Positions 1-64,000 of a DNA stretch of 64,000 nt are shown piece after piece. This DNA is from Williamsia serinedens (GTDB lineage: Bacteria > Actinomycetota > Actinomycetes > Mycobacteriales > Mycobacteriaceae), in NCBI RefSeq assembly GCF_024171725.1, contig NZ_JAMTCG010000010.1, positions 1-64,000 on the forward strand, written 5' to 3'. The notes under the pieces were generated by a model. That model saw only the letters and a program-made list of their open reading frames with translations. It searched no databases and was not told where the DNA came from. Every line of letters starts with the position of its first letter. The stretch's first letter is position 1. A program made the translations under genes and the position numbers.

Positions 1-1
1 C

Positions 2-307
2 GACAACCCCGTGCGCATCACCAGCCCCGCGAAATTCGCCCACCTCTGCGGAGCAGCCCCGATCCACGCCTCCTCAGGCACCCGCACCCGGTACCGCCTC
101 AACCGCGGCGGCAACCGGCAAGCCAACCGGGCTTTGCACACCATCGTCACCACCCGACTGCGCACCGATGAACGCACCCGCGCCTACCTCGCCCGACGCA
201 CCACCGAAGGCAAAACCCGACGAGAGATCACCCGCTGCCTCAAACGCTACGTAGCCCGCGAGATCTACCACCACATCGCCGCAACACCCGTCCCGCTCGC
301 GGCTTGA
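2..307 (+). mobile_element. IS110/IS116/IS902-family transposase, C-terminal fragment cut by the window edge
   Basis: The reading frame is already open at base 2 and ends at a TGA at 305-307, so only the last ~101 residues are visible. They match the C-terminal transposase_20 region of IS110-family enzymes: the stretch around 'FAHLCGAAP' followed by 'SSG', 'HRLNRGG'-like 'YRLNRGGNRQAN' and 'ALH' is characteristic of the family, whose catalytic Ser lies in this half. IS110 elements use a DEDD-Ser transposase and a bridge RNA from their non-coding ends. The downstream end of the element cannot be placed, because IS110 elements lack long inverted repeats. Whether the gene is intact upstream cannot be seen. 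Confidence 0.85.
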
Positions 308-320
308 CTCTTATAGGAGC

Positions 321-353
321 ATCGCTCGGCGGGATCTGGTGCACGGTCGGGGA
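321..353. repeat. Short copy (about 1.5 units) of the 21-bp family-A intergenic repeat
   Basis: Just after the transposase stop, bases 323-340 match the core CGCTCGGCGGGATCTGGT of the 21-bp repeat found at 24.3, 25.4 and 26.7 kb, and a second, incomplete unit (GCACGGTCGG...) follows. It lies between two convergent genes, like most other copies. Confidence 0.6.
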
Positions 354-378
354 GCTCAGGCGGGCTGACCGCCCGCGG

Positions 379-2433
379 TCACCAGCCGGGCGCGCCGATC
401 GCCAGGAACGACAGGTGGCTGGGGTGCTTGGCGTCGAGGACGAGCGCCTGGCGACGACCCCGCGCGCGCAGAAGATCCGGCACGACGGTGAGGTAGCGCG
501 GGAAGCTCGACGCGTAGACGTCGACGCGGAGACGGTGGCCGATGTCGAGCACGGCGTCGGTGGGCACCAGGTCGATGTCGATGGGCACCGGGACGTCGGC
601 GGGCACCGGCAGCTTCCGTCGGCGACTGAGGTGGTGGTACGGCGAGAGCAGGGTGCCGTCCTCGGCGTACTCCGACCGCGACTTGTCGTAGGCGCGGTTG
701 GAGACGGTGAGCGCACCGTTCGTGAGCACCGTGGACGTGCCGTCGGGGGCGACGTCGTTGACGGTCACCGCCCACGTGCCCTCGTTGCCCGTCGTCGAGA
801 CGTAGAGGTGCAGGTTCATCGCACCGGAGATCTGCGTCCGCTCCCGCGCGGGGGCCGTCGTGAAGGTGAGGCCACCGGCCTCCTGCCCGCGGGCGTCCAC
901 CGTGTAGTCGCGGCCGAGCATCGCGGTGATGCCCGCCGTCACCTGCGTCATGTCGCGCGAGCGGAGTCCGCGGGTGTCCGGGCGCACGCCGAGCGCGCGA
1001 CGCCCCCGCGGACGATCGGTGCCGAGGGCCCCGTCGAACACGGCGTGGTCCGCGGTCGACGAGCAGGCGTCGGTCAGTTCGAGGCGACGCACCGTCGCGC
1101 CGGGACGGGGGAAACTCTCCCCCGACGTCCAGGACCCGCCCTGCTGCTGCAGGGTGACCGGACCGTAGTGCTCGACCCCGTTGTCGATGTCCTTGAGCCA
1201 GCGGTCGAACCACGCCCGCTCGAGGACGTCCACGCGCGGTGGGTTGCCCGTTCCGCCGAAGCCGGCCCCGGCGTCGATGTGGTAGCCGTCGGCGACGACG
1301 AGCTGCTTGCGACCGGGCGCCATCCGCAGGTGCTGATAGACCGACGTCGCGCTCCGACCGAAGAGGTCGTGCCAGGCGCCGAACAGGAAGGTGGGCACGT
1401 CGATCCGCTCGACCTCGGGATCGCGCTCGTCGAAGTAGGGATCGTCGTAGATCCGGTCGTCGCGGCCGGTGAGGAAACCCCATGCGAGAGAGCCGACCTC
1501 GGTGGCCGGCGAGGCCACGCGGTGCCGCAACCAGTGCAGTGCCTTGCCGTCGACGAGGTCGCCGGCCGCGGTGGCCGGGTTCGGCAGCCACTTCAGGACG
1601 TTGACGACGCCGAGCCAGATCGGGATGAACAGCGACGGCATCCCGCCGGTGATGTAGATGTCGCGCACGATGTCCTCGCAACCCTCGACGGCGAAGACCG
1701 CCTTGAGGCCGGCGGGTCGTTTGTCGGCGGCCTGCAGCGAGTTGATGGCCGAGTACGACCACCCCGCGAGACCGAAGGTGCCGTCGCACCACGACTGCTC
1801 GGCGACCCACTCGCAGATCTCCACCGAGTCCTGCTGCTCCCGCGCGCCCAGGATCTGCCACTTGCCGTGCGACGACCCCGTGCCGCGCACGTCGACGATG
1901 ACCTGGGTGTACCCGCTGCGCACGAGGCTGCGGTTGATGCCGAACACCTCGAGCGCCCCGCCCGACAGGGTCTGGGTGACCCCCGTGACACCCGCGAGCG
2001 GGGTCCCGGTGAGGTCGACGGCGCCCGCGAGGCCGCGCAGCCCGCGCCCGAAGACCGGGTTGTGCAGGGCGGTGTCGATCGCGTCGAGCAGGGCGCGGTT
2101 GTACGGGTTCATGCTGATGATCGCGGGGTGCGCCGCGGGGACGGCACTGCGCATCGCGTCGGCCGGGCGGATGACCGTGGCGCGCAGGGTGACGCCGTCG
2201 GACATGACGATCTCGACGTCGCGGTCGATGGAGACGTGCGGGTAGCGCTGCGGTCCGTCGACGAGCTGGGTCCACCGCAGGGCGTCGGCGCCGCCGGTCG
2301 GGTCACCGAGGGGAAGGGTGGGCAGCGGTGCCGTGCGGTCGCCGACCGTCCGCCGCGGGACGGGGACCGCACGCGGCGCTGTGGACGTCGGCCGGATGGC
2401 CGGCACGTCGCCGGGTTCTGCAGACACTGTCAT
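379..2433 (-). CDS. CocE/NonD-family alpha/beta hydrolase (X-Pro dipeptidyl-peptidase S15-like)
   Basis: 684-residue serine hydrolase of the CocE/NonD (cocaine esterase/glutaryl-7-ACA acylase) family. The N-terminal alpha/beta-hydrolase domain contains the 'DVRGTGSSHG' oxyanion segment and the nucleophile in G-W-S-Y-S (Ser ~226). Later come 'FGAWHDLFGR' (Asp) and 'VADGYHIDAG' (His), completing the triad. The C-terminal ~200 residues form the jelly-roll domain of the family. The ATG at 2433 was chosen over a more upstream start because GAAGG sits 8 bases before it. The substrate is unknown; family members cleave esters or amides of small acyl compounds. There is no obvious signal peptide. It is monocistronic and convergent with the transposase. 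Confidence 0.85.
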   Translation of the reverse strand: MTVSAEPGDVPAIRPTSTAPRAVPVPRRTVGDRTAPLPTLPLGDPTGGADALRWTQLVDGPQRYPHVSIDRDVEIVMSDGVTLRATVIRPADAMRSAVPAAHPAIISMNPYNRALLDAIDTALHNPVFGRGLRGLAGAVDLTGTPLAGVTGVTQTLSGGALEVFGINRSLVRSGYTQVIVDVRGTGSSHGKWQILGAREQQDSVEICEWVAEQSWCDGTFGLAGWSYSAINSLQAADKRPAGLKAVFAVEGCEDIVRDIYITGGMPSLFIPIWLGVVNVLKWLPNPATAAGDLVDGKALHWLRHRVASPATEVGSLAWGFLTGRDDRIYDDPYFDERDPEVERIDVPTFLFGAWHDLFGRSATSVYQHLRMAPGRKQLVVADGYHIDAGAGFGGTGNPPRVDVLERAWFDRWLKDIDNGVEHYGPVTLQQQGGSWTSGESFPRPGATVRRLELTDACSSTADHAVFDGALGTDRPRGRRALGVRPDTRGLRSRDMTQVTAGITAMLGRDYTVDARGQEAGGLTFTTAPARERTQISGAMNLHLYVSTTGNEGTWAVTVNDVAPDGTSTVLTNGALTVSNRAYDKSRSEYAEDGTLLSPYHHLSRRRKLPVPADVPVPIDIDLVPTDAVLDIGHRLRVDVYASSFPRYLTVVPDLLRARGRRQALVLDAKHPSHLSFLAIGAPGW

Positions 2434-2727
2434 CTCGTGCACCTTCGCTGTGGCGGGTGAGCACGTGTCTGCGACCCTCACCTGCGTGGATGTGCCGGTG
2501 ATCGCAGCGGACGCGTCCTCGAGTCCACTCCCTCGTCGGTGGTCACGACCCCGCCGATTGTGGCGCAGGTCACGACCATGTTCGATCGAATGTAACCGAA
2601 CCTATTGCGCGGCCACGAGGGGCCTGCGGGCTTCGTGACAACAGTGGAATCGCTCCATCCGACCGTTATGCAACCGTCACTTTCCGCACACCGTCCGGGC
2701 GGCCGGGACGTGTGCCCGCGCCGCGAT

Positions 2728-2757
2728 TTGGAGTGCCGGCCCGACGCCCCGTACGCT
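2728..2757 (+). promoter_or_regulatory. Candidate promoter for the rplJ-rplL leader
   Basis: TTGGAG (2728-2733) and TACGCT (2752-2757) are separated by 18 bp, a reasonable housekeeping-sigma promoter. Transcription from here would give a ~260-nt leader before rplJ. I see no gene between 2434 and 3025. The rest of this 590-bp gap holds only the promoter of the hydrolase on the other strand, this promoter and the leader hairpin. Confidence 0.45.
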
Positions 2758-2927
2758 GGGACACCAGTGCGTTCGTCGCCTCGACGACACGCTCTGATCG
2801 TTCAACCAGAGACCGTCGGTCGATCTCTCCGCACGGAGGGTTCCGAAGGCCCGGTGTTCACGCCGGCGACCCACGCAGGTGATCGAGGTGTGACCGTGCT
2901 GCCGACCGTGTCGGTGTGCCTCTCTCG

Positions 2928-2953
2928 CGCCCCGGACAACTGCGTCCGGGGCG
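2928..2953 (+). promoter_or_regulatory. Hairpin in the rplJ leader, possible L10-type attenuator
   Basis: A perfect 10-bp GC-rich stem (2928-2937 with 2944-2953) with a 6-base loop is followed by TTCGTCGTCT. It lies ~72 bases before the rplJ start, inside the long leader. Ribosomal L10 operons are commonly autoregulated by L10-L12 binding to such leaders. Whether this hairpin terminates transcription is inferred; the T tract is poor. Confidence 0.45.
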
Positions 2954-3025
2954 TTCGTCGTCTCACGGGCCCGCGATCCCCCAGGGGAGTCGCCCGGCAC
3001 GAGATGCACAGAGAGGAGGCGAGAC

Positions 3026-3550
3026 ATGGCCAAGTCCGAGAAGGTCGCCGCTGTCGCGGAGATCGCGGAGCAGTTCAAGGGTTCGACGGCCACCGTCATC
3101 ACGGAGTACCGCGGTCTGTCGGTGAAGCAGATCTCCGAGCTGCGTCGTTCGCTCGGCGAGGGCACGACGTACTCCGTCGCCAAGAACACCCTGGTGAAGC
3201 GTGCCGCCGGTGAGGCGGGCATCGAGGGACTCGACGACCTGTTCGTCGGCCCCACGGCGATCGCCTTCATCGAGGGCGAGCCCGTCGTCGCGGCGAAGGC
3301 GATCAAGAACTTCGCCAAGGACAACAGGGCGCTCGTCGTCAAGGGCGGGTACATGGACGGCCGCGCGCTGTCCGTGGCCGAGATCGAGCAGATCGCCGAT
3401 CTCGAGACCCGCGAGGTCCTGCTGGCCAAGCTGGCCGGTGCCATGAAGGGCAACCTCAGCAAGGCCGCCGGGCTGTTCACGCAGCCCGCGTCGCAGGTGG
3501 CGCGTCTCGCCGCGGCCCTGCAGGAGAAGCAGTCGGGGGACGCGGAGTAG
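3026..3550 (+). CDS. rplJ: Large ribosomal subunit protein uL10
   Basis: 174-residue L10, which forms the base of the ribosomal stalk by binding 23S rRNA and L7/L12 dimers. The N-terminal half ('[17 protein letters not shown]', 'KNTLVKRAA') is the rRNA-binding domain. The C-terminal helix ending in '[12 protein letters not shown]' is where L12 dimers dock. Length and sequence are typical for Actinobacteria. The ATG is preceded by GAGAGGAGG at good spacing. It is followed 105 bp downstream by rplL, as nearly everywhere. Confidence 0.98.
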
Positions 3551-3655
3551 TCCTCCGCCACACCCCTCCACACCCGGCGGCATCCGCTGCCACCACAGAA
3601 ACCATCCCCGCGGGGATCGACACCCCCACCGGGGTCTGACAGGAAGGACGCCATC

Positions 3656-4048
3656 ATGGCGAAGCTCAGCGCCGACGAGCTCATCGATCAGTTCAAGGAA
3701 CTGACCCTGCTGGAGCTCAGCGAGTTCGTGAAGAAGTTCGAAGAGGTCTTCGAGGTCACCGCGGCCGCTCCGGTCGCCGTCGCGGCCGCGGGTGCGCCCG
3801 CCGCCGGCGGTGCCGCCGAGGCCGCTGCCGAGCAGGACGAGTTCGACGTCGTCCTCGAGGGCGCCGGCGACAAGAAGATCCAGGTCATCAAGGTCGTCCG
3901 TGAGGTCGTCTCGGGCCTGGGCCTCAAGGAGGCCAAGGACCTCGTCGAGTCCGCCCCCAAGGCGATCCTCGAGAAGGTCGACAAGGAGGCCGCCGACGCC
4001 GCCAAGGCCAAGCTCGAAGAGGCCGGCGCGTCCGTCTCGGTCAAGTGA
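3656..4048 (+). CDS. rplL: Large ribosomal subunit protein bL12 (L7/L12)
   Basis: 130-residue stalk protein that recruits translational GTPases. It has the N-terminal dimerisation domain (residues ~1-35, '[24 protein letters not shown]'), an Ala/Gly-rich hinge (~40-60) and the globular C-terminal domain with '[41 protein letters not shown]'. The start has AGGAAGG upstream. It is the last gene of the L10 operon, and a strong terminator follows. Confidence 0.98.
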
Positions 4049-4100
4049 CGCCGGCTCGCTGACGCGAGCTACCCCTGCGTAGGTTCCCTGCGCGGACCAG

Positions 4101-4140
4101 ACGAGGCCACCCCGCATCCGCGGGGTGGCCTTGTCGTCGT
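4101..4140 (+). terminator. Rho-independent-type terminator after rplL
   Basis: An 11-bp perfect GC stem (4105-4115 with 4120-4130) around an ATCC loop can be extended by four more pairs (one G-U). It is followed by TTGTCGTCGT. It ends the ribosomal operon and separates it from the mce locus. Confidence 0.85.
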
Positions 4141-4215
4141 CTGAGCCCGATTTCGCGCCGTTGTCCCAGCTAGAAGGCCTATTCCCCATGCGGGTCACGA
4201 AATGGGGCGTTGATG

Positions 4216-4244
4216 TTCGGCGATAGCGAACCGTGGGTTACAGT
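4216..4244 (+). promoter_or_regulatory. Candidate promoter overlapping the upstream start of mkl
   Basis: TTCGGC (4216-4221), a 17-bp gap and TACAGT (4239-4244). The same TACAGT hexamer is the -10 of the much clearer rpoB promoter at 16460. If used, the mRNA would begin near 4251, downstream of the GTG at 4233, so translation would start at the GTG at 4290, which has AGAGGGAG eight bases upstream. Confidence 0.35.
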
Positions 4245-5417
4245 GACTCGAACCACAAGCGGGGCGGGAACAGCAGAGGGAGTCCGATAGTGGGTGTCGA
4301 GGTCAGTGTCGAGGGGCTCACCAAGTCCTTCGGCTCCCAGAACATCTGGCGCGACGTCACCCTGACGCTCCCCGAGGGCGAGGTCTCGGCTCTCCTCGGC
4401 CCGTCGGGTACCGGCAAGTCCGTGTTCCTCAAGGCCCTCATCGGTCTGCTCCACCCCGAGCAGGGCTCGGTCATCGTCGACGGCACCGACATCACGAAGT
4501 GCTCCTCGAAGGAGCTCTACGAGATCCGCAAGCTCTTCGGTGTTCTCTTCCAGGACGGCGCGCTCTTCGGCTCGATGAGCCTGTTCGACAACACCGCCTT
4601 CCCGCTGCGCGAGCACACCAAGAAGGGGGAGAGCGAGATCCGTGACATCGTCATGGAGAAGCTCGACCTCGTCGGTCTGGCCGACGCCGGCGACAAGCTG
4701 CCCGGCGAGATCTCCGGCGGTATGCGCAAGCGCGCCGGTCTGGCCCGCGCGCTCGTGCTCGACCCGCAGATCATCCTCTGCGACGAGCCGGACTCCGGTC
4801 TCGACCCGGTCCGCACGGCCTACATCTCGCAGCTGTTGATCGACATCAACGCCGAGATCGACGCGACGATCCTCATCGTCACGCACAACATCAACATCGC
4901 CCGGACCATCCCGGACAACATCGGCATGCTGTTCCGCAAGGAACTCGTCATGTTCGGGCCCCGCGAGGTGCTGCTCACCTCCGAGGAGCCCGCGGTCAAG
5001 CAGTTCCTCTCCGGTGACCGCTTCGGTCCGATCGGCATGTCCGAGGAGAAGGACGACGCGACCGCCGCCCAGGAGGCGCAGCTGGCCGAGGCCGGCGTCT
5101 CCGGTGGTGGCACGAAGGACGACTTCTCCGAGATCATCCCGCAGGTGCAGCCCAACCCGGGCATGCCGGAGCGGAAGGCGGCCGCTCGCCACCGCGAGCG
5201 CGTCGAGGAGATGCTGCACACCCTGCCGGAGAACGCTCAGCGTGCGATCCGCGAGTCCCAGCAGGCCGAGGACGAGATCCGCGAGGAGCGTCAGAAGGTC
5301 GACGCCCAGAACGGTGACGGCCGCAACGGTTCCGAGCGGGACGGTCACGACGACCAGTACGCCGGATCCGACGCGAACACCGAGCAGTTCCCGGCCTACC
5401 GGGCCGGCAACGCGTGA
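4233..5417 (+). CDS. mkl: Mce-system ABC ATPase Mkl/MceG
   Basis: 394-residue cytoplasmic ATPase that energises Mce lipid import. Visible are Walker A GPSGTGKS (56-63), Q-loop FQDG (~106), signature SGGMRKR (161-167), Walker B ILCDEP (181-186) and the switch His of 'VTHN' (~218). The ~130-residue C-terminal tail, with 'GPIGMSEEKD' and 'PGMPERKA', is diagnostic of actinobacterial MceG and absent from ordinary MlaF proteins. The N-terminus 'MGYSDSNH' resembles the start I recall for M. tuberculosis Rv0655, but that start has no ribosome site, and a better one precedes the in-frame GTG at 4290. Here the ATPase gene directly precedes its permease and Mce genes. Confidence 0.95.
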   Translation: MGYSDSNHKRGGNSRGSPIVGVEVSVEGLTKSFGSQNIWRDVTLTLPEGEVSALLGPSGTGKSVFLKALIGLLHPEQGSVIVDGTDITKCSSKELYEIRKLFGVLFQDGALFGSMSLFDNTAFPLREHTKKGESEIRDIVMEKLDLVGLADAGDKLPGEISGGMRKRAGLARALVLDPQIILCDEPDSGLDPVRTAYISQLLIDINAEIDATILIVTHNINIARTIPDNIGMLFRKELVMFGPREVLLTSEEPAVKQFLSGDRFGPIGMSEEKDDATAAQEAQLAEAGVSGGGTKDDFSEIIPQVQPNPGMPERKAAARHRERVEEMLHTLPENAQRAIRESQQAEDEIREERQKVDAQNGDGRNGSERDGHDDQYAGSDANTEQFPAYRAGNA

Positions 5418-5478
5418 CCGACACCGTCCTCTCCGACAGCACGACCCTCCCTGACAGCACGACGACAAGGGCATCTCG

Positions 5479-6285
5479 ATGAGCTCAGCCACCACGCGTG
5501 GCGTCGAACGGGTGAACCAGGCCGGTAGCGCGGCGTTGACACAGACGGGCAACATCGTCCAGCTGTTCGCCGACGTCATCCGGAACATCTTCGTCCGCCC
5601 GTTCCAGCTGCGTGAGTTCGTCCAGCAGGCGTGGTTCATCGCCAGCGTGACGATCCTGCCGACCGCGTTGATCGCGATCCCGTTCGGTGCCGTGGTCTCC
5701 CTGCAGACCAGTTCGCTGATCCGTCAGCTCGGCGCCGAGTCGTTCACCGGTGCCACCAGCGTGCTGGTGGTGGTGCAGCAGGCCGCCCCGGTCATCACCA
5801 CCCTGCTCGTCGCGGGTGCGGCCGGCTCGGCCGTCGCCGCCGACCTGGGTTCGCGGACCATCCGCGAGGAGATCGACGCCATGCGGGTGCTGGGCATCAA
5901 CCCGGTCCAGCGCCTCGTCGTGCCGCGTGTGCTCGGCATGGTGCTCGTCGCGGTCCTGCTCAACGGCCTCGTCTGCGTCGTCGGCATCGCCGGCGGCTAC
6001 TTCTTCAACGTGATCGTGCAGGGCGGCACCCCGGGTGCCTACCTCGCCTCGTTCTCGACGCTGGCCCAGCTGCCCGACCTCTACATCGCCGAGATCAAGG
6101 CCGCGATCTTCGGTCTGCTCGCCGGTGTGGTCGCGTCCTACAAGGGACTCAACCCGGCCTCCGGACCCAAGGGCGTGGGTGAGGCGGTCAACCAGAGCGT
6201 CGTCATCACGTTCCTGCTGCTGTTCTTCGCGAACCTGATCCTGACGGCCGTGTACCTGCAGATCGTCCCTCCTCGGGGCTCGTAG
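5479..6285 (+). CDS. yrbEA: YrbEA/MlaE-family permease of the Mce transporter
   Basis: 268-residue inner-membrane permease with about five to six hydrophobic segments and the MlaE signature 'ADLGSRTIREEIDAMRVLGINPVQRLVVPRV' (~127-157), the cytoplasmic helix that couples to the ATPase. It pairs with the next gene to form the heteromeric permease of a Mce complex that imports lipids or sterols. It starts 62 bp after mkl with AAGGG upstream of the ATG. The type of mce operon (1, 3, 4...) could not be decided by eye. Confidence 0.95.
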   Translation: MSSATTRGVERVNQAGSAALTQTGNIVQLFADVIRNIFVRPFQLREFVQQAWFIASVTILPTALIAIPFGAVVSLQTSSLIRQLGAESFTGATSVLVVVQQAAPVITTLLVAGAAGSAVAADLGSRTIREEIDAMRVLGINPVQRLVVPRVLGMVLVAVLLNGLVCVVGIAGGYFFNVIVQGGTPGAYLASFSTLAQLPDLYIAEIKAAIFGLLAGVVASYKGLNPASGPKGVGEAVNQSVVITFLLLFFANLILTAVYLQIVPPRGS

Positions 6286-6297
6286 AGGGGATCGACG

Positions 6298-7158
6298 ATG
6301 ACCATCGCCAAGAGCAGGGCAGACCAGCTCAACTACCGCCTCCGCCAGGGCGTCAACGCACCGTTGAAGGTGCTCGACGGCGCCGGCGAGCAGATGTCCT
6401 TCTACGGTCGCGCCGTCGGATGGGCGCCGCGCACCGTCACCCATTACCCGAAGGAGATGCTGCGTCTCCTCGCCGAGGTGGCGTTCGGTGCCGGCGGTCT
6501 CGCCGTCATCGGCGGCACGATCGGCGTGATGGTGCTGCTGACCGGCTTCACCGGCGTCGTCGTCGGCCTGCAGGGCTACGCGGCGCTCGACCAGCTCGGT
6601 TCGCAGGCCCTGACCGGCTTCCTCTCCGCCTACGTCAACACCCGTGAGGTCGCGCCGCTCGTCGCCGGGCTCGCGCTGTCGGCGACGGTCGGGTGTGGCT
6701 TCACCGCCCAGCTCGGTGCCATGCGGATCTCCGAGGAGATCGACGCGCTCGAGGTCATGGCGGTCCCGTCGGTGCCGTTCCTGGTGACCACCCGCGTGGT
6801 GGCCGGGTTCATCGCCGTCATCCCGCTCTACGTCCTCGGGTTGTTGGCGTCGTACCTGGCGACGCGAACGGTGACCACCGTGTTCAACGGGCAGTCACCC
6901 GGTTCGTACGACCACTACTTCAACCTGTTCCTGCCACCGGTCGACGTGTTGTGGTCCTTCGGCAAGGTCCTCATCTTCGCGTTCGTCATCATCCTGGTGC
7001 ACTGCTACTACGGCTACTACGCCAGCGGCGGCCCGGCGGGCGTCGGCGTGGCCGTCGGACGTGCCGTGCGTGCGGCGCTCGTCCTGTTGGCCGTGCTCGA
7101 CTTCTTCCTGGGCCTGGCGATCTGGGGCACCAGCACGTCTGTGAGGGTGGCGGGCTGA
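6298..7158 (+). CDS. yrbEB: YrbEB/MlaE-family permease of the Mce transporter
   Basis: 286-residue partner of the preceding permease and its distant paralogue, with the equivalent coupling helix 'AQLGAMRISEEIDALEVMAVPSVPFLVTTRVVAG'. It has multiple membrane segments and a Gly-rich C-terminal region ('YYGYYASGGPAGVGVAVG'). It starts 12 bp after yrbEA with GAGGGG as ribosome site, and ends one base before mceA, so translation is probably coupled. Confidence 0.95.
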   Translation: MTIAKSRADQLNYRLRQGVNAPLKVLDGAGEQMSFYGRAVGWAPRTVTHYPKEMLRLLAEVAFGAGGLAVIGGTIGVMVLLTGFTGVVVGLQGYAALDQLGSQALTGFLSAYVNTREVAPLVAGLALSATVGCGFTAQLGAMRISEEIDALEVMAVPSVPFLVTTRVVAGFIAVIPLYVLGLLASYLATRTVTTVFNGQSPGSYDHYFNLFLPPVDVLWSFGKVLIFAFVIILVHCYYGYYASGGPAGVGVAVGRAVRAALVLLAVLDFFLGLAIWGTSTSVRVAG

Positions 7159-7159
7159 C

Positions 7160-8494
7160 ATGGGTGGGAAACTGCGTATCCGACTGCTCGGTCTGGTCTT
7201 CTTCGTCGTCGTCGCGCTCTTCATCGGCGGCACGATCCTGAAGTTCAATCAGACGTTCACCTCGTTCACCGACGTGGACCTCGCGACGGACTCCGCCGGC
7301 AACAACCTGCCGCCGAACGCCGACGTGAAGGTCCGCGGACTCATCGTCGGTCAGGTGCGGGACGTGAAGGCCTCCGACAACGGCCGCGTGACGGTGACCC
7401 TGGGCCTCGAGCCCGACAAGGCCAAGATGCTCCCGGCCAACGTCACCGCGCGCATCCTGCCGAAGACCCTCTTCGGCGAGCGTTACGTCTCGCTGGTGCT
7501 CCCGCAGAACCCGGACGGGTCGACGCTGGGCAACGGCGACACGATCGCCACCGACTCGAGCGGCAACGCCCTCGAACTGCAGACCCTGTTCGACCGGCTG
7601 CTGCCCGTGCTCGACGCGATCCCACCGCAGGACCTGTCGGTCACGCTCGGCTCGCTGTCGAAGGCGTTGCAGGGCAACGGCGATCGACTCGGCGCGACGT
7701 TCGACGAGCTGAACAACATCTTCTCCCAGGTCAACGCGAACATGCCGGAGCTGCAGGGCACGATCCGCGGCCTCGCCACGTTCTCGCAGACCTACTCGCA
7801 GGCCCTGCCGGACGTGATCGACGCGCTCGACACGCTGCGCACGACGTCGAACACGTTGGTGGAGAAGCAGGGGGACCTGCGGGCCTTCATCTCGACGGTG
7901 CAGAAGGCGACGGTGGAGACCACCGACTTCCTGACCACCAACCGTCGGGACCTGTTGGACCTGTCCATCGAGTCCGAGCCGCTGCTGACCGCACTGGCCA
8001 CGCAGTCCCCGGCCTTCGGGTGCACGTTCAAGAACTTCGCCGGACTCATCCCGGAGGTGAACAACATCGTCGGCAAGGGCACCAAGAACCCCGGTGTGCG
8101 CGTCACCCTGACGTTCTCCAACCCGAAGGGTCGGTATCTGCCGAACCAGGACGAGCCCCGACTGCTCGACAACCGCGGGCCGCGCTGCTACCCGAAGCAC
8201 TACGAGCAGGGACGTCCGTTCCCGCAGTACCCGGGTGGGTCGATCAACGACGGTTCGTACCAGGTGCCGTCGCGCAACCCCGGCCCGCAGCGGGTCGCGC
8301 AGCTCCCCATCCCGGACTTCTCGGCCACCCCGGCCGGGACGATCCAGCCGAGCGTCTACGACGACCCGCAGAACAAGGTCGCGCTCAAGGCGATCATGGC
8401 CGCCGAGGCCGGCACCGACCCCGCTGACGTCCCCGGCTGGATCGCGCAGATCGTCGCCCCGGGCCTGCAGGGAGCGCAGGTGACCGTCAAATGA
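7160..8494 (+). CDS. mceA: MCE family protein MceA
   Basis: 444 residues. A short cytoplasmic start and one membrane anchor (~residues 8-28) precede the MCE/MlaD domain ('LPPNADVKVRGLIVGQVRDVKASDNGRVTVTLGLEPD', ~50-90, and 'GERYVSLVLP'). A long helical region predicted to build the periplasmic tube follows (~150-290). The Pro/Gly-rich tail contains 'FGCTFKNFAGLIPE'. The six Mce proteins of an operon are thought to form a hetero-hexameric lipid channel. The gene begins one base after the yrbEB stop. Confidence 0.95.
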   Translation: MGGKLRIRLLGLVFFVVVALFIGGTILKFNQTFTSFTDVDLATDSAGNNLPPNADVKVRGLIVGQVRDVKASDNGRVTVTLGLEPDKAKMLPANVTARILPKTLFGERYVSLVLPQNPDGSTLGNGDTIATDSSGNALELQTLFDRLLPVLDAIPPQDLSVTLGSLSKALQGNGDRLGATFDELNNIFSQVNANMPELQGTIRGLATFSQTYSQALPDVIDALDTLRTTSNTLVEKQGDLRAFISTVQKATVETTDFLTTNRRDLLDLSIESEPLLTALATQSPAFGCTFKNFAGLIPEVNNIVGKGTKNPGVRVTLTFSNPKGRYLPNQDEPRLLDNRGPRCYPKHYEQGRPFPQYPGGSINDGSYQVPSRNPGPQRVAQLPIPDFSATPAGTIQPSVYDDPQNKVALKAIMAAEAGTDPADVPGWIAQIVAPGLQGAQVTVK

Positions 8495-9564
8495 GAGGTG
8501 GGTTCCTCGGGCCGCTCATCCGGCTCGTGATCTTCGCTGTCGTGACCGTGCTCGCCACCGGCGCGCTCGGTCTGACGATCGCCAACTCGGGCACGTCGGG
8601 CGACAAGAACTTCTCGGCGATCTTCACCGACGCCTCGCTGCTCAACCCGGGTGACGACGTCCGCATCGCGGGTGTGCGCGTCGGGACGGTGCAGTCGGTG
8701 CAGGTGCACGACCACAACCTCGCCAAGGTCGACTTCTCGATCAACCGCGGGGAGCTGCCGCAGGGTGTGCAGGTCTACATCCGGTTCCGCACGCTGACCG
8801 GCATCCGGTACCTGGCCCTGGAGAAGGGCCCGGGCGACCCCGGCCAGACCATCGGCACGGGCACGACGATCAGCCAGGCGAACACGCACCCCGCGGTGAA
8901 CCTGACCGACCTGTTCAACGGGTTCCGCCCGCTGTTCCAGGAGCTGACGGCCGACGACGTGAACAAGCTGTCGGAGGAGATCATCAAGGTCTTCCAGGGC
9001 GAGGGTGGCACCATCACCCAGCTCGTGTCCGACACCGCGGACCTGACCAACACGATCGCCGACAAGGACCAGGTGATCGGTGACCTGATCACCAACCTGA
9101 CCAAGGTGCTCGACACGGTCAACCGCAACGACGACCAGTTGACCGACCTGCTCACGACGACCGAGAAGTTCGTCACCGGGCTGGCCGCGCAGCGGAACTC
9201 GGTCGGGTCGGCCATCACCTCGGTCGCCAACCTGACCGCGGTGACGAGCTCGATCCTGACGCCGACCCGCCCGTCGATCCAGGGCAGCATCGCGTCGATC
9301 AACGACCTGTCGAAGATCATCACCGATCGCCGCGGCGAGGTGGAGAAGACGCTCGAGACGCTGCCGATCAAGGCGCAGAAGATCGGCCGGGCCGCCACCT
9401 TCGGCTCCTGGTTCCAGTTCTATCTGTGCGGCATCGACATCGTCGCCGGCAACGGCAAGAGCACGCTGCTGAGCCAGCCGCTCATCCCGCTGCCCGACAT
9501 CAACCACGTCCTGTACACCAACGTCGCGACGCGATGCTGGGCCGACGACAAGCCGCCGAGCTAG
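8491..9564 (+). CDS. mceB: MCE family protein MceB
   Basis: 357 residues. It has an N-terminal anchor (~8-30), an MCE domain with 'LNPGDDVRIAGVRVGTVQSVQVHDHNLAKVDFSIN' and 'GIRYLALEKG', then a coiled-coil-rich MCE C-terminal region ending in 'FQFYLCGIDI', a segment typical of MceB. The start overlaps the mceA stop as ATGA. Confidence 0.94.
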   Translation: MRGGFLGPLIRLVIFAVVTVLATGALGLTIANSGTSGDKNFSAIFTDASLLNPGDDVRIAGVRVGTVQSVQVHDHNLAKVDFSINRGELPQGVQVYIRFRTLTGIRYLALEKGPGDPGQTIGTGTTISQANTHPAVNLTDLFNGFRPLFQELTADDVNKLSEEIIKVFQGEGGTITQLVSDTADLTNTIADKDQVIGDLITNLTKVLDTVNRNDDQLTDLLTTTEKFVTGLAAQRNSVGSAITSVANLTAVTSSILTPTRPSIQGSIASINDLSKIITDRRGEVEKTLETLPIKAQKIGRAATFGSWFQFYLCGIDIVAGNGKSTLLSQPLIPLPDINHVLYTNVATRCWADDKPPS

Positions 9565-9578
9565 GGAAGGAGGCAGAC

Positions 9579-10622
9579 ATGGCACCCAAGAACGAGAACC
9601 GTCGTCCCGACGCACCTCGTCGCAGTCCGATCACCGTCGGTGGTCTGGGCCTGCTCCTGCTCATCATGGTGACGCTGTCGGCGTTCTTCCTCGGCAGCCT
9701 GCCGCTGGTCGGCGCGGGCACGGTCTACCAGGCCGACTTCACCGAGGGCGCGGGCATCAAGTCCAACGCCGAGGTCCGTGTGGCCGGCGTGAAGGTGGGC
9801 AAGGTCCAGTCCGTGCAGATCCACGGCGACAAGGTGCGGATCGCGTTCCAGGTCAACAACACCTGGGTCGGCGACCAGACCACCGCGTCGATCCAGATCA
9901 AGACGATCCTGGGCCAGAAGTACCTGCAGATCGACCCGCGCGGGGACAAGCTGGCCGACCCGAAGAAGGTCATCACGCAGACGACGTCGCCGTACGACGT
10001 GATCGAGGCGTTCCAGGACGCGTCGCGGCAGATCACCGACGTGAACACCGACCAGTTGGCGACGAGCTTCCGGACCCTGTCGGCGGCGTTCGCGGGCACC
10101 CCGAACGAGATCGGCAACTCCCTCGACGGGTTGAGCCGGTTGTCGCAGACGATCGCCTCGCGCGACCAGGAGGTCCGTCGGCTGCTGGAGGCGACGAAGG
10201 GGACCAGCCAGATCCTGGCCGACCGCAACCGTGAGTTCACGCGGTTGATCGCCGGCGCGGGGGACCTGCTCGACGAGTTGAACAACCGTCAGCAGGACAT
10301 CAGCCGACTGCTGCAGTCGACGACGACCCTGTCGGTGACGTTGACCGGGATCGTCCGGGACAACGAGCAGCAGATCGGTCCGGCGCTCGAGTCGCTGAAG
10401 GGTGTCACCGACATCCTGCAGCGGCAGGACAAGAACCTGCGTGACTCGATCACCTACCTCGCACCCTTCTACCGGCTCTACGCCAACGTCCTCGGCAACG
10501 GACGCTGGTTCGACACGGTGATCAAGAACCTTCTGCCGCCCGGCCTGCCGGCGCAGAACACGACCCGGCCGCCGAACAAGTACCGGCTGCTCAACAACGG
10601 CGGAACGGAGGCGACCGGATGA
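9579..10622 (+). CDS. mceC: MCE family protein MceC
   Basis: 347 residues from the ATG at 9579, chosen because GGGAAGGAGG lies just before it; a longer frame reaching back into mceB is out of register with the family. There is an N-terminal anchor (~20-42), an MCE domain ('GIKSNAEVRVAGVKVGKVQSVQIHGDKVRIAFQVNN', then 'GQKYLQIDPRGD') and a helical tail. It lies 14 bp after mceB. Confidence 0.94.
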   Translation: MAPKNENRRPDAPRRSPITVGGLGLLLLIMVTLSAFFLGSLPLVGAGTVYQADFTEGAGIKSNAEVRVAGVKVGKVQSVQIHGDKVRIAFQVNNTWVGDQTTASIQIKTILGQKYLQIDPRGDKLADPKKVITQTTSPYDVIEAFQDASRQITDVNTDQLATSFRTLSAAFAGTPNEIGNSLDGLSRLSQTIASRDQEVRRLLEATKGTSQILADRNREFTRLIAGAGDLLDELNNRQQDISRLLQSTTTLSVTLTGIVRDNEQQIGPALESLKGVTDILQRQDKNLRDSITYLAPFYRLYANVLGNGRWFDTVIKNLLPPGLPAQNTTRPPNKYRLLNNGGTEATG

Positions 10623-11899
10623 TGTCCGACCAGTCCGCCCGGCACGACCTCCGGGACACCTCCGGTCCCGGCAGGTGGTTCACGCCGCGGCACATCGCGA
10701 TCCTGGTGACCACCGTCGTCGTCGCGCTCATCGCGGCCGGCGTCCTGTGGTGGGTGTTCACGTCCATCTCGAAGACGCACATCACCGCGTACTTCAAGAG
10801 CAGCGTCGGCATCTACGAGGGCACCGACGTCCGCATCATGGGCGTCAAGGTCGGTTCCGTCGACAAGGTGGAGCCCCAGGGCGAGCAGGTGAAGGTCGAG
10901 CTCAGCGTCGACGGTGGTCAGCCGCTGCCGGCCGACGTGCGCGCGGTGCAGATCACGCCGTCCGTCGTCGCCGACCGCTACATCCAGCTGACGCCGACGT
11001 ACCACGACGGTGATCGCAAGGCGGGCAAGGACATCACGCTCAGCCTCAACCAGACGATGGTGCCGGTCGAGGTCGACCAGCTCTACTCCAGCGTCGAGAA
11101 GCTGTCGAAGTCGCTGGGCCCGCAGGGCGCCAACCGCCAGGGCGCTCTGAGCGACCTGATCACCACGGGCGCGAAGAACCTCAGCGGCAACGGCGACAAG
11201 CTGGGCCAGACGATCGAGAAGCTGTCCGCGGCCACGCAGACCCTGTCGGACTCGCGCGGCAACCTCGTCGACACGATCAAGAACCTCGACGTCTTCGTCG
11301 GGGCCCTGGCCGACAACGACGCCCAGGTGCGGCAGTTCAACACCCAGCTCTCGTCGTTCTCGGAGTTTCTCGCCGGTGAGCGGCAGCAGCTCGGTCAGGC
11401 GCTGAACAAGCTGTCGATCGCCCTCGGTGACGTCGCGACGTTCGTCCAGGACAACCGGATCGCCCTCGGCGACCGGGTGCGTGAGCTCCTGCCGACGACC
11501 AAGACCCTGGCCGACACGACGAACTTCCAGAAGGAGATCCTCACGGTTCTCCCCGTCACGCTGAGCAACCTGGCCAACGCCTACAACGCCGAATCGGGAA
11601 CGCTCGACCTGCGCGTGGTGCTGCCCGAGCTGCAGAGTCTGGCCGGCACGAGCTGCAAGCTGCTCGACCTCGGTCAGCTCAAGCCCGGCGACCCGGCGTT
11701 CGTGCAGTTCAGCAACACGCTGCGGCCGATCCTGAACCAGTGCGCGAACATCACGTCACAGATCGACCAGGGCATCAAGACGCCGACGTTGAACCTGCCG
11801 TTCGGCATCCTCAGCACCGACAACCAGCAGCGTCGCGGCGCTGTGCCGGGCACCGTCCCGGGCACACCGTCGCCGGGACTGTCCGGAGGACCGCGATGA
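10619..11899 (+). CDS. mceD: MCE family protein MceD
   Basis: 426 residues with an anchor at ~20-45 and an MCE domain ('GIYEGTDVRIMGVKVGSVDKVEPQGEQVKVELSVD', 'ADRYIQLTP'). A long helical region and a Pro/Gly-rich end follow. ATGATG overlaps the mceC stop, so the start is 10619 or 10622. Confidence 0.94.
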   Translation: MMSDQSARHDLRDTSGPGRWFTPRHIAILVTTVVVALIAAGVLWWVFTSISKTHITAYFKSSVGIYEGTDVRIMGVKVGSVDKVEPQGEQVKVELSVDGGQPLPADVRAVQITPSVVADRYIQLTPTYHDGDRKAGKDITLSLNQTMVPVEVDQLYSSVEKLSKSLGPQGANRQGALSDLITTGAKNLSGNGDKLGQTIEKLSAATQTLSDSRGNLVDTIKNLDVFVGALADNDAQVRQFNTQLSSFSEFLAGERQQLGQALNKLSIALGDVATFVQDNRIALGDRVRELLPTTKTLADTTNFQKEILTVLPVTLSNLANAYNAESGTLDLRVVLPELQSLAGTSCKLLDLGQLKPGDPAFVQFSNTLRPILNQCANITSQIDQGIKTPTLNLPFGILSTDNQQRRGAVPGTVPGTPSPGLSGGPR

Positions 11900-13182
11900 C
11901 CCGCCGGGTGATGCGTGGCCGCCTGCGGGCCGCCGCCGTGGGTGCGGCCGGCCTGGTGGCCGCGATCGTGATGACCGGGTGTTCCGGTGGCATCTACTCG
12001 GTGCCGCTGCCCGGTGGTGCGGACACGGGTGACAACCCGCGGACGTACAAGATCCAGTTCGACGACGTGCTCGACCTGGTGCCGCAGTCGGCGGTCAAGC
12101 TCGACGGCGTCACGGTCGGCAAGGTCACCAAGATCGAGATCGCGCCGAACCAGTGGTCGGCGCAGGTCGAGGTGCAGGTCAAGAACAAGATCGACCTGTC
12201 GGACAAGGCGCAGGCCAACGTCGAGCAGACCAACCTGCTGGGTGAGAAGTTCGTCGCCCTGGTCGACCCGTCGTCGAACGCCGGCGCGCCGCGCCAGCCG
12301 GAGAACGAGGCCATCCCGACCGACCGGACGCGTACCGCGACGACGATCGAGCAGGTCCTCGGCGCGCTGTCGATGCTGCTGAACGGGGGCGGGATCGCGC
12401 AGATCACGCCGATCGTGAACGAGCTCAACAAGGCGTTCGAGGGCCGTGAGGGCACGGTCAAGTCGCTGCTCAACCAGACTCAGCGTCTGATCTCCTCGCT
12501 GGACGACCAGAAGAACGACATCACGCGGGCCATCGACGGCCTGGCGACTCTGTCGGACCGGACGTCGCAGCAGACCCAGCAGATCGACCGCATCCTCAAC
12601 CAGCTGCCCGCCGGTGTGAAGGTGCTCGAGGACCAGCGTCCGCAGTTCGTGACGCTGCTGCAGAAGCTCGACTCGCTGGGTCAGGTCGGTGTCGACATCC
12701 TGGGTCGGGCGCGCAACGAGATCATCACCGACCTCCGCGCGCTGCGTCCGACGCTGTCGGCGCTCGCCGGCGCGGCGCCGGATCTCATCACCGCCGCCCC
12801 GCTGCTGTTCACCTACCCGTTCCCCGACGACCTGCTGCCGGGTGTCCGCGGTGACTCGACCAACCTGTTCCTCTCGGTCGACCTGCGACTGCTCAACCAG
12901 CTCGAGGCGCTCGGCGTGGGTCAGCCCGAGCCGCGGTACGTCCCGGTCGGCAGCGGTCCACCGCAGAAGGTCGACCCGCGGAACCCGTACTACAACGGCA
13001 ACGGTGCCCGGCTCGGGTTCCCGACGATCACGCTGCTGCCGCTGCTCAACTCGCGGCCGGGGCCGAACACGCCGCCGTCGGGTGGGCAGTACAGCCTGCT
13101 GCCGTCGCCGCGACAGGGACAGACCGCTCTGACCGCGCCCGCCGCGATGCTGGCGCCCGGTGCGACGGGAGGGGGCAGGTGA
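11896..13182 (+). CDS. mceE: MCE family lipoprotein MceE
   Basis: 428 residues. The ATG at 11896 overlaps the mceD stop and has GGAGGA upstream. The N-terminus is a lipoprotein signal: basic start, hydrophobic stretch and lipobox-like V-M-T-G-C with the lipidated Cys at 29, as usual for the E member of mce operons. The MCE domain ('LVPQSAVKLDGVTVGKVTKIEIAPNQWSAQVEVQVKN', 'GEKFVALVDP') and helical region follow. Confidence 0.94.
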   Translation: MTRRVMRGRLRAAAVGAAGLVAAIVMTGCSGGIYSVPLPGGADTGDNPRTYKIQFDDVLDLVPQSAVKLDGVTVGKVTKIEIAPNQWSAQVEVQVKNKIDLSDKAQANVEQTNLLGEKFVALVDPSSNAGAPRQPENEAIPTDRTRTATTIEQVLGALSMLLNGGGIAQITPIVNELNKAFEGREGTVKSLLNQTQRLISSLDDQKNDITRAIDGLATLSDRTSQQTQQIDRILNQLPAGVKVLEDQRPQFVTLLQKLDSLGQVGVDILGRARNEIITDLRALRPTLSALAGAAPDLITAAPLLFTYPFPDDLLPGVRGDSTNLFLSVDLRLLNQLEALGVGQPEPRYVPVGSGPPQKVDPRNPYYNGNGARLGFPTITLLPLLNSRPGPNTPPSGGQYSLLPSPRQGQTALTAPAAMLAPGATGGGR

Positions 13183-14420
13183 TCCCGAAGCTCGCGAAGT
13201 GGCAGCTGATCGTGTTCGCGATCATCGCCATCGTCGCCGTCGCCTACGTGGGTGCCACCTACGCCCGTCTGGACAAGTTGTTCGGCATCGGGACCTACAC
13301 GGTCCACGCCGACTTCCCGGACTCCGGCGGCATCTTCACCAACGCCGAGGTCACGTACCTCGGTACCCCGGTGGGCCGCGTCGGGTCGCTGCAACTGCGT
13401 CCCGACGGTGTCCGCGTCAACCTGACGATGAACTCGGGTGACGCGAAGATCCCCGCGACCGCGCAGGCCGTGGTGGCCAACCGCTCGGCCATCGGTGAGC
13501 AGTACGTCGACCTGCGTCCGTCGTCGACGGGTGGGCCGTACCTGAAGGAGGGGTCGGTCATCACCAACACCTCCATCCCGGTGCCTGTGCAGGACGTCAT
13601 CTCCTCGGCGGTCGACTTCACCGGGTCGGTCCCGCTGAACGACCTGCGGACCGTCGTGACCGAGCTGGGCAAGGCGTTCGACAACAACGGGGAGAACCTG
13701 CGCACGCTGGTCGACTCCCTGGCGAACCTGTCGAAGTCGGGCAACGACAATCTGCCGCAGACCATCTCGTTGATCCGCAACTCCGACACCGTGCTGACCA
13801 CCCAGGCGGCGCAGTCCGACGAGATCCTCAACTGGTCGCAGAACATCGGGCTCATCACCGCCCAGCTCGCGACCAGCGACCCCGATCTCCGTCGCCTGCT
13901 CACCACCGGTCAGACGTCGGCGTCGCAGCTGTCGGCGCTGCTCGAGCGCAGCGGCGGCGACATCACCACCGCCGTCCGCAACCTCGCGCTCGACGTGCGC
14001 AACGTGAAGGGCACCTACGCGGGGGTCTCCCCGGCGCTGGCGCTGCTGTCGGCGGTGTCGTCGGCGAGCTACAGCCCCGCACCCGGCGACGGCACGATCC
14101 ACTTCGGCGCCACCCTGGAGACGAACAACCCGCCGTCGTGCACGTTCGGGTACGAGGGAACGCAGCAGATCATCGCCGAGGAGAAGCGGAAGAACCCGAA
14201 CTTCGACATCAACTACGACGACTTCCCGTTCAACACCGACGCGAAGTGCTCGTTGCCGCAGGGCAGCCCGACCGGTGTCCGCGGTGCGCAGAACGCCGTC
14301 TACGCGGATCCGTACACGCCGCAGCCCTGGGACAACATCCCTAAGAAGGATCCCGACAAGCTGAACCTGAACCCCCTGGTCACGCAGCTGTCGTACCTGC
14401 TCGGGGTGTTCCCGCGCTGA
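13179..14420 (+). CDS. mceF: MCE family protein MceF
   Basis: 413 residues, starting with GTG overlapping the mceE stop (GTGA). There is an N-terminal anchor (~5-27), an MCE domain ('GIFTNAEVTYLGTPVGRVGSLQLRPDGVRVNLTMNSG', 'GEQYVDLRPS'), a helical region, and a C-terminal segment with 'CTFGYEGTQQII' and 'NAVYADPYTPQPWDNIP'. It is the last of the six Mce subunits; a hairpin follows. Confidence 0.94.
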   Translation: MIPKLAKWQLIVFAIIAIVAVAYVGATYARLDKLFGIGTYTVHADFPDSGGIFTNAEVTYLGTPVGRVGSLQLRPDGVRVNLTMNSGDAKIPATAQAVVANRSAIGEQYVDLRPSSTGGPYLKEGSVITNTSIPVPVQDVISSAVDFTGSVPLNDLRTVVTELGKAFDNNGENLRTLVDSLANLSKSGNDNLPQTISLIRNSDTVLTTQAAQSDEILNWSQNIGLITAQLATSDPDLRRLLTTGQTSASQLSALLERSGGDITTAVRNLALDVRNVKGTYAGVSPALALLSAVSSASYSPAPGDGTIHFGATLETNNPPSCTFGYEGTQQIIAEEKRKNPNFDINYDDFPFNTDAKCSLPQGSPTGVRGAQNAVYADPYTPQPWDNIPKKDPDKLNLNPLVTQLSYLLGVFPR

Positions 14421-14428
14421 CCTCGCCG

Positions 14429-14457
14429 GCCGCACACCGACCCTGTCGGTGTGCGGC
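14429..14457 (+). terminator. Hairpin between mceF and the Mce-associated genes
   Basis: A perfect 13-bp stem (14429-14441 with 14445-14457) around a CCT loop is followed by TGTCGTGTGTCC rather than a U-run. It probably reduces read-through from mceF into the two Mce-associated genes. Confidence 0.65.
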
Positions 14458-14519
14458 TGTCGTGTGTCCGGCGCCGGTGTGGGGGAGCTCTCAGAGTCCA
14501 TGACTACAGTGACGAGGCG

Positions 14520-15320
14520 ATGAACACTCCCGACCCCACGGCCCCCGCGACGGACCCGACGGACCCCGAGGACACCGCCGCCTCCCAGGAGTCCGAGTCG
14601 ACGTCGACGCCCGCCGCCGCATCGACCCCGTCGCCGACGGCCACCGCCACCGACAGTGCGACGGGGGACGAGGGGACCTCCTCGTCCCGGGTCGCCGGTG
14701 CGCGACGCGTCGCCCGCACCGCGGCCCTGCCGGTCGCCGCGGTCGTCGTGGTGGCGGGCCTGATCGCGGCGATCGTGTTCGCCGGGATCTACGGCTACCG
14801 GTGGTACGACGACGCCGAGAACAAGGTGCCGGTGCAGACCGCCCGCGACGACGCGCTGGGCGGCGCCGAGCAGGCCATGCTCAACATCCTCAACATCGAC
14901 CTGAAGAACAGCGACGCCTACCAGAAGCGCCTGCAGGCCTCGGTCACCGGCAACGCGCAGCAGCAGCTGCTCGGCAGCACCGGGTTGGGGGAGCTGCAGA
15001 AGCAGGCGGGTGACCCGGCGAACGCCGCCACGCTCACCGCCAAGTTGCAGCGCAGCGCGGTGGTCTCCCTCGACGACGACCGCAGCAACGCCACGACGCT
15101 GGTGTTCCTCAACGTGACGTCGTCCCGACCGAACCAGGCGTCGTCGTCGCAGACCATGGGCTTCCAGGTGTCGGTCACGAAGGACGGCGGGATCTGGAAG
15201 GCGAACAACATCCAGCCGCTCGACTCCGTCGCGATCGACTCGACCGACGCCGGCCAGGCGGGAGGCGCGGCCCCGTCCGCCGCCCCCAGCAGCGCCGCGC
15301 CCGCCCCCGGAGGGAACTGA
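14520..15320 (+). CDS. Mce-associated membrane protein (Mas/Mam-type), first copy
   Basis: 266 residues. A long Thr/Pro/Ala-rich cytoplasmic N-terminus (1-65) precedes a single membrane helix (~68-91, 'ALPVAAVVVVAGLIAAIVFAGIYGY') and an extracytoplasmic domain with conserved aromatic and turn positions typical of Mce-associated proteins. These stabilise or assist Mce complexes (as Mas and OmamA do). The ATG at 14520 has GAGG just upstream. The small overlap with the next gene (TGATG) indicates co-translation. Confidence 0.85.
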   Translation: MNTPDPTAPATDPTDPEDTAASQESESTSTPAAASTPSPTATATDSATGDEGTSSSRVAGARRVARTAALPVAAVVVVAGLIAAIVFAGIYGYRWYDDAENKVPVQTARDDALGGAEQAMLNILNIDLKNSDAYQKRLQASVTGNAQQQLLGSTGLGELQKQAGDPANAATLTAKLQRSAVVSLDDDRSNATTLVFLNVTSSRPNQASSSQTMGFQVSVTKDGGIWKANNIQPLDSVAIDSTDAGQAGGAAPSAAPSSAAPAPGGN

Positions 15321-16288
15321 TGACCACGCCCCGCGGACCCCGCGGCAACCGTCGTCCCCGCGTCGCCGGCCGCCCGGCGACCCGACCCACCTCGCCCGAC
15401 CGCCCCACGTCGCGGCCGACCGACGACGACGCGACGACGCCGGAGACCGTCGAACCGTCGGCGCCTGACACCGACACGTCCGCCCCCGCGACGCCTGTCA
15501 CCGAGACGCCCGAGGCGGAGACGTCCGAGACCGAGACGCCCGCCGCGGCGTCGACGGCGGGCACCACCCCCGCGGACCCCGCCGCGGAGGCGGACGAGGC
15601 CGCGACCGACACCGCCGACGCCGGAGTGGACCTCGGGAAGAAGCCCGCGGCGCCGGCGAGCCCGCGCGGCAAGTCGCGGCCCGCGGTCAAGGTCTCGACC
15701 ATCAAGCCCCAGTCGACGCGACCCGCGCCGAAGCGCCCCACCGCGGCCGCGACCGACGACGCGACCCGCCCGTCGCGTCGTCGCCGGTTCCTCGGCTGGC
15801 GCACCGTCGGCGTCCTCGCGGCGATCGCCGTCGTGATCGGTGTCGTCGCGGGTGTCGCCGCCGCGAAACCCGGCGTCGACCTCTCCGACAACAAGGCCTT
15901 CGTCGACGCGTCGCTCACCAGCCAGGTCAGCGCCCAGGCCAAGACCCGCATCTGCTCGGTGTTCGCCGTCAACTACGCCAAGCTCGACGACTGGGAGCGC
16001 ACCGCGAAGGCCAACGTGACGGGGGAGGCGTCGACACGCTTCACCCAGTACGCCGGTGCCGTCCGTGACGCTCTCGGGCAGACGGGGCTCACCGAGGGCG
16101 GGGTCGACTGCCGTGTCGACACCGTGGGCGTCCGGTCGATCACCGGTGACTCCGCGACGTTGGTGGTGAACCTGATCCTCAGCCAGACCGAGGGGCAGAC
16201 GGCCTCCGGCAGCGGGACCAAGCGCTACCAGGTGTCCATGCAGCAGGTGAACGGCCAGTGGCTGGTCGCGGACTTCAGCGACTTCTGA
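15320..16288 (+). CDS. Mce-associated membrane protein, second copy
   Basis: 322 residues with the same plan as the preceding protein but a longer disordered start. Residues 1-~150 are a Pro/Thr/Glu-rich acidic tail on the cytoplasmic side, then comes one membrane helix (~165-187, 'TVGVLAAIAVVIGVVAGVAAA') and an extracytoplasmic domain ending in 'MQQVNGQWLVADFSDF', the typical end of Mas proteins. It shares TGATG with the upstream stop. The low-complexity N-terminus explains the very high GC of this part. Confidence 0.85.
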   Translation: MTTPRGPRGNRRPRVAGRPATRPTSPDRPTSRPTDDDATTPETVEPSAPDTDTSAPATPVTETPEAETSETETPAAASTAGTTPADPAAEADEAATDTADAGVDLGKKPAAPASPRGKSRPAVKVSTIKPQSTRPAPKRPTAAATDDATRPSRRRRFLGWRTVGVLAAIAVVIGVVAGVAAAKPGVDLSDNKAFVDASLTSQVSAQAKTRICSVFAVNYAKLDDWERTAKANVTGEASTRFTQYAGAVRDALGQTGLTEGGVDCRVDTVGVRSITGDSATLVVNLILSQTEGQTASGSGTKRYQVSMQQVNGQWLVADFSDF

Positions 16289-16434
16289 GGGTCTGTACGG
16301 AATTCTGACGCACCGACCTGCGCGTTCCTCTTGACTCGCACGCCCGGTGGTTGCACGCTGTTCCCAGCGACGGACACCGGCAGCCACTGGTGGTCGCACC
16401 AGCGCGGAGGTCTTCTGACGACCTCGTACCGATG

Positions 16435-16465
16435 TTGACATCGGACCGGTTTTTTCTGATACAGT
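16435..16465 (+). promoter_or_regulatory. Strong promoter for rpoB-rpoC
   Basis: Consensus TTGACA (16435-16440), a 19-bp spacer and TACAGT (16460-16465) preceded by TG, i.e. an extended -10. The leader to rpoB is ~190 nt. A second possible -35 (TTGACT, 16331-16336) is further upstream but lacks a good -10. No gene lies in 16289-16661. Confidence 0.75.
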
Positions 16466-16661
16466 TGGACGTTGCGCTGGCTGCCTTCTGTCCACATCAC
16501 GATCTCCCACGCGGGCCACACCTGTGTCCGTCGACGGCGATCGCGCAGGACGCCCCGGAGGGAAGTCTCAGCGCCGCCGACAACAACGCCCACGGTGTCA
16601 CCCGTCTTCCCGCGGATGACGCACCTCGTCGGGCACACAGAGATCCGTGTTGGAAGGACGC

Positions 16662-20177
<3,516 letters not shown>

Positions 20178-20252
20178 TGAGCGTCGGTGCGCCTCCGGGC
20201 GCACCGACCTCCACCAGCCCTCACCGACCCAGAGCAACCCGAGAGGCAACAC

Positions 20253-24209
<3,957 letters not shown>

Positions 24210-24230
24210 CCCCGAGTAGTCCCTGATCGA

Positions 24231-24270
24231 CAGGACGGCTCCCACCGCGAGGTGGGGGCCGTCCTGCGTC
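24231..24270 (+). terminator. Terminator of the rpoB-rpoC operon
   Basis: A 16-position stem (24231-24246 with 24251-24266; a single T-G pair in the middle) and a GCGA loop, followed by CGTCTGTGCC. Confidence 0.8.
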
Positions 24271-24284
24271 TGTGCCCGTCGCGC

Positions 24285-24428
24285 CAACCCGCCGAGCGTG
24301 CGGTAGATGCTGTCGAGCGTGCACCAGATCCCGCCGAGCGTGCCAAAACCCCTCGCCGAGCGTGCGGTAGATCCCCCCGAGCGTGCACCAGATGCCGTCG
24401 ACCGTGCACCAGATCCCGCCGAGCGTGG
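24285..24428. repeat. 21-bp tandem array, family A (reverse orientation), 6-7 units
   Basis: Units start at 24302, 24323, 24344 (22 bp), 24366, 24387 and 24408, with a partial unit before 24302. Read on the minus strand, the consensus is GCACGCTCGGCGGGATCT plus three variable bases (GGT, ACC...). Variation is concentrated at base 5-6 and the last three bases. The array fills the gap between the rpoC terminator and the end of the convergent gene. Confidence 0.9.
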
Positions 24429-24431
24429 CGC

Positions 24432-25313
24432 TCAGCGTCCTCGTCGACGCCCGCGGGCGTCGAGCAGGCCGCGTAGCTGCGCGAGAAACCCGCCCGGATC
24501 GCCGGACAGCTGGACGCTGTTCCGTCTCTCGGTGTGCCATCCCAGGGCGGCGGTCTGCCGATCGCGCGCCGCATTGGAAAGCCGTTGGTCTTCGCTGTAG
24601 TGGTATTCGAACCCGTCGAACTCCACGCCGATCTTCTCGCGGCGGTAGGCGAGGTCGAACTTGGCGATGATCACGCCCGCCTCGTCGTAGACCTTCACCT
24701 GTGTCTCCGGCTTCGGCAGGCCGCCGTCGAGCATGAGGAACCGCGTCCAGCTCTCGCCCGACGACTCGGCGCCGGCGTCGATCCACGGGACGAGCCCACG
24801 GAGCTGTCGAATGTTCCGTACCGCCGGGTGTGCGACGACGAACCGCCACAAGTCCATGTGGTCGAAATCGGTCGCTCGCGTGAGGTCGTCGAGATGTGCC
24901 AAAGCCAGCCAGGCAGGAGTGCGACGTCCGAGATCGAACGCAGTCCTGATCGGTGAGGTGACCGGCATGCCGTCGATGACAACTACGTCGGCCGGGTTCA
25001 CCTCAGTGCGATGGATGCGGACGTCGTTGAATCGCCGTCCCTGGCCGGTCGGCGGTCGGATCAGCTCGACGGTCGCACCGTGATCGAAGAACGTGCCGCC
25101 ATGCAGGACCGCAGCGCTGACGCCTGCCACCACGGAGTCAGGGCCCGCCCTCAGCCATCCTGCCCGGATGGTCTCCACGGCCGTCAATGGTGACGCGGCT
25201 TCGGCGTACACGCCGCGATGCACCATGCGGAAGTCCCGGCGTATGTCTCGCGGACCCACGTCGCCCGGCAGACCGTGGTCGCCGAGTGCGAATGGGCGGT
25301 TGTCGATGCTCAT
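24432..25313 (-). CDS. AbiEi-like/DUF559 endonuclease-fold protein
   Basis: 293 residues from the ATG at 25313; a longer frame would translate the repeat array and was rejected. The N-terminal half ('RDFRMVHRGVYAEAAS...', 'VSAAVLHGGTFFD', 'VRIHRTEVNPADVVVIDGMPVTSPIRTAFDLGRR') matches the AbiEi-type antitoxin/wHTH-like region common in Actinobacteria. The C-terminal ~100 residues ('FDLAYRREKIGVEFDGFEYHYSEDQRLSNAARDRQTAALGWHTERR') have the Vsr/DUF559 nuclease-fold pattern with D...E-x-D. Such proteins are abundant and functionally uncharacterised. No toxin partner is adjacent, so a toxin-antitoxin role is not supported here. Confidence 0.75.
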   Translation of the reverse strand: MSIDNRPFALGDHGLPGDVGPRDIRRDFRMVHRGVYAEAASPLTAVETIRAGWLRAGPDSVVAGVSAAVLHGGTFFDHGATVELIRPPTGQGRRFNDVRIHRTEVNPADVVVIDGMPVTSPIRTAFDLGRRTPAWLALAHLDDLTRATDFDHMDLWRFVVAHPAVRNIRQLRGLVPWIDAGAESSGESWTRFLMLDGGLPKPETQVKVYDEAGVIIAKFDLAYRREKIGVEFDGFEYHYSEDQRLSNAARDRQTAALGWHTERRNSVQLSGDPGGFLAQLRGLLDARGRRRGR

Positions 25314-25362
25314 GCTCGTTGGACGCACATGGCCGTCGAACGGTTCACTCGGATCTCGGAGT

Positions 25363-25467
25363 GCACGCTGGGCGGGATCTACTGCCCGGTGGGCGGGATC
25401 TGGCGCACACTCGGCGGGATTTTCTGCCCGGTGGGCGGGATCTGGTGCACGCTCGGCGGTTCGCCGC
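25363..25467. repeat. 21-bp tandem array, family A, 5 units
   Basis: Five units at exact 21-bp steps (25363, 25384, 25405, 25426, 25447) with the core GGGCGGGATCT or TCGGCGGGATT. Units alternate between GCACGCT-like and GCCCGGT-like beginnings. This is the only array lying between two divergent genes, so it sits where promoters are expected. Confidence 0.9.
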
Positions 25468-25514
25468 GGGGAGTGGGGTGGGTAGGTCCGGGGTGGGGTG
25501 GGTAGTCGGTCGAG

Positions 25515-26699
25515 ATGGACACCGCACTGCTCGTCATCGGGTCGGGGCCGGCAGGGGTCGCCGCGGCCGAGTCGTATCGGGACCACGGCGGCCGGGGACG
25601 GGTCGTCGTCGTCACGCCGGAGGATCATCAGCCCTACTGGCGGCCGCCGCTGAGCAAGGACTTCCTGCGCGGTGAGAGCGACCTGCCCGACATCGCGCTG
25701 CGGCCGGACACCTTCTACGAGCACAACGACGTCGAGGTCCACACCGGCGTCGACATCACGCGGCTACGGCCGGGCGATCGGGAGGCGGAGAGCCGGACCG
25801 GCGACGTCATCCGGTACGAGAACGCGGTCATCGCGACCGGCGCGGCGCCGATGCCCCTGCCCGCGGACGGGGGCGAGGCGGTCCCGACGCTGCGGTCGGT
25901 CGCCGACTCCGACGCGCTGCGGCGGTGGGCCGGCCAGGTGTCGTCGGCGCTCGTCGTCGGCGGGGGCTTCATCGGCTGTGAGGCTGCGGCGTCGCTGGCG
26001 GCCCGCGGCGTGACGACGACCGTCGTCGGCCCCGACGAGGTGCCTCAGCACCGACGACTCGGACCCGACGCGGGCGCTCGGCTGGCGTCCATCCTCGACG
26101 ACGCGGGGGTGCGCTACTCCGGTGGCGCCCACGTCGACGCCGTCCGCGGGCGGGTGGGGGAGGGCTTCGCGGCGCAGCTCGACAGCGGCGTCACCGTCGA
26201 CGTCGACCTCGTTCTCGCCGCCACCGGCATCTCACCGCGCTCGCGCCTTGCCGACGTCGCGGGACTGTCGATGCGGTCCGGTCGGATCGCGGTCGACGCG
26301 TCGATGCGGACGTCGGCAACCCACCTCTTCGCGGCCGGCGACGTCGCCGCGGCGATGAACGCGACCGCCGGACGGGTGGTCCCCACCGAGCACTGGCAGG
26401 ACGCCGAGGACCAGGGCCGGATCGCCGGCGCCGCGGCGGCAGGGACCGCGGCACGCTGGGACGCGGTGCCCGGCTTCTGGACCCAGATCGGCGACGAGAC
26501 CGTGAAGTACAGCGCATGGGGTGACGGGTTCACGTCGGCGATCCCGGTGTTCCACGACGACGGTGGGCTCACCGTCTGGTACGCCGACGACGCCGGCCGA
26601 GCAGTCGGGGTGCTCACCCACCGCTGCGACGACGACTACGACCGCGGCGGCGACCTCGTCGCCCAGGGTGCGCCGATCCCCGTCGCGGCGACAGCCTGA
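25515..26699 (+). CDS. FAD/NAD(P)-dependent reductase, ferredoxin/rubredoxin reductase type
   Basis: 394-residue flavoprotein that transfers electrons from NAD(P)H to a small iron-sulfur or similar carrier. It has the FAD-binding GSGPAG (9-14), the 'YWRPPLSKDFL' segment typical of oxygenase-coupled ferredoxin reductases, NAD(P)-binding GGGFIG (~154) and the FAD-contacting 'LFAAGDVA' (~277). There is no CxxC or CX4C redox disulfide, as expected for this class. No ferredoxin or oxygenase gene is next to it, so its partner is unknown. Confidence 0.85.
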   Translation: MDTALLVIGSGPAGVAAAESYRDHGGRGRVVVVTPEDHQPYWRPPLSKDFLRGESDLPDIALRPDTFYEHNDVEVHTGVDITRLRPGDREAESRTGDVIRYENAVIATGAAPMPLPADGGEAVPTLRSVADSDALRRWAGQVSSALVVGGGFIGCEAAASLAARGVTTTVVGPDEVPQHRRLGPDAGARLASILDDAGVRYSGGAHVDAVRGRVGEGFAAQLDSGVTVDVDLVLAATGISPRSRLADVAGLSMRSGRIAVDASMRTSATHLFAAGDVAAAMNATAGRVVPTEHWQDAEDQGRIAGAAAAGTAARWDAVPGFWTQIGDETVKYSAWGDGFTSAIPVFHDDGGLTVWYADDAGRAVGVLTHRCDDDYDRGGDLVAQGAPIPVAATA

Positions 26700-26711
26700 C
26701 GACGTCCAGCC

Positions 26712-26841
26712 GCACACTCGGCGAGTTCGGTATCGGCACGGTCGGCGGAGGGTTTTGGCACCCTGGGCGGGATCTACCGCACGGTCGGCGGGGTCTACCG
26801 CACGATCGGCGGGATCTGGTGCACGCTCGGCGAGGTCTCGC
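26712..26841. repeat. 21-bp tandem array, family A, about 6 units
   Basis: Units start at 26712 (24 bp), 26736 (22 bp), 26758, 26779, 26800 and 26821; the last four are exactly 21 bp. Core GCACGNTCGGCGGGATCT. It lies between the ends of the reductase and the convergent amidohydrolase gene. Confidence 0.9.
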
Positions 26842-26882
26842 CCGGGGCGCGGCGTAACAGGTGCGGGGTCACAGGCGTGGGG

Positions 26883-28007
26883 TCAGAGTCGGTAGACGCG
26901 GCGGGCGTTGCCGTGGGCGACGAGGTCGGCGACGCGCAGCGCGTCGTCCAGCGACCACTCGTCGGCGTCGACGAACCCCGCCAGGACCGACGCCATCCCG
27001 TCTCGCCAGAGAGTGGCACCGAGGAAGTGGAACTCGGCGGGCCCGCAGCCGTCGGAGGAGTACAGCAGCTTCGTGAACGGCGCCATCTCGAGCAGTCGCC
27101 CGACGAACGGCCCCGACCGTGCGCCGAGGTGGTGGATCGAGAGCCCCCCGTCGAGATGGACCGACGGGAACGCCTGCGCGAGATACCCGGCCTGCCGCTC
27201 CCAGGGGTAGCAGTGCAGCAGCATGATCGGGACGTCGCCGGCTTCGCGGAGGAACTCGTCGAGCAGGAGCGGATCGGTCTGCGACAACCGCGCGTCCCGA
27301 TCGCCGAACCCGACGTGGAACTGCAGCGGCAGACCGACGTCGAGCGCCCGGTGCAACCCGAACCGCAGCAGCACCCGATCGGTCAGCCGCGTGCCGCCGG
27401 CGGCGCGCCAGCGTTCCGCGGCGAGCGCGACGAGCCGCTCCGGCGGGTCCGACAGGTCGCCCCCGAACCCGCCGCGATAGGCCAGCACGGACTTCGTCGC
27501 CACCGCGGCACCGGTTCTGCGGTGCAGGATCTCGACGAACTCGTCGGCGTAGTCGCCCGGCGCGGCGGCGGCCTGCTCGGCGACCTCCTCGAGGCGGACC
27601 ACCTCGTGTGCGACGCTGCCGCCGAGGGTCGCGAGGTCGTCGGGATCGGTCAGCCCGGCGTGGAACCCGGTGTCCACCAACCACGTCGACACCCCGGCCG
27701 CGGACAGGAACCGCCGGGACACCTCGCCCTCGCCCAGTACGGCACGTCGCGCGCAGTACTCGGACGGCGACGCGTGTCGCGGCAGGTCCAGCAGAGGGGC
27801 GCAGCGAGCTCGCACCGCGACGCCGAGCTGCGTCTCCCACCCCGACGCGGCCGCGGTCACCGGATCGGGGTCGGCCTCGTTCAGGGCCGCTGCGAGCCGT
27901 GCGGCGTCGCCGTCGGCGGCCCACCGGCCGTGGACGTGGTGGTCGACGAGCTCCACCCGGGACAGGTGCTCCCGCAGTGCATCCGACGCCGCGCTCACAC
28001 GCTCCAC
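26883..28007 (-). CDS. Amidohydrolase-2 family metal hydrolase, FluG N-domain type
   Basis: 374-residue TIM-barrel amidohydrolase starting at GTG. Metal ligands are visible as 'VDHHVHG' (H-x-H, ~22-24), Lys in 'ATKSVLAYRGG', His in 'PLQFHVGFGD', His in 'MLLHCYPWE' and Asp in 'LYSSDGCG'. Its first 13 bases overlap the end of the upstream glutamine-synthetase-like gene. In fungi, FluG joins exactly these two domains in one chain, and in bacteria the pair is often adjacent. This supports a joint pathway, perhaps hydrolysis of a gamma-glutamyl amine; the substrate is inferred only. Confidence 0.85.
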   Translation of the reverse strand: MERVSAASDALREHLSRVELVDHHVHGRWAADGDAARLAAALNEADPDPVTAAASGWETQLGVAVRARCAPLLDLPRHASPSEYCARRAVLGEGEVSRRFLSAAGVSTWLVDTGFHAGLTDPDDLATLGGSVAHEVVRLEEVAEQAAAAPGDYADEFVEILHRRTGAAVATKSVLAYRGGFGGDLSDPPERLVALAAERWRAAGGTRLTDRVLLRFGLHRALDVGLPLQFHVGFGDRDARLSQTDPLLLDEFLREAGDVPIMLLHCYPWERQAGYLAQAFPSVHLDGGLSIHHLGARSGPFVGRLLEMAPFTKLLYSSDGCGPAEFHFLGATLWRDGMASVLAGFVDADEWSLDDALRVADLVAHGNARRVYRL

Positions 28008-29341
28008 GCCATCCGGAACATCTCCGCCAGCTCGGCCGGGGAGCGATCCCCGTAGGTCGACGCCTCGTACCGGCGGACCGCGAGGGTCGCCTCGACCACC
28101 TCGTCGCCCAGCACCGACCGCGCCGTCGACGACCCCTCCAGCGCGTCGAGCATCGCGGTCTGGTCGCCGGTCAGCAGCACCGTGCCGGCAGCCTCACGCT
28201 CCGCGTCCGACAGCGTCGCCGGGTCGACCGTCGTCTCCGGCGGGAGCAGCGCACCGCGCTCGATGCCGTCGGCCGCGAGGCCCAGGATCGCCGCGGACGC
28301 GAGGTAGGGGTTCGCCGACGGGTCGACGATCTTCACCTCGACGTTCGCGCCGACCGGGTTCGCCGGTCCGCCTTCGATGAAGCGCACCGACGCCTCGCGG
28401 TTCTCGGTGCCCCAGCAGGCGTAGGCGCCCGCCCAGAAGCCGGGCAGCACACGCAGACCCGACAGGATCGAGCCGCACAGCACGGCCTGCAGTTCGGGCA
28501 GTCCGGCGACCACGCCGCCGATCGCCGCGCCACCGGACGACGTCAGGCCCCGCGGCCCGTCGCCCCCGGAGAACAGCGGCCCGCCGGCGCCGGCGAGCGA
28601 GAAGTGCTGGTGCGCACCGTTGCCGACGCCGTCGTGGAACGGCTTCGGCGAGAAGCACGCGCGGAGGCCATGGCGACGGGCCGCGCGTCCGATCACCATC
28701 CGTGCGGCGACCAGCTGGTCGGCCGCGGCCACCGGCGACAGGGGCGCCAGCGACACCTCGAACTGGTTGCTGCCGTACTCGGGGTGCATCTGGGCGAGCT
28801 CGACACCGGCGCGCTTCGCCGACGCGACGACGTCGCGCACGAACCCCTCGTGCTCGAGCACGCCGGCCAGCCCGTACTGCGCCCACATCGTCGACGGGAC
28901 CGGCGCGGCGGCGTCGTCGAGGAGGGTGAACTCCAGCTCGTGGCCGACGAGGGCGATCAACCCCGACGAGGCGAGCCGCTCCTCGACACTCCGCAGCGTC
29001 GTGCGGGCGCACGCGCCGACCGGCTCGAACGACTGGTCGACGAAATCCGCGGGAGCCCAGGCGATGTGGTCACCGATGATGCGGACCGCGCCGAGGTCGA
29101 CGCGGATGCGCTGGTCGCCGACGGCGCCGAAGCGGTCGGTGTAGGCGATGCCGGTCCGGTCGATGGTGAACACGTGCCACACCGGGCTGACGCCGAGCCC
29201 CGCGTCGGCGAACGCGGGGACGCGGGCGACGTCGACGACCTTCGCGTGGGTCAGTCCGGCGGGGTTCACGACGGTGCCCACGAGCATCTCGACCCCCGCG
29301 CTCTGCAGGTGACCCAGGACGTCGGTGCGGATGGTGGCCAT
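27995..29341 (-). CDS. Glutamine synthetase-like ligase (FluG C-domain/gamma-glutamylamine type)
   Basis: 448 residues from the ATG at 29341. It has the beta-grasp N-domain and catalytic GS barrel: 'GHELEFTLLD' (Glu metal ligand), 'EYGSNQFEVSLAP', 'FSPKPFHDGVGNGAHQHFSL' (His-rich, ammonium/glutamate region), 'FWAGAYACWGTENREASVRF' and 'VEVKIVDPSANPYLASAAILGLAADG'. There is no adenylylation-loop Tyr motif, and it is shorter than GlnA-I, so it is probably not the housekeeping enzyme but one using an amine instead of ammonia. It is translated first, with the overlapping amidohydrolase behind it. Confidence 0.85.
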   Translation of the reverse strand: MATIRTDVLGHLQSAGVEMLVGTVVNPAGLTHAKVVDVARVPAFADAGLGVSPVWHVFTIDRTGIAYTDRFGAVGDQRIRVDLGAVRIIGDHIAWAPADFVDQSFEPVGACARTTLRSVEERLASSGLIALVGHELEFTLLDDAAAPVPSTMWAQYGLAGVLEHEGFVRDVVASAKRAGVELAQMHPEYGSNQFEVSLAPLSPVAAADQLVAARMVIGRAARRHGLRACFSPKPFHDGVGNGAHQHFSLAGAGGPLFSGGDGPRGLTSSGGAAIGGVVAGLPELQAVLCGSILSGLRVLPGFWAGAYACWGTENREASVRFIEGGPANPVGANVEVKIVDPSANPYLASAAILGLAADGIERGALLPPETTVDPATLSDAEREAAGTVLLTGDQTAMLDALEGSSTARSVLGDEVVEATLAVRRYEASTYGDRSPAELAEMFRMAWSV

Positions 29342-29370
29342 GGGGTCACAGTGTGCCCCACCGGCGTTGC

Positions 29371-29820
29371 TCAGGCGTGGCGATGGGGCAGGTACTGCAC
29401 CGACCACTCGTTGCCGTCGGGGTCGGCGAAATACACGAAATGGCCCCACGGCTGCACGTCGACGGGTCCCACCTCGACGCCGGCGGACAGCAGGTGCTCG
29501 CGCGCGGCCTCGATGTCGGTCACGCAGATCATCAGGCCCTTCACCGAGCCGGGCTCACCCTCGACGAGGCCGTCGCCGAACGCGATCGAGCAGTTCGAGC
29601 CGACGGGCGTCATCTGCACGAAGCGGACCGGGGTGTCGCCGTCGTTGCCGGGTTGGCCCGGCGGGACGACGTGATCGTGGTCGGGGGTGAACCCGATGCG
29701 GGTGTAGAACTCCTTGGCGCGGTCGGGGTCGCTCACCGGGAGCATCACGACCTCGAGCGTCCAGGGGCCGCCGCGCACGCCGGTGGCGGGCGCGGTGGTG
29801 GCGGATTCGGTGCTGCTCAT
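29371..29820 (-). CDS. VOC-superfamily (glyoxalase/bleomycin-resistance fold) protein
   Basis: 149 residues with two beta-alpha-beta-beta-beta modules: 'LEVVMLPVSDPDRAKEFYTRIGF' and 'GLMICVTDIEAAREHLLSAGVEV', ending 'FVYFADPDGNEWSVQYLP' with the metal-ligand Glu. The reaction is unknown. It lies 29 bp upstream of the GS-like gene on the same strand, so it may be the first gene of that operon. Its ribosome site GAGAGGG is buried in a 13-bp hairpin. Confidence 0.85.
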   Translation of the reverse strand: MSSTESATTAPATGVRGGPWTLEVVMLPVSDPDRAKEFYTRIGFTPDHDHVVPPGQPGNDGDTPVRFVQMTPVGSNCSIAFGDGLVEGEPGSVKGLMICVTDIEAAREHLLSAGVEVGPVDVQPWGHFVYFADPDGNEWSVQYLPHRHA

Positions 29821-29824
29821 GACT

Positions 29825-29859
29825 CGTCCCTCTCGTCGATGGTTCTGACGAGAGGGACG
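29825..29859 (-). promoter_or_regulatory. Perfect hairpin covering the ribosome-binding site of the VOC gene
   Basis: A 13-bp perfect inverted repeat (29825-29837 with 29847-29859) around a 9-base loop. On the minus strand the 3' arm carries GAGAGGGACG, the only Shine-Dalgarno candidate for the start at 29820. It could hide that site and/or act as the terminator of the mycolyltransferase gene that ends at 29900. Confidence 0.6.
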
Positions 29860-29899
29860 ATGTCACCGGACGCGGACAGGAACGGTCCGCATTGTCCGA

Positions 29900-30877
29900 T
29901 CAGCCGTTGCGGAACCAGCCGGCGCGGTCGATGCGCCAGATCTCGTCCTGCCAGAACTTCCACGCGTGGATGCCGACGGGCCAGAAGCTCGAGCGCACGT
30001 TCGCACCGGCGGCACGGGCCGCGAGGGCGAAGGTCTGGGACTGCTCCTGCGACACGACCTCGAGGGCCGAGCCGGACAGGCCGGTGCCGAACGTCGCGAT
30101 GTTCGTCGGCGGACCGTTCCAGATGCCCGCGGCGGCGTAGACCCACAGGTGCCGTCCCGCCATGGCGGGCAGGTTCAGCCAGGGGTCGTTCTGGAAGGCC
30201 TTCAGGTTGGGGAAGATGCCCCACATGTTGTTGAGGTCGTAGCGGCCGGAGTCGAACGCGGCGGCGCGCAGCATGGTCTGCATGCCCGGCGCGGTCGGGT
30301 GCGGGAAGCCCGACATCGACACCGCGCGGGTGTAGAGGTCGGGGCGCGTGGTGGTGAGCATGATGGCCGGCGCCGCCGACATCGACAGGCCCACCAGCGT
30401 GCGGTTGCGGGAGAACCCGAGTCTGTCGAGGTAGGCGGGCAGGCTGCCGGTCAGGACGCTGTTCCAGCGGTAGGGGCGGGTCTGGCCGGCCGACGGGCTC
30501 GGGGCGTTCCAGTCGGCGTAGAAGCTCGACTGGCCGCCGACGGGCATGACGACGTTGTAGCCGCGCTGCGACAGGAACGGGACGTTCGTCTCCTTCTCCC
30601 AGCCGTTCACGTCGTTGGTGGCGCGCAGCCCGTCGAGGAAGATGATCGTCGGCGCCTGGGCCGGGTTCGTCGTCGTCGACGCCCAGGTACGGATCACCGG
30701 GCTGGGCATGCCGTAGCCGTTGATGGTCGCGGACTTGAAGGTCGGGGCGGGGCGGGGACCCCACGCATTCGCCGTCCCGGTGCCCACGGTGACGAGGCCG
30801 AACGCCGCGACGAGGGCGACGACCAGGGTGGACAGGGCGGCGCGCACGGACGGCGCGCGGCGGCTCGCGAAGGTCAT
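29900..30877 (-). CDS. Antigen 85-type mycolyltransferase/esterase
   Basis: 325 residues from the ATG at 30877. A secretion signal (1-38, cut after 'TANA') is followed by the Ag85 esterase fold: 'FLDGLRATNDVNGWEKET', 'MPVGGQSSFYADW' (oxyanion/aromatic wall), nucleophile Ser165 in 'GLSMSA' and the C-terminal His in 'GIHAWKFWQDE'. The family transfers mycolic acids between trehalose mycolates or onto arabinogalactan in the cell envelope, so the gene marks a mycolate-producing genus. It is divergent from dinB with a 152-bp gap. Confidence 0.93.
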   Translation of the reverse strand: MTFASRRAPSVRAALSTLVVALVAAFGLVTVGTGTANAWGPRPAPTFKSATINGYGMPSPVIRTWASTTTNPAQAPTIIFLDGLRATNDVNGWEKETNVPFLSQRGYNVVMPVGGQSSFYADWNAPSPSAGQTRPYRWNSVLTGSLPAYLDRLGFSRNRTLVGLSMSAAPAIMLTTTRPDLYTRAVSMSGFPHPTAPGMQTMLRAAAFDSGRYDLNNMWGIFPNLKAFQNDPWLNLPAMAGRHLWVYAAAGIWNGPPTNIATFGTGLSGSALEVVSQEQSQTFALAARAAGANVRSSFWPVGIHAWKFWQDEIWRIDRAGWFRNG

Positions 30878-31029
30878 GCGGTTACCACTTCGTGTCGGGC
30901 CCGGTGGGGCGTCTCGTCGCGCGATGACCGCACGGCATGCGAGCTGCGCAGACCTGGCGCTCGTGCGTCCCCCGACGTCGTGTGCCTGTGCGGCACCGAA
31001 CACCTTCCCACACGCGGGACAATGGCTCA

Positions 31030-32139
31030 ATGGCGACGGAGGTGGGCGAGGGTGACGTCACACCGCGCGTGACGACGGCCGCGGACGCCCGGCCACGGCG
31101 TTGGATCCTGCACGTCGACCTCGACCAGTTCCAGGTGTCCGTGGAGCGGCTGCGCGCCCCCGAGCTCGTCGGGGTCCCGGTCATCGTGGGCGGGGCGGGC
31201 GACCCGCACGCGCCGCGGACCGTGGTGACCTGCGCGTCCTACGAGGCCCGCGACGTCGGCGTCCGGGCCGGCATGCCGCTGCGGACCGCGCACAGGAAGC
31301 TGCCGGACGCCGTCTACCTGCCGACCGACCACGAGACCTACGACATCGCCTCCGAGGAGGTCATGACGGTGCTGCGCGGCCTCGGCCACCCCGTCGAGGT
31401 GTGGGGGTGGGACGAGGCGTACGTCGGCGCCGACGTCGAGGACCCGCGCGCCCTCGCCGCGACGATCATCCGCCGCATCCGCGAGGAGACCGGCCTGACC
31501 TGCGCCGTCGGCATAAGCGACAACAAGCAGCGCGCGAAGATGGCCACGAACTTCGCCAAGGAGCAGCCGCCCGGCACCGACCGCGTCGACATCCTCACCG
31601 CGGAGACCTGGATGGCCCGGATGGGCGACCACCCGTGCCGGGACCTGTGGAGCGTGGGGCCGAAGACCGCGCAGAAACTGACCGCGATGGACGTCCACAG
31701 CGTCGCCGACCTCGTCGCGACGCCGCGCGAGACACTCGTCGAGCGGTTCGGCAACCACCAGGGGACCTGGTTGTACGTGCTGGCCCGCGGTGGTGGGGAC
31801 GCGACGATCACCGAGGAGCCACACGTCGCGCGGTCGCACTCCAAGGTGCAGACGTTCCCCACCGACGTCACCGACGTCGACGAGCTGCACCGCCGGGCCT
31901 CCGCGCTGGCGGCCGACGTGCTGGCCCTGGTGCGGGCCGAGGGGCGTGTCGTGTCCCACGTCGCGGTGACGGTGCGGACGTCGACCTTCTTCACCCGCAC
32001 CAAATCCCGCAAACTGCCCACGCCGACAACCCATCTGACCGACATCGAGCCGACGGTGCACACTCTTCTGGACCGCTTCGAGCTCGACCGGCCCGTCCGG
32101 CTGCTCGGGGTACGCCTGGACCTGGTACTCGACGACTGA
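31030..32139 (+). CDS. dinB: Y-family DNA polymerase IV, DinB2 type
   Basis: 369-residue translesion polymerase close to mycobacterial DinB2. The metal-binding palm motifs are 'HVDLDQF' (Asp30, Asp32) and 'GWDEAYVG'; 'GISDNKQRAKMATNFAK' and the HhH region 'LWSVGPKTAQKLTAMDVHSVADL' are also present. The little-finger domain ends 'RPVRLLGVRLDLVL'. The protein stops there without the usual C-terminal beta-clamp-binding peptide, as I recall for DinB2. The residue after the palm Phe (steric-gate position) is Gln35, not an aromatic. The start at 31030 was chosen because only from there does the protein begin near the family's N-terminus. Confidence 0.9.
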   Translation: MATEVGEGDVTPRVTTAADARPRRWILHVDLDQFQVSVERLRAPELVGVPVIVGGAGDPHAPRTVVTCASYEARDVGVRAGMPLRTAHRKLPDAVYLPTDHETYDIASEEVMTVLRGLGHPVEVWGWDEAYVGADVEDPRALAATIIRRIREETGLTCAVGISDNKQRAKMATNFAKEQPPGTDRVDILTAETWMARMGDHPCRDLWSVGPKTAQKLTAMDVHSVADLVATPRETLVERFGNHQGTWLYVLARGGGDATITEEPHVARSHSKVQTFPTDVTDVDELHRRASALAADVLALVRAEGRVVSHVAVTVRTSTFFTRTKSRKLPTPTTHLTDIEPTVHTLLDRFELDRPVRLLGVRLDLVLDD

Positions 32140-32169
32140 CGTCGAGCCCGTCCCGACGAGAGGACATGC

Positions 32170-33063
32170 GTGAGCTCGCTGACCTACACCCAGTCGGTGG
32201 TGATGGGCCTCCTGCAGGGCGTCACCGAGCTGTTCCCCGTGTCGAGCCTGGGGCACTCGCTGCTGGTGCCGGCGTGGATCGGTGGCAGCTGGGAGACCCT
32301 GGTGACGCAGTCGAACAGCAAGGGACACACGCCGTTCCTGGCGTTCCTCGTCGCACTGCACGTCGCGACGGCCCTCGCGCTGGTCGTCTACTACTGGCGC
32401 GACTGGGTCGCGATCGTGCGGGGCTTCGTCCACAGCGTCGTCCGACGTCGCATCGACACCCGCGAGGCGAAGCTCGCCTGGTTGCTCATCGTCGGCACCC
32501 TGCTGGTCGGGATCGTCGGGCTCGTCGCCGAGAAGCCGCTGCGGCAGGTGTTCGCGACGCCGCTCGCGTCGGCGGTCTTCCTCGTCGCCAACGGGTTCGT
32601 TCTGCTGGCCGCCGAGCTGCTGCGACGCCGCGCGGCCACCGGTGCGCACGCCGTCGAGGTGGTCGCCGGTGATCCCGACGCCGAGATCGACCGCCTGCGC
32701 TACCGCGACGCCGTCGTCATCGGTGCCGCGCAGATCCTGGCGCTGCTGCCGGGCATCTCCCGGTCGGGGTCGACGATCTCCGCCGGGCTGCTGCGCGGGA
32801 TGGACCACGAGTCGTCGGCGAAGTTCGCGTTCCTGCTGGCCACGCCGGTCATCCTCGCCGCCGGTGTGCTGAAGATCCCCGAGCTGTTCGGGCCCGAGGG
32901 ACAGGGCATCGGCGGCCAGGTGATCGTCGGGGCCGTGTGCGCGTTCGTCGCCGCGTTGGTGGCGGTGGCGTTCCTCGAGCGGTTCTTCCGGACCCGGACG
33001 ATGTACCCGTTCGTCGTCTACTGCCTCGCCGCCGGTGTGGTCAGCGTGGTCGCGTTCGCCTGA
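32170..33063 (+). CDS. uppP: Undecaprenyl-diphosphatase (UppP/BacA)
   Basis: 297-residue integral membrane phosphatase that recycles undecaprenyl diphosphate for cell-wall synthesis; the family is also known for intrinsic bacitracin tolerance. The two signature motifs are present: 'GVTELFPVSSLGH' (Glu20, Ser25/26) and 'PGISRSGSTISAGLL' (Arg and Ser of the phosphate pocket). There are about eight hydrophobic segments. It starts with GTG after GAGAGGA, 30 bp after dinB. Confidence 0.96.
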   Translation: MSSLTYTQSVVMGLLQGVTELFPVSSLGHSLLVPAWIGGSWETLVTQSNSKGHTPFLAFLVALHVATALALVVYYWRDWVAIVRGFVHSVVRRRIDTREAKLAWLLIVGTLLVGIVGLVAEKPLRQVFATPLASAVFLVANGFVLLAAELLRRRAATGAHAVEVVAGDPDAEIDRLRYRDAVVIGAAQILALLPGISRSGSTISAGLLRGMDHESSAKFAFLLATPVILAAGVLKIPELFGPEGQGIGGQVIVGAVCAFVAALVAVAFLERFFRTRTMYPFVVYCLAAGVVSVVAFA

Positions 33064-33096
33064 CGCAGTTCACCCTCACCCGCCTGTCGCGTCACC

Positions 33097-33155
33097 CGTC
33101 GAGTGGGCGGCTCCGTGCGTCGAGTGGGCGGTTCCGGACGTCGAGTGGGCGGTCA
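33097..33155. repeat. 21-bp tandem array, family B variant, almost 3 units
   Basis: Units at 33097, 33118 and 33139 (the last cut off at the stop codon of the convergent gene). Unit: CGTCGAGTGGGCGG plus seven variable bases. It resembles family B, with its TGGGCGG core, and has the same 21-bp step. Confidence 0.85.
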
Positions 33156-33863
33156 GTTCTCGAGCAACCCGCCGTCGAGCACCCCGTCGAGCAGTCGGGC
33201 GCAGCGGGCGGTCAGGGAGCCGCGGTCGGCCTCGATGCGGGCGCCGAGCTCGTCGACGTCGATCCCGAAGTCGCGCTGCACCTCCTGCTCGGACTCGCGG
33301 GTCCAGCCCATCCGCCACGCCGCGAACGACGCCGCCGTGATCTCGGGGTGGAACTGCGTCCCGACGACACGCCCGCGGACGAACGCCTGCAGGCCGGCGT
33401 CGTTGTGGGCGAGCCGACGGGCGCCCGGCGGGAGGGAGAAGTGGTCGAAGTGCCACTGCATCCACGGGCCGTCGTCGATCCAGGACGCGGCCGCGCCGTC
33501 GGGGACGAGGTCCACGAACCCGACCTCGGGGTGCGGTGACCGTTCGACGACCCCGCCGAGCACGCGGCTCAGGACCTGCCCGCCGAAGCAGACGCCGAGC
33601 GTCGGTGTCCCGGCGTCGACGACGCGATCGAGGTAGGCGCGCTCGGCGGCGAGCCACGACAGTGAGTCGTCGTAGGCGGAGTCGACGGAGCCCAGGACGA
33701 CGACGGCCTCGACGGTCGCCGGGTCGGGCAGGTCGTCGGAGGGGTGCGCGACGAGGGGCGTGAGCCCGCGGGCCCGCAGGGCGTCGGCGAGCGACCCGGC
33801 CTCGACGCGCCCACGATCGCGGTCGTCTTCGTGCGCCAGCACGAGTGCGGTGGTCGACGTCAT
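33153..33863 (-). CDS. Class I glutamine amidotransferase-like protein
   Basis: 236 residues from the ATG at 33863. The triad is visible as Cys in 'PTLGVCFGGQVLSRVLGG' and His-x-Glu in 'VGTQFHPEITA'. Stand-alone GATase1 proteins of this type are annotated as GMP-synthase-like or gamma-glutamyl hydrolase-like. No partner synthase is adjacent, so the acceptor is unknown. The stop codon lies inside the last repeat unit of the 33.1-kb array. Confidence 0.88.
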   Translation of the reverse strand: MTSTTALVLAHEDDRDRGRVEAGSLADALRARGLTPLVAHPSDDLPDPATVEAVVVLGSVDSAYDDSLSWLAAERAYLDRVVDAGTPTLGVCFGGQVLSRVLGGVVERSPHPEVGFVDLVPDGAAASWIDDGPWMQWHFDHFSLPPGARRLAHNDAGLQAFVRGRVVGTQFHPEITAASFAAWRMGWTRESEQEVQRDFGIDVDELGARIEADRGSLTARCARLLDGVLDGGLLEN

Positions 33864-33939
33864 CACCGCCGAGGGTAGGTGCGGTGCGGCGCCGCCCCGA
33901 TGCTGGTGGCGCCGCCTGTGATGGAGGACACTGGCCGTC

Positions 33940-35565
33940 ATGGCCGACACCCATTCCGTGTTCAACCAGGTCCCGCCGTTCGTCGGGCACAACCCCGCCG
34001 ACCACCCGGCGCTCACCGAGGCCCTCGTGCGCGAGGGCGGCGAGTGGGGTCTCGGCGAGGTGCAGGCGCTCGGCGCGTTGGCGGGCACCGAGGAGGCGAT
34101 GCGCTGGGGCGACCTCGCCGACCGCAACCGTCCCGTCCTGCACACCCACGACAAGTTCGGGCACCGCGTCGACGAGGTCGAGTACGACCCCGCGTACCAC
34201 CAGCTGATGCGGACGGCGACCGAGCACGGCCTGCACTCGGGACCGTGGACCGACCACCGTCCGGGCGCGCACGCGGTGCGGTCGGCGAAGCTCGCCGTGT
34301 GGAACGTCGAGGCCGGTCACCTGTGCCCCATCTCGATGACCTACGCGGTGGTGCCCGCGCTGCGCCACGCGCCCGACCTGGCCGCCGTCTACGAGCCGCT
34401 GCTCACCACACGCGACTACGACCCGGTCCTCGCCGTCCCCACGAGCAAGCGCGCGCTGACCGCGGGGATGTCGATGACCGAGAAGCAGGGCGGGTCCGAC
34501 GTCCGCGCCAACCAGACGTCGGCGACGCCGAACGGCGACGGCACGTACACGATCGTCGGCCACAAGTGGTTCACGTCGGCACCGATGAGCGACTTCTTCC
34601 TCACCCTCGCCCAGGCGCCCGGGGGCCTGTCGTGCTTCTTCGTGCCGCGCGTCCTGCCCGACGGCACCCGCAACCGGCTGCGGCTGCAGCGTCTGAAGGA
34701 CAAGCTCGGCAACCACGGCAACGCGTCGTCGGAGATCGAATACGACGACGCCACAGGGTGGCTGGTCGGCGAGGAGGGCCGCGGCGTGCGGACCATCATC
34801 GAGATGGTCAGCCTCACCCGACTCGACTGCGCCGTCGCGAGCGCGTCGGTGATGATGACCGGGCTGTCGCGCGCGATGCACCACGCGCAGCACCGCAGCG
34901 CGTTCGGGGACTACCTCATCGACCAGCCGCTGATGCGGAACGTGTTGGCGGACCTCGCGATCGAGGCCGAGGCCGCGATCGCCGTGTCGATGCGGATGGC
35001 CGGGGCGACCGACGCCGCCGAGCGCGGCGACGAACGGGAGGGCCTGATCCGGCGGATCGGGTTGCCCGCCACCAAGTACTGGACGTGCAAGCGGGCGCCG
35101 GCGTTCGCGGCCGAGGCGATGGAGTGCCTCGGCGGCAACGGCTACATCGAGGACTTCGGCATGGCCCGGCTGTTCCGTGAGTCGCCGCTCGCCGGGATCT
35201 GGGAGGGGAGCGGCAACGTCAGCGCGTTGGACATGTTGCGTGCGATGGCGACCGCTCCGAAGTCGGTGGAGGCGATCACCGACGAACTCGACTCCGCGCT
35301 GGGTCTCGACGAGCGCTACGACGCGCACGTCGCGTCGATCAAGTCGCAGCTCGGCGACCTCGAGCACGTGGTGATCGGTGCGCGCCGACTCGCGGAGTCG
35401 CTGTGCGTCGGCCTGCAGGGTGCGCTGCTGCTCCGCCACGGGCACCCCGCGGTGGCGGAGGCGTTCGCGGCGACGCGTCTCGCCCGGAACTGGGGCAGTG
35501 CCTTCGGCACCCTGCCCCCGGGCCTCGACCTCTCGCCGATCCTCGAGCGCGCCCTGGTCAAGTAG
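33940..35565 (+). CDS. AidB-like acyl-CoA dehydrogenase family flavoprotein
   Basis: 541 residues, longer than ordinary acyl-CoA dehydrogenases and with the AidB layout: an extended N-terminus ('FNQVPPFVGHNPADHPALTEAL'), 'LCPISMTYAVVPAL', 'GMSMTEKQGGSDVRANQT', 'WFTSAPMSDFFL', 'ECLGGNGYIEDFGMARLFRESPLAGIWEGSGNVSALDMLRA', and a C-terminal helical domain. E. coli AidB belongs to the alkylation response and binds DNA and FAD. Whether this copy does the same is unproven; no Ada box is evident. It is divergent from the amidotransferase gene. Confidence 0.9.
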   Translation: MADTHSVFNQVPPFVGHNPADHPALTEALVREGGEWGLGEVQALGALAGTEEAMRWGDLADRNRPVLHTHDKFGHRVDEVEYDPAYHQLMRTATEHGLHSGPWTDHRPGAHAVRSAKLAVWNVEAGHLCPISMTYAVVPALRHAPDLAAVYEPLLTTRDYDPVLAVPTSKRALTAGMSMTEKQGGSDVRANQTSATPNGDGTYTIVGHKWFTSAPMSDFFLTLAQAPGGLSCFFVPRVLPDGTRNRLRLQRLKDKLGNHGNASSEIEYDDATGWLVGEEGRGVRTIIEMVSLTRLDCAVASASVMMTGLSRAMHHAQHRSAFGDYLIDQPLMRNVLADLAIEAEAAIAVSMRMAGATDAAERGDEREGLIRRIGLPATKYWTCKRAPAFAAEAMECLGGNGYIEDFGMARLFRESPLAGIWEGSGNVSALDMLRAMATAPKSVEAITDELDSALGLDERYDAHVASIKSQLGDLEHVVIGARRLAESLCVGLQGALLLRHGHPAVAEAFAATRLARNWGSAFGTLPPGLDLSPILERALVK

Positions 35566-35570
35566 CCCGC

Positions 35571-35738
35571 CGTTCGTCGGGCACTCGGAGCCGTTCGTCG
35601 GGCACTCGGAACCCCTCGTTGGGCACTCGCAGCCGTTCGTTGGGCACTCGGAACCCTTCGTTGGGCAGTCGGAACCCCTCGTTGGGCAGTTGGAGCCCGT
35701 CGTTGGGCAGTTGGAGCCGTCGGGTGGGCGCTGTCGGC
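35571..35738. repeat. 21-bp tandem array, family B, 8 exact units
   Basis: Eight units at exact 21-bp steps (35571, 35592, 35613, 35634, 35655, 35676, 35697, 35718). Consensus CGTTCGTTGGGCACTCGG followed by AGC or AAC, drifting towards GGGCAGTTGG in the last units. It lies between two genes on the same strand and stops six bases before the hexamer of the downstream promoter. Confidence 0.95.
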
Positions 35739-35743
35739 GCGGT

Positions 35744-35749
35744 TACCGT
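35744..35749 (+). promoter_or_regulatory. -10 element of a probable leaderless transcript
   Basis: TACCGT ends five bases before the ATG at 35755, so transcription would begin at or next to the start codon. There is no ribosome site before that ATG. Confidence 0.45.
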
Positions 35750-35754
35750 GTGAC

Positions 35755-36669
35755 ATGAGCAGCGCAGAGGTGACCGTCGTCGGGGCCGGGATGTCGGGGG
35801 CGGCGTGCGCCGCGGAGCTCGTCCGCGTAGGAGTCGCCGTGCGCGTCCTCGACCGTGGGCGGGCGCCCGGCGGCCGGATGGCGTCGCCGACGCTGCATGA
35901 CCGGCGCGTCGACGTCGGGGCCGGGTACTTCACCGTGCGCGACAACGGCTTCCAGGCGGTCGTCGACGACTGGCAGGCTCGAGGACTCGCGCGTCCGTGG
36001 ACCGACACGTTCGGTGTGCTCTCACCGGACGCGGCCCCGTCGACGAAGTCGGGACCGACCCGCTGGGCCACCGACGGTGGACTTCGCTCACTCGTCCGCG
36101 ACGTCCTCGGGGACATCGCCGTGGAGACCGCCGACCTCGAGTCGCTGCCCGACGGGCACGTCGTCGTCGCGATGCCCGATCCGCAGGCCGCTCGACTGGT
36201 CGACGTACCGGACACCGTCGACTACGAGCCCGTCATCGCCGTCGTCGTCGGATTGGACGGGGGTCTCGACCTGCCGTTCGCCGATGCGGCCTTCGTCAAC
36301 GACCACCCCGACGTGTCCTTCCTCGCCGACGACGGCTCGCGACGTGGGGACGGCGCGCCGGTGCTCGTCGCGCACACCACGCCCGACCGTGCGCGACAGC
36401 ACCTCGACCATCCGGACGGTGCGGTGCCGGTGGTCGTGGACGCTCTGCGCGGACTCCTGGGTGTCGGCGACCCGGCGTGGACACACGCGCATCGGTGGAC
36501 GTTCGCGAAGCCGGCGTCGCAGCACGACGTCTCGTGCCACCTGGCCGTCGACGGTGATCGCGTCGTCGGTCTCGCCGGCGACCAGTGGTGCCCTCAGGGT
36601 GCGCCGCGTGTCGAGAGTGCGTGGCGGTCGGGCGTCGACCTCGCCGCGGCACTGCTCCCGCGCCTCTGA
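35755..36669 (+). CDS. Renalase-like FAD/NAD(P)-binding oxidoreductase
   Basis: 304 residues. The N-terminal FAD-binding GAGMSG (10-15) is followed by 'LDRGRAPGGRMAS' and 'RVDVGAGYFTVRD', the pattern of renalase-type flavoproteins, which oxidise isomeric dihydronicotinamides. The C-terminal 'GLAGDQWCPQGAPRVESAWRSGVDLAAALL' closes the FAD site. The gene is isolated between two 21-bp arrays in opposite orientations and probably has a leaderless mRNA. Confidence 0.82.
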   Translation: MSSAEVTVVGAGMSGAACAAELVRVGVAVRVLDRGRAPGGRMASPTLHDRRVDVGAGYFTVRDNGFQAVVDDWQARGLARPWTDTFGVLSPDAAPSTKSGPTRWATDGGLRSLVRDVLGDIAVETADLESLPDGHVVVAMPDPQAARLVDVPDTVDYEPVIAVVVGLDGGLDLPFADAAFVNDHPDVSFLADDGSRRGDGAPVLVAHTTPDRARQHLDHPDGAVPVVVDALRGLLGVGDPAWTHAHRWTFAKPASQHDVSCHLAVDGDRVVGLAGDQWCPQGAPRVESAWRSGVDLAAALLPRL

Positions 36670-36671
36670 GC

Positions 36672-36830
36672 GCCCACTCGACCGCCCCAACCGCCCAACG
36701 AACGGCTCCAACCGCCCAACGAACGGCTCCAACCGCCCAACGAACGGCTCCAACCGCCCAACGAACGGCTCCAACTGCCCAACGAACGGCTCCAACCGCC
36801 CAACGAGCGGCTCCGGGTGCCCAACAGACG
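36672..36830. repeat. 21-bp tandem array, family B in reverse orientation, about 7 units
   Basis: Units start at 36685 (20 bp), 36705, 36726, 36747, 36768, 36789 and 36810, with a diverged piece before them that resembles the 33.1-kb variant. The minus-strand consensus is CGTTCGTTGGGCGGTTGG plus AGC. It is the mirror orientation of the array at 35571, on the other side of the renalase-like gene, and lies between convergent genes. Confidence 0.95.
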
Positions 36831-36841
36831 GCGGGTGACAG

Positions 36842-37327
36842 TCAGCGGGGGATGAACAGGCCCCGGAAGGTGGCGGTGTCGTCGGCGGACCACCCGAGGC
36901 GGTCCCAGGTCGCCGTCACCGACAGCACCGCGTAGGCCGACGTCGGGAAGTGGCCGATCTCGGCGTCCGGGTCGAGCGTGCGTGCGGTCATCGGCATGCC
37001 GGGTTCGTGCCCGACGACGAGGACCGTCGACGCGTCCTCCGGCACGTGCAGCCGCACCGCCTCGAGGATCTGCTCGGGCATCCCCCCGTACACGTCCTCG
37101 ACGAACGCGACGCTCGCCGCGTCGACTCCTGTCCGCTCCAGCGTCTGCCGGGTCCGCGTCGCCGTCGAACAGACGACCGCGTCGGCGACGACCCCGTCGC
37201 GGCGCATCCACTCGCCGGCGAGTGCGGCCTCGCGTCGCCCGCGGTCGGCCAGCGGCCGGTCGTGGTCGGACACGCCGTCGGGATACCCCGACTTCCCGTG
37301 CCGCATCAGCACCAGGGTGCGGGTCAT
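36842..37327 (-). CDS. sixA: SixA-type histidine phosphatase
   Basis: 161 residues from the ATG at 37327. It is a small histidine-phosphatase-superfamily protein with the phosphohistidine motif 'LMRHGKSG' (Arg9-His10-Gly11), 'DHDRPLADRGRREA', 'VCSTATRTRQT' and the second catalytic His in 'VVGHEPGM'. SixA proteins dephosphorylate phosphohistidine on signalling or PTS proteins. Its start overlaps the stop of the small upstream gene (ATGA). Confidence 0.9.
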   Translation of the reverse strand: MTRTLVLMRHGKSGYPDGVSDHDRPLADRGRREAALAGEWMRRDGVVADAVVCSTATRTRQTLERTGVDAASVAFVEDVYGGMPEQILEAVRLHVPEDASTVLVVGHEPGMPMTARTLDPDAEIGHFPTSAYAVLSVTATWDRLGWSADDTATFRGLFIPR

Positions 37328-37611
37328 GCCGAGCGACGCCCGGCGTCCGGAGCGGTGCGCCGCCCTGCGCGGCGCAGAGCCGTCGCCGTCGCGCGCCACG
37401 CCGCGGCCTCCTGCTCGAGGTGGCAGGCGGTCTCCTCGTCGTCGACGTCACGGGCGAGGTCGGCCTCGCGCCGGAGTTCGACGTCCTCGTCGAGCGCGAA
37501 CGCGACGAGCTCGGCGCGAGCGGGGACGCTGTCGAGGGCGGCGCGGATCTGCGACTGCGACAGCGTCGCGAGCAGCTCCAGCTCGCGGATGAGAGCACCG
37601 TCATCAGGCAT
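37324..37611 (-). CDS. Small uncharacterised protein co-translated with SixA
   Basis: 95 residues from the ATG at 37611. The sequence is highly charged and predicted helical ('LIRELELLATLSQSQIRAALDSVPARAELVAFALDEDVELRREADLARDVDDEETACHLEQEAAAWRATATALRR'). I do not recognise a family. The 4-bp overlap with sixA suggests a functional pair. Confidence 0.7.
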   Translation of the reverse strand: MPDDGALIRELELLATLSQSQIRAALDSVPARAELVAFALDEDVELRREADLARDVDDEETACHLEQEAAAWRATATALRRAGRRTAPDAGRRSA

Positions 37612-37746
37612 GTCGACCACGGTAGGACGACGGTCGGACACGAGGGAAACACCCGGCGCGGCGCGGCGCGAAGTCGTGCGTCTGAGAGTTGCGTGAGGAT
37701 TCCCCAGGCCGTCGGTCGCCGACTGTCGAGCACCGTTCTGGGCCAG

Positions 37747-37752
37747 TACCGT
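37747..37752 (+). promoter_or_regulatory. -10 element of a probable leaderless transcript
   Basis: TACCGT is followed by exactly seven bases and the ATG at 37760. There is no Shine-Dalgarno sequence. Confidence 0.5.
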
Positions 37753-37759
37753 TGGCCGG

Positions 37760-38647
37760 ATGCACCTGATCCTGCCCGCGGCCCTGGCCGTGGCGTCGGC
37801 GCTGCTGGTGGCCACCGGCACGCTGGTCCGGCAGCGATCGTCGACGCCGTCCGGCGGCATCACGAGGCGCTGGTGGCTCGGCGTCGCGATCGCGGCCGTC
37901 GGGTTCTTCCTCCAGGCGGCCGCGTTGTCCCTGGGGACGCTGCTGCTGGTGCAACCGCTCATCGTCCTCTCGGTGCTGTTCGCGCTGCCGATGGAGGCCC
38001 ACCTCGACCACCGCAGGCTGAGCTTCGCAGAGTGGAAGTGGGGCATCGTCCTCACCCTGTGCATCGCGGCGTTCGTGTTGATCACCATGCCCACCCCGGC
38101 CAAGCACACCCTGGACCCGGGAATCCTCGCCGGGACGATCGTCACGGTCGTGGTGGTGCTCGCGGGGCTGGTGATCGGCGCGCGTCTGGTGTCGCTGCAC
38201 TATCGAGCGCTGCTGTACGGGTCCGCCTCGGGTCTGCTGACCGGTGTCCAGTCGTTCCTGGTCAAATCGGTGACGACGCAGTTCGGCGACGGGCTCGCCC
38301 GACCCTTCACCCACCCCGAGATCTACCTGATCCTCGTCGTCGCCGGAGCGTCGGTGGTCACCCAACAGCTGGCCTTCGCCGCGCACGACCTGCAGACCTC
38401 GTTCCCTGCGATGACGGTGATGGAGCCGGCCGTCGCGATGGCGCTGGGCGTGCTGCTGCTCGGCGAACGCGCGAACGTCGACGTCGTCGAGGGCGTCGTC
38501 GTCGGGGTCGTCCTGCTGACCATGGGGTACGCGGTGGTGGTGCTGGCCAAGTTCGCCGCCGAGCGCGAGACCGAGTTCGAGACCCACCCCGACCACGACG
38601 CGCCGTCACCCGCGCTGAGCCCTGCCGCACGCGCGCCCGACCGTTAA
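37760..38647 (+). CDS. DMT-superfamily membrane transporter, first of a tandem pair
   Basis: 295 residues with about nine membrane segments, of the drug/metabolite transporter type found in Actinobacteria. Shared with the next gene are 'LLVQPLIVLSVLFALPMEAHLDHRR' and 'LQTSFPAMTVMEPAVAMALGVLLLGE'. The substrate is unknown. It ends in an acidic, Pro-rich cytoplasmic tail. The TAA stop is part of the next gene's -10 hexamer. Confidence 0.82.
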   Translation: MHLILPAALAVASALLVATGTLVRQRSSTPSGGITRRWWLGVAIAAVGFFLQAAALSLGTLLLVQPLIVLSVLFALPMEAHLDHRRLSFAEWKWGIVLTLCIAAFVLITMPTPAKHTLDPGILAGTIVTVVVVLAGLVIGARLVSLHYRALLYGSASGLLTGVQSFLVKSVTTQFGDGLARPFTHPEIYLILVVAGASVVTQQLAFAAHDLQTSFPAMTVMEPAVAMALGVLLLGERANVDVVEGVVVGVVLLTMGYAVVVLAKFAAERETEFETHPDHDAPSPALSPAARAPDR

Positions 38648-38650
38648 CCT
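38645..38650 (+). promoter_or_regulatory. -10 element of a probable leaderless transcript, overlapping a stop codon
   Basis: TAACCT includes the upstream TAA stop and is followed by exactly seven bases and GTG at 38658. The second transporter could thus have its own start site as well as read-through. Confidence 0.45.
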
Positions 38651-38657
38651 CGATCCA

Positions 38658-39527
38658 GTGCACACGTGGATCCCCGCAGTCCTCGCGATCGGCGCCGCCG
38701 CGCTGATCGCTCTGGGCACCGTGCTGCGACAACGGGCCTCCTGCACCGGTGGCGCCATCTCCGTCATGTGGACGGTGGGTGCCGCGGTCGCGCTGCTCGG
38801 CTTCGGGTTGCAGGCCGGCGCTCTCGGCCTCGGATCCATCCTGCTCGTCCAGCCGATCGTCGTGCTCGCGGTGCTGTTCGCCCTGCCCATGGAGGCCGTG
38901 CTCGACCACCGACGCCCGACCCGCCACGAGTGGGGGTGGGGTGGCGTGCTGGTCGTCTGCGTCGGTCTGTTCCTCCTCCTGGCCGACCCGAAAGAGGTCG
39001 ACCGCCGCCCCGACCACCTGCTGATCGCGGGCACCGTCGTCGCGGCCATCGCCCTGCTGATCGGTCTCGTCGTCGTCGCGGAGAAGGCGGACGACCACTA
39101 CCGCGCCCTCTGCTACGGACTGGTGGCCGGCACGCTGTTCGGCATCGGTGCGTTGCTGGTGAAGGCTGTCGTCTACCAGGCCCTGCACGACCCGCTGCAC
39201 CTGTGGTCGCGTCCCGAGGCCTACCTGTTCGCGGTCGTCGCCGTCGGCGGCATCGTCGCGCAGCAGCGCAGTTTCGTCGCCGGTGAGCTGCAGACGTCGT
39301 TCCCCGCGATGACGGTCATGGAACCGGCCGTCTCCATGGCGCTGGGTGTCACCCTGCTGGGCGAGTCGGTGCGCGTCGGTTGGTGGCAGAACGGGCTCAT
39401 GGTGGTGGCGTTGGCCGTGATGGTCGTCGCGGTCGTCGTCCTCGCCCGCATCTCCGCGATTCGCGGGACCGGTGACGCAACCACCCCCGAGGCGGTGACA
39501 ACCCCGCGCGTCCGTAGCAGTGTGTGA
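38658..39527 (+). CDS. DMT-superfamily membrane transporter, second of a tandem pair
   Basis: 289 residues, a paralogue of the preceding gene along its whole length (the same 'LLVQP', 'FALPMEA.LDHRR' and 'LQTSFPAMTVMEPAV' motifs), with about nine membrane segments. It starts at GTG 38658. The pair probably arose by tandem duplication and might work as a heteromer; that is inference. It ends with a 4-base overlap into the next flavoprotein gene. Confidence 0.82.
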   Translation: MHTWIPAVLAIGAAALIALGTVLRQRASCTGGAISVMWTVGAAVALLGFGLQAGALGLGSILLVQPIVVLAVLFALPMEAVLDHRRPTRHEWGWGGVLVVCVGLFLLLADPKEVDRRPDHLLIAGTVVAAIALLIGLVVVAEKADDHYRALCYGLVAGTLFGIGALLVKAVVYQALHDPLHLWSRPEAYLFAVVAVGGIVAQQRSFVAGELQTSFPAMTVMEPAVSMALGVTLLGESVRVGWWQNGLMVVALAVMVVAVVVLARISAIRGTGDATTPEAVTTPRVRSSV

Positions 39528-40966
39528 GGGTGACCGATCCCCAGAACGCCGCCACTGACCCCGACACCTACGACGTGATCGTCCTCGGCGGTGGTGCCGT
39601 CGGGGAGGTGGCCGCCCAGTTCGCCGTCGCGAACTCCGACCGGACGGCCGCCATCGTCGAGAACCAGCTGCTCGGCGGCGAGTGCTCGTACTGGGCGTGC
39701 ATGCCCAGCAAGGCGCTGCTGAGACCGCTGGAGGTCGCGAACACCGCCCGCCACCTCGACGGGATCACCGTCGCGGGCGGCGTCGACGCCACCGCGCTGA
39801 TGAACCGCCGCGACACCTGGGTGAGCCACTACTCCGACAGCTCGCAGCGGAAGTGGGCGTCGGACACCGGGATCGACGTCGTCACCGGCACCGGTCGACT
39901 GGCAGGGGAGAGGACCGTCACCGTGGAGACCGGCGACGGGCCGCGCACGCTGCACGCCCGTCACGCCGTCGTCGTCGCGACCGGCAGCACCGCGTCGATC
40001 CCCGACATGTTCGCCGACGTCGCCCCGTGGACCTCGCGGGACGCGACCGGCGTCCGGGAGGTGCCGGAGTCGCTGATCGTCGTCGGCGGCGGTGTCGTCG
40101 CCTGCGAGGCGGCGACGTGGATGAGCGCGCTCGGCAGCACCGTCACCATGCTGGTCCGCAGCACCCTGCTCGGCAGCCTCGACGACTTCGCCGGCGAGGC
40201 CGTGGCCGAGGCGCTGCGCGATGCCGGCGTCGAGATCCGCCTCGGCGTCGACATCACCGAGGCCCGCCGGGAGTCCGTCGACGACGCCGGTGGCGCAACG
40301 GGCGTCCCGCACGGCGGGCCGGTCACCGTGACCGTCGACGGGCAGGAGATCACCGCCGCGGAGATCCTCGTCGCCGCCGGGCGGCACCGCACCGTCGACG
40401 ACATCGGCCTCGACACCGTCGGCGTGACCGACCCGTCGCAGGTGTCCGCACCGGAGGGCTACGACGGCGTCGACTGGCTGTACTCCGTCGGCGACGCGTC
40501 GTTCGGTCCCATGCTCACCCACTGGGGGAAGTACCAGTCGCGCATCGTCGGTCAGCGCATCGCCGCGATCGCCGAGGGACGCACACCGCCGACGGTCCCG
40601 GCCGACCCGCCGGTGCCGCAGGTGGTGTTCACCGATCCGGAGGTCGCGTCGAGCGGGCTGTCGGAGAAGGAGGCGCGCGCGACGTACGACAGCGTCACGG
40701 TGATCACGAAGCCGATCACGGCGGCCGCCGGGGTCGGACTGCTGCGGGACGACGCGTCCGGGACGGCGCAGATCGTCGTCGACGACGCCACCCGCACGCT
40801 GGTCGGTGCGACGTTCGTCGGGCCCGAGGCGGGCGAGCTCATCCACGCCGCCACGGTCGCGATCGTCGGGAAAGTCACCGTCGACGACCTGTGGCACGCC
40901 GTGCCCAGCTACCCGACGCCCGCCGAGATCTACCTCCGACTGCTCGAGGGGTACTTCGGCTACTGA
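39524..40966 (+). CDS. Pyridine-nucleotide-disulfide oxidoreductase (Lpd/mercuric-reductase-like)
   Basis: 480-residue flavoprotein. FAD motif GGGAVG (22-27); the redox-site motif is 'GGECSYWACMPSK', keeping C-X4-C (Cys54, Cys59) but not the usual GGTCxNxGC. NAD(P) motif GGGVVA (~185), 'LYSVGDAS' for FAD, and the C-terminal dimer motif 'HAVPSYPTPAEIY' with the His-Glu pair that acts as base in this superfamily. It starts at GTG 39524, overlapping the transporter stop; a GTG at 39530 is also possible. The substrate is unknown. Confidence 0.85.
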   Translation: MRVTDPQNAATDPDTYDVIVLGGGAVGEVAAQFAVANSDRTAAIVENQLLGGECSYWACMPSKALLRPLEVANTARHLDGITVAGGVDATALMNRRDTWVSHYSDSSQRKWASDTGIDVVTGTGRLAGERTVTVETGDGPRTLHARHAVVVATGSTASIPDMFADVAPWTSRDATGVREVPESLIVVGGGVVACEAATWMSALGSTVTMLVRSTLLGSLDDFAGEAVAEALRDAGVEIRLGVDITEARRESVDDAGGATGVPHGGPVTVTVDGQEITAAEILVAAGRHRTVDDIGLDTVGVTDPSQVSAPEGYDGVDWLYSVGDASFGPMLTHWGKYQSRIVGQRIAAIAEGRTPPTVPADPPVPQVVFTDPEVASSGLSEKEARATYDSVTVITKPITAAAGVGLLRDDASGTAQIVVDDATRTLVGATFVGPEAGELIHAATVAIVGKVTVDDLWHAVPSYPTPAEIYLRLLEGYFGY

Positions 40967-40978
40967 GCGGCCACGGCG

Positions 40979-41188
40979 TCAGTCACCCAGGCGGAAGCCG
41001 AGTTTCAGCGTGACCTGGAAGTGCGCCACCCGTCCGTTCTCGATGTGACCGCGGGTCTCGGTGACCTCGAACCACTCCAGGTTGCGGACGGTCTCGTTCG
41101 CCTTGGCGATCGCGGTGTGGATCGCGTCGTCGGTGCTGGTGGTCGACGACCCGACGACCTCGGTGACCCGGTACACGTGATCGCTCAT
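40979..41188 (-). CDS. Dodecin family flavin-binding protein
   Basis: 69 residues with the dodecin pattern 'VYRVTEVVGSSTTSTDDAIHTAIAKANETVRNLEWFEVTETRGHI' and 'VAHFQVTLKLGFRL'. Trp39 is the residue that stacks on flavin. Dodecins form 12-mers that store or buffer FMN/FAD. AGGAG precedes the ATG. It is next to flavoprotein genes on both sides. Confidence 0.93.
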   Translation of the reverse strand: MSDHVYRVTEVVGSSTTSTDDAIHTAIAKANETVRNLEWFEVTETRGHIENGRVAHFQVTLKLGFRLGD

Positions 41189-41305
41189 GGCATCTCCTGA
41201 CTCGCGGTGGCAGTGCCCCCGACGCTATGCGGGCTGGTCACCGACAGGTCGGGTTTGCGCCGACGTGATCGGATCGGAATGCGCGGTTCCCACAGGGCAA
41301 GCGCG

Positions 41306-42679
41306 TCAGAACATCGCGCCGGGGTTGAGGATCCCGTCCGGGTCGAGGGCGGCCTTCACCTTGCGGGAGATGTCCATGACGTCCTCGCCGACCTGGTTCG
41401 GCAGCCACGCCTTCTTCATGCGGCCGGTGCCGTGCTCGCCGGTGATGGTGCCGCCCAACGCGATCGCGAGGTCCATGATCTCGCCGAACGCGACGTCGCC
41501 GCGGGCGCGCTGATCGGGGTCGTCGGGGTCGACGACGATCAACGGGTGCGTGTTGCCGTCGCCGGCGTGCGCGATGACCGAGATCATGACGTCGCGGTTC
41601 TCGGCGATCGCGGCGATGCCGTCGACCAGGGCGGGCAGGCTGGGCAGCGGGACGCCGACGTCCTCGAGGAGCAGCGTGCCCTTCTTCTCGACGGCCGGGA
41701 TGGCCATGCGTCGGGCGACGGTGAAGGCCTCACCCTCCGCGGGGTCGTCGGTGGAGAACACCTCGGACGCGCGGTGGGACTCGAACGCCTCGACGATGAT
41801 CGCGATCTCCTCGGCGGCGGCCGCGCCGGGGGCGTCGCTCTGCGCGACGAGCAGGGCGCCGGCGTCGCGGTCGAGGCCCATCTTCAACTGGTCCTCGACG
41901 GCGTTGATCGCCACCGAGTCCATGAACTCGAGCATGGCCGGGCGGATCCGGTTGGTGATCGCGAGGACGGCCTCGGTCGCGTCGTGGACGGAGGCGAAGC
42001 TGCCGACGACGGTGCACGCGGGCGGCTGCGGCGGCAGGAGGCGCAGGGTGAGCTCGGTGATGATCCCGAGCGTCCCCTCGCTGCCGACGAACAGCTTCAC
42101 CAGCGACAGCCCGGCGGAGTCCTTGAGGCGCGGGCCGCCGAGCTGCACGACGCGGCCGTCGGCGAGGACCACCTCCATGCCGAGGACGTAGTCGGTGGTG
42201 ACGCCGTACTTGACGCAGCACAGGCCGCCCGCGTTGGTGGCGGCGTTGCCGCCGATCGAGCAGATCTCGAACGACGACGGGTCCGGCGGATACCAGAGAC
42301 CGTGCTCGGCGACAGCCGCCTTCACCTCGGCGTTGAGCAGGCCGGGCTGCACCGTCGCGGTGCGCATCACGGGGTCGACGTGGATGTGGCGCATCTTCTC
42401 CGTGGTCAGGACGATCGCTCCGTCGACGGCGCTCGACCCGCCCGACAGCCCGGTACCCGCACCACGGGGGACCACCGCGACATGGTTGCGCGCACACCAG
42501 CGCACAGCGGCGGCGACGTCGTCGGTGCTCGTCGCACGGACGACGGCGAGCGGGGTGCCCGCGTCGGGGTCGAGCGCGCGGTCCTGCCGGTAGCCCGCGA
42601 CGATGTCGGGATCGGTGACCACCGCGCCGTCGGACAGCGCGGCGATGAGGTCGTCGAGTGCGATGGTGGCGGTCATCAC
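41306..42679 (-). CDS. FAD-linked oxidase, GlcD/D-2-hydroxyacid dehydrogenase type
   Basis: 457 residues. The PCMH-type FAD domain has 'VVPRGAGTGLSGGSSAVDGAIVL' and 'GNAATNAGGLCCVKYGVTTDYVLG'; the FAD-oxidase C-domain has 'VIAHAGDGNTHPLI' and 'GEHGTGRMKKAWL'. It oxidises a 2-hydroxy acid such as D-lactate or glycolate, and the electron acceptor is not visible. It starts at GTG 42679 or ATG 42676, only six bases after the stop of the upstream acyl-CoA synthetase, hence an operon. Confidence 0.9.
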   Translation of the reverse strand: MMTATIALDDLIAALSDGAVVTDPDIVAGYRQDRALDPDAGTPLAVVRATSTDDVAAAVRWCARNHVAVVPRGAGTGLSGGSSAVDGAIVLTTEKMRHIHVDPVMRTATVQPGLLNAEVKAAVAEHGLWYPPDPSSFEICSIGGNAATNAGGLCCVKYGVTTDYVLGMEVVLADGRVVQLGGPRLKDSAGLSLVKLFVGSEGTLGIITELTLRLLPPQPPACTVVGSFASVHDATEAVLAITNRIRPAMLEFMDSVAINAVEDQLKMGLDRDAGALLVAQSDAPGAAAAEEIAIIVEAFESHRASEVFSTDDPAEGEAFTVARRMAIPAVEKKGTLLLEDVGVPLPSLPALVDGIAAIAENRDVMISVIAHAGDGNTHPLIVVDPDDPDQRARGDVAFGEIMDLAIALGGTITGEHGTGRMKKAWLPNQVGEDVMDISRKVKAALDPDGILNPGAMF

Positions 42680-42685
42680 ACCAGC

Positions 42686-44425
42686 CTAGCCCCGCCCGCT
42701 GACCGGGCCGGTCGCGTCGATCTGCTCCTCGCGGAACTCCGTGACGTCGCCGGCGCTCTCGGCCGCACGGAGTTCGACGCGGCGGATCTTGCCGCTGATG
42801 GTCTTGGGCAGGTCACCGAAGGTGATGCGGCGGACGCGCTTGTACCCGGCGAGGTGGTCACGGCTGTGGGCGAAGATCGCGGCGGCGGTCTGCTCGTCGG
42901 GTGACCACCCGGCGGCCAGCACGATGTACGCCTTCGGCACCGACAGGCGCAGCTCGTCCGGGGCGGGCACGACAGCCGCCTCGGCGACCGCATCGTGTTC
43001 CAGCAGAACGGATTCGAGCTCGAACGGGCTGATGCGGTAGTCACTCGACTTGAACACGTCGTCGGTGCGGCCGACGTAGGTGATGTAGCCGTCGTCGTCG
43101 CGGCTGCCGACGTCGCCGGTGTGGTACCAGCCGTCGGCCATCGCGGCGGCGGTGCGGTCGGGGTCGCCGTGGTACCCGACCATCAGTCCCAGCGGCCGCT
43201 GCTCGAGGCTGACGCAGATCTCGCCCTCGGTGACCCCGGACTCGCCGGTCGCGGGGTCGACGAGACCGACGGTGTAGCCCGGGCACGGACGGCCCATCGA
43301 CCCGTCCTTGATCGGCTGGCCGGGGGTGTTCGCGATCTGCACCGTGGTCTCGGTCTGTCCGAACCCGTCGCGGATGGTGACGCCCCAGGCGTCGCGGACA
43401 CGATCGATGACCTCGGGGTTGAGCGGCTCGCCGGCACCGACGGCCAGTCGGGGCGGCGTGGACAGACGGCTCAGGTCGCTCTGGATCAGCATGCGCCACA
43501 CCGTCGGTGGCGCGCAGAACGTGGTGACACCGCACCGCTGCATCTGGGCCATCAGGGCGGCGGCGTCGAAGCGGGTGTAGTTGTACAGGAACACGCACGC
43601 ACCGGCGTTCCACGGCGCGAACACGTTGGACCACGCGTGTTTCGCCCACCCGGGCGACGACACGTTGAGGTGGACGTCGCCGGGCTGCAGGCCGATCCAG
43701 TACATCGTCGAGAGGTGGCCGACGGGGTACGAGGCGTGGGTGTGCTCGACGAGCTTCGGCCGCGACGTCGTGCCGGAGGTGAAGTACAGCAGCAGGGTGT
43801 CGTCGGCGTGGGTCTCGTGGGCGACGAACCCGCTCGGATCCGGGAGCGGGCCGGCGTCGGGGTAGCGCAGCCACGCGCCGGCGGCGTCGCCGACCGCGAT
43901 GCGGGTGGGGGAGGGGTCGCCGGCGAGGGAGTCGATCGCCTCGTCGATGGTGGTGGTGATGTCGCCACGGACGATCACGTGGTCGACCCCGCCGCGCGAG
44001 ATGCGGTCGGCGGCGTCGGCCCTCGACAGCTGGGTCGTCGCGGGGATGACGACGGCGCCGAGGCGGATCGCCGCGAGCATGACCTCCCACAACTCCACCT
44101 GGTTGGCGAGCATCAGCAGGACGCGGTGGCCGGGCGCGACACCCTGCTCGCGCAGCCACGCGGCGACGCGGATCGACCGGTCCCGCATCTCGGGGAACGA
44201 GAACCTCTGCTCGCTGCCGTCCTCCTCGACGAGCCACAGCGCAGGCCGGTCGTCGCCGGCGGCCTCACGCTCGGCGGCGAGCACGTCGAACCAGTCGGTC
44301 GCCCAGTTCCACCGGTCGAGTTCCGGCCAGGCGAACGCCGCCCGCGCCGCGTCGAGGTCGTCGGCGTTCTCGAGCAGCGCTGCTCGTGCCGCGCGGAACG
44401 CCTCGGTGGGACCGGTCGATGTCAT
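42686..44425 (-). CDS. Acyl-CoA synthetase (AMP-forming, acetyl/short-medium-chain type)
   Basis: 579 residues of the ANL superfamily: P-loop 'YFTSGTTSRPKLVEHTH', 'APPTVWRML', 'DGFGQTETT' (A5), 'WYHTGDVGSRDDDGYITYVGRTDDVFKSSDYRISPFELE' and the catalytic Lys in 'LPKTISGKIRRVELR'. It activates a carboxylic acid to its CoA ester. Divergent transcription from the mmsA operon around a shared inverted repeat suggests it activates isobutyrate, propionate or a related acid. GGAGAG precedes the ATG. Confidence 0.9.
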   Translation of the reverse strand: MTSTGPTEAFRAARAALLENADDLDAARAAFAWPELDRWNWATDWFDVLAAEREAAGDDRPALWLVEEDGSEQRFSFPEMRDRSIRVAAWLREQGVAPGHRVLLMLANQVELWEVMLAAIRLGAVVIPATTQLSRADAADRISRGGVDHVIVRGDITTTIDEAIDSLAGDPSPTRIAVGDAAGAWLRYPDAGPLPDPSGFVAHETHADDTLLLYFTSGTTSRPKLVEHTHASYPVGHLSTMYWIGLQPGDVHLNVSSPGWAKHAWSNVFAPWNAGACVFLYNYTRFDAAALMAQMQRCGVTTFCAPPTVWRMLIQSDLSRLSTPPRLAVGAGEPLNPEVIDRVRDAWGVTIRDGFGQTETTVQIANTPGQPIKDGSMGRPCPGYTVGLVDPATGESGVTEGEICVSLEQRPLGLMVGYHGDPDRTAAAMADGWYHTGDVGSRDDDGYITYVGRTDDVFKSSDYRISPFELESVLLEHDAVAEAAVVPAPDELRLSVPKAYIVLAAGWSPDEQTAAAIFAHSRDHLAGYKRVRRITFGDLPKTISGKIRRVELRAAESAGDVTEFREEQIDATGPVSGRG

Positions 44426-44451
44426 GGGCGCTCTCCACTCGGGGATCGATT

Positions 44452-44467
44452 ACTAGGAGTTCCTAGT
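44452..44467. promoter_or_regulatory. Operator-like inverted repeat between the acyl-CoA synthetase and mmsA
   Basis: ACTAGGA-GT-TCCTAGT, seven perfect base pairs either side of two central bases. It overlaps a possible TACGGT -10 (44469-44474) on the mmsA side and lies 27 bp upstream of the synthetase start. It probably binds a dimeric regulator of both directions; the regulator is not adjacent. Confidence 0.6.
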
Positions 44468-44532
44468 GTACGGTGATCCACGCAACAGGAGAGCTGTTCG
44501 CCGACATCCACAGTTCGCGAGAAGGGCCACCC

Positions 44533-46053
44533 ATGGTCGCCGAGATCCCCCACTTCCTCGACGGTGTCCGCACGGCGGGCACGTCCGGCCGCACGGCCGA
44601 CGTGATGAACCCCAGTACCGGCGAGGTGCAGGCGCAGGTGCCGTTGGCCTCGGTCGACGAGGTGGGTACCGCGGTGGCGTCGGCGGTGCAGGCGCAGAAG
44701 GTGTGGGGGTCGTGGAACCCGCAGGCCCGCGCGCGGGTGATGATGCGTTTCGTCGAGCTGGTCCGCCGGGACGCAGACGAGCTCGCCGAGCTCCTGTCCA
44801 TCGAGCACGGCAAGACCGTCGCCGACGCGCACGGCGACATCCAGCGCGGTGTCGAGGTCATCGAGTTCGCGATCGGCATCCCGCATCTGATCAAGGGCGA
44901 GTTCACCGAGGGTGCCGGCACCGGTATCGACGTGCACTCGGTGCGCCAGCCGCTCGGTGTGGTCGCGGGGATCACGCCGTTCAACTTCCCGGCGATGATC
45001 CCGTTGTGGAAGGCGGGTCCGGCCCTGGCGTGTGGCAACGCGTTCATCCTCAAGCCCAGCGAGCGGGATCCGTCGGTGCCGGTGCGTCTGGCCGAGCTGT
45101 TCCTGGAGGCCGGTCTGCCTGCCGGGGTGTTCCAGGTGGTGCACGGCGACAAGGTCGCGGTCGACGCGATCCTCGAGCACCCGGACATCCAGGCGGTCGG
45201 CTTCGTCGGCAGCTCCGACATCGCGCAGTACATCTACTCGACGGCCGCGGCGCACGGGAAGCGTGCGCAGTGCTTCGGCGGCGCGAAGAACCACATGATC
45301 GTCCTGCCCGACGCCGACATCGACCAGGCCGTCGACGCGCTCATCGGCGCCGGTTACGGCAGCGCCGGTGAGCGCTGCATGGCCATCAGTGTCGCCGTCC
45401 CGGTCGGTGAGGAGACCGCGAACAGGTTGCGCGAGCGGTTGATCGAGCGGGTCACCGCGCTGCGTGTGGGTCATTCGCACGACCCGAAGGCTGACTACGG
45501 TCCACTGGTGACCGGTGCCGCGCTGGAGCGTGTCCGTGACTACATCGCTCAGGGCGTCGACGCCGGCGCCGACCTCGTCGTCGACGGACGCGAGCGGGCG
45601 GCCGACGATCTGACGTTCGGCGAAGCGCAGCTCGAGGGCGGCTACTTCATCGGGCCCACGCTGTTCGACCACGTCACCAAGGACATGACGATCTACACCG
45701 ACGAGATCTTCGGGCCGGTGCTGTGCATGGTCCGCGCGGGCGACTACGAGGAGGCGCTGGCGCTGGCGTCGGATCACCAGTACGGCAACGGGGTCGCGAT
45801 CTTCACCCGCGACGGTGACGCCGCCCGCGACTTCTGCGCACGGGTGCAGGTCGGCATGGTCGGTGTGAACGTGCCGATCCCGGTCCCGGTGGCGTACCAC
45901 ACCTTCGGCGGCTGGAAGCGGTCCGGCTTCGGCGATCTCAACCAGCACGGACCTGCGTCGATCCAGTTCTACACCAAGGTGAAGACGATCACGACGCGCT
46001 GGCCGTCGGGCATCAAGGACGGTGCCGAGTTCGTCATCCCCACCATGAAGTGA
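44533..46053 (+). CDS. mmsA: CoA-acylating methylmalonate-semialdehyde dehydrogenase
   Basis: 506 residues from the ATG at 44533 (GAAGGG upstream; earlier in-frame starts lie in the promoter). The aldehyde-dehydrogenase fold has the MmsA-specific 'GITPFNFPAMIPLWK', 'FGGAKNHMIVLPDAD' and catalytic Cys282 in 'GERCMAIS'. It converts methylmalonate semialdehyde to propionyl-CoA in valine and thymine breakdown. It is the first gene of an operon with an acyl-CoA dehydrogenase and mmsB. Confidence 0.95.
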   Translation: MVAEIPHFLDGVRTAGTSGRTADVMNPSTGEVQAQVPLASVDEVGTAVASAVQAQKVWGSWNPQARARVMMRFVELVRRDADELAELLSIEHGKTVADAHGDIQRGVEVIEFAIGIPHLIKGEFTEGAGTGIDVHSVRQPLGVVAGITPFNFPAMIPLWKAGPALACGNAFILKPSERDPSVPVRLAELFLEAGLPAGVFQVVHGDKVAVDAILEHPDIQAVGFVGSSDIAQYIYSTAAAHGKRAQCFGGAKNHMIVLPDADIDQAVDALIGAGYGSAGERCMAISVAVPVGEETANRLRERLIERVTALRVGHSHDPKADYGPLVTGAALERVRDYIAQGVDAGADLVVDGRERAADDLTFGEAQLEGGYFIGPTLFDHVTKDMTIYTDEIFGPVLCMVRAGDYEEALALASDHQYGNGVAIFTRDGDAARDFCARVQVGMVGVNVPIPVPVAYHTFGGWKRSGFGDLNQHGPASIQFYTKVKTITTRWPSGIKDGAEFVIPTMK

Positions 46054-46057
46054 CCCG

Positions 46058-47233
46058 ATGAGCACCGCCACCGGCGACGCCGAGGATCTCGGCGCCGTGA
46101 TCGCCGAGACCGCGGCGGCCTTCGCGGCGAAGCGTCTCGCCCCGTTCGCGCTGGGATGGGATGAGGCCAAGCACTTCCCGGTCGACGAGTTGCGTGCCGC
46201 GGCCGAGCTCGGGATGGCGGCGATCTACTGCCGTGAGGAGTTCGGGGGCAGCGGGCTGTCCCGGCTCGACGGGGTCCGCATCTTCACCGAGCTCGCCGCC
46301 GCCGACCCGACCACGGCGGCGTTCCTGTCGATCCACAACATGGCGACCTGGATGGTCGACACCTACGGCACCGACGAGCAACGCGCGCAGTGGATCCCGC
46401 GGATGGCCTCGATGGAGCTCATCGCGAGCTACTGCCTGACCGAACCCGCCGCCGGCTCCGACGCCGCCGCGTTGCGGACCCGGGCGGTCCGGGACGGCGA
46501 CGAGTACGTGCTCACCGGGGTCAAGCAGTTCATCTCCGGCGGCGGGTACTCCGACGTGTACGTCGTGATGGCCCGGACCGGTGACGACGGCCCGGGGGGC
46601 ATCTCGACGTTCGTCGTCGAGAGCGGCACGCCGGGACTGTCGTTCGGGGCCCAGGAGAAGAAGATGGGCTGGAACGCCCAGCCCACCGCCGCGGTGATCT
46701 TCGACGACGTCCGCGTGCCCGCTTCCAACCTGCTCGGCGGTGACGCGGGGGAGGGCACCGGCTTCCGGATCGCGATGAACGGACTGAACGGCGGCCGCAT
46801 CAACATCGCCGCCTGCTCGCTCGGCGGGGCCCGCACCGCCCTCGACAAGGCGCGCACCTACCTCGCCGAGCGGGAGGCGTTCGGCGGCACGCTGATCGAC
46901 GAGCCCACCATCCGGTTCACCCTCGCCGACATGGCCACCGACCTGCAGGCGTCAAAGCTCATGCTCACCCACGCGGCGAACGCCCTCGACGCCGACGACC
47001 CCGACAAGGTCACCGCGTGCGCGATGGCCAAGCTGTTCGTGACCGACCGCTGTTCCGACATCGCCGACCGGGCGCTACAACTGCACGGCGGGTACGGATA
47101 CCTGCACGACTACGGCCTGGAGAAGATCGTCCGCGACCTCCGGGTGCATCGGATCCTCGAGGGCACCAACGAGATCATGCGGATGGTCGTCGGACGGTCC
47201 GTCGCGAAGAACACCACCGGAGGGACACGATGA
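46058..47233 (+). CDS. Acyl-CoA dehydrogenase, probably isobutyryl-CoA dehydrogenase
   Basis: 391 residues with ACAD signatures 'YCLTEPAAGSDAAALRTRA' and 'LQLHGGYGYLHDYGLEKIVRDLRVHRILEGTNEIMRMVV', including the catalytic Glu of 'LEGTNEI'. It lies between mmsA and mmsB, the usual place of the valine-pathway enzyme that makes methacrylyl-CoA. It starts four bases after mmsA and overlaps mmsB. Confidence 0.9.
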   Translation: MSTATGDAEDLGAVIAETAAAFAAKRLAPFALGWDEAKHFPVDELRAAAELGMAAIYCREEFGGSGLSRLDGVRIFTELAAADPTTAAFLSIHNMATWMVDTYGTDEQRAQWIPRMASMELIASYCLTEPAAGSDAAALRTRAVRDGDEYVLTGVKQFISGGGYSDVYVVMARTGDDGPGGISTFVVESGTPGLSFGAQEKKMGWNAQPTAAVIFDDVRVPASNLLGGDAGEGTGFRIAMNGLNGGRINIAACSLGGARTALDKARTYLAEREAFGGTLIDEPTIRFTLADMATDLQASKLMLTHAANALDADDPDKVTACAMAKLFVTDRCSDIADRALQLHGGYGYLHDYGLEKIVRDLRVHRILEGTNEIMRMVVGRSVAKNTTGGTR

Positions 47234-48099
47234 CCACCATCGCTTTTCTGGGCCTGGGCAACATGGGCGGGCCGATGGCCGCGAACCTCGTCGCCGCCGG
47301 TCACACCGTGCACGGCTACGACCCCGTCGCCGAGGCGGTCGCACGCGCCGCCGATGCAGGTGTCATCACGCTCGGATCGGTGGTCGAGGCGGTGCGCGGG
47401 GCCGACGTCGTCGTCACCATGCTGCCCAGTGGCGCCCTGGTGTCGTCCTGCTACGACGAGATCCTCGGCGTCGTCGACCCCGGCACGCTGCTGATCGACA
47501 GCTCCACCATCTCCGTCGACGACGCCCGGGCGGTGAACGCGCGTGCCGGTGAGGCCGGGATGCTGCAGGTCGACGCCCCGGTCTCCGGTGGGGTGAAGGG
47601 CGCGACCGCGGGGACGTTGGCCTTCATGGTCGGCGGGACCGACGAGGCGTTCGCCGCTGCGCAGCCCGTGCTGGACCCCATGGCCGGCAAGGTCATCCAC
47701 TGCGGTGGCACCGGCAGCGGACAGGCCGCGAAGGTGTGCAACAACATGGTCCTCGCCGCGCAGCAGATCGTCGTCGGGGAGGCGTTCGTGCTCGCCGAGA
47801 AGCTCGGCCTGTCGGCACAGTCGTTGTTCGACGTGATCACCGGTGCGACCGGCAACTGCTGGGCCGTGCACACCAATTGCCCTGTGCCGGGCCCGGTCCC
47901 GGGATCGCCGTCGACGAACGACTTTCGTCCCGGGTTCGCGACCGCGCTGATGAACAAGGACCTCGGGCTCGCGATGGACGCCGTCGCCTCCACGCAGGCG
48001 CGCGCGCCGATCGGTACGCACGCCGCCGAGCTCTACGCCGACTTCGCCCGTGAGAACGGCCATCGCGACTTCAGCGCCATCATCGAGACGTTGCGCTGA
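47230..48099 (+). CDS. mmsB: 3-hydroxyisobutyrate dehydrogenase
   Basis: 289 residues from the ATG at 47230, overlapping the upstream stop (ATGA). It has a Rossmann motif 'GLGNMGGPMA' (8-17), the beta-hydroxyacid dehydrogenase signature 'VDAPVSGGVKGATAGTLAFMVGG', and the catalytic Lys in 'GSGQAAKVCNN'. It oxidises 3-hydroxyisobutyrate to methylmalonate semialdehyde, the MmsA substrate. A gene for 3-hydroxyisobutyryl-CoA hydrolase or enoyl-CoA hydratase is not in this operon. Confidence 0.95.
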   Translation: MTTIAFLGLGNMGGPMAANLVAAGHTVHGYDPVAEAVARAADAGVITLGSVVEAVRGADVVVTMLPSGALVSSCYDEILGVVDPGTLLIDSSTISVDDARAVNARAGEAGMLQVDAPVSGGVKGATAGTLAFMVGGTDEAFAAAQPVLDPMAGKVIHCGGTGSGQAAKVCNNMVLAAQQIVVGEAFVLAEKLGLSAQSLFDVITGATGNCWAVHTNCPVPGPVPGSPSTNDFRPGFATALMNKDLGLAMDAVASTQARAPIGTHAAELYADFARENGHRDFSAIIETLR

Positions 48100-48106
48100 G
48101 GGGCCC

Positions 48107-48565
48107 CTAGGCGGGGTCGGCCTCGGTCGTCAGCGACCGCACCATCGTGCGGAGCAGGCGGACCGCCTGGTCGCGCTCGGCGTCGCTGAGATCCCCGAGC
48201 ATCCGCACCTCGACAGATCGCACTGCGGCACTGGCCTTGTCGAGTCGACGACGTCCGGCCGGGGTGAGGCGCGTGGGCAGCGCGCGGCCGACGTCGGGCT
48301 GATCCGCGCGAGCCACGAGGCCGTCGCGATCGAGGGCCTGCAGGAGCACGCTCATCGACTGCCGTGTCACGAACGCGCCGCGCGCGAGGTCGGAGTTCGA
48401 CAGCCCCGGCCGCTGCGCCAGCAACTCCATGCAGGAGTACTGGGTGATGGTCATCCCCAGCGGGCGGAGCACGTCCTCCATCGCCGCGCGCAGCGCCGCG
48501 GACGCCTCCTTCAGCAGATAGCCCACCGAGACCGACAGGTCGATCCGTTCCGCACCTTGACTCAT
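48107..48565 (-). CDS. MarR-family transcriptional regulator
   Basis: 152 residues with the MarR winged helix: 'MTITQYSCMELLAQRPGLSNSDLARGAFVTRQSMSVLLQALDRDGLVARADQP' and 'LPTRLTPAGRRRLDKA'. It is divergent from a VOC gene. Two near-identical inverted repeats lie in the 65-bp gap, one covering this gene's own start codon, so auto-repression and control of the VOC gene are likely. Confidence 0.9.
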   Translation of the reverse strand: MSQGAERIDLSVSVGYLLKEASAALRAAMEDVLRPLGMTITQYSCMELLAQRPGLSNSDLARGAFVTRQSMSVLLQALDRDGLVARADQPDVGRALPTRLTPAGRRRLDKASAAVRSVEVRMLGDLSDAERDQAVRLLRTMVRSLTTEADPA

Positions 48566-48608
48566 GTCAGTAGTCTGACATACCTTCGGACATGTCAGAA
48601 AACTGACA
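48565..48608. promoter_or_regulatory. Two TGTCAG-N4-CTGACA operators between marR and the VOC gene
   Basis: Site 1 is TGTCAG-TAGT-CTGACA (48565-48580) and site 2 is TGTCAG-AAAA-CTGACA (48593-48608). Arms are identical, and the centres are 28 bp apart. Site 1 begins at the first base of the marR start codon; site 2 ends 22 bp before the VOC start. Confidence 0.8.
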
Positions 48609-48630
48609 CGTCCCGTGAAGGAGCCCAGCC

Positions 48631-48999
48631 ATGCCGGTCACCGGTCCCGATTTCATCTCCCTGCAGGTCCGCGATCTCGACGCCTCGCACGCTTTCTACG
48701 CGCTCCACCTCGGTCTCGTGCGATCGCCCGCGGGCCCGCCGCACGCGGTCGTCTTCGACACGAGGCCCATCGCGTTCGCCCTGCGGGACATCGCGCCGGG
48801 GACGGACCTCGACGCCGTCGCGCAGCCGGGTGTGGGCATGGCTCTGTGGCTGCATGCGACCGACGTGCAGGACATCCACGACTCCCTCGCGTCCGAGGGC
48901 GCGGCCATCGTGGTCGAGCCGTTCGACGGACCGTTCGGGCGCACCTTCACCTTCGCCGATCCCGACGGCTACCACGTCACGCTGCACGACCGCGGCTGA
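48631..48999 (+). CDS. VOC-superfamily protein under MarR control
   Basis: 122 residues, two VOC half-modules ('DFISLQVRDLDASHAFYALHLGL' and 'MALWLHATDVQDIHDSLASEGAAIV', ending 'FTFADPDGYHVTLHD'). GAAGGAG precedes the ATG. Proteins of this kind bind or modify small hydrophobic or toxic compounds. The MarR neighbour with two operators suggests induction by such a ligand. Confidence 0.87.
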   Translation: MPVTGPDFISLQVRDLDASHAFYALHLGLVRSPAGPPHAVVFDTRPIAFALRDIAPGTDLDAVAQPGVGMALWLHATDVQDIHDSLASEGAAIVVEPFDGPFGRTFTFADPDGYHVTLHDRG

Positions 49000-49013
49000 C
49001 GCGGCGGTCGGGG

Positions 49014-49514
49014 TCAGAAGTCGCCGGCGCTGCGACGCAACGACTCGATGATGTCGGCCAGTTGGCCGGCGTCGTCCTCGTCGATGCCGATGTCGGCGAA
49101 CACCTCCCGGTTCAGGACGGTCGTCGCCTCCTCGACGGTCGAGCGGCCGATGTCGGTGATCTCCACCAGCGTCGTACGCCCGTCGGTCGGGTGTGGTGTG
49201 CGGCGGACGAGACCGGCGGACTCCAGACGCCGGATCGCGTGCGTCACGCTGGTGACGTGGACCTGCAGGCGCACACTGGCTTTCGTGATCGGCAGGGCGC
49301 CGTTGCGGCTGAACGCGAGCAGGCGCAGCAGTTCGAAGCGGGAGAAGCTGAGATCGAAGGGGCGCAGCGCGGATTCGACCCGGGCGAGCAGGATCTGGTG
49401 TGCCCGCATGACCGACGTGACGGCGACCATCCCCGAGACGACGTCGCCCCATCCGGCCGCGACCCAGTTGTCGCGTGCCCGGGCGATGGGGTCGAATCCC
49501 GGGCCGTCCGTCAT
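49014..49514 (-). CDS. MarR-family transcriptional regulator
   Basis: 166 residues: 'LSFSRFELLRLLAFSRNGALPITKASVRLQVHVTSVTHAIRRLESAGLVRRTPHPTDGRTTLVEITDIGRS' is a complete MarR winged helix with wing residues 'DGRTT'. It is not obviously paired with a target gene. An inverted repeat lies 22 bp upstream of its start. Confidence 0.9.
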   Translation of the reverse strand: MTDGPGFDPIARARDNWVAAGWGDVVSGMVAVTSVMRAHQILLARVESALRPFDLSFSRFELLRLLAFSRNGALPITKASVRLQVHVTSVTHAIRRLESAGLVRRTPHPTDGRTTLVEITDIGRSTVEEATTVLNREVFADIGIDEDDAGQLADIIESLRRSAGDF

Positions 49515-49532
49515 GTGCGTCGCAGAGGGGTC

Positions 49533-49556
49533 ATCGGCACATTCTCGCCGATGTGC
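49533..49556. promoter_or_regulatory. Nested inverted repeats upstream of the second marR
   Basis: ATCGGC-N8-GCCGAT (49533-49552) overlaps GCACAT-N8-ATGTGC (49537-49556). It lies in the 54-bp gap upstream of the MarR start, so it could be its own operator. Confidence 0.4.
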
Positions 49557-49568
49557 GGTGGTGGTCGC

Positions 49569-50303
49569 TCACAACCCCGCGAACTCAACAGCCGTTGCGA
49601 GCACGTCCTCGAGCATCGTCGGGGTGAGTCGTCCGGTGAAGGTGTTCTGCTGGCTGACGTGGTAGCACCCGAACAGGCGGATGGGCGGGACTTCGTGGCC
49701 GGGGGCGGCGGCGAGGTCGACGAACACGCCGTGACCAAAGGTGGGGCGCGGTCGGGGGATCTCGTAGCCGTGGGCGCGGAGCGCGGTCAGGGCGGCCTGC
49801 CACCCGAAGCCCCCGAGCGTCAGAACCGCCCGTGTCGTCGGGGCCAGCAGGGTGAGTTCGCGGTCGAGCCAGTGTCCGCAGGTGTCCCGCTCCGCGATCG
49901 TCGGCTTGTTGTCGGGCGGCGCGCAGTGCACCGGGGCGGTGATGCGTACCCCGCGCAGCGTCAGGCCGTCGTCGGCTGACACGGCCGTCGGCTGACTGGC
50001 CACGCCCACGGCGTGCAGTGCCGCGAACAGGACGTCGCCGCTGCGGTCGCCGGTGAACATCCGCCCGGTGCGGTTGGCGCCGTGAGCGGCCGGGGCCAGT
50101 CCGACGATGATCAGCCGCGCGTCGGCCGGTCCGAGGCCGGGAACCGGCCTGCCCCAATAGGTCTGATCGGCGTAGGCGCGGCGCTTCTCGCGGGCCACGC
50201 GTTCGCGCCACTCGACGAGGCGAGGACACGCGCGGCAGTCGACGAGTGCGGCGTCGAGAGTGGCCAGGTCCGGGGCGTCGTCGGGATCGATGGGCAGGGT
50301 CAC
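49569..50303 (-). CDS. udgB: Family 5 uracil-DNA glycosylase (UdgB)
   Basis: 244 residues from the GTG at 50303 (a GTG at 50312 is also possible). Iron-sulfur cysteines begin with 'CRACP' (23, 26). Motif 1, '[26 protein letters not shown]', and motif 3, '[15 protein letters not shown]', are those of UdgB, which removes uracil and other deaminated bases, including hypoxanthine, from GC-rich genomes. Its start overlaps the stop of the nitronate monooxygenase gene (GTGA). Confidence 0.92.
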
Positions 50304-51175
50304 CGCGACCACCGGCCCAGAAGGTCCGCCGCACCCGACGTGAGGTCGGCGATCACCTCGGCAGCCGATCGCGTGCGCCGGACCATCGCGACCCCCTGGC
50401 CGGCGTTCACCCCGGTGCCGCCGTCGACCGCGGAGGTGAGGACGCGCTCGGGAAAGCGGTCGGGCCAGGCGTGTCCGGCGGCGCGGTCGAAGCGGGTGGT
50501 CACCTCGGTGGTCGTCTCGTCGGCCGTCACGAGGGCGGCCCGCGCGTCGTCGTCGATCAGCGACTCGACGCATCCGCTGAACACGGTGCCGACCCAGACG
50601 CCGGATGCGCCGGCGGCCAGCGCCGCGGCGACACCCCGCGCGGACGCGATGCCGCCCGCGGCGAGGACGGGGATCTGCACGCGGTCGAGCACCGCGCACA
50701 GCAGGGTCAGCGCGCCCACCGTCGGTGCGCCGTGGCCGCCCCCCTCGGATCCCCGTGCGACGACGACGTCGATCCCGGCGTCCTGCGCACGGACCGCCTC
50801 GGCGACGGTGGCGACCTGCGTCGTCGTGGTGATCCCCTGGGCGCGCGCGTCCGCGACCCACTCGAAGGACTCGCCGAAGCTGACGCTGAGCAGCGTGGGA
50901 CCGGCAGCGATGGCGGTGGGCAGCAGCTCCGTGTCCTGTCGCATCCGCCAGTCGACGAGGCCGATGCCCCACGGGCGGTCGCGGGCGTCGAACACCGACA
51001 GCTCAGCGCGCAACCGGTCGGTGGACCCGCTGCTGCCCATCCCGATCATGCCGAGGCCCCCGGCGCGGCTGACCGCCGTCGCGAGCGCGCCGCCCGCGGC
51101 ACCGCCCATCGGCGCGCAGACGATCGGGGTGGTCAGGCCGACCGAGCGCGTCCACGCGGTGTGCAGCCCGGTCAC
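50300..51175 (-). CDS. Nitronate monooxygenase family flavoprotein
   Basis: 291 residues from the GTG at 51175. TIM-barrel FMN enzyme: '[30 protein letters not shown]', '[23 protein letters not shown]' and '[32 protein letters not shown]' are typical of nitronate monooxygenase/2-nitropropane dioxygenase. It overlaps both neighbours by four bases (GTGA at each end), an unusual partner for a DNA-repair gene. Confidence 0.9.
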
Positions 51176-51678
51176 GACCCCATCCTGCCCAGGTGGGGCG
51201 TCGGCAGGACGAGCGGGCCGTCCACGTCGAGCAGTGCGTGCAGGGACTCGTCGGCCCATGTCCGCAGTCCGTCGACGTCGACGCCGTCGGGTGCGGCATC
51301 GGACCCGGCGGTGATCGCGTCGCGCCCGCGCTCGATGAGCCGCCGCGCACCCGACGGGTTCCCGCGCTCGGCGTGGGTGACGCCGACCGCCAGCTGTGCG
51401 AGTCCCTTCCACACGCCGCGCTCGTCACCCGAGGTCTGCTTCCACGTCGCCTCGAGGATCTCGTGCGCGCGGAACGGCCAGCCGGTGTCGAGGAGATCCT
51501 GGGCGAGGGCGAGCGATTCCGCGGCCGACAGCACGACGTCGTCGCCCGGGCCGGGTGGCGTCACCCCGGCGGCGTCCCGCGGCAGCGGGCGGCCGAGGCG
51601 ATCACGGGGACGCGCATTGTGGGCGCGCCCCTCCTCGTCGCGGTCACGGTGGGTCGTGCGGCGGGCGTTCACCCTCAC
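51172..51678 (-). CDS. DUF309 domain protein
   Basis: 168 residues from a GTG at 51678. The N-terminus 'DRDEEGRAHNARPRDRLGRPLPRDAAG' and the core 'WPFRAHEILEATWKQTSGDERGVWKGLAQLAVGVTHAERGNPSGARRLIERG' are the actinobacterial DUF309 helical bundle. The function is unknown. It heads the overlapping operon with the nitronate monooxygenase and udgB. Confidence 0.88.
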   Translation of the reverse strand: MRVNARRTTHRDRDEEGRAHNARPRDRLGRPLPRDAAGVTPPGPGDDVVLSAAESLALAQDLLDTGWPFRAHEILEATWKQTSGDERGVWKGLAQLAVGVTHAERGNPSGARRLIERGRDAITAGSDAAPDGVDVDGLRTWADESLHALLDVDGPLVLPTPHLGRMGS

Positions 51679-51734
51679 CTCGCGCTCGTGTCGGGTCCGG
51701 GACCCTCAGCGTGTCACGTCGGTACCGGACGCGA

Positions 51735-52286
51735 TCAGCGCAGGGCCCGTCGTGCCTCCGGCCAGAACGCCGTGCCCGCGATCGCGACGCCGCCGGCGCC
51801 GATGATCGTGACGGCGGCGTCGACGCTCTCGCGGCCCTGGCTGGACCAGTAGACGTCCTCCAGGTCGAGCAGGAGGGCGAGTTCGTCGACGATGAGCGCC
51901 GTGCCGACCCCGTAGCTGATGGCGGTGAGCGGATGGCGACGGTGGTGCTCGGCGCCGCGGACGGCGATGGCGCCGACGCCGCCGAGCATGAGGATGCCGA
52001 TGTTGTAGTGGTGGAAATGCTTCCCGCCGAGGCTCATGCCACCACCGGCGGGACCGTGCCCGGCGCGGATCCAGTGCGTCAGAGCGCGGACCGCCACGAA
52101 CGTCGTGGTGAACGACGTCCACGACAGCAGCGCCGACTGCTGGCCCGGGTCGAGGGATCGCCGCCAGGCCCGTCGGAGACGATGCGCCCGCGCGCTGGTC
52201 GCCGTCAGGTCTGCGTCGCCGGGAGCGCCGTATCGGCGGGTCGGAGCAGTGTCCTCGGGGTGGTCGTGGGGCGGTACCTCCTGCAT
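51735..52286 (-). CDS. Integral membrane protein of unknown function
   Basis: 183 residues from the ATG at 52286 (a GTG at 52292 is also possible). After a charged N-terminus come about four hydrophobic segments and a conserved-looking His cluster 'GGKHFHHYNIGILMLGGVGAIA', which could bind metal or haem. I know similar uncharacterised actinobacterial membrane proteins but no function. Confidence 0.7.
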   Translation of the reverse strand: MQEVPPHDHPEDTAPTRRYGAPGDADLTATSARAHRLRRAWRRSLDPGQQSALLSWTSFTTTFVAVRALTHWIRAGHGPAGGGMSLGGKHFHHYNIGILMLGGVGAIAVRGAEHHRRHPLTAISYGVGTALIVDELALLLDLEDVYWSSQGRESVDAAVTIIGAGGVAIAGTAFWPEARRALR

Positions 52287-52375
52287 GCCCACGACGATGA
52301 CAGGCCGTCGGCGTCGCGCCCACCGGGTTTGCCGCACTCGGGTCGAGAGGATCGCATGCGGTCAGGACAAAACCG

Positions 52376-53542
52376 TCAGACCGGCGGATCCATGGGCGGA
52401 CCGACATAGGTGGCGCGGGGTCGGATGATGTGGCGATCGCGTGCCTGTTCGAGGACGTTGGCGGTCCAGCCGACGACGCGACTGACCGCGAACGTCGGCG
52501 TGAACATCTCCCGCGGGAGACCACAGCGATCCATCACGACGCCCGCGTAGAACTCGACGTTGGCGTAGCGCGGGCGATCGGGACGGGCCTCCGCGAGGAC
52601 CTCGACGACAGCGCGTTCGACCTCGACGGCGAGTTCGGCCGTGCGCCCACCCAGTCGGGTCGCGACCTCGCGCAACAGCTCGGAGCGGGGATCGCGCGTG
52701 CGGTACACGGCGTGGCCGAAGCCCATGAGCCGACGGCCCGCGTCCAGTTCGTCCCGGGCCCACCGGCGGGCGACGTCGCCGGCGTCCGCGACGGTCATCG
52801 CGGGACCACCGCGCGCCGCGATGGCGTCGAGGGCGTCGAGTGCGCGGTCGGGCGCACCGCCGTGGAGCGGGCCCGAGAACGCCCCGATGGCGCCGCAGAT
52901 CGCCGACGGCAAATCCGCGCCGGTCGACGCGATCACCCGGGCGGCGAAGGTGGAGGCGTTGAAGCCGTGCTCGACCGTCGAGATGAGGTACTGCTCGATC
53001 GCACGGGTCTCGTCGGGTCCGGCCACCTCGCCGGTCACGGCGTGCAGCCAGTGGGCTGGCGTGTCCAGATCCTCGCGGGGGACCACGGGGTCGAGTCCGT
53101 GGGCCGCGCGATGTACCTCGCCGAGCAGCGTCGGGACCATGGCGCACAGTCGGATCCCGTCGTCGCGCCGGGTGTCCTCGTCGCAGTCCCACAGTGGTCG
53201 CATGCCCGTGTACTGGGCGGCTGCCGACAGCACCGTCCGGAGATCGACCAGCGGGCGGTGGTCGCCGGGCGTCGAGCCGATCGTGCGCGCGAGTGCCACC
53301 AGGTCCTCCGGCACCACGCGGTCGGTGCGGATCCGCTCGACGAACGTGTCGAGTTCGGCCGGGTCCGGGAGGCGCCCGTGGACGAACAGGAACCACACGC
53401 GCTCGAACGACGACGAGCGGGCGAGGTCCGTCGCCGGGTACCGGTTGTAGTGGTAGAGGCCCTCGTCGCCACGGACGTCCCCGATGGTCGTCTCCGCGAC
53501 GGAGACGTCGGACAGCCCGGGCGCCGCCTCGATGAGGGTCAT
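52376..53542 (-). CDS. Citrate synthase family protein (CitA-like)
   Basis: 388 residues. Citrate-synthase motifs: 'YHYNRYPATDLA', 'TVEHGFNASTFAARVIAS', 'GPLHGGAPDRAL' (catalytic His) and 'MGFGHAVYRTRDPR' (second His). The third catalytic position is Glu in 'NVEFYAGVV' instead of Asp; I recall the same in mycobacterial CitA. It condenses oxaloacetate with acetyl-CoA or possibly propionyl-CoA. It is divergent from a second, DNA-binding citrate-synthase paralogue. Confidence 0.88.
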   Translation of the reverse strand: MTLIEAAPGLSDVSVAETTIGDVRGDEGLYHYNRYPATDLARSSSFERVWFLFVHGRLPDPAELDTFVERIRTDRVVPEDLVALARTIGSTPGDHRPLVDLRTVLSAAAQYTGMRPLWDCDEDTRRDDGIRLCAMVPTLLGEVHRAAHGLDPVVPREDLDTPAHWLHAVTGEVAGPDETRAIEQYLISTVEHGFNASTFAARVIASTGADLPSAICGAIGAFSGPLHGGAPDRALDALDAIAARGGPAMTVADAGDVARRWARDELDAGRRLMGFGHAVYRTRDPRSELLREVATRLGGRTAELAVEVERAVVEVLAEARPDRPRYANVEFYAGVVMDRCGLPREMFTPTFAVSRVVGWTANVLEQARDRHIIRPRATYVGPPMDPPV

Positions 53543-53606
53543 GTCGGGTCACCCATACGAATCGTGGTCACACCGGCTACGTTCGGCCGTGGCGACGACG
53601 TCGTCA

Positions 53607-53625
53607 ATGTTGATCGGATCAACAT
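53607..53625. promoter_or_regulatory. 19-bp palindrome upstream of the HTH-citrate synthase gene
   Basis: ATGTTGATC-G-GATCAACAT, nine perfect base pairs around one base, 14 bp before the GTG start and just ahead of its GGAGG. Its position between the divergent citrate-synthase genes fits an operator for the fusion protein itself. Confidence 0.7.
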
Positions 53626-53639
53626 CGGAGGCAGCTGCC

Positions 53640-54833
53640 GTGCGACGACACACCCGACGCTGGCCCACCGCCATCCGTCACGACGGCCGCGACTACCTGT
53701 CGACCGCGCAGACCGCCCGCGTGCTCGGGGTGCAGCCGGCGACGGTGTACGCCTACGTCAGCCGCGGCCGGCTCACCAGCGTGCGCATCGAGGGGCAGCG
53801 CGGGAGCTTGTTCGCCGTCGCCGAGATCGAGGCGTTCGCGCGCCGGACCGAGCGCCGACCACCCGCCGGGGTGGTCGAGCGCATCCGCACCGAGCTCACC
53901 CTCATCGAGGGCGACGAGTTGTACTACCGCGGCCGCCGCGCCGTCGACCTGGCGTGGGAGTGCGACGTCACCGAGGTTGCGGCCCTCCTGTGGGACGCGC
54001 CCTGGCCGACGGTGCGGGTGTCCCCGGTACGGGTGCCGCGGGACGTCCGCGGACTCGACGTGATCCACGCCGTCGTCGCAGAACTCGGCGCCCTCGACGC
54101 CGACCGTCATGTCGAGCAGACATCGGCGCGCGTCGCCGCCGCGGCACAGATGGTGCAGACCGCAGTCATGTCGCTGCCTCTTGCGGGTGACGACCCCGGC
54201 ACCGGATCGTCTCTCGCGCAATGCCTGTGGCCCCGACTCACCGCGATGGCCCTTACACCGCGCCGGGTACGGCTGCTGAACGCCGCGCTCGTCCTGCTGG
54301 CCGATCACGACTTGTCCGCCAGTGCTGTCGCCGCGCGGGTGGCCGCCAGCGCCCGCGGCAGCGTGTACGCCGTCGTGTCCGCGGGACTCGGAGCATTCGA
54401 CGGACCCCTGCACGGGGGTGCCGCCTCCGCTGCGCAGGAATTCGTGCGTGCACTCGTCGACGTGCCGGGCGACGTGCGAACTGACCTCGCAGCTCGAGAA
54501 CGACTCCCCGGGTGCGGTCACGTCGTGTATCGCGAGCAGGACCCGCGCGCCGAGGCGCTGTTCACCGCCATGTACGACGACGGCATGCCGCATCACCTGC
54601 AGGAGGTGACCGACGCGATCCGAACCGAGGCTGCCGCCCGGCATCTCCCTGTCACCTCGGACCTGGCGCTGGCCGTCATTGCGACGCGGTATCGGATGAT
54701 CGACGACGCGGCGATGACCGTCTTCGCGCTCGCGCGAATCGTCGGCTGGGTCGCGCACGCGCTGGAGGAGTACGCGGAGACACCGTTGCGATTCCGGCCG
54801 GAGGGCGTGTACGTCGGGATCCGACCGACGTGA
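53640..54833 (+). CDS. Helix-turn-helix/citrate synthase fusion protein
   Basis: 397 residues from the GTG at 53640 (GGAGG eight bases upstream). Residues ~20-68 ('YLSTAQTARVLGVQPATVYAYVSRGRLTSVRIEGQRGSLFAVAEIEAFARR') are an excisionase/MerR-type winged helix. From ~80 on it is a citrate synthase: 'ADHDLSASAVAARVAAS' (His223), 'GPLHGGAAS' (His258), 'GCGHVVYREQDPRA' (His294) and Asp341 in 'VTSDLALAV'. The active-site residues are therefore retained. It may be an enzyme, a metabolite-sensing regulator, or both. Confidence 0.87.
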   Translation: MRRHTRRWPTAIRHDGRDYLSTAQTARVLGVQPATVYAYVSRGRLTSVRIEGQRGSLFAVAEIEAFARRTERRPPAGVVERIRTELTLIEGDELYYRGRRAVDLAWECDVTEVAALLWDAPWPTVRVSPVRVPRDVRGLDVIHAVVAELGALDADRHVEQTSARVAAAAQMVQTAVMSLPLAGDDPGTGSSLAQCLWPRLTAMALTPRRVRLLNAALVLLADHDLSASAVAARVAASARGSVYAVVSAGLGAFDGPLHGGAASAAQEFVRALVDVPGDVRTDLAARERLPGCGHVVYREQDPRAEALFTAMYDDGMPHHLQEVTDAIRTEAAARHLPVTSDLALAVIATRYRMIDDAAMTVFALARIVGWVAHALEEYAETPLRFRPEGVYVGIRPT

Positions 54834-54917
54834 CGGCCCACTCTGTGGAGTTGTCAAGGTACTGATGCGGTCCTGACCGGTGGTCAGGTGCACGGAATGT
54901 GCTGTCGCTGAGTCGTG

Positions 54918-56198
54918 TCAGGCGGCCATGGAGTCGAGTCGGAGTGTTCGTCGGTTGTAGGCGGGTTGTAGTTCGCGTCGGGGGTCGACGGTGGCTGGTG
55001 GTCGGATCCAGGGGTGGCGGTCGGGTCCCATCTCGATCTCCCAGCCGTGCTGGTGCACGGCGACGTGGCAGGTGCGGCAGAGCAGGCACCCGTTGTCACA
55101 CGTGGTGGGCCCGCCCTGGGAGTGGAACACGATGTGGTGGACGTCGGTCCATGAGGCGGGATTCCCGCACATGACGCACGTTTGGTCACGGGCGACGATG
55201 GCTTTACGGGTGCGGCCGGTGAACAACCTGGCCTTCGGGGAGATGTCGACGGGCGCGGCGTCGACGTCCACGGCGATGCGGGTGACCGAGGCGTCGCATG
55301 ACAGCAGCGACACCGCCTCGTCGGAGACGCTGCCCATCCACTGCAGGTGCGCCGGCCCGACCGGGGTGATCCCGCAGCACGAGCCACCGGCGGTGGGCAC
55401 GGTCAGCAGGATCTCGGTCTTGGCCGACCCGACGAGCCCATCTATCCCGAGCGCTCGGGACGCCGCCTCGACAACTTGCACGAACGCATCCGCCCGCCGC
55501 TGATTCGCCGACCGCGGGTCCGGCGTGCCGTCCGGTAGCGGCCGCGGCCGCGAGGCGGTGTCGACGCACGAGATCAACCGCTCACCCGCGACAACGTCGA
55601 GGTCGAACGACCCCGCCAGCCGACCGTCGTCGCGCTGCGCCCACGACAGTTCATTGAGTGTCGTGTCTTCCGCAACCGGTGGCACCGGCCCGTCGACCTC
55701 AGGCTGGTTCTCGAGCGCGATCGCCCGCGCCCGATCGTCGATCTCAACCGGCGACCGGCCCGCCAAAGCGTGCCCGATCAACACCGCCTCGGTGTCGACT
55801 GCGAACTCCGACCCCAGCGGTGACCGGGTGCGCGTGCAGACGTGCCGAACTCCGCGGGCGACCGCGTCGGCATACTCCGCCGACATCGATCCATCTCGCA
55901 GATGCCGCGCCAGCGCCGGAAGATGCGCGATCGCACGCCCCAGCCGGATCGCCCGGGATGCGACCCCAGGAACGCAGCCGTGACGTCGCAGCAGCTCTCG
56001 CGCCGACATCCCCACCCGCTTCGCCGTCCCGTGGCACTCGATCTCCCCGGTCACCCGGGCCAGCAACCCGTCCGCAGCATTGCGCGCCGTAACCGCGGCA
56101 CGCACCCCCGCCACCAACGCGTCATCATCCGCGGGCATCTCGCACCCGCGGACGGCATCGGCGAGGCGATCCGCCGCCTCGAGCACCTCGTCGAACAT
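54918..56198 (-). CDS. DUF222-HNH endonuclease protein
   Basis: 426 residues. An N-terminal DUF222 (13E12-repeat) helical region is followed at the end by an HNH motif 'CVMCGNPASWTDVHHIVFHSQGGPTTCDNGCLLCRTCHVAVHQHGWEI', with the zinc cysteines and catalytic His-His present. The family is highly multiplied in mycobacteria and relatives; its role is uncertain (phage/REP-like or repair). The ATG at 56198 was chosen because TAGAGT lies exactly seven bases upstream. Confidence 0.88.
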   Translation of the reverse strand: MFDEVLEAADRLADAVRGCEMPADDDALVAGVRAAVTARNAADGLLARVTGEIECHGTAKRVGMSARELLRRHGCVPGVASRAIRLGRAIAHLPALARHLRDGSMSAEYADAVARGVRHVCTRTRSPLGSEFAVDTEAVLIGHALAGRSPVEIDDRARAIALENQPEVDGPVPPVAEDTTLNELSWAQRDDGRLAGSFDLDVVAGERLISCVDTASRPRPLPDGTPDPRSANQRRADAFVQVVEAASRALGIDGLVGSAKTEILLTVPTAGGSCCGITPVGPAHLQWMGSVSDEAVSLLSCDASVTRIAVDVDAAPVDISPKARLFTGRTRKAIVARDQTCVMCGNPASWTDVHHIVFHSQGGPTTCDNGCLLCRTCHVAVHQHGWEIEMGPDRHPWIRPPATVDPRRELQPAYNRRTLRLDSMAA

Positions 56199-56205
56199 GT
56201 GTACG

Positions 56206-56211
56206 ACTCTA
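56206..56211 (-). promoter_or_regulatory. -10 element of a probable leaderless transcript of the DUF222-HNH gene
   Basis: On the minus strand TAGAGT, seven bases, then ATG. There is no Shine-Dalgarno sequence. Confidence 0.45.
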
Positions 56212-56268
56212 GGCGCCTGCACCGACACCCCGTCCCGCGATCAGGCGGAAAGCGCACAACCTGTGAAC

Positions 56269-57681
56269 TCAGCGCGAACTGTGCACAATTGCTTTCCGGC
56301 CTCGCAGGAAGTACGCCGCGGTGACACCGGCGAACCAGACCACGCCGACCACGATGGCCGTGCGCCCGGAGTCGCTGAAGAAGAGCAGCACGACGACCAG
56401 TGCGAAGAACGCGAGCGCCAGGGCCGTCGAATACGGCGCCCACGGCAGTCGGTAGTCGGATGCCTCCACCTCACCGCGGGCGACACGGCGGCGGTACACG
56501 GTGTGGGCCACGAGGATCGAGCTCCACACGAAGATGATGCCGATGGTCGAGACCGAGGTGATGTAGGCGAACGCCTTGTCGGGGCTGACGATGTTCACGA
56601 TCACGCCGATCACCATCACGGCGGCCGACAGCACGATCCCGGCGACAGGGACGTGCCGACCCGACAACGCCGTCAACCGCGCCGGTGCCTCCCCGCGCTG
56701 GGCGAGGCTGCGCACCATGCGGCCGGTGGAGTAGATGCCGGAGTTGCACGACGACAGCGCGGCGGTCAGCAGGATGAAGTTCACGATGCCCGCCGCGGCG
56801 GGGATGTCGATGTAGGAGAACACCTCGACGAACGGGCTGTTGCCGTCGGAGAAGTTGCGCCACCCCCGCACCGACAGGATGACGAACAGCGCGCCGACGT
56901 AGAACAGGCCGATACGGAACGGCAGCGTGTTGATCGCCTTGCGCAGCGTCACCTTCGGGTTCGCGGCCTCACCGGCGGTGACGCCGACGAGTTCCACACC
57001 GACGTAGGCGAAGAGCACGATCTGCAGACTCAACAGCGCGGAGTCGAAACCGGTCGCGAAGAAGCCCCCGTCGTTCCACAGGTTCGTCACCGACGGCCCA
57101 CTGCCCGGGCCGATCCCGGCGATCGGCAGCAGCACCAGAGCGCCGACGAGGATCATGCCGAGGATGGCGGTCACCTTGATCATCGAGAACCAGAACTCGG
57201 CCTCCCCGAAGACGCCGACGGAGATGAGGTTGACCCCGAACAGGATGATCAGGACCACCAGCGCGGTGACCCACACCGGGATCGACGGCAGCCAGTAGTT
57301 CACGTACTTCCCGGCGACGGTGATCTCGGCCATGCAGGTCGTCGTCCACACGGCCCAGTAGGTCCAGCCGTTCGTGAAACCGAGGAAGCGGCCGAGGAAC
57401 TCGTGGGCGTACTCCGAGATCGACCCGGCGACAGGGCGATAGATCAGCAGTTCGCCGAGGGCGCGCATCACCACGAAGATCGCGAGCCCGGCGACGAGGT
57501 ACGCGAGGATCAGGGCCGGTCCGGCCTGTTCGATCGCGCCACCGGCGCCGTAGAAGAGTCCCGTGCCGATCGCGCCGCCGAGCGCGATCATCTGGACGGT
57601 TCGGGCGGAGAGGCCGCGCTGGTAGCCGTCGTCCGGGTCGGACTCGGGCCCGGGCGCACCGGGAGTGGTATGTGTCACCAT
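56269..57681 (-). CDS. Amino-acid permease, APC superfamily (AAT/GabP type)
   Basis: 470 residues with twelve predicted membrane helices. The first carries 'MIALGGAIGTGLFYGAGGAI', followed by 'RALGELLIYRPVAGSISEYAHEFLGRFLGFTNGWTYW', the standard signature of amino-acid:H+ symporters. 'ELVGVTAGEAANPKVTLRKAINTLPFR' is the conserved loop. The specificity is not readable. It lies 34 bp downstream of the tetR gene on the same strand. Confidence 0.9.
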   Translation of the reverse strand: MVTHTTPGAPGPESDPDDGYQRGLSARTVQMIALGGAIGTGLFYGAGGAIEQAGPALILAYLVAGLAIFVVMRALGELLIYRPVAGSISEYAHEFLGRFLGFTNGWTYWAVWTTTCMAEITVAGKYVNYWLPSIPVWVTALVVLIILFGVNLISVGVFGEAEFWFSMIKVTAILGMILVGALVLLPIAGIGPGSGPSVTNLWNDGGFFATGFDSALLSLQIVLFAYVGVELVGVTAGEAANPKVTLRKAINTLPFRIGLFYVGALFVILSVRGWRNFSDGNSPFVEVFSYIDIPAAAGIVNFILLTAALSSCNSGIYSTGRMVRSLAQRGEAPARLTALSGRHVPVAGIVLSAAVMVIGVIVNIVSPDKAFAYITSVSTIGIIFVWSSILVAHTVYRRRVARGEVEASDYRLPWAPYSTALALAFFALVVVLLFFSDSGRTAIVVGVVWFAGVTAAYFLRGRKAIVHSSR

Positions 57682-57715
57682 CCGACGGACACTAACTGAG
57701 CGGTTCAGGGCATCA

Positions 57716-58357
57716 TCAACCTGGCTTGTCGGTCACGCCGACGAGCTCGAGGATGGTCCTGAGCGAGGTCCGCAGCGGTTCGACGTCGCGGTGTACCTGC
57801 GCGATCAGGAGGCCACCCTGCAGGGCGGCCAGCAGGGTGATCGCGACCGCGTCGGGGTCGACGCCGGGCAGCAGATGCCCCTCGTCGCTCATCCGCCGCA
57901 ACCCGTCGCGGATGGCGCCCGACCACCGACCGAACCCGGCGGCCGCGAGGGTTCGCGCGCGGGGGTCGGTCTCGGCGATCTGACTCCCGAGGGCCCCGAG
58001 CGGGCACCCGCCCGCCGCGTTGACCTCCCGGGCGTGACCCACCACGGTGTCCCGCCAGCTGAGCAGGTTGTCGACCGAGGACAGGTCCGCCTCCGTCGTC
58101 GCCTCCACCAGTCGATCGGCCTGATACTCGACGACCGCCGCGACGAGCCCCTCCTTGTCGGTGAAGTAGTGGTATAGCTGCGAACTGCTCACATCTGCCG
58201 CGGCTTTGACGTCGTCGAGTGTCGTCGCGGCGATCCCTCGCTCCCAGATGAGTCGCGCCGCGGCGGCGACGATCCGCTCGCGGGTGCGGCGCCCCTTGGC
58301 GGTCAGCGTCACCGCACCCGGGGCGGATCTGCCGCGGTTCTGGTGTCGATAATCCAT
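57716..58357 (-). CDS. TetR-family transcriptional regulator
   Basis: 213 residues from the ATG at 58357 (GAGGTGGAA just before it). The N-terminal HTH 'RRTRERIVAAAARLIWERGIAATTLDDVKAAADVSSSQLYHYFTDKEGLVAAVV' is complete. The C-terminal ligand domain contains 'GGCPLGALGSQIAETDPRAR', typical of the TetR_C_16/YxaF-like group. Its divergent target was probably the NmrA-like gene, which is now truncated after ~70 codons. Confidence 0.9.
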   Translation of the reverse strand: MDYRHQNRGRSAPGAVTLTAKGRRTRERIVAAAARLIWERGIAATTLDDVKAAADVSSSQLYHYFTDKEGLVAAVVEYQADRLVEATTEADLSSVDNLLSWRDTVVGHAREVNAAGGCPLGALGSQIAETDPRARTLAAAGFGRWSGAIRDGLRRMSDEGHLLPGVDPDAVAITLLAALQGGLLIAQVHRDVEPLRTSLRTILELVGVTDKPG

Positions 58358-58372
58358 TTCCACCTCATGAGA

Positions 58373-58581
58373 ATGGACTGCATGATCCAGAATGCACAAG
58401 CATCGCCAGTCGTCGTCACCGGAGCCACGGGCCGGGTCGGTCGGCCACTCGTCGATGAGCTGTCCCGCAGGGGGCACCCGGTCCGGGCCGTCGCCCGCGA
58501 TCCGATGTCGACGTCCTTCGCCTCCGGTGTCGACGTCGCTGCCTCGGCTCTCGACGCAGTCCGGGGAGCGGGCGCGGTGTT
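58373..58581 (+). pseudogene. Truncated NmrA-like NAD(P)-binding protein
   Basis: It starts at ATG 58373 or 58382 and reads 'VVVTGATGRVGRPLVDELSRRGHPVRAVARDP...ALDAVRGAGAVF', the N-terminal Rossmann part of an NmrA/SDR-a7 protein, then ends abruptly at the left copy of the 15-bp repeat. The frame stays open to 58837, but from 58582 it no longer looks like this family. The missing ~200 residues are not found after the right copy of the repeat. Confidence 0.75.
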
Positions 58582-59251
58582 TAAATTATCGGCGCGACGC
58601 ATGCAGGCCAGTTCCCCGAGGTTGCTCGACATGATTGCACGCCGGCGACCCACCACCCTCCCCCGAGTTGGTAGGCCACCGGCGGCCGCCCGGGAGCGCA
58701 TTCCAACCCCGGTAGCTAATCGGGGGCCACCCGCGGCCGACGTGCTGCTGGGAGGGCCGGCCGGGGTCAGTGCAATCGTAGGCACAACCGTCAGATGTCC
58801 GCGCCGTCTCGCGCTGGCCGATATGGCCATCATTTGATGCAAATTTGCACATTGTTTAGCGCCCGCATGATCTGGCTACCCCCAGCTGCAGGGGGACCGA
58901 CGGTCCGCCCAGGTGCCGTGCGTTAAGCCGAAGCCGCGGCACCGCCCTCGCGCGTTCGAAATCTCGACCGGGCTGACGGAGAGTTCCAGGACTAACGTCG
59001 GCATCTGATGTCCGCGCTAGAACGGCTGAGGCGTAGCGGGGGAGGCCTCAGACACGTCGAGATCGTCGCGCCTCTCCAAGTCAGGGCGTGGCGCGTAGCG
59101 AGCAGGGCCACGAACGCGTCGGGGTCACGTTCACCGCCGGCCAGAGCGTCGACAATCACCCGGTAGGTTCGCTCGACGTACATTATCGAACCGCCAGCGT
59201 CCTCACTTGCGGTGCGCGAACAGAACCGACAGGCGAGGTATCAAAAGGGCG

Positions 59252-59572
59252 ATGGAAGTGTTTCACGTGAGCTCCTCGCTCAATCGAGAGTCGATCAGGG
59301 AATTCGGCTTGGACTGCTCGCGGATGGGTGCGGCGCCCGGGATCGCGGGTAGCCGGGTACCTCAGGTGCAGGGGTGCTTTCTCGCGGTGGGTGACTACGA
59401 GTGTCGCTGGTTCACCGACATGAACAACACGGGCGGACCTGTCGATGTGTGGCGTGTGGATGGCGTGGCCACCGAGATGCTGCGAACGTCGATGGAGGGG
59501 TATCAGTATTTTCCTGGACCGATCGCAGCCACTCAGCTCACGCTGCTCCGGACTGATGTCCCACCGCGGTAG
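59252..59572 (+). CDS. Small uncharacterised protein, possibly ADP-ribosyltransferase-like
   Basis: 106 residues from the ATG at 59252 (AAAAGGG upstream). It begins 'MEVFHVSSSLNRESIREFGLDCSRMG', which resembles the substrate-binding start (H-x-S...I-x-x-x-G-L) of small ADP-ribosyltransferase/KptA-like folds, and contains 'GCFLAVGDYECRWFTDMNNTGGPVDVWRVDGV' and 'YQYFPGPIAATQLTLLR'. I recall similar short actinobacterial proteins but no characterised member. It is the only intact-looking gene inside the repeat-bounded segment. Confidence 0.65.
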   Translation: MEVFHVSSSLNRESIREFGLDCSRMGAAPGIAGSRVPQVQGCFLAVGDYECRWFTDMNNTGGPVDVWRVDGVATEMLRTSMEGYQYFPGPIAATQLTLLRTDVPPR

Positions 59573-59611
59573 CGGATCGCAGGGCTAGATCGGCCGTCCC
59601 GGTGGTTCGCT

Positions 59612-59937
59612 CGCGGTGTGCCGCCGCCACACCACCACGAACGCACCAGAGCGATGGAGGTGCCAGGACTCAAGTGGGGAACGCTCGAACGGATGGGCAG
59701 AGCGGCAATAGCGCTCATGAGCGTGGGCCACCGCGGGTCGGTGGACGTGTCCCTGATTCGGACCGTTGTCGACTCCCACACCGTCTCGTAACAGGGACCC
59801 TCGCCTAGTTCGTGCTCGGGGCCGTTGCGTCCGCAGCAGCGTGACACCGGCATGGTCGACCGGATCCAACAGTGCGACCGCCGAGGCGGTCACTTCCTGC
59901 AACACACTGTCGGGATCGGTGGTCGCGTCCCTAGTTC
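59612..59937 (-). pseudogene. Decayed GAF-domain gene
   Basis: On the minus strand one frame reads 'RDATTDPDSVLQEVTASAVALLDPVDHAGVTLL', the usual start of a GAF domain in GAF-ANTAR regulators, with a stop just upstream and no start codon. A second frame then gives 'EHELGEGPCYETVWESTTVRIRDTSTDPRWPTLMSAIAALPIRSSVPHLSPGTS', the following GAF strands. The loss of about 30 residues and a frame change between them make it non-functional. Confidence 0.65.
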
Positions 59938-60229
59938 ATAGCATGTCGCGTGCCAGTCGGCCGATCTGGCCGTGCACACCCGACTCGTCGTCACCTACAT
60001 CGCGCGCCCTCGCCACATCATTCCCTTCACCCCGGGTGCGCGGACGCGATGCCACGCACGGCTATCACCGGCGCGGCTTGCCGATACCGACATTCTGCCA
60101 TCAGCAGCACGCCTGCGTGTTCAACACGATCGCAAGAACAACGACCATCGCAATCCTCAGGTCGCGAGCGGTCACGGCTCCAGGTGGTGATCGCGCCCCA
60201 GACCGGGGTACCCGACGCCCAGGCGGTGC

Positions 60230-60245
60230 GTACTGTGATCAGTAC
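60230..60245. promoter_or_regulatory. Inverted repeat upstream of the GAF-ANTAR gene
   Basis: GTACTG-TGAT-CAGTAC, six perfect base pairs, 40 bp before the GTG at 60286. Possible operator or -10 region (the arm contains TACTGT). Confidence 0.35.
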
Positions 60246-60285
60246 AACCACACACGACTCCTGACCGCGTCGGGAGAGGTGCACC

Positions 60286-60966
60286 GTGGAACTTGCCCAG
60301 CGAGCGTGCCTGCACGCTTTGAGATCGCTCCATGTCGACGGCGTCGCCGTCGTCGTCGGCGGCGGCATCGACTCGCTGTGGTCGGTTGTCGAGTCGACAG
60401 GCAGCGGTGTCCGCGCGATCGACGAAGCTCAGTTCGATCAAGGCGTCGGGCCGGTCGTCGATGCCCTGTCGCGCGGTGGCGTGCATTCCGCGACTGATCT
60501 GGAAGGGCCGGGGCCCTACGGCACGTTCCTCGCCCACAGCGCCAACTCCGCGTCCATCCGGGCCGTGTTCGCGATCGGGATCTCGCTACCCACCGAGAAC
60601 CCCGCCGCGCTGCAACTCAGTCGCTTCGCGCCGGGGCAGCTCGAGGACGAGACACTCGTTTCGCAGTACGCGCGCACCGTTGCGCTCGCGATCGCCGACG
60701 ACATCGAACGAACCCTCCGTGATCGAACGTCCGCCCGGCACTGGATCGAGCGGTTCGTGCCGACGGAGAACACGTGAGCCGGAGTCCGCGACGGGATCGC
60801 GAGCCGCCAACGCGTCGCGACGGCCGCCATCGCGATTGCTGCGCAGTCACCGATGTCTGTGGCCGATGCCGTCAGTCGTCTCCGCGGCCTCGCATTCGCC
60901 ACGAACCGCCGGCTCGTCGACGTCGCCGCCGACGTGATGGCCGGCGCCTTCTTCGACATCTCGTGA
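60286..60966 (+). pseudogene. GAF-ANTAR regulator interrupted by an in-frame TGA
   Basis: GTG 60286 has GGGAGAGG upstream. Residues 1-~150 form a GAF domain ('PYGTFLAHSANSASIRAVFAIGISLPTENPAALQLSR'). The frame stops at TGA 60775-60777, but the same frame continues without further stops to 60966 and encodes an ANTAR RNA-binding domain ('RVATAAIAIAAQSPMSVADAVSRLRGLAFATNRRLVDVAADVM'). One nonsense change therefore separates the sensor from the antiterminator domain. Either it is a pseudogene or there is a sequencing error at 60775. Confidence 0.75.
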
Positions 60967-61189
60967 CCGGCACCGACCGCCGTGTCGACAACGGCTCGAC
61001 GCGGCCTTCTGTTGCCGGCGGCGAGCGCTTATCGGTTGGGGGGCAATTCGGGGTCGTGCAACACGGGAGTCGAGTGCCTTAAATTAGTTCTGCACCAGCC
61101 ACTTCAAGCCTCTACCTGACATACGATAAATTATCGGCGCGGAACTCATGCGAGTGACTATGAGGGGGCCGCGCCGACAACCTTCTACC

Positions 61190-61606
61190 TCACCCGCCGA
61201 TTGCGTCGATGGCGGCCCGGGCGACGTCCTCATCCTCGGCGGGTGTCCCACCGGAGGCGCCGACCGCACCCAGCAATGCCCCGTCGTCGGCACGAACAGG
61301 CACGGCTCCCTGGATGGCCAGGACATCGTCGAGCACAGTCGTCAGGTCCCGGAGACCGGGCCGCTCGGGATCGGAGACGAGCTTCTCGACGTCTCCCGAC
61401 GGCCGGTTGAACAGCGCTGCGGCGCGCGCCTTCGCCGCGCTCACCGTCGTCGCAGCAGCGTGGATGCCGTCGAACCGGTGTTGGAGGATCGTGTTGCCAC
61501 CGGGGTCCACGATCGTGATGGCGAACGGTTTGCCGATGTGGCGCGCCCGCTCGGCGGCGGCCGCCGCCGCAGTGAGCGCGAGATCGAAGGACATGTGGTG
61601 GGGCAC
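61190..61606 (-). CDS. GlcG/HbpS-like (DUF336) protein
   Basis: 138 residues from the GTG at 61606 (AGAGGAA upstream; an ATG at 61594 is also possible). 'AAAAAAERARHIGKPFAITIVDPGGNTILQHRFDGIHAAATTVSAAKARAA' and 'GAVPVRADDGALLGAVGASGGTPAEDEDVARAAIDAI' are the GlcG/HbpS fold, whose members bind haem or cobalamin or sit in glycolate operons. It is the last gene of a three-gene operon with the aldo-keto reductase and the SPW protein. Confidence 0.88.
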   Translation of the reverse strand: MPHHMSFDLALTAAAAAAERARHIGKPFAITIVDPGGNTILQHRFDGIHAAATTVSAAKARAAALFNRPSGDVEKLVSDPERPGLRDLTTVLDDVLAIQGAVPVRADDGALLGAVGASGGTPAEDEDVARAAIDAIGG

Positions 61607-61634
61607 GGTGGGATTCCTCTTCCTATGGCGGCGG

Positions 61635-62501
61635 TCAGGTGGTGGTGCGGATCCCCGCCGGGGGTGCACCGATCGGCTTGTCGGAATCCACCGGCGTCCG
61701 CAGCCCCGTATCGAGCGCGGTGATCGCGGTCACCTCATCCGCGGACAGCGAGAAGTCGAAGACGTCGATGTTCGCCGCGATACGCTGCGCGTCAGACGAT
61801 TTCGGTGTCGCCACCAGTCCGAGGTCCATGTGCCAGCGGAGGACGACCTGGCCGGGCTGTTTGCCGTGCTTCTCGGCGAGCTCGGTGACGACCGGCTCCC
61901 TCAACAGGTCGGTTCGTGGCCCGAGAGGGCTCCACGACTCGGTGACGATGCCCTGCGCGCGGTGGTACTCACGTTCGGCGGGGCGGTTCGTGTACGGGTT
62001 GAGCTCGATCTGGTTCACCGCCGGTGTCACCCCCGTCTCGGCGACGAGCCTGTCGATGTGGGCGGGCTTGAAGTTGGACACGCCGATCGCCCGGACCCGT
62101 CCTTGCTCCCGGAGGTCGATCAACGCCCGCCACGTCTCGACGTACTTGTTCACCGACGGCATCGGCCAGTGGATGAGGTAGAGGTCGATGTGGTCGAGTC
62201 CGAGTTCGTCCAGTGAGCGGTCACAGGCCCGAAGGGCTGTGCCGTAGCCGTGTTCGGAGTTCCCGAGCTTCGTTGTCACGACGACGTCCTCGCGAGGCAA
62301 CCCGGAGGAGGCGATCGCTCGTCCGACGGCCTTCTCGTTGCCGTATGCGGCCGCGGTGTCGATCGATCGGTACCCGTGCTCGAGAGCCGATCGCACTGCG
62401 CGCTCGGCCTTGTCGCCGCTCATCGGCCACGTCCCCAACCCCAGTCGGGGCAGCTCGACACCGCCGGTTAGTCGCACCGTCGGCGCGCTCGGCTCGTTCA
62501 T
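61635..62501 (-). CDS. Aldo/keto reductase
   Basis: 288 residues from the ATG at 62501 (GGAAGGGG upstream; an in-frame ATG at 62534 is an alternative). It has the complete catalytic tetrad Asp48, Tyr53, Lys78, His111 in 'SIDTAAAYGNE', 'VVTTKLG' and 'LYLIHWPMP', and the NADPH motif 'TPKSSDAQRIAANIDVFDFSL'. It reduces carbonyls of unknown identity, AKR5/2,5-diketo-gluconate reductase type. Confidence 0.93.
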   Translation of the reverse strand: MNEPSAPTVRLTGGVELPRLGLGTWPMSGDKAERAVRSALEHGYRSIDTAAAYGNEKAVGRAIASSGLPREDVVVTTKLGNSEHGYGTALRACDRSLDELGLDHIDLYLIHWPMPSVNKYVETWRALIDLREQGRVRAIGVSNFKPAHIDRLVAETGVTPAVNQIELNPYTNRPAEREYHRAQGIVTESWSPLGPRTDLLREPVVTELAEKHGKQPGQVVLRWHMDLGLVATPKSSDAQRIAANIDVFDFSLSADEVTAITALDTGLRTPVDSDKPIGAPPAGIRTTT

Positions 62502-62589
62502 CTCTGTCGACCCCTTCCTCTTCTCTGTGGTCATCGGCGCCTCACACTCCTCGGGGATGTGTGACCTGACGTGCGTGATAGCGCTCCTC

Positions 62590-62937
62590 TCAGCGGAGGA
62601 TGTCGGCGAGTTCTTCCCGGCGGCTGAGCTCGTGGGCGTCATCCGCGACGTACGCCGACCCTGCCCCCAGCATCGCGATGGCGCCGCCGATCCAGGCCGC
62701 CCACGATGCGGCGTCGCCGGCGAAACCACCCAGCCAGGGCGCCATCACCATCAGCAACCCCGTGACGGCGATCGCCCAGTGATCACGTGTGGGATCGCGC
62801 GCGATGAGCGCCCAGACCGCGAACACGGTGATCAGCACGCCTGGCCCGGCCGTGAGTCCCGTTCTTACCACGGTGGTGTCGGCCCATGTCGGGGTCGTCG
62901 CCGTGACCACGCCGACGATGACGAAAACCCACCGCAA
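62590..62937 (-). CDS. SPW-repeat membrane protein
   Basis: 115 residues from a TTG at 62937 with AGGAA six bases upstream. It has four hydrophobic segments; 'DHWAIAVTGLLMVMAPWLGGFAGDAASWAAWIGGAIAMLGA' is an SPW repeat. The function is unknown. It is the first gene of the operon opposite tetR. Confidence 0.82.
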   Translation of the reverse strand: MRWVFVIVGVVTATTPTWADTTVVRTGLTAGPGVLITVFAVWALIARDPTRDHWAIAVTGLLMVMAPWLGGFAGDAASWAAWIGGAIAMLGAGSAYVADDAHELSRREELADILR

Positions 62938-62976
62938 GTGTGTTCCTCATCGATCACTCCCTTCTCTCATGCGATT

Positions 62977-62990
62977 CGCTACACGTAGCG
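62977..62990. promoter_or_regulatory. TetR-type operator candidate
   Basis: CGCTAC-AC-GTAGCG, perfect 6-bp arms, followed immediately by a further TAGCG half-site (62991-62995). It lies in the 106-bp gap between the divergent SPW operon and tetR. Confidence 0.65.
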
Positions 62991-63043
62991 TAGCGTTTCG
63001 GGTGACCGACGCATTCCTATGTGATTCATCGAACAGGGGACCG

Positions 63044-63589
63044 ATGCCGACTCCACGTCTCGCCGAGCAGACGATCACCGACGCCACGCTTGAGCTCCTG
63101 CGGTCACACGGACCCGGAGCGGTGACCATCGAGGCCGTCGCGTCACGTACCGGCGCAGCCCGGACGACCATCTATCGACGGTTCAAGAACCGACGAGAGA
63201 TGTTGGTCGCAGCGTTGTCTCCGCTCAGCACACCCCGCCCCCTCGACGCGGATGCTCCCGCGGAGACGCGAATGCGATGGGTCATCGCGCGATCGATCGA
63301 CGCCGTCCGAGACGGCATCGGCTTCGGAGGGATGGCCGCACTCGTCACCGACGCCGACCGGGAGTTCAACGAACTCTTCCGCGAGATCCTCGTCGACTAT
63401 CGGTCACTGATCCTGTCCGTCATCGACGACGGCAGAGCCGACGGGTCGTTCCGGGCTGACCTCGACGGTGACACCTTGATCGACGCGATCGTCGGTGCCT
63501 ACTTCAGTGAGCAGGCACGGTGCGGCGAGATCGGCCCCGACTGGCAGGAACGCCTGTTCGGCCTCTTCTGGCCTGGCGTCGCCGCCTGA
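63044..63589 (+). CDS. TetR-family transcriptional regulator
   Basis: 181 residues from the ATG at 63044 (CAGGGGA upstream). The HTH 'ITDATLELLRSHGPGAVTIEAVASRTGAARTTIYRRFKNRREMLVAAL' is complete; the C-terminal half resembles the TetR_C_11 group. It is divergent from the SPW/AKR/GlcG operon, with a palindrome between them, so it probably represses that operon and itself. Confidence 0.92.
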   Translation: MPTPRLAEQTITDATLELLRSHGPGAVTIEAVASRTGAARTTIYRRFKNRREMLVAALSPLSTPRPLDADAPAETRMRWVIARSIDAVRDGIGFGGMAALVTDADREFNELFREILVDYRSLILSVIDDGRADGSFRADLDGDTLIDAIVGAYFSEQARCGEIGPDWQERLFGLFWPGVAA

Positions 63590-63590
63590 A

Positions 63591-64000
63591 TCAGGAGGGT
63601 CCGGGGTCGACGGCGCGGCGGCGGGTGGTTCGGGCCCGGCTGCCGTATCCCGCGACATGCGCGCGCAGCTCGCGCGAGGCGGCTCGGGCGTCGCCGCGAT
63701 CGAGCGCACGGACGACGGGCCAATGCTCGTCGGCGAGTTGCTCGAGCGGGTGATCGGTCGTGGCGAGGCTGACGGCGGTGAAGATTTCGACGCCGAGGGC
63801 ATTCCAGGCGTCGGCCAGTACGCGGTTGTCGGTGGCCTCGATGATGTGGCGATGGAACGCGGTGCTGGCGCGCGCGAACAGCAGGAGGTCGGTCGTCCTC
63901 GCCCCCTCATTCATCTGGGCGATCGCATCGGCCAGCACGGCCGTGGAACCGGCGAGCGCCGGCGCGGCGAGGCTGCCGGCGAGCCCCTCGAGCGCCGCGC
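63591..64000 (-). CDS. GntR/FadR-type regulator, FCD domain, cut by the window edge
   Basis: The frame is open at base 64000, and 135 C-terminal residues are visible: 'LEGLAGSLAAPALAGSTAVLADAIAQMNEGARTTDLLLFARASTAFHRHIIEATDNRVLADAWNALG' and 'EQLADEHWPVVRALDRGDARAASRELRAHVAGYGS'. This is the all-helical FCD effector domain with metal-site His residues. The N-terminal winged helix lies beyond the window. It ends two bases after the convergent tetR stop. Confidence 0.85.
   Translation of the reverse strand, partial: AALEGLAGSLAAPALAGSTAVLADAIAQMNEGARTTDLLLFARASTAFHRHIIEATDNRVLADAWNALGVEIFTAVSLATTDHPLEQLADEHWPVVRALDRGDARAASRELRAHVAGYGSRARTTRRRAVDPGPS

What the first reader, a model, noticed from the sequence alone, without database searches (positions are those of the whole stretch)
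53484..54833. Citrate synthase with an N-terminal DNA-binding domain, behind a perfect 19-bp palindrome
The fusion protein keeps the citrate-synthase active-site residues (His258, His294, Asp341) and adds a winged helix. It is divergent from a conventional citrate-synthase paralogue, and ATGTTGATC-G-GATCAACAT lies in the 97-bp gap. This looks like a metabolic enzyme turned acetyl-CoA/oxaloacetate sensor controlling its own enzyme pair. HTH-citrate synthase fusions exist in databases, but I know of no characterised regulatory role.
Basis: partly seen in the sequence, partly recalled or inferred. Interest (0 to 1): 0.68.

Follow-up and report, generated by a model that had tools for sequence, protein, structure and literature searches.

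The report
Citrate synthase turned DNA-binding self-regulator
A copy of the metabolic enzyme citrate synthase carries a DNA-binding head, and a matching DNA mark lies in front of its gene in nearly every relative examined in two bacterial phyla, so it is very probably a gene switch built from an enzyme.

Summary
Window 53640-54833 (+), in a Williamsia genome, encodes a MerR/BldC-like helix-turn-helix joined to a citrate synthase domain that keeps the catalytic residues. It is divergent from a CitA-type synthase; the palindrome (53607-53625) lies between them. Alone the palindrome is weak evidence (27 of 5000 shuffles match it). Comparison makes it strong: a TTGA-n-TCAA inverted repeat lies upstream of the fusion in 64 of 68 actinobacterial loci (shuffles under 1%) and in 16 of 17 named loci, 15 of these proteobacterial, but at 0 of 16 other citrate synthase loci. 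The extended motif occurs exactly once in 12 of 13 proteobacterial replicons, each time at an HTH-citrate synthase; one of these was found only through the motif. Neighbours change (citrate synthase, CoA-transferase, MFS, DUF2332); fusion and site stay together. In probable Streptomyces the site also marks a CoA-transferase gene and, in one genome, a synthase 20 kb away. Best reading: a citrate-synthase-derived regulator that binds this operator and represses its own and its partner's promoter. Binding, sign, ligand and catalysis are untested. Enzyme-derived regulators are known; ten open-access searches showed no description of this one.

The parts
53640..54833 (+). HTH-citrate synthase fusion gene (397 aa, P0001), GTG start, stop at 54831-54833
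53694..53846 (+). HTH_17 domain (residues 19-69), MerR/BldC-like, with the motif YAYVSRG
   Evidence: Pfam; nearest PDB sequences weak, E 0.03-0.05; conservation
53883..54800 (+). Citrate synthase domain (residues 82-387) with H223, H258, H294, R303, D341, R366, R386
   Evidence: model fold matches citrate synthases, best 1a59 Z 31.8
53607..53625 (.). Perfect palindrome (proposed operator) ATGTTGATC-G-GATCAACAT
53604..53613 (.). Core TCAATGTTGA, half-sites a and b of the cross-phylum motif
53619..53623 (.). Third half-site TCAAC, 5 bp after TTGA here (5-8 bp in the actinobacterial loci, 9 bp in the proteobacterial ones)
53578..53583 (+). TACGTT, candidate -10 of the fusion gene; CTA..TTCG is kept in all 8 aligned Williamsia sequences
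   Evidence: alignment; the assignment is inferred, the sigma-70 scan found nothing
53627..53631 (+). GGAGG, likely ribosome-binding site of the fusion
   Evidence: sequence, (inferred)
52376..53542 (-). Divergent CitA-type citrate synthase (388 aa, P0002), proposed target

Best explanation
The protein is a one-component transcription regulator whose sensor is a citrate synthase fold. The HTH domains bind the conserved TCAAYNTTGA-n-TCAA site. Here the site lies between the two divergent promoters, probably just downstream of the fusion's own start of transcription, so bound protein should repress the fusion gene and probably the divergent CitA-type synthase. Binding of citrate synthase substrates or products (an oxo acid such as oxaloacetate, an acyl-CoA, or citrate) in the retained pocket would change the open/closed state of the domain and so the fit of the HTH pair on DNA. 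Shown: domain make-up, retained active site, operator conservation and specificity, changing partners. Inferred: that the fusion itself binds the site, the sign (repression), and the ligand.
For: (1) Inverted repeat TTGA-N3..10-TCAA within 330 bp upstream of the fusion in 64 of 68 actinobacterial loci; 0.75% of mononucleotide and 0.8% (28 of 3400) of dinucleotide shuffles, and 13 of 680 other windows of the same loci, hold one. (2) Of 17 named HTH-citrate synthase loci, 15 of them proteobacterial, 16 have it, with spacer 9 in 14 of 15 proteobacterial ones; the HTH-less synthase in the same batch has none. (3) TCAAYNTTGA-N9-TCAA occurs exactly once in 12 of 13 proteobacterial replicons searched: 11 times at the known fusion and once at a citrate synthase that proved to be a second HTH fusion. 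(4) In 35 actinobacterial genomes, 28 places match AYRTTGATYNRATCAAYRT with at most 1 mismatch: 23 at the fusion promoter, 3 at a CoA-transferase, 1 at a relocated citrate synthase, 1 other; none in the 7 of these genomes without a fusion match. (5) All 16 zero-mismatch places of the spacer-6 form in 29 genomes lie at the fusion. (6) Neighbours vary: citrate synthase (58 of 68 actinobacterial loci, one of them a remnant), CoA-transferase, MFS, DUF2332. (7) 0 of 16 paralogous citrate synthase loci of Williamsia have the repeat. (8) Fusions of both phyla lie on one side of one branch of the tree. (9) In Williamsia the block is nearly invariant while most of the gap around it diverges, with CTA..TTCG at a fixed distance upstream.
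Against: No binding, expression or ligand data. Two fusions lack the repeat with full upstream sequence held (L053, L059); their genomes carry it at the CoA-transferase. Comamonas L200 has only a one-mismatch form. Three partner-type synthases away from any fusion (L193, L194, L213) have no site. The spacer differs by clade (5 to 9). The motif was refined on loci on which it is then counted, and the loci are related by descent. Six of the seven CoA-transferase genes with the site were first met through the site. In some loci the site overlaps the annotated or a possible start codon (W04, W08, W09; L005, L006), so the promoter geometry is not settled. MtrA binds the homologous streptomycete intergenic region (PMC12323332, passages read).
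Confidence: 0.75

Rival explanations
1. The palindrome is bound by an unrelated regulator (for example MtrA, GlnR or an FNR/CRP-type protein), and the fusion is only one of its targets.
For: MtrA binds the intergenic region of the S. coelicolor pair SCO5831/SCO5832, and both genes are expressed more highly at late time points in an mtrA mutant (PMC12323332, passages); GlnR is reported to control citA and citA4 negatively in Saccharopolyspora (review PMC10704036, passages). TTGAT-ATCAA resembles an FNR site (recalled).
Against: The site predicted for MtrA there (TTGACTTAACTGTCCA) resembles, at up to 4 mismatches, a different stretch beside the palindrome in 14 of 23 streptomycete loci. The palindrome is nearly confined to one or two places per genome and in the 12 proteobacterial replicons that have the extended motif it is always at an HTH-citrate synthase, which does not fit a global regulator; another regulator would have to follow the fusion across phyla.
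Confidence: 0.08
2. The fusion is a bifunctional trigger enzyme in the PutA/BirA manner: it makes citrate or a homologue, and turnover or substrate occupancy moves it off DNA. (A version of the best explanation in which catalysis is kept.)
For: Catalytic and oxaloacetate-binding residues are almost invariant in 67 fusions, more than a pure sensor might need; the model matches citrate synthases over nearly the whole domain.
Against: The domain is divergent (TIGR01800 score 140 against a cut-off of 421). In Caulobacter citC, which by its locus number follows citB, did not complement an E. coli gltA mutant (PMC7083601, passages), but I could not check that CitC is an HTH fusion.
Confidence: 0.35
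3. The HTH is a relic or an assembly domain; the protein is an ordinary minor citrate synthase and the palindrome is a promoter or mRNA element.
For: The palindrome lies between the candidate promoter and the start codon; HTH_17 scores only modestly.
Against: In 67 fusions Y37, Y39, S41, R42 and G43 of the HTH never vary, A38 is kept in 65 and position 40 is V (54) or A (13); the same site occurs in front of CoA-transferase genes and a relocated synthase; it is absent from 16 of 16 other citrate synthase loci.
Confidence: 0.04

Closest known systems
HTH-citrate synthase architecture, annotated 'citrate synthase family protein' in PLSDB records
   Same: Same domain order, HTH plus Citrate_synt; divergent from citrate synthase or CoA-transferase
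   Different: Annotated only as an enzyme; no operator or regulatory role is given in the records seen
S. coelicolor citA3/citA4 (SCO5831/SCO5832) pair
   Same: Two putative citrate synthase genes that share an intergenic region; its reported MtrA site resembles a stretch of 14 of 23 streptomycete intergenic regions seen here
   Different: Studied as an MtrA target; no DNA-binding role of either protein in the passages I read; that one of them is a fusion is inferred, which one was not checked
PutA and BirA (trigger enzymes that repress their own operon)
   Same: Enzyme fused to a DNA-binding domain, acting on its own or a nearby promoter (recalled; PMC8249747 seen only as a search listing with the start of its abstract)
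   Different: Other enzyme folds and other DNA-binding types
BldC (MerR-like, Streptomyces)
   Same: Two of the three best PDB sequences for the HTH are 6ama and 6amk (E 0.031, 0.047, weak; that these are BldC is recalled). BldC binds direct repeats at sites of varying length (PMC5859096, abstract and outline); the sites here hold TCAAY direct repeats as well as the inverted repeat
   Different: BldC has no effector domain; the fusion has a citrate synthase domain
B. subtilis CitR-citA
   Same: Divergent regulator of a minor CitA-type synthase (recalled); the partner's best PDB match is 2c6x, 'citrate synthase 1', which I recall as B. subtilis CitA
   Different: CitR is a LysR-type regulator (recalled), not an enzyme relative

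Membership tests
Type II citrate/methylcitrate synthase (enzyme) | Citrate_synt domain above the Pfam cut-off | tested here: met
   172.5 bits against 27
Type II citrate/methylcitrate synthase (enzyme) | Catalytic His-His-Asp and oxaloacetate-binding His/Arg residues | tested here: met
   66, 63 and 66 of 67 for the triad; 66-67 of 67 for H223, R303, R366, R386; the mapping to the E. coli residues is recalled
Type II citrate/methylcitrate synthase (enzyme) | Curated NCBIfam cut-offs for citrate synthase subfamilies | tested here: not met
   Best TIGR01800, 140 against 421; so not filed as a standard citrate synthase
Type II citrate/methylcitrate synthase (enzyme) | Citrate synthase activity | not testable with these tools
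   Needs an assay
MerR/BldC-like HTH_17 regulators | HTH_17 domain above the Pfam cut-off | tested here: met
   33.5 bits against 27
MerR/BldC-like HTH_17 regulators | Binding to a specific DNA site | not testable with these tools
   Only comparative evidence
Enzyme-derived autoregulators (trigger enzymes) | Conserved operator-like site at its own promoter | tested here: met
   64 of 68 and 16 of 17 loci
Enzyme-derived autoregulators (trigger enzymes) | Ligand or turnover controls DNA binding | not testable with these tools
   Needs ligand-dependent DNA-binding assays

The most novel reading that the evidence does not exclude
The HTH-citrate synthases are one ancient, cross-phylum family of regulators in which the citrate synthase reaction centre itself is the sensor. 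Each binds the same TCAAYNTTGA-n-TCAA operator and reads the cell's oxo acid and acyl-CoA state (perhaps by slow turnover) to set expression of side-branch citrate synthases and family III CoA-transferases.
Probability: 0.4. Interest if true: 0.85.

Novelty: new variant of a known kind. Interest (0 to 1): 0.72.

Why it matters
Citrate synthase sits at the entry of the citric acid cycle. A version with a DNA-binding head and a site kept from Agrobacterium and Ewingella to Williamsia would be a direct genetic read-out of that metabolic node, widespread but named as an enzyme. The operator gives a simple, immediately testable prediction in laboratory strains and links a CoA-transferase of unknown substrate to the same control. 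It may also explain why some bacteria carry several apparent citrate synthases, not all of which act as one.

Tried and rejected
Rejected: the start at 53484, because it overlaps the divergent gene and the operator. Rejected: a terminator; the scan found none and the loop is one base. Rejected: that the site belongs to the citrate synthase promoter as such; seven fusions without a divergent partner keep it (L050, L058, L077, L081, L084, L091, L097) and three partner-type synthases away from a fusion lack it. Left open: activator instead of repressor. The consensus promoter scan found nothing; the placement of the site after the candidate -10 favours repression but does not show it.

Results against the reading, and rows dropped: among the 68 loci, L053 and L059 have no repeat; L085 (99 bp of upstream sequence held) and L098 (split, partial match) have none either and are counted as misses. 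The repeat sought there is loose (any spacer of 3 to 10). A control of random windows gave 10.5%, but these windows could include the site itself; windows outside the upstream stretch gave 13 of 680. The core TCAAYRTTGA is present in 52 of 68 upstream stretches, not always beside the repeat. CoA-transferases: 18 matches were examined; the seven best-scoring (L144-L150) have the site, but six of these had been met through the site; L152 (77% identical over a shorter stretch) and L153 have a decayed half; L151 and L154-L161 have none (L158 is a partial gene, and the one in G215, L147, holds an in-frame stop). One of the 28 good sites lies within an unrelated gene (G370, L134). One search scored only the best candidates per genome at a 1e-40 cut; two genomes without a fusion match there (G321, G258) proved to have one with the site, so absence is not proven for the others. 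Partner-type synthases (E up to 1e-80) were found in 57 of 394 genomes; of the three whose genome had no fusion, two are G321 and G258 and the third, G022, is cut by its contig end. L099 repeats L039 and was left out, but is one of the 62 rows. Fusions G138 and G082 were not fetched, and HTH domains of fragmentary matches there were not seen. Of 103 plasmid records with matches, 18 were examined, chosen by hand from the 40 listed. HTH domains were confirmed by Pfam for four of the 15 proteobacterial fusions (in L201 HTH_17 scores just under its cut-off and MerR_1 above) and by the fusion profile reaching into the HTH for the others. The annotated start of L201 would place the site inside the gene. 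One search left one record (W14) unsearched. In one search the query file for the fusion check held P0001 and P0002 together, so positions above 397 there are the partner. The tree is a quick tree with some long branches. The structure model is a monomer (pLDDT 79; blocks of the HTH 65-86) and was not used for DNA geometry; the VIA list holds only citrate synthases, which is no test of the HTH fold.

Papers: ten searches, in an open-access library only (one search listed 8 of 66 papers and 8 of 17). A subscription paper on Saccharopolyspora citrate synthase genes (Liao 2014) was seen only through a review passage.

Full report
What is there. The window lies in a Williamsia genome: six of its seven closest named matches are Williamsia, and 7 of 8 genomes of the genus, own included, carry the fusion. 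Residues 19-69 match HTH_17 and 82-387 match the citrate synthase domain. Among solved structures the HTH is nearest to 6ama, 4j2n and 6amk, weakly (E 0.03-0.05; that 6ama and 6amk are BldC is recalled). An AlphaFold2 model (pLDDT 79) matches citrate synthases, best 1a59 with Z 31.8, rmsd 3.4 over 320 residues. In an alignment of 67 fusions the residues that correspond to the catalytic triad and the oxaloacetate-binding residues are kept in 63 to 67. The divergent gene 52376-53542 is a CitA-type synthase with Glu at the catalytic Asp position, as in all 62 aligned rows of its kind (61 distinct) and in the PDB sequences 2c6x and 8gmf aligned (8gmf is M. tuberculosis CitA; 2c6x recalled as B. 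subtilis CitA).

Is the palindrome more than chance? It is exact and the only match in the genome. As an isolated fact it is only moderately unlikely: 27 of 5000 dinucleotide shuffles of the 97-bp gap contain a perfect arm of 9 or more with spacer 0-8. In the aligned gaps of eight Williamsia sequences the stretch GTCAA-GTTGATC-GATCAACATC (dashes: the two variable columns) is otherwise invariant while most of the rest of the gap is not; CTA..TTCG is the other conserved piece, with its TA..TT box 19 bp before this stretch.

The site goes with the fusion. A survey of 394 genomes of the class gave matches of 235 bits or more in 62, clearly apart from other synthases at 151 or less, and two more fusions turned up later. 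In 68 fetched loci an inverted repeat TTGA-N3..10-TCAA lies upstream in 64, with spacers 5 (35 loci), 6 (24), 7 (2) and 8 (3). Mononucleotide shuffles give 0.75%, dinucleotide shuffles 28 of 3400, and other windows of the same loci 13 of 680. The core TCAAYRTTGA is exact in 52 of 68 upstream stretches. None of 16 paralogous citrate synthase loci of Williamsia has the repeat. Searched over 35 genomes, the spacer-5 form with at most one mismatch occurs at 28 places: 23 fusion promoters, 3 CoA-transferase promoters, 1 relocated citrate synthase and 1 other; none in the seven genomes where no fusion was found. All 16 exact spacer-6 places in 29 genomes are at the fusion.

Beyond the phylum. Relatives with the same two domains sit on proteobacterial plasmids. 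Of 17 named HTH-citrate synthase loci examined (15 proteobacterial), 16 have the repeat; the proteobacterial spacer is 9 in 14 of 15, and the one miss has a one-mismatch form. The motif TCAAYNTTGA-N9-TCAA occurs exactly once in 12 of 13 replicons searched and not in the thirteenth; 11 of the places are at the known fusions. The twelfth, on the Comamonas plasmid, lies 27 bp before a gene annotated citrate synthase, which carries the HTH motif and matches the fusion profile over its length, although Pfam does not call its HTH. The motif thus predicted a family member.

Targets. The divergent neighbour is a citrate synthase in 58 of 68 actinobacterial loci (one is a remnant) and in six of the 15 proteobacterial ones, a family III CoA-transferase in three, an MFS transporter in one and DUF2332 in two; three lie in records without annotation. 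In probable Streptomyces the site also sits 5' of a family III CoA-transferase: the seven best-scoring of 18 matches have it, six of them first met through the site itself. Two of those genomes (G119, G025) are the ones whose fusion has neither its own site nor a partner. In G215 the partner synthase lies 20 kb away and both genes have a site. In G268 the partner is a remnant in two frames while fusion and site remain. In the window's own genome the only site is this one, so the regulon here is probably the divergent pair.

History. In a tree of the synthase domain (70 rows), fusions of both phyla lie on one side of a single branch (length 1.26, SH-aLRT 100), stand-alone synthases on the other: one old fusion is the simplest reading, with the caveat of long branches.

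How it most likely works. Bound between the promoters, the protein should hinder the fusion's own start: in Williamsia the conserved block follows the candidate -10 by 19 bp, and in several proteobacteria it follows a TATA-like stretch directly (promoter assignments inferred, scan empty). Retained substrate residues make an oxo acid, acyl-CoA or citrate the likely signal. Citrate synthases are dimers that close on substrate (recalled), which offers a way to move two HTH domains relative to half-sites. The clade-specific spacers (5, 6, 9) fit HTH domains on linkers, or BldC-like tandem binding to TCAAY direct repeats; I cannot tell which.

What is known. The architecture is in databases under an enzyme name. 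In S. coelicolor the SCO5831/SCO5832 pair is described as two putative citrate synthases and as an MtrA target (passages of PMC12323332). In the Caulobacter paper on citrate synthase and cell cycle (passages of PMC7083601) citC, which by its locus number follows citB, failed to complement an E. coli gltA mutant, and the terms helix-turn-helix, MerR and DNA-binding domain do not occur in the text; whether CitC is a fusion was not checked. Ten full-text searches of open-access papers listed no report of an HTH-citrate synthase acting on DNA; subscription papers were not searchable. Enzyme-derived autoregulators are a known kind (recalled), so I call this a new variant.

Noticed in passing
L144-L150 (probable Streptomyces): A family III CoA-transferase of unknown substrate, next to a subtilase gene where this was looked at, carries the same site just before its start codon.
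   Followed up: partly
window 52376-53542 and its aligned relatives: The partner synthases have Glu instead of the catalytic Asp in all 62 aligned rows (61 distinct), as do two CitA-type PDB sequences aligned.
   Followed up: partly
L142 1708-2222: In genome G268 the divergent citrate synthase is a remnant in two frames while the fusion and its site remain.
   Followed up: partly
L215 1605-2783: A second HTH-citrate synthase on the Comamonas antarctica plasmid, found by its operator, is divergent from a 2-hydroxyacid dehydrogenase, fumarylacetoacetate hydrolase and tripartite tricarboxylate transporter gene group.
   Followed up: partly
L193, L194, L213: Partner-type citrate synthases without a fusion beside them and without the site, one of them on a Streptomyces plasmid.
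   Followed up: partly
upstream regions of L039-L060: A TTGATTCGACTGTCCA-like stretch beside the palindrome in 14 of 23 streptomycete loci resembles the MtrA site reported for SCO5831/SCO5832.
   Followed up: partly
window 54918-56228: A DUF222/HNH endonuclease gene lies just downstream of the fusion, on the other strand.
   Followed up: no
window 14429-14457: Perfect inverted repeat with 13-bp arms, GCCGCACACCGAC-CCT-GTCGGTGTGCGGC.
   Followed up: no
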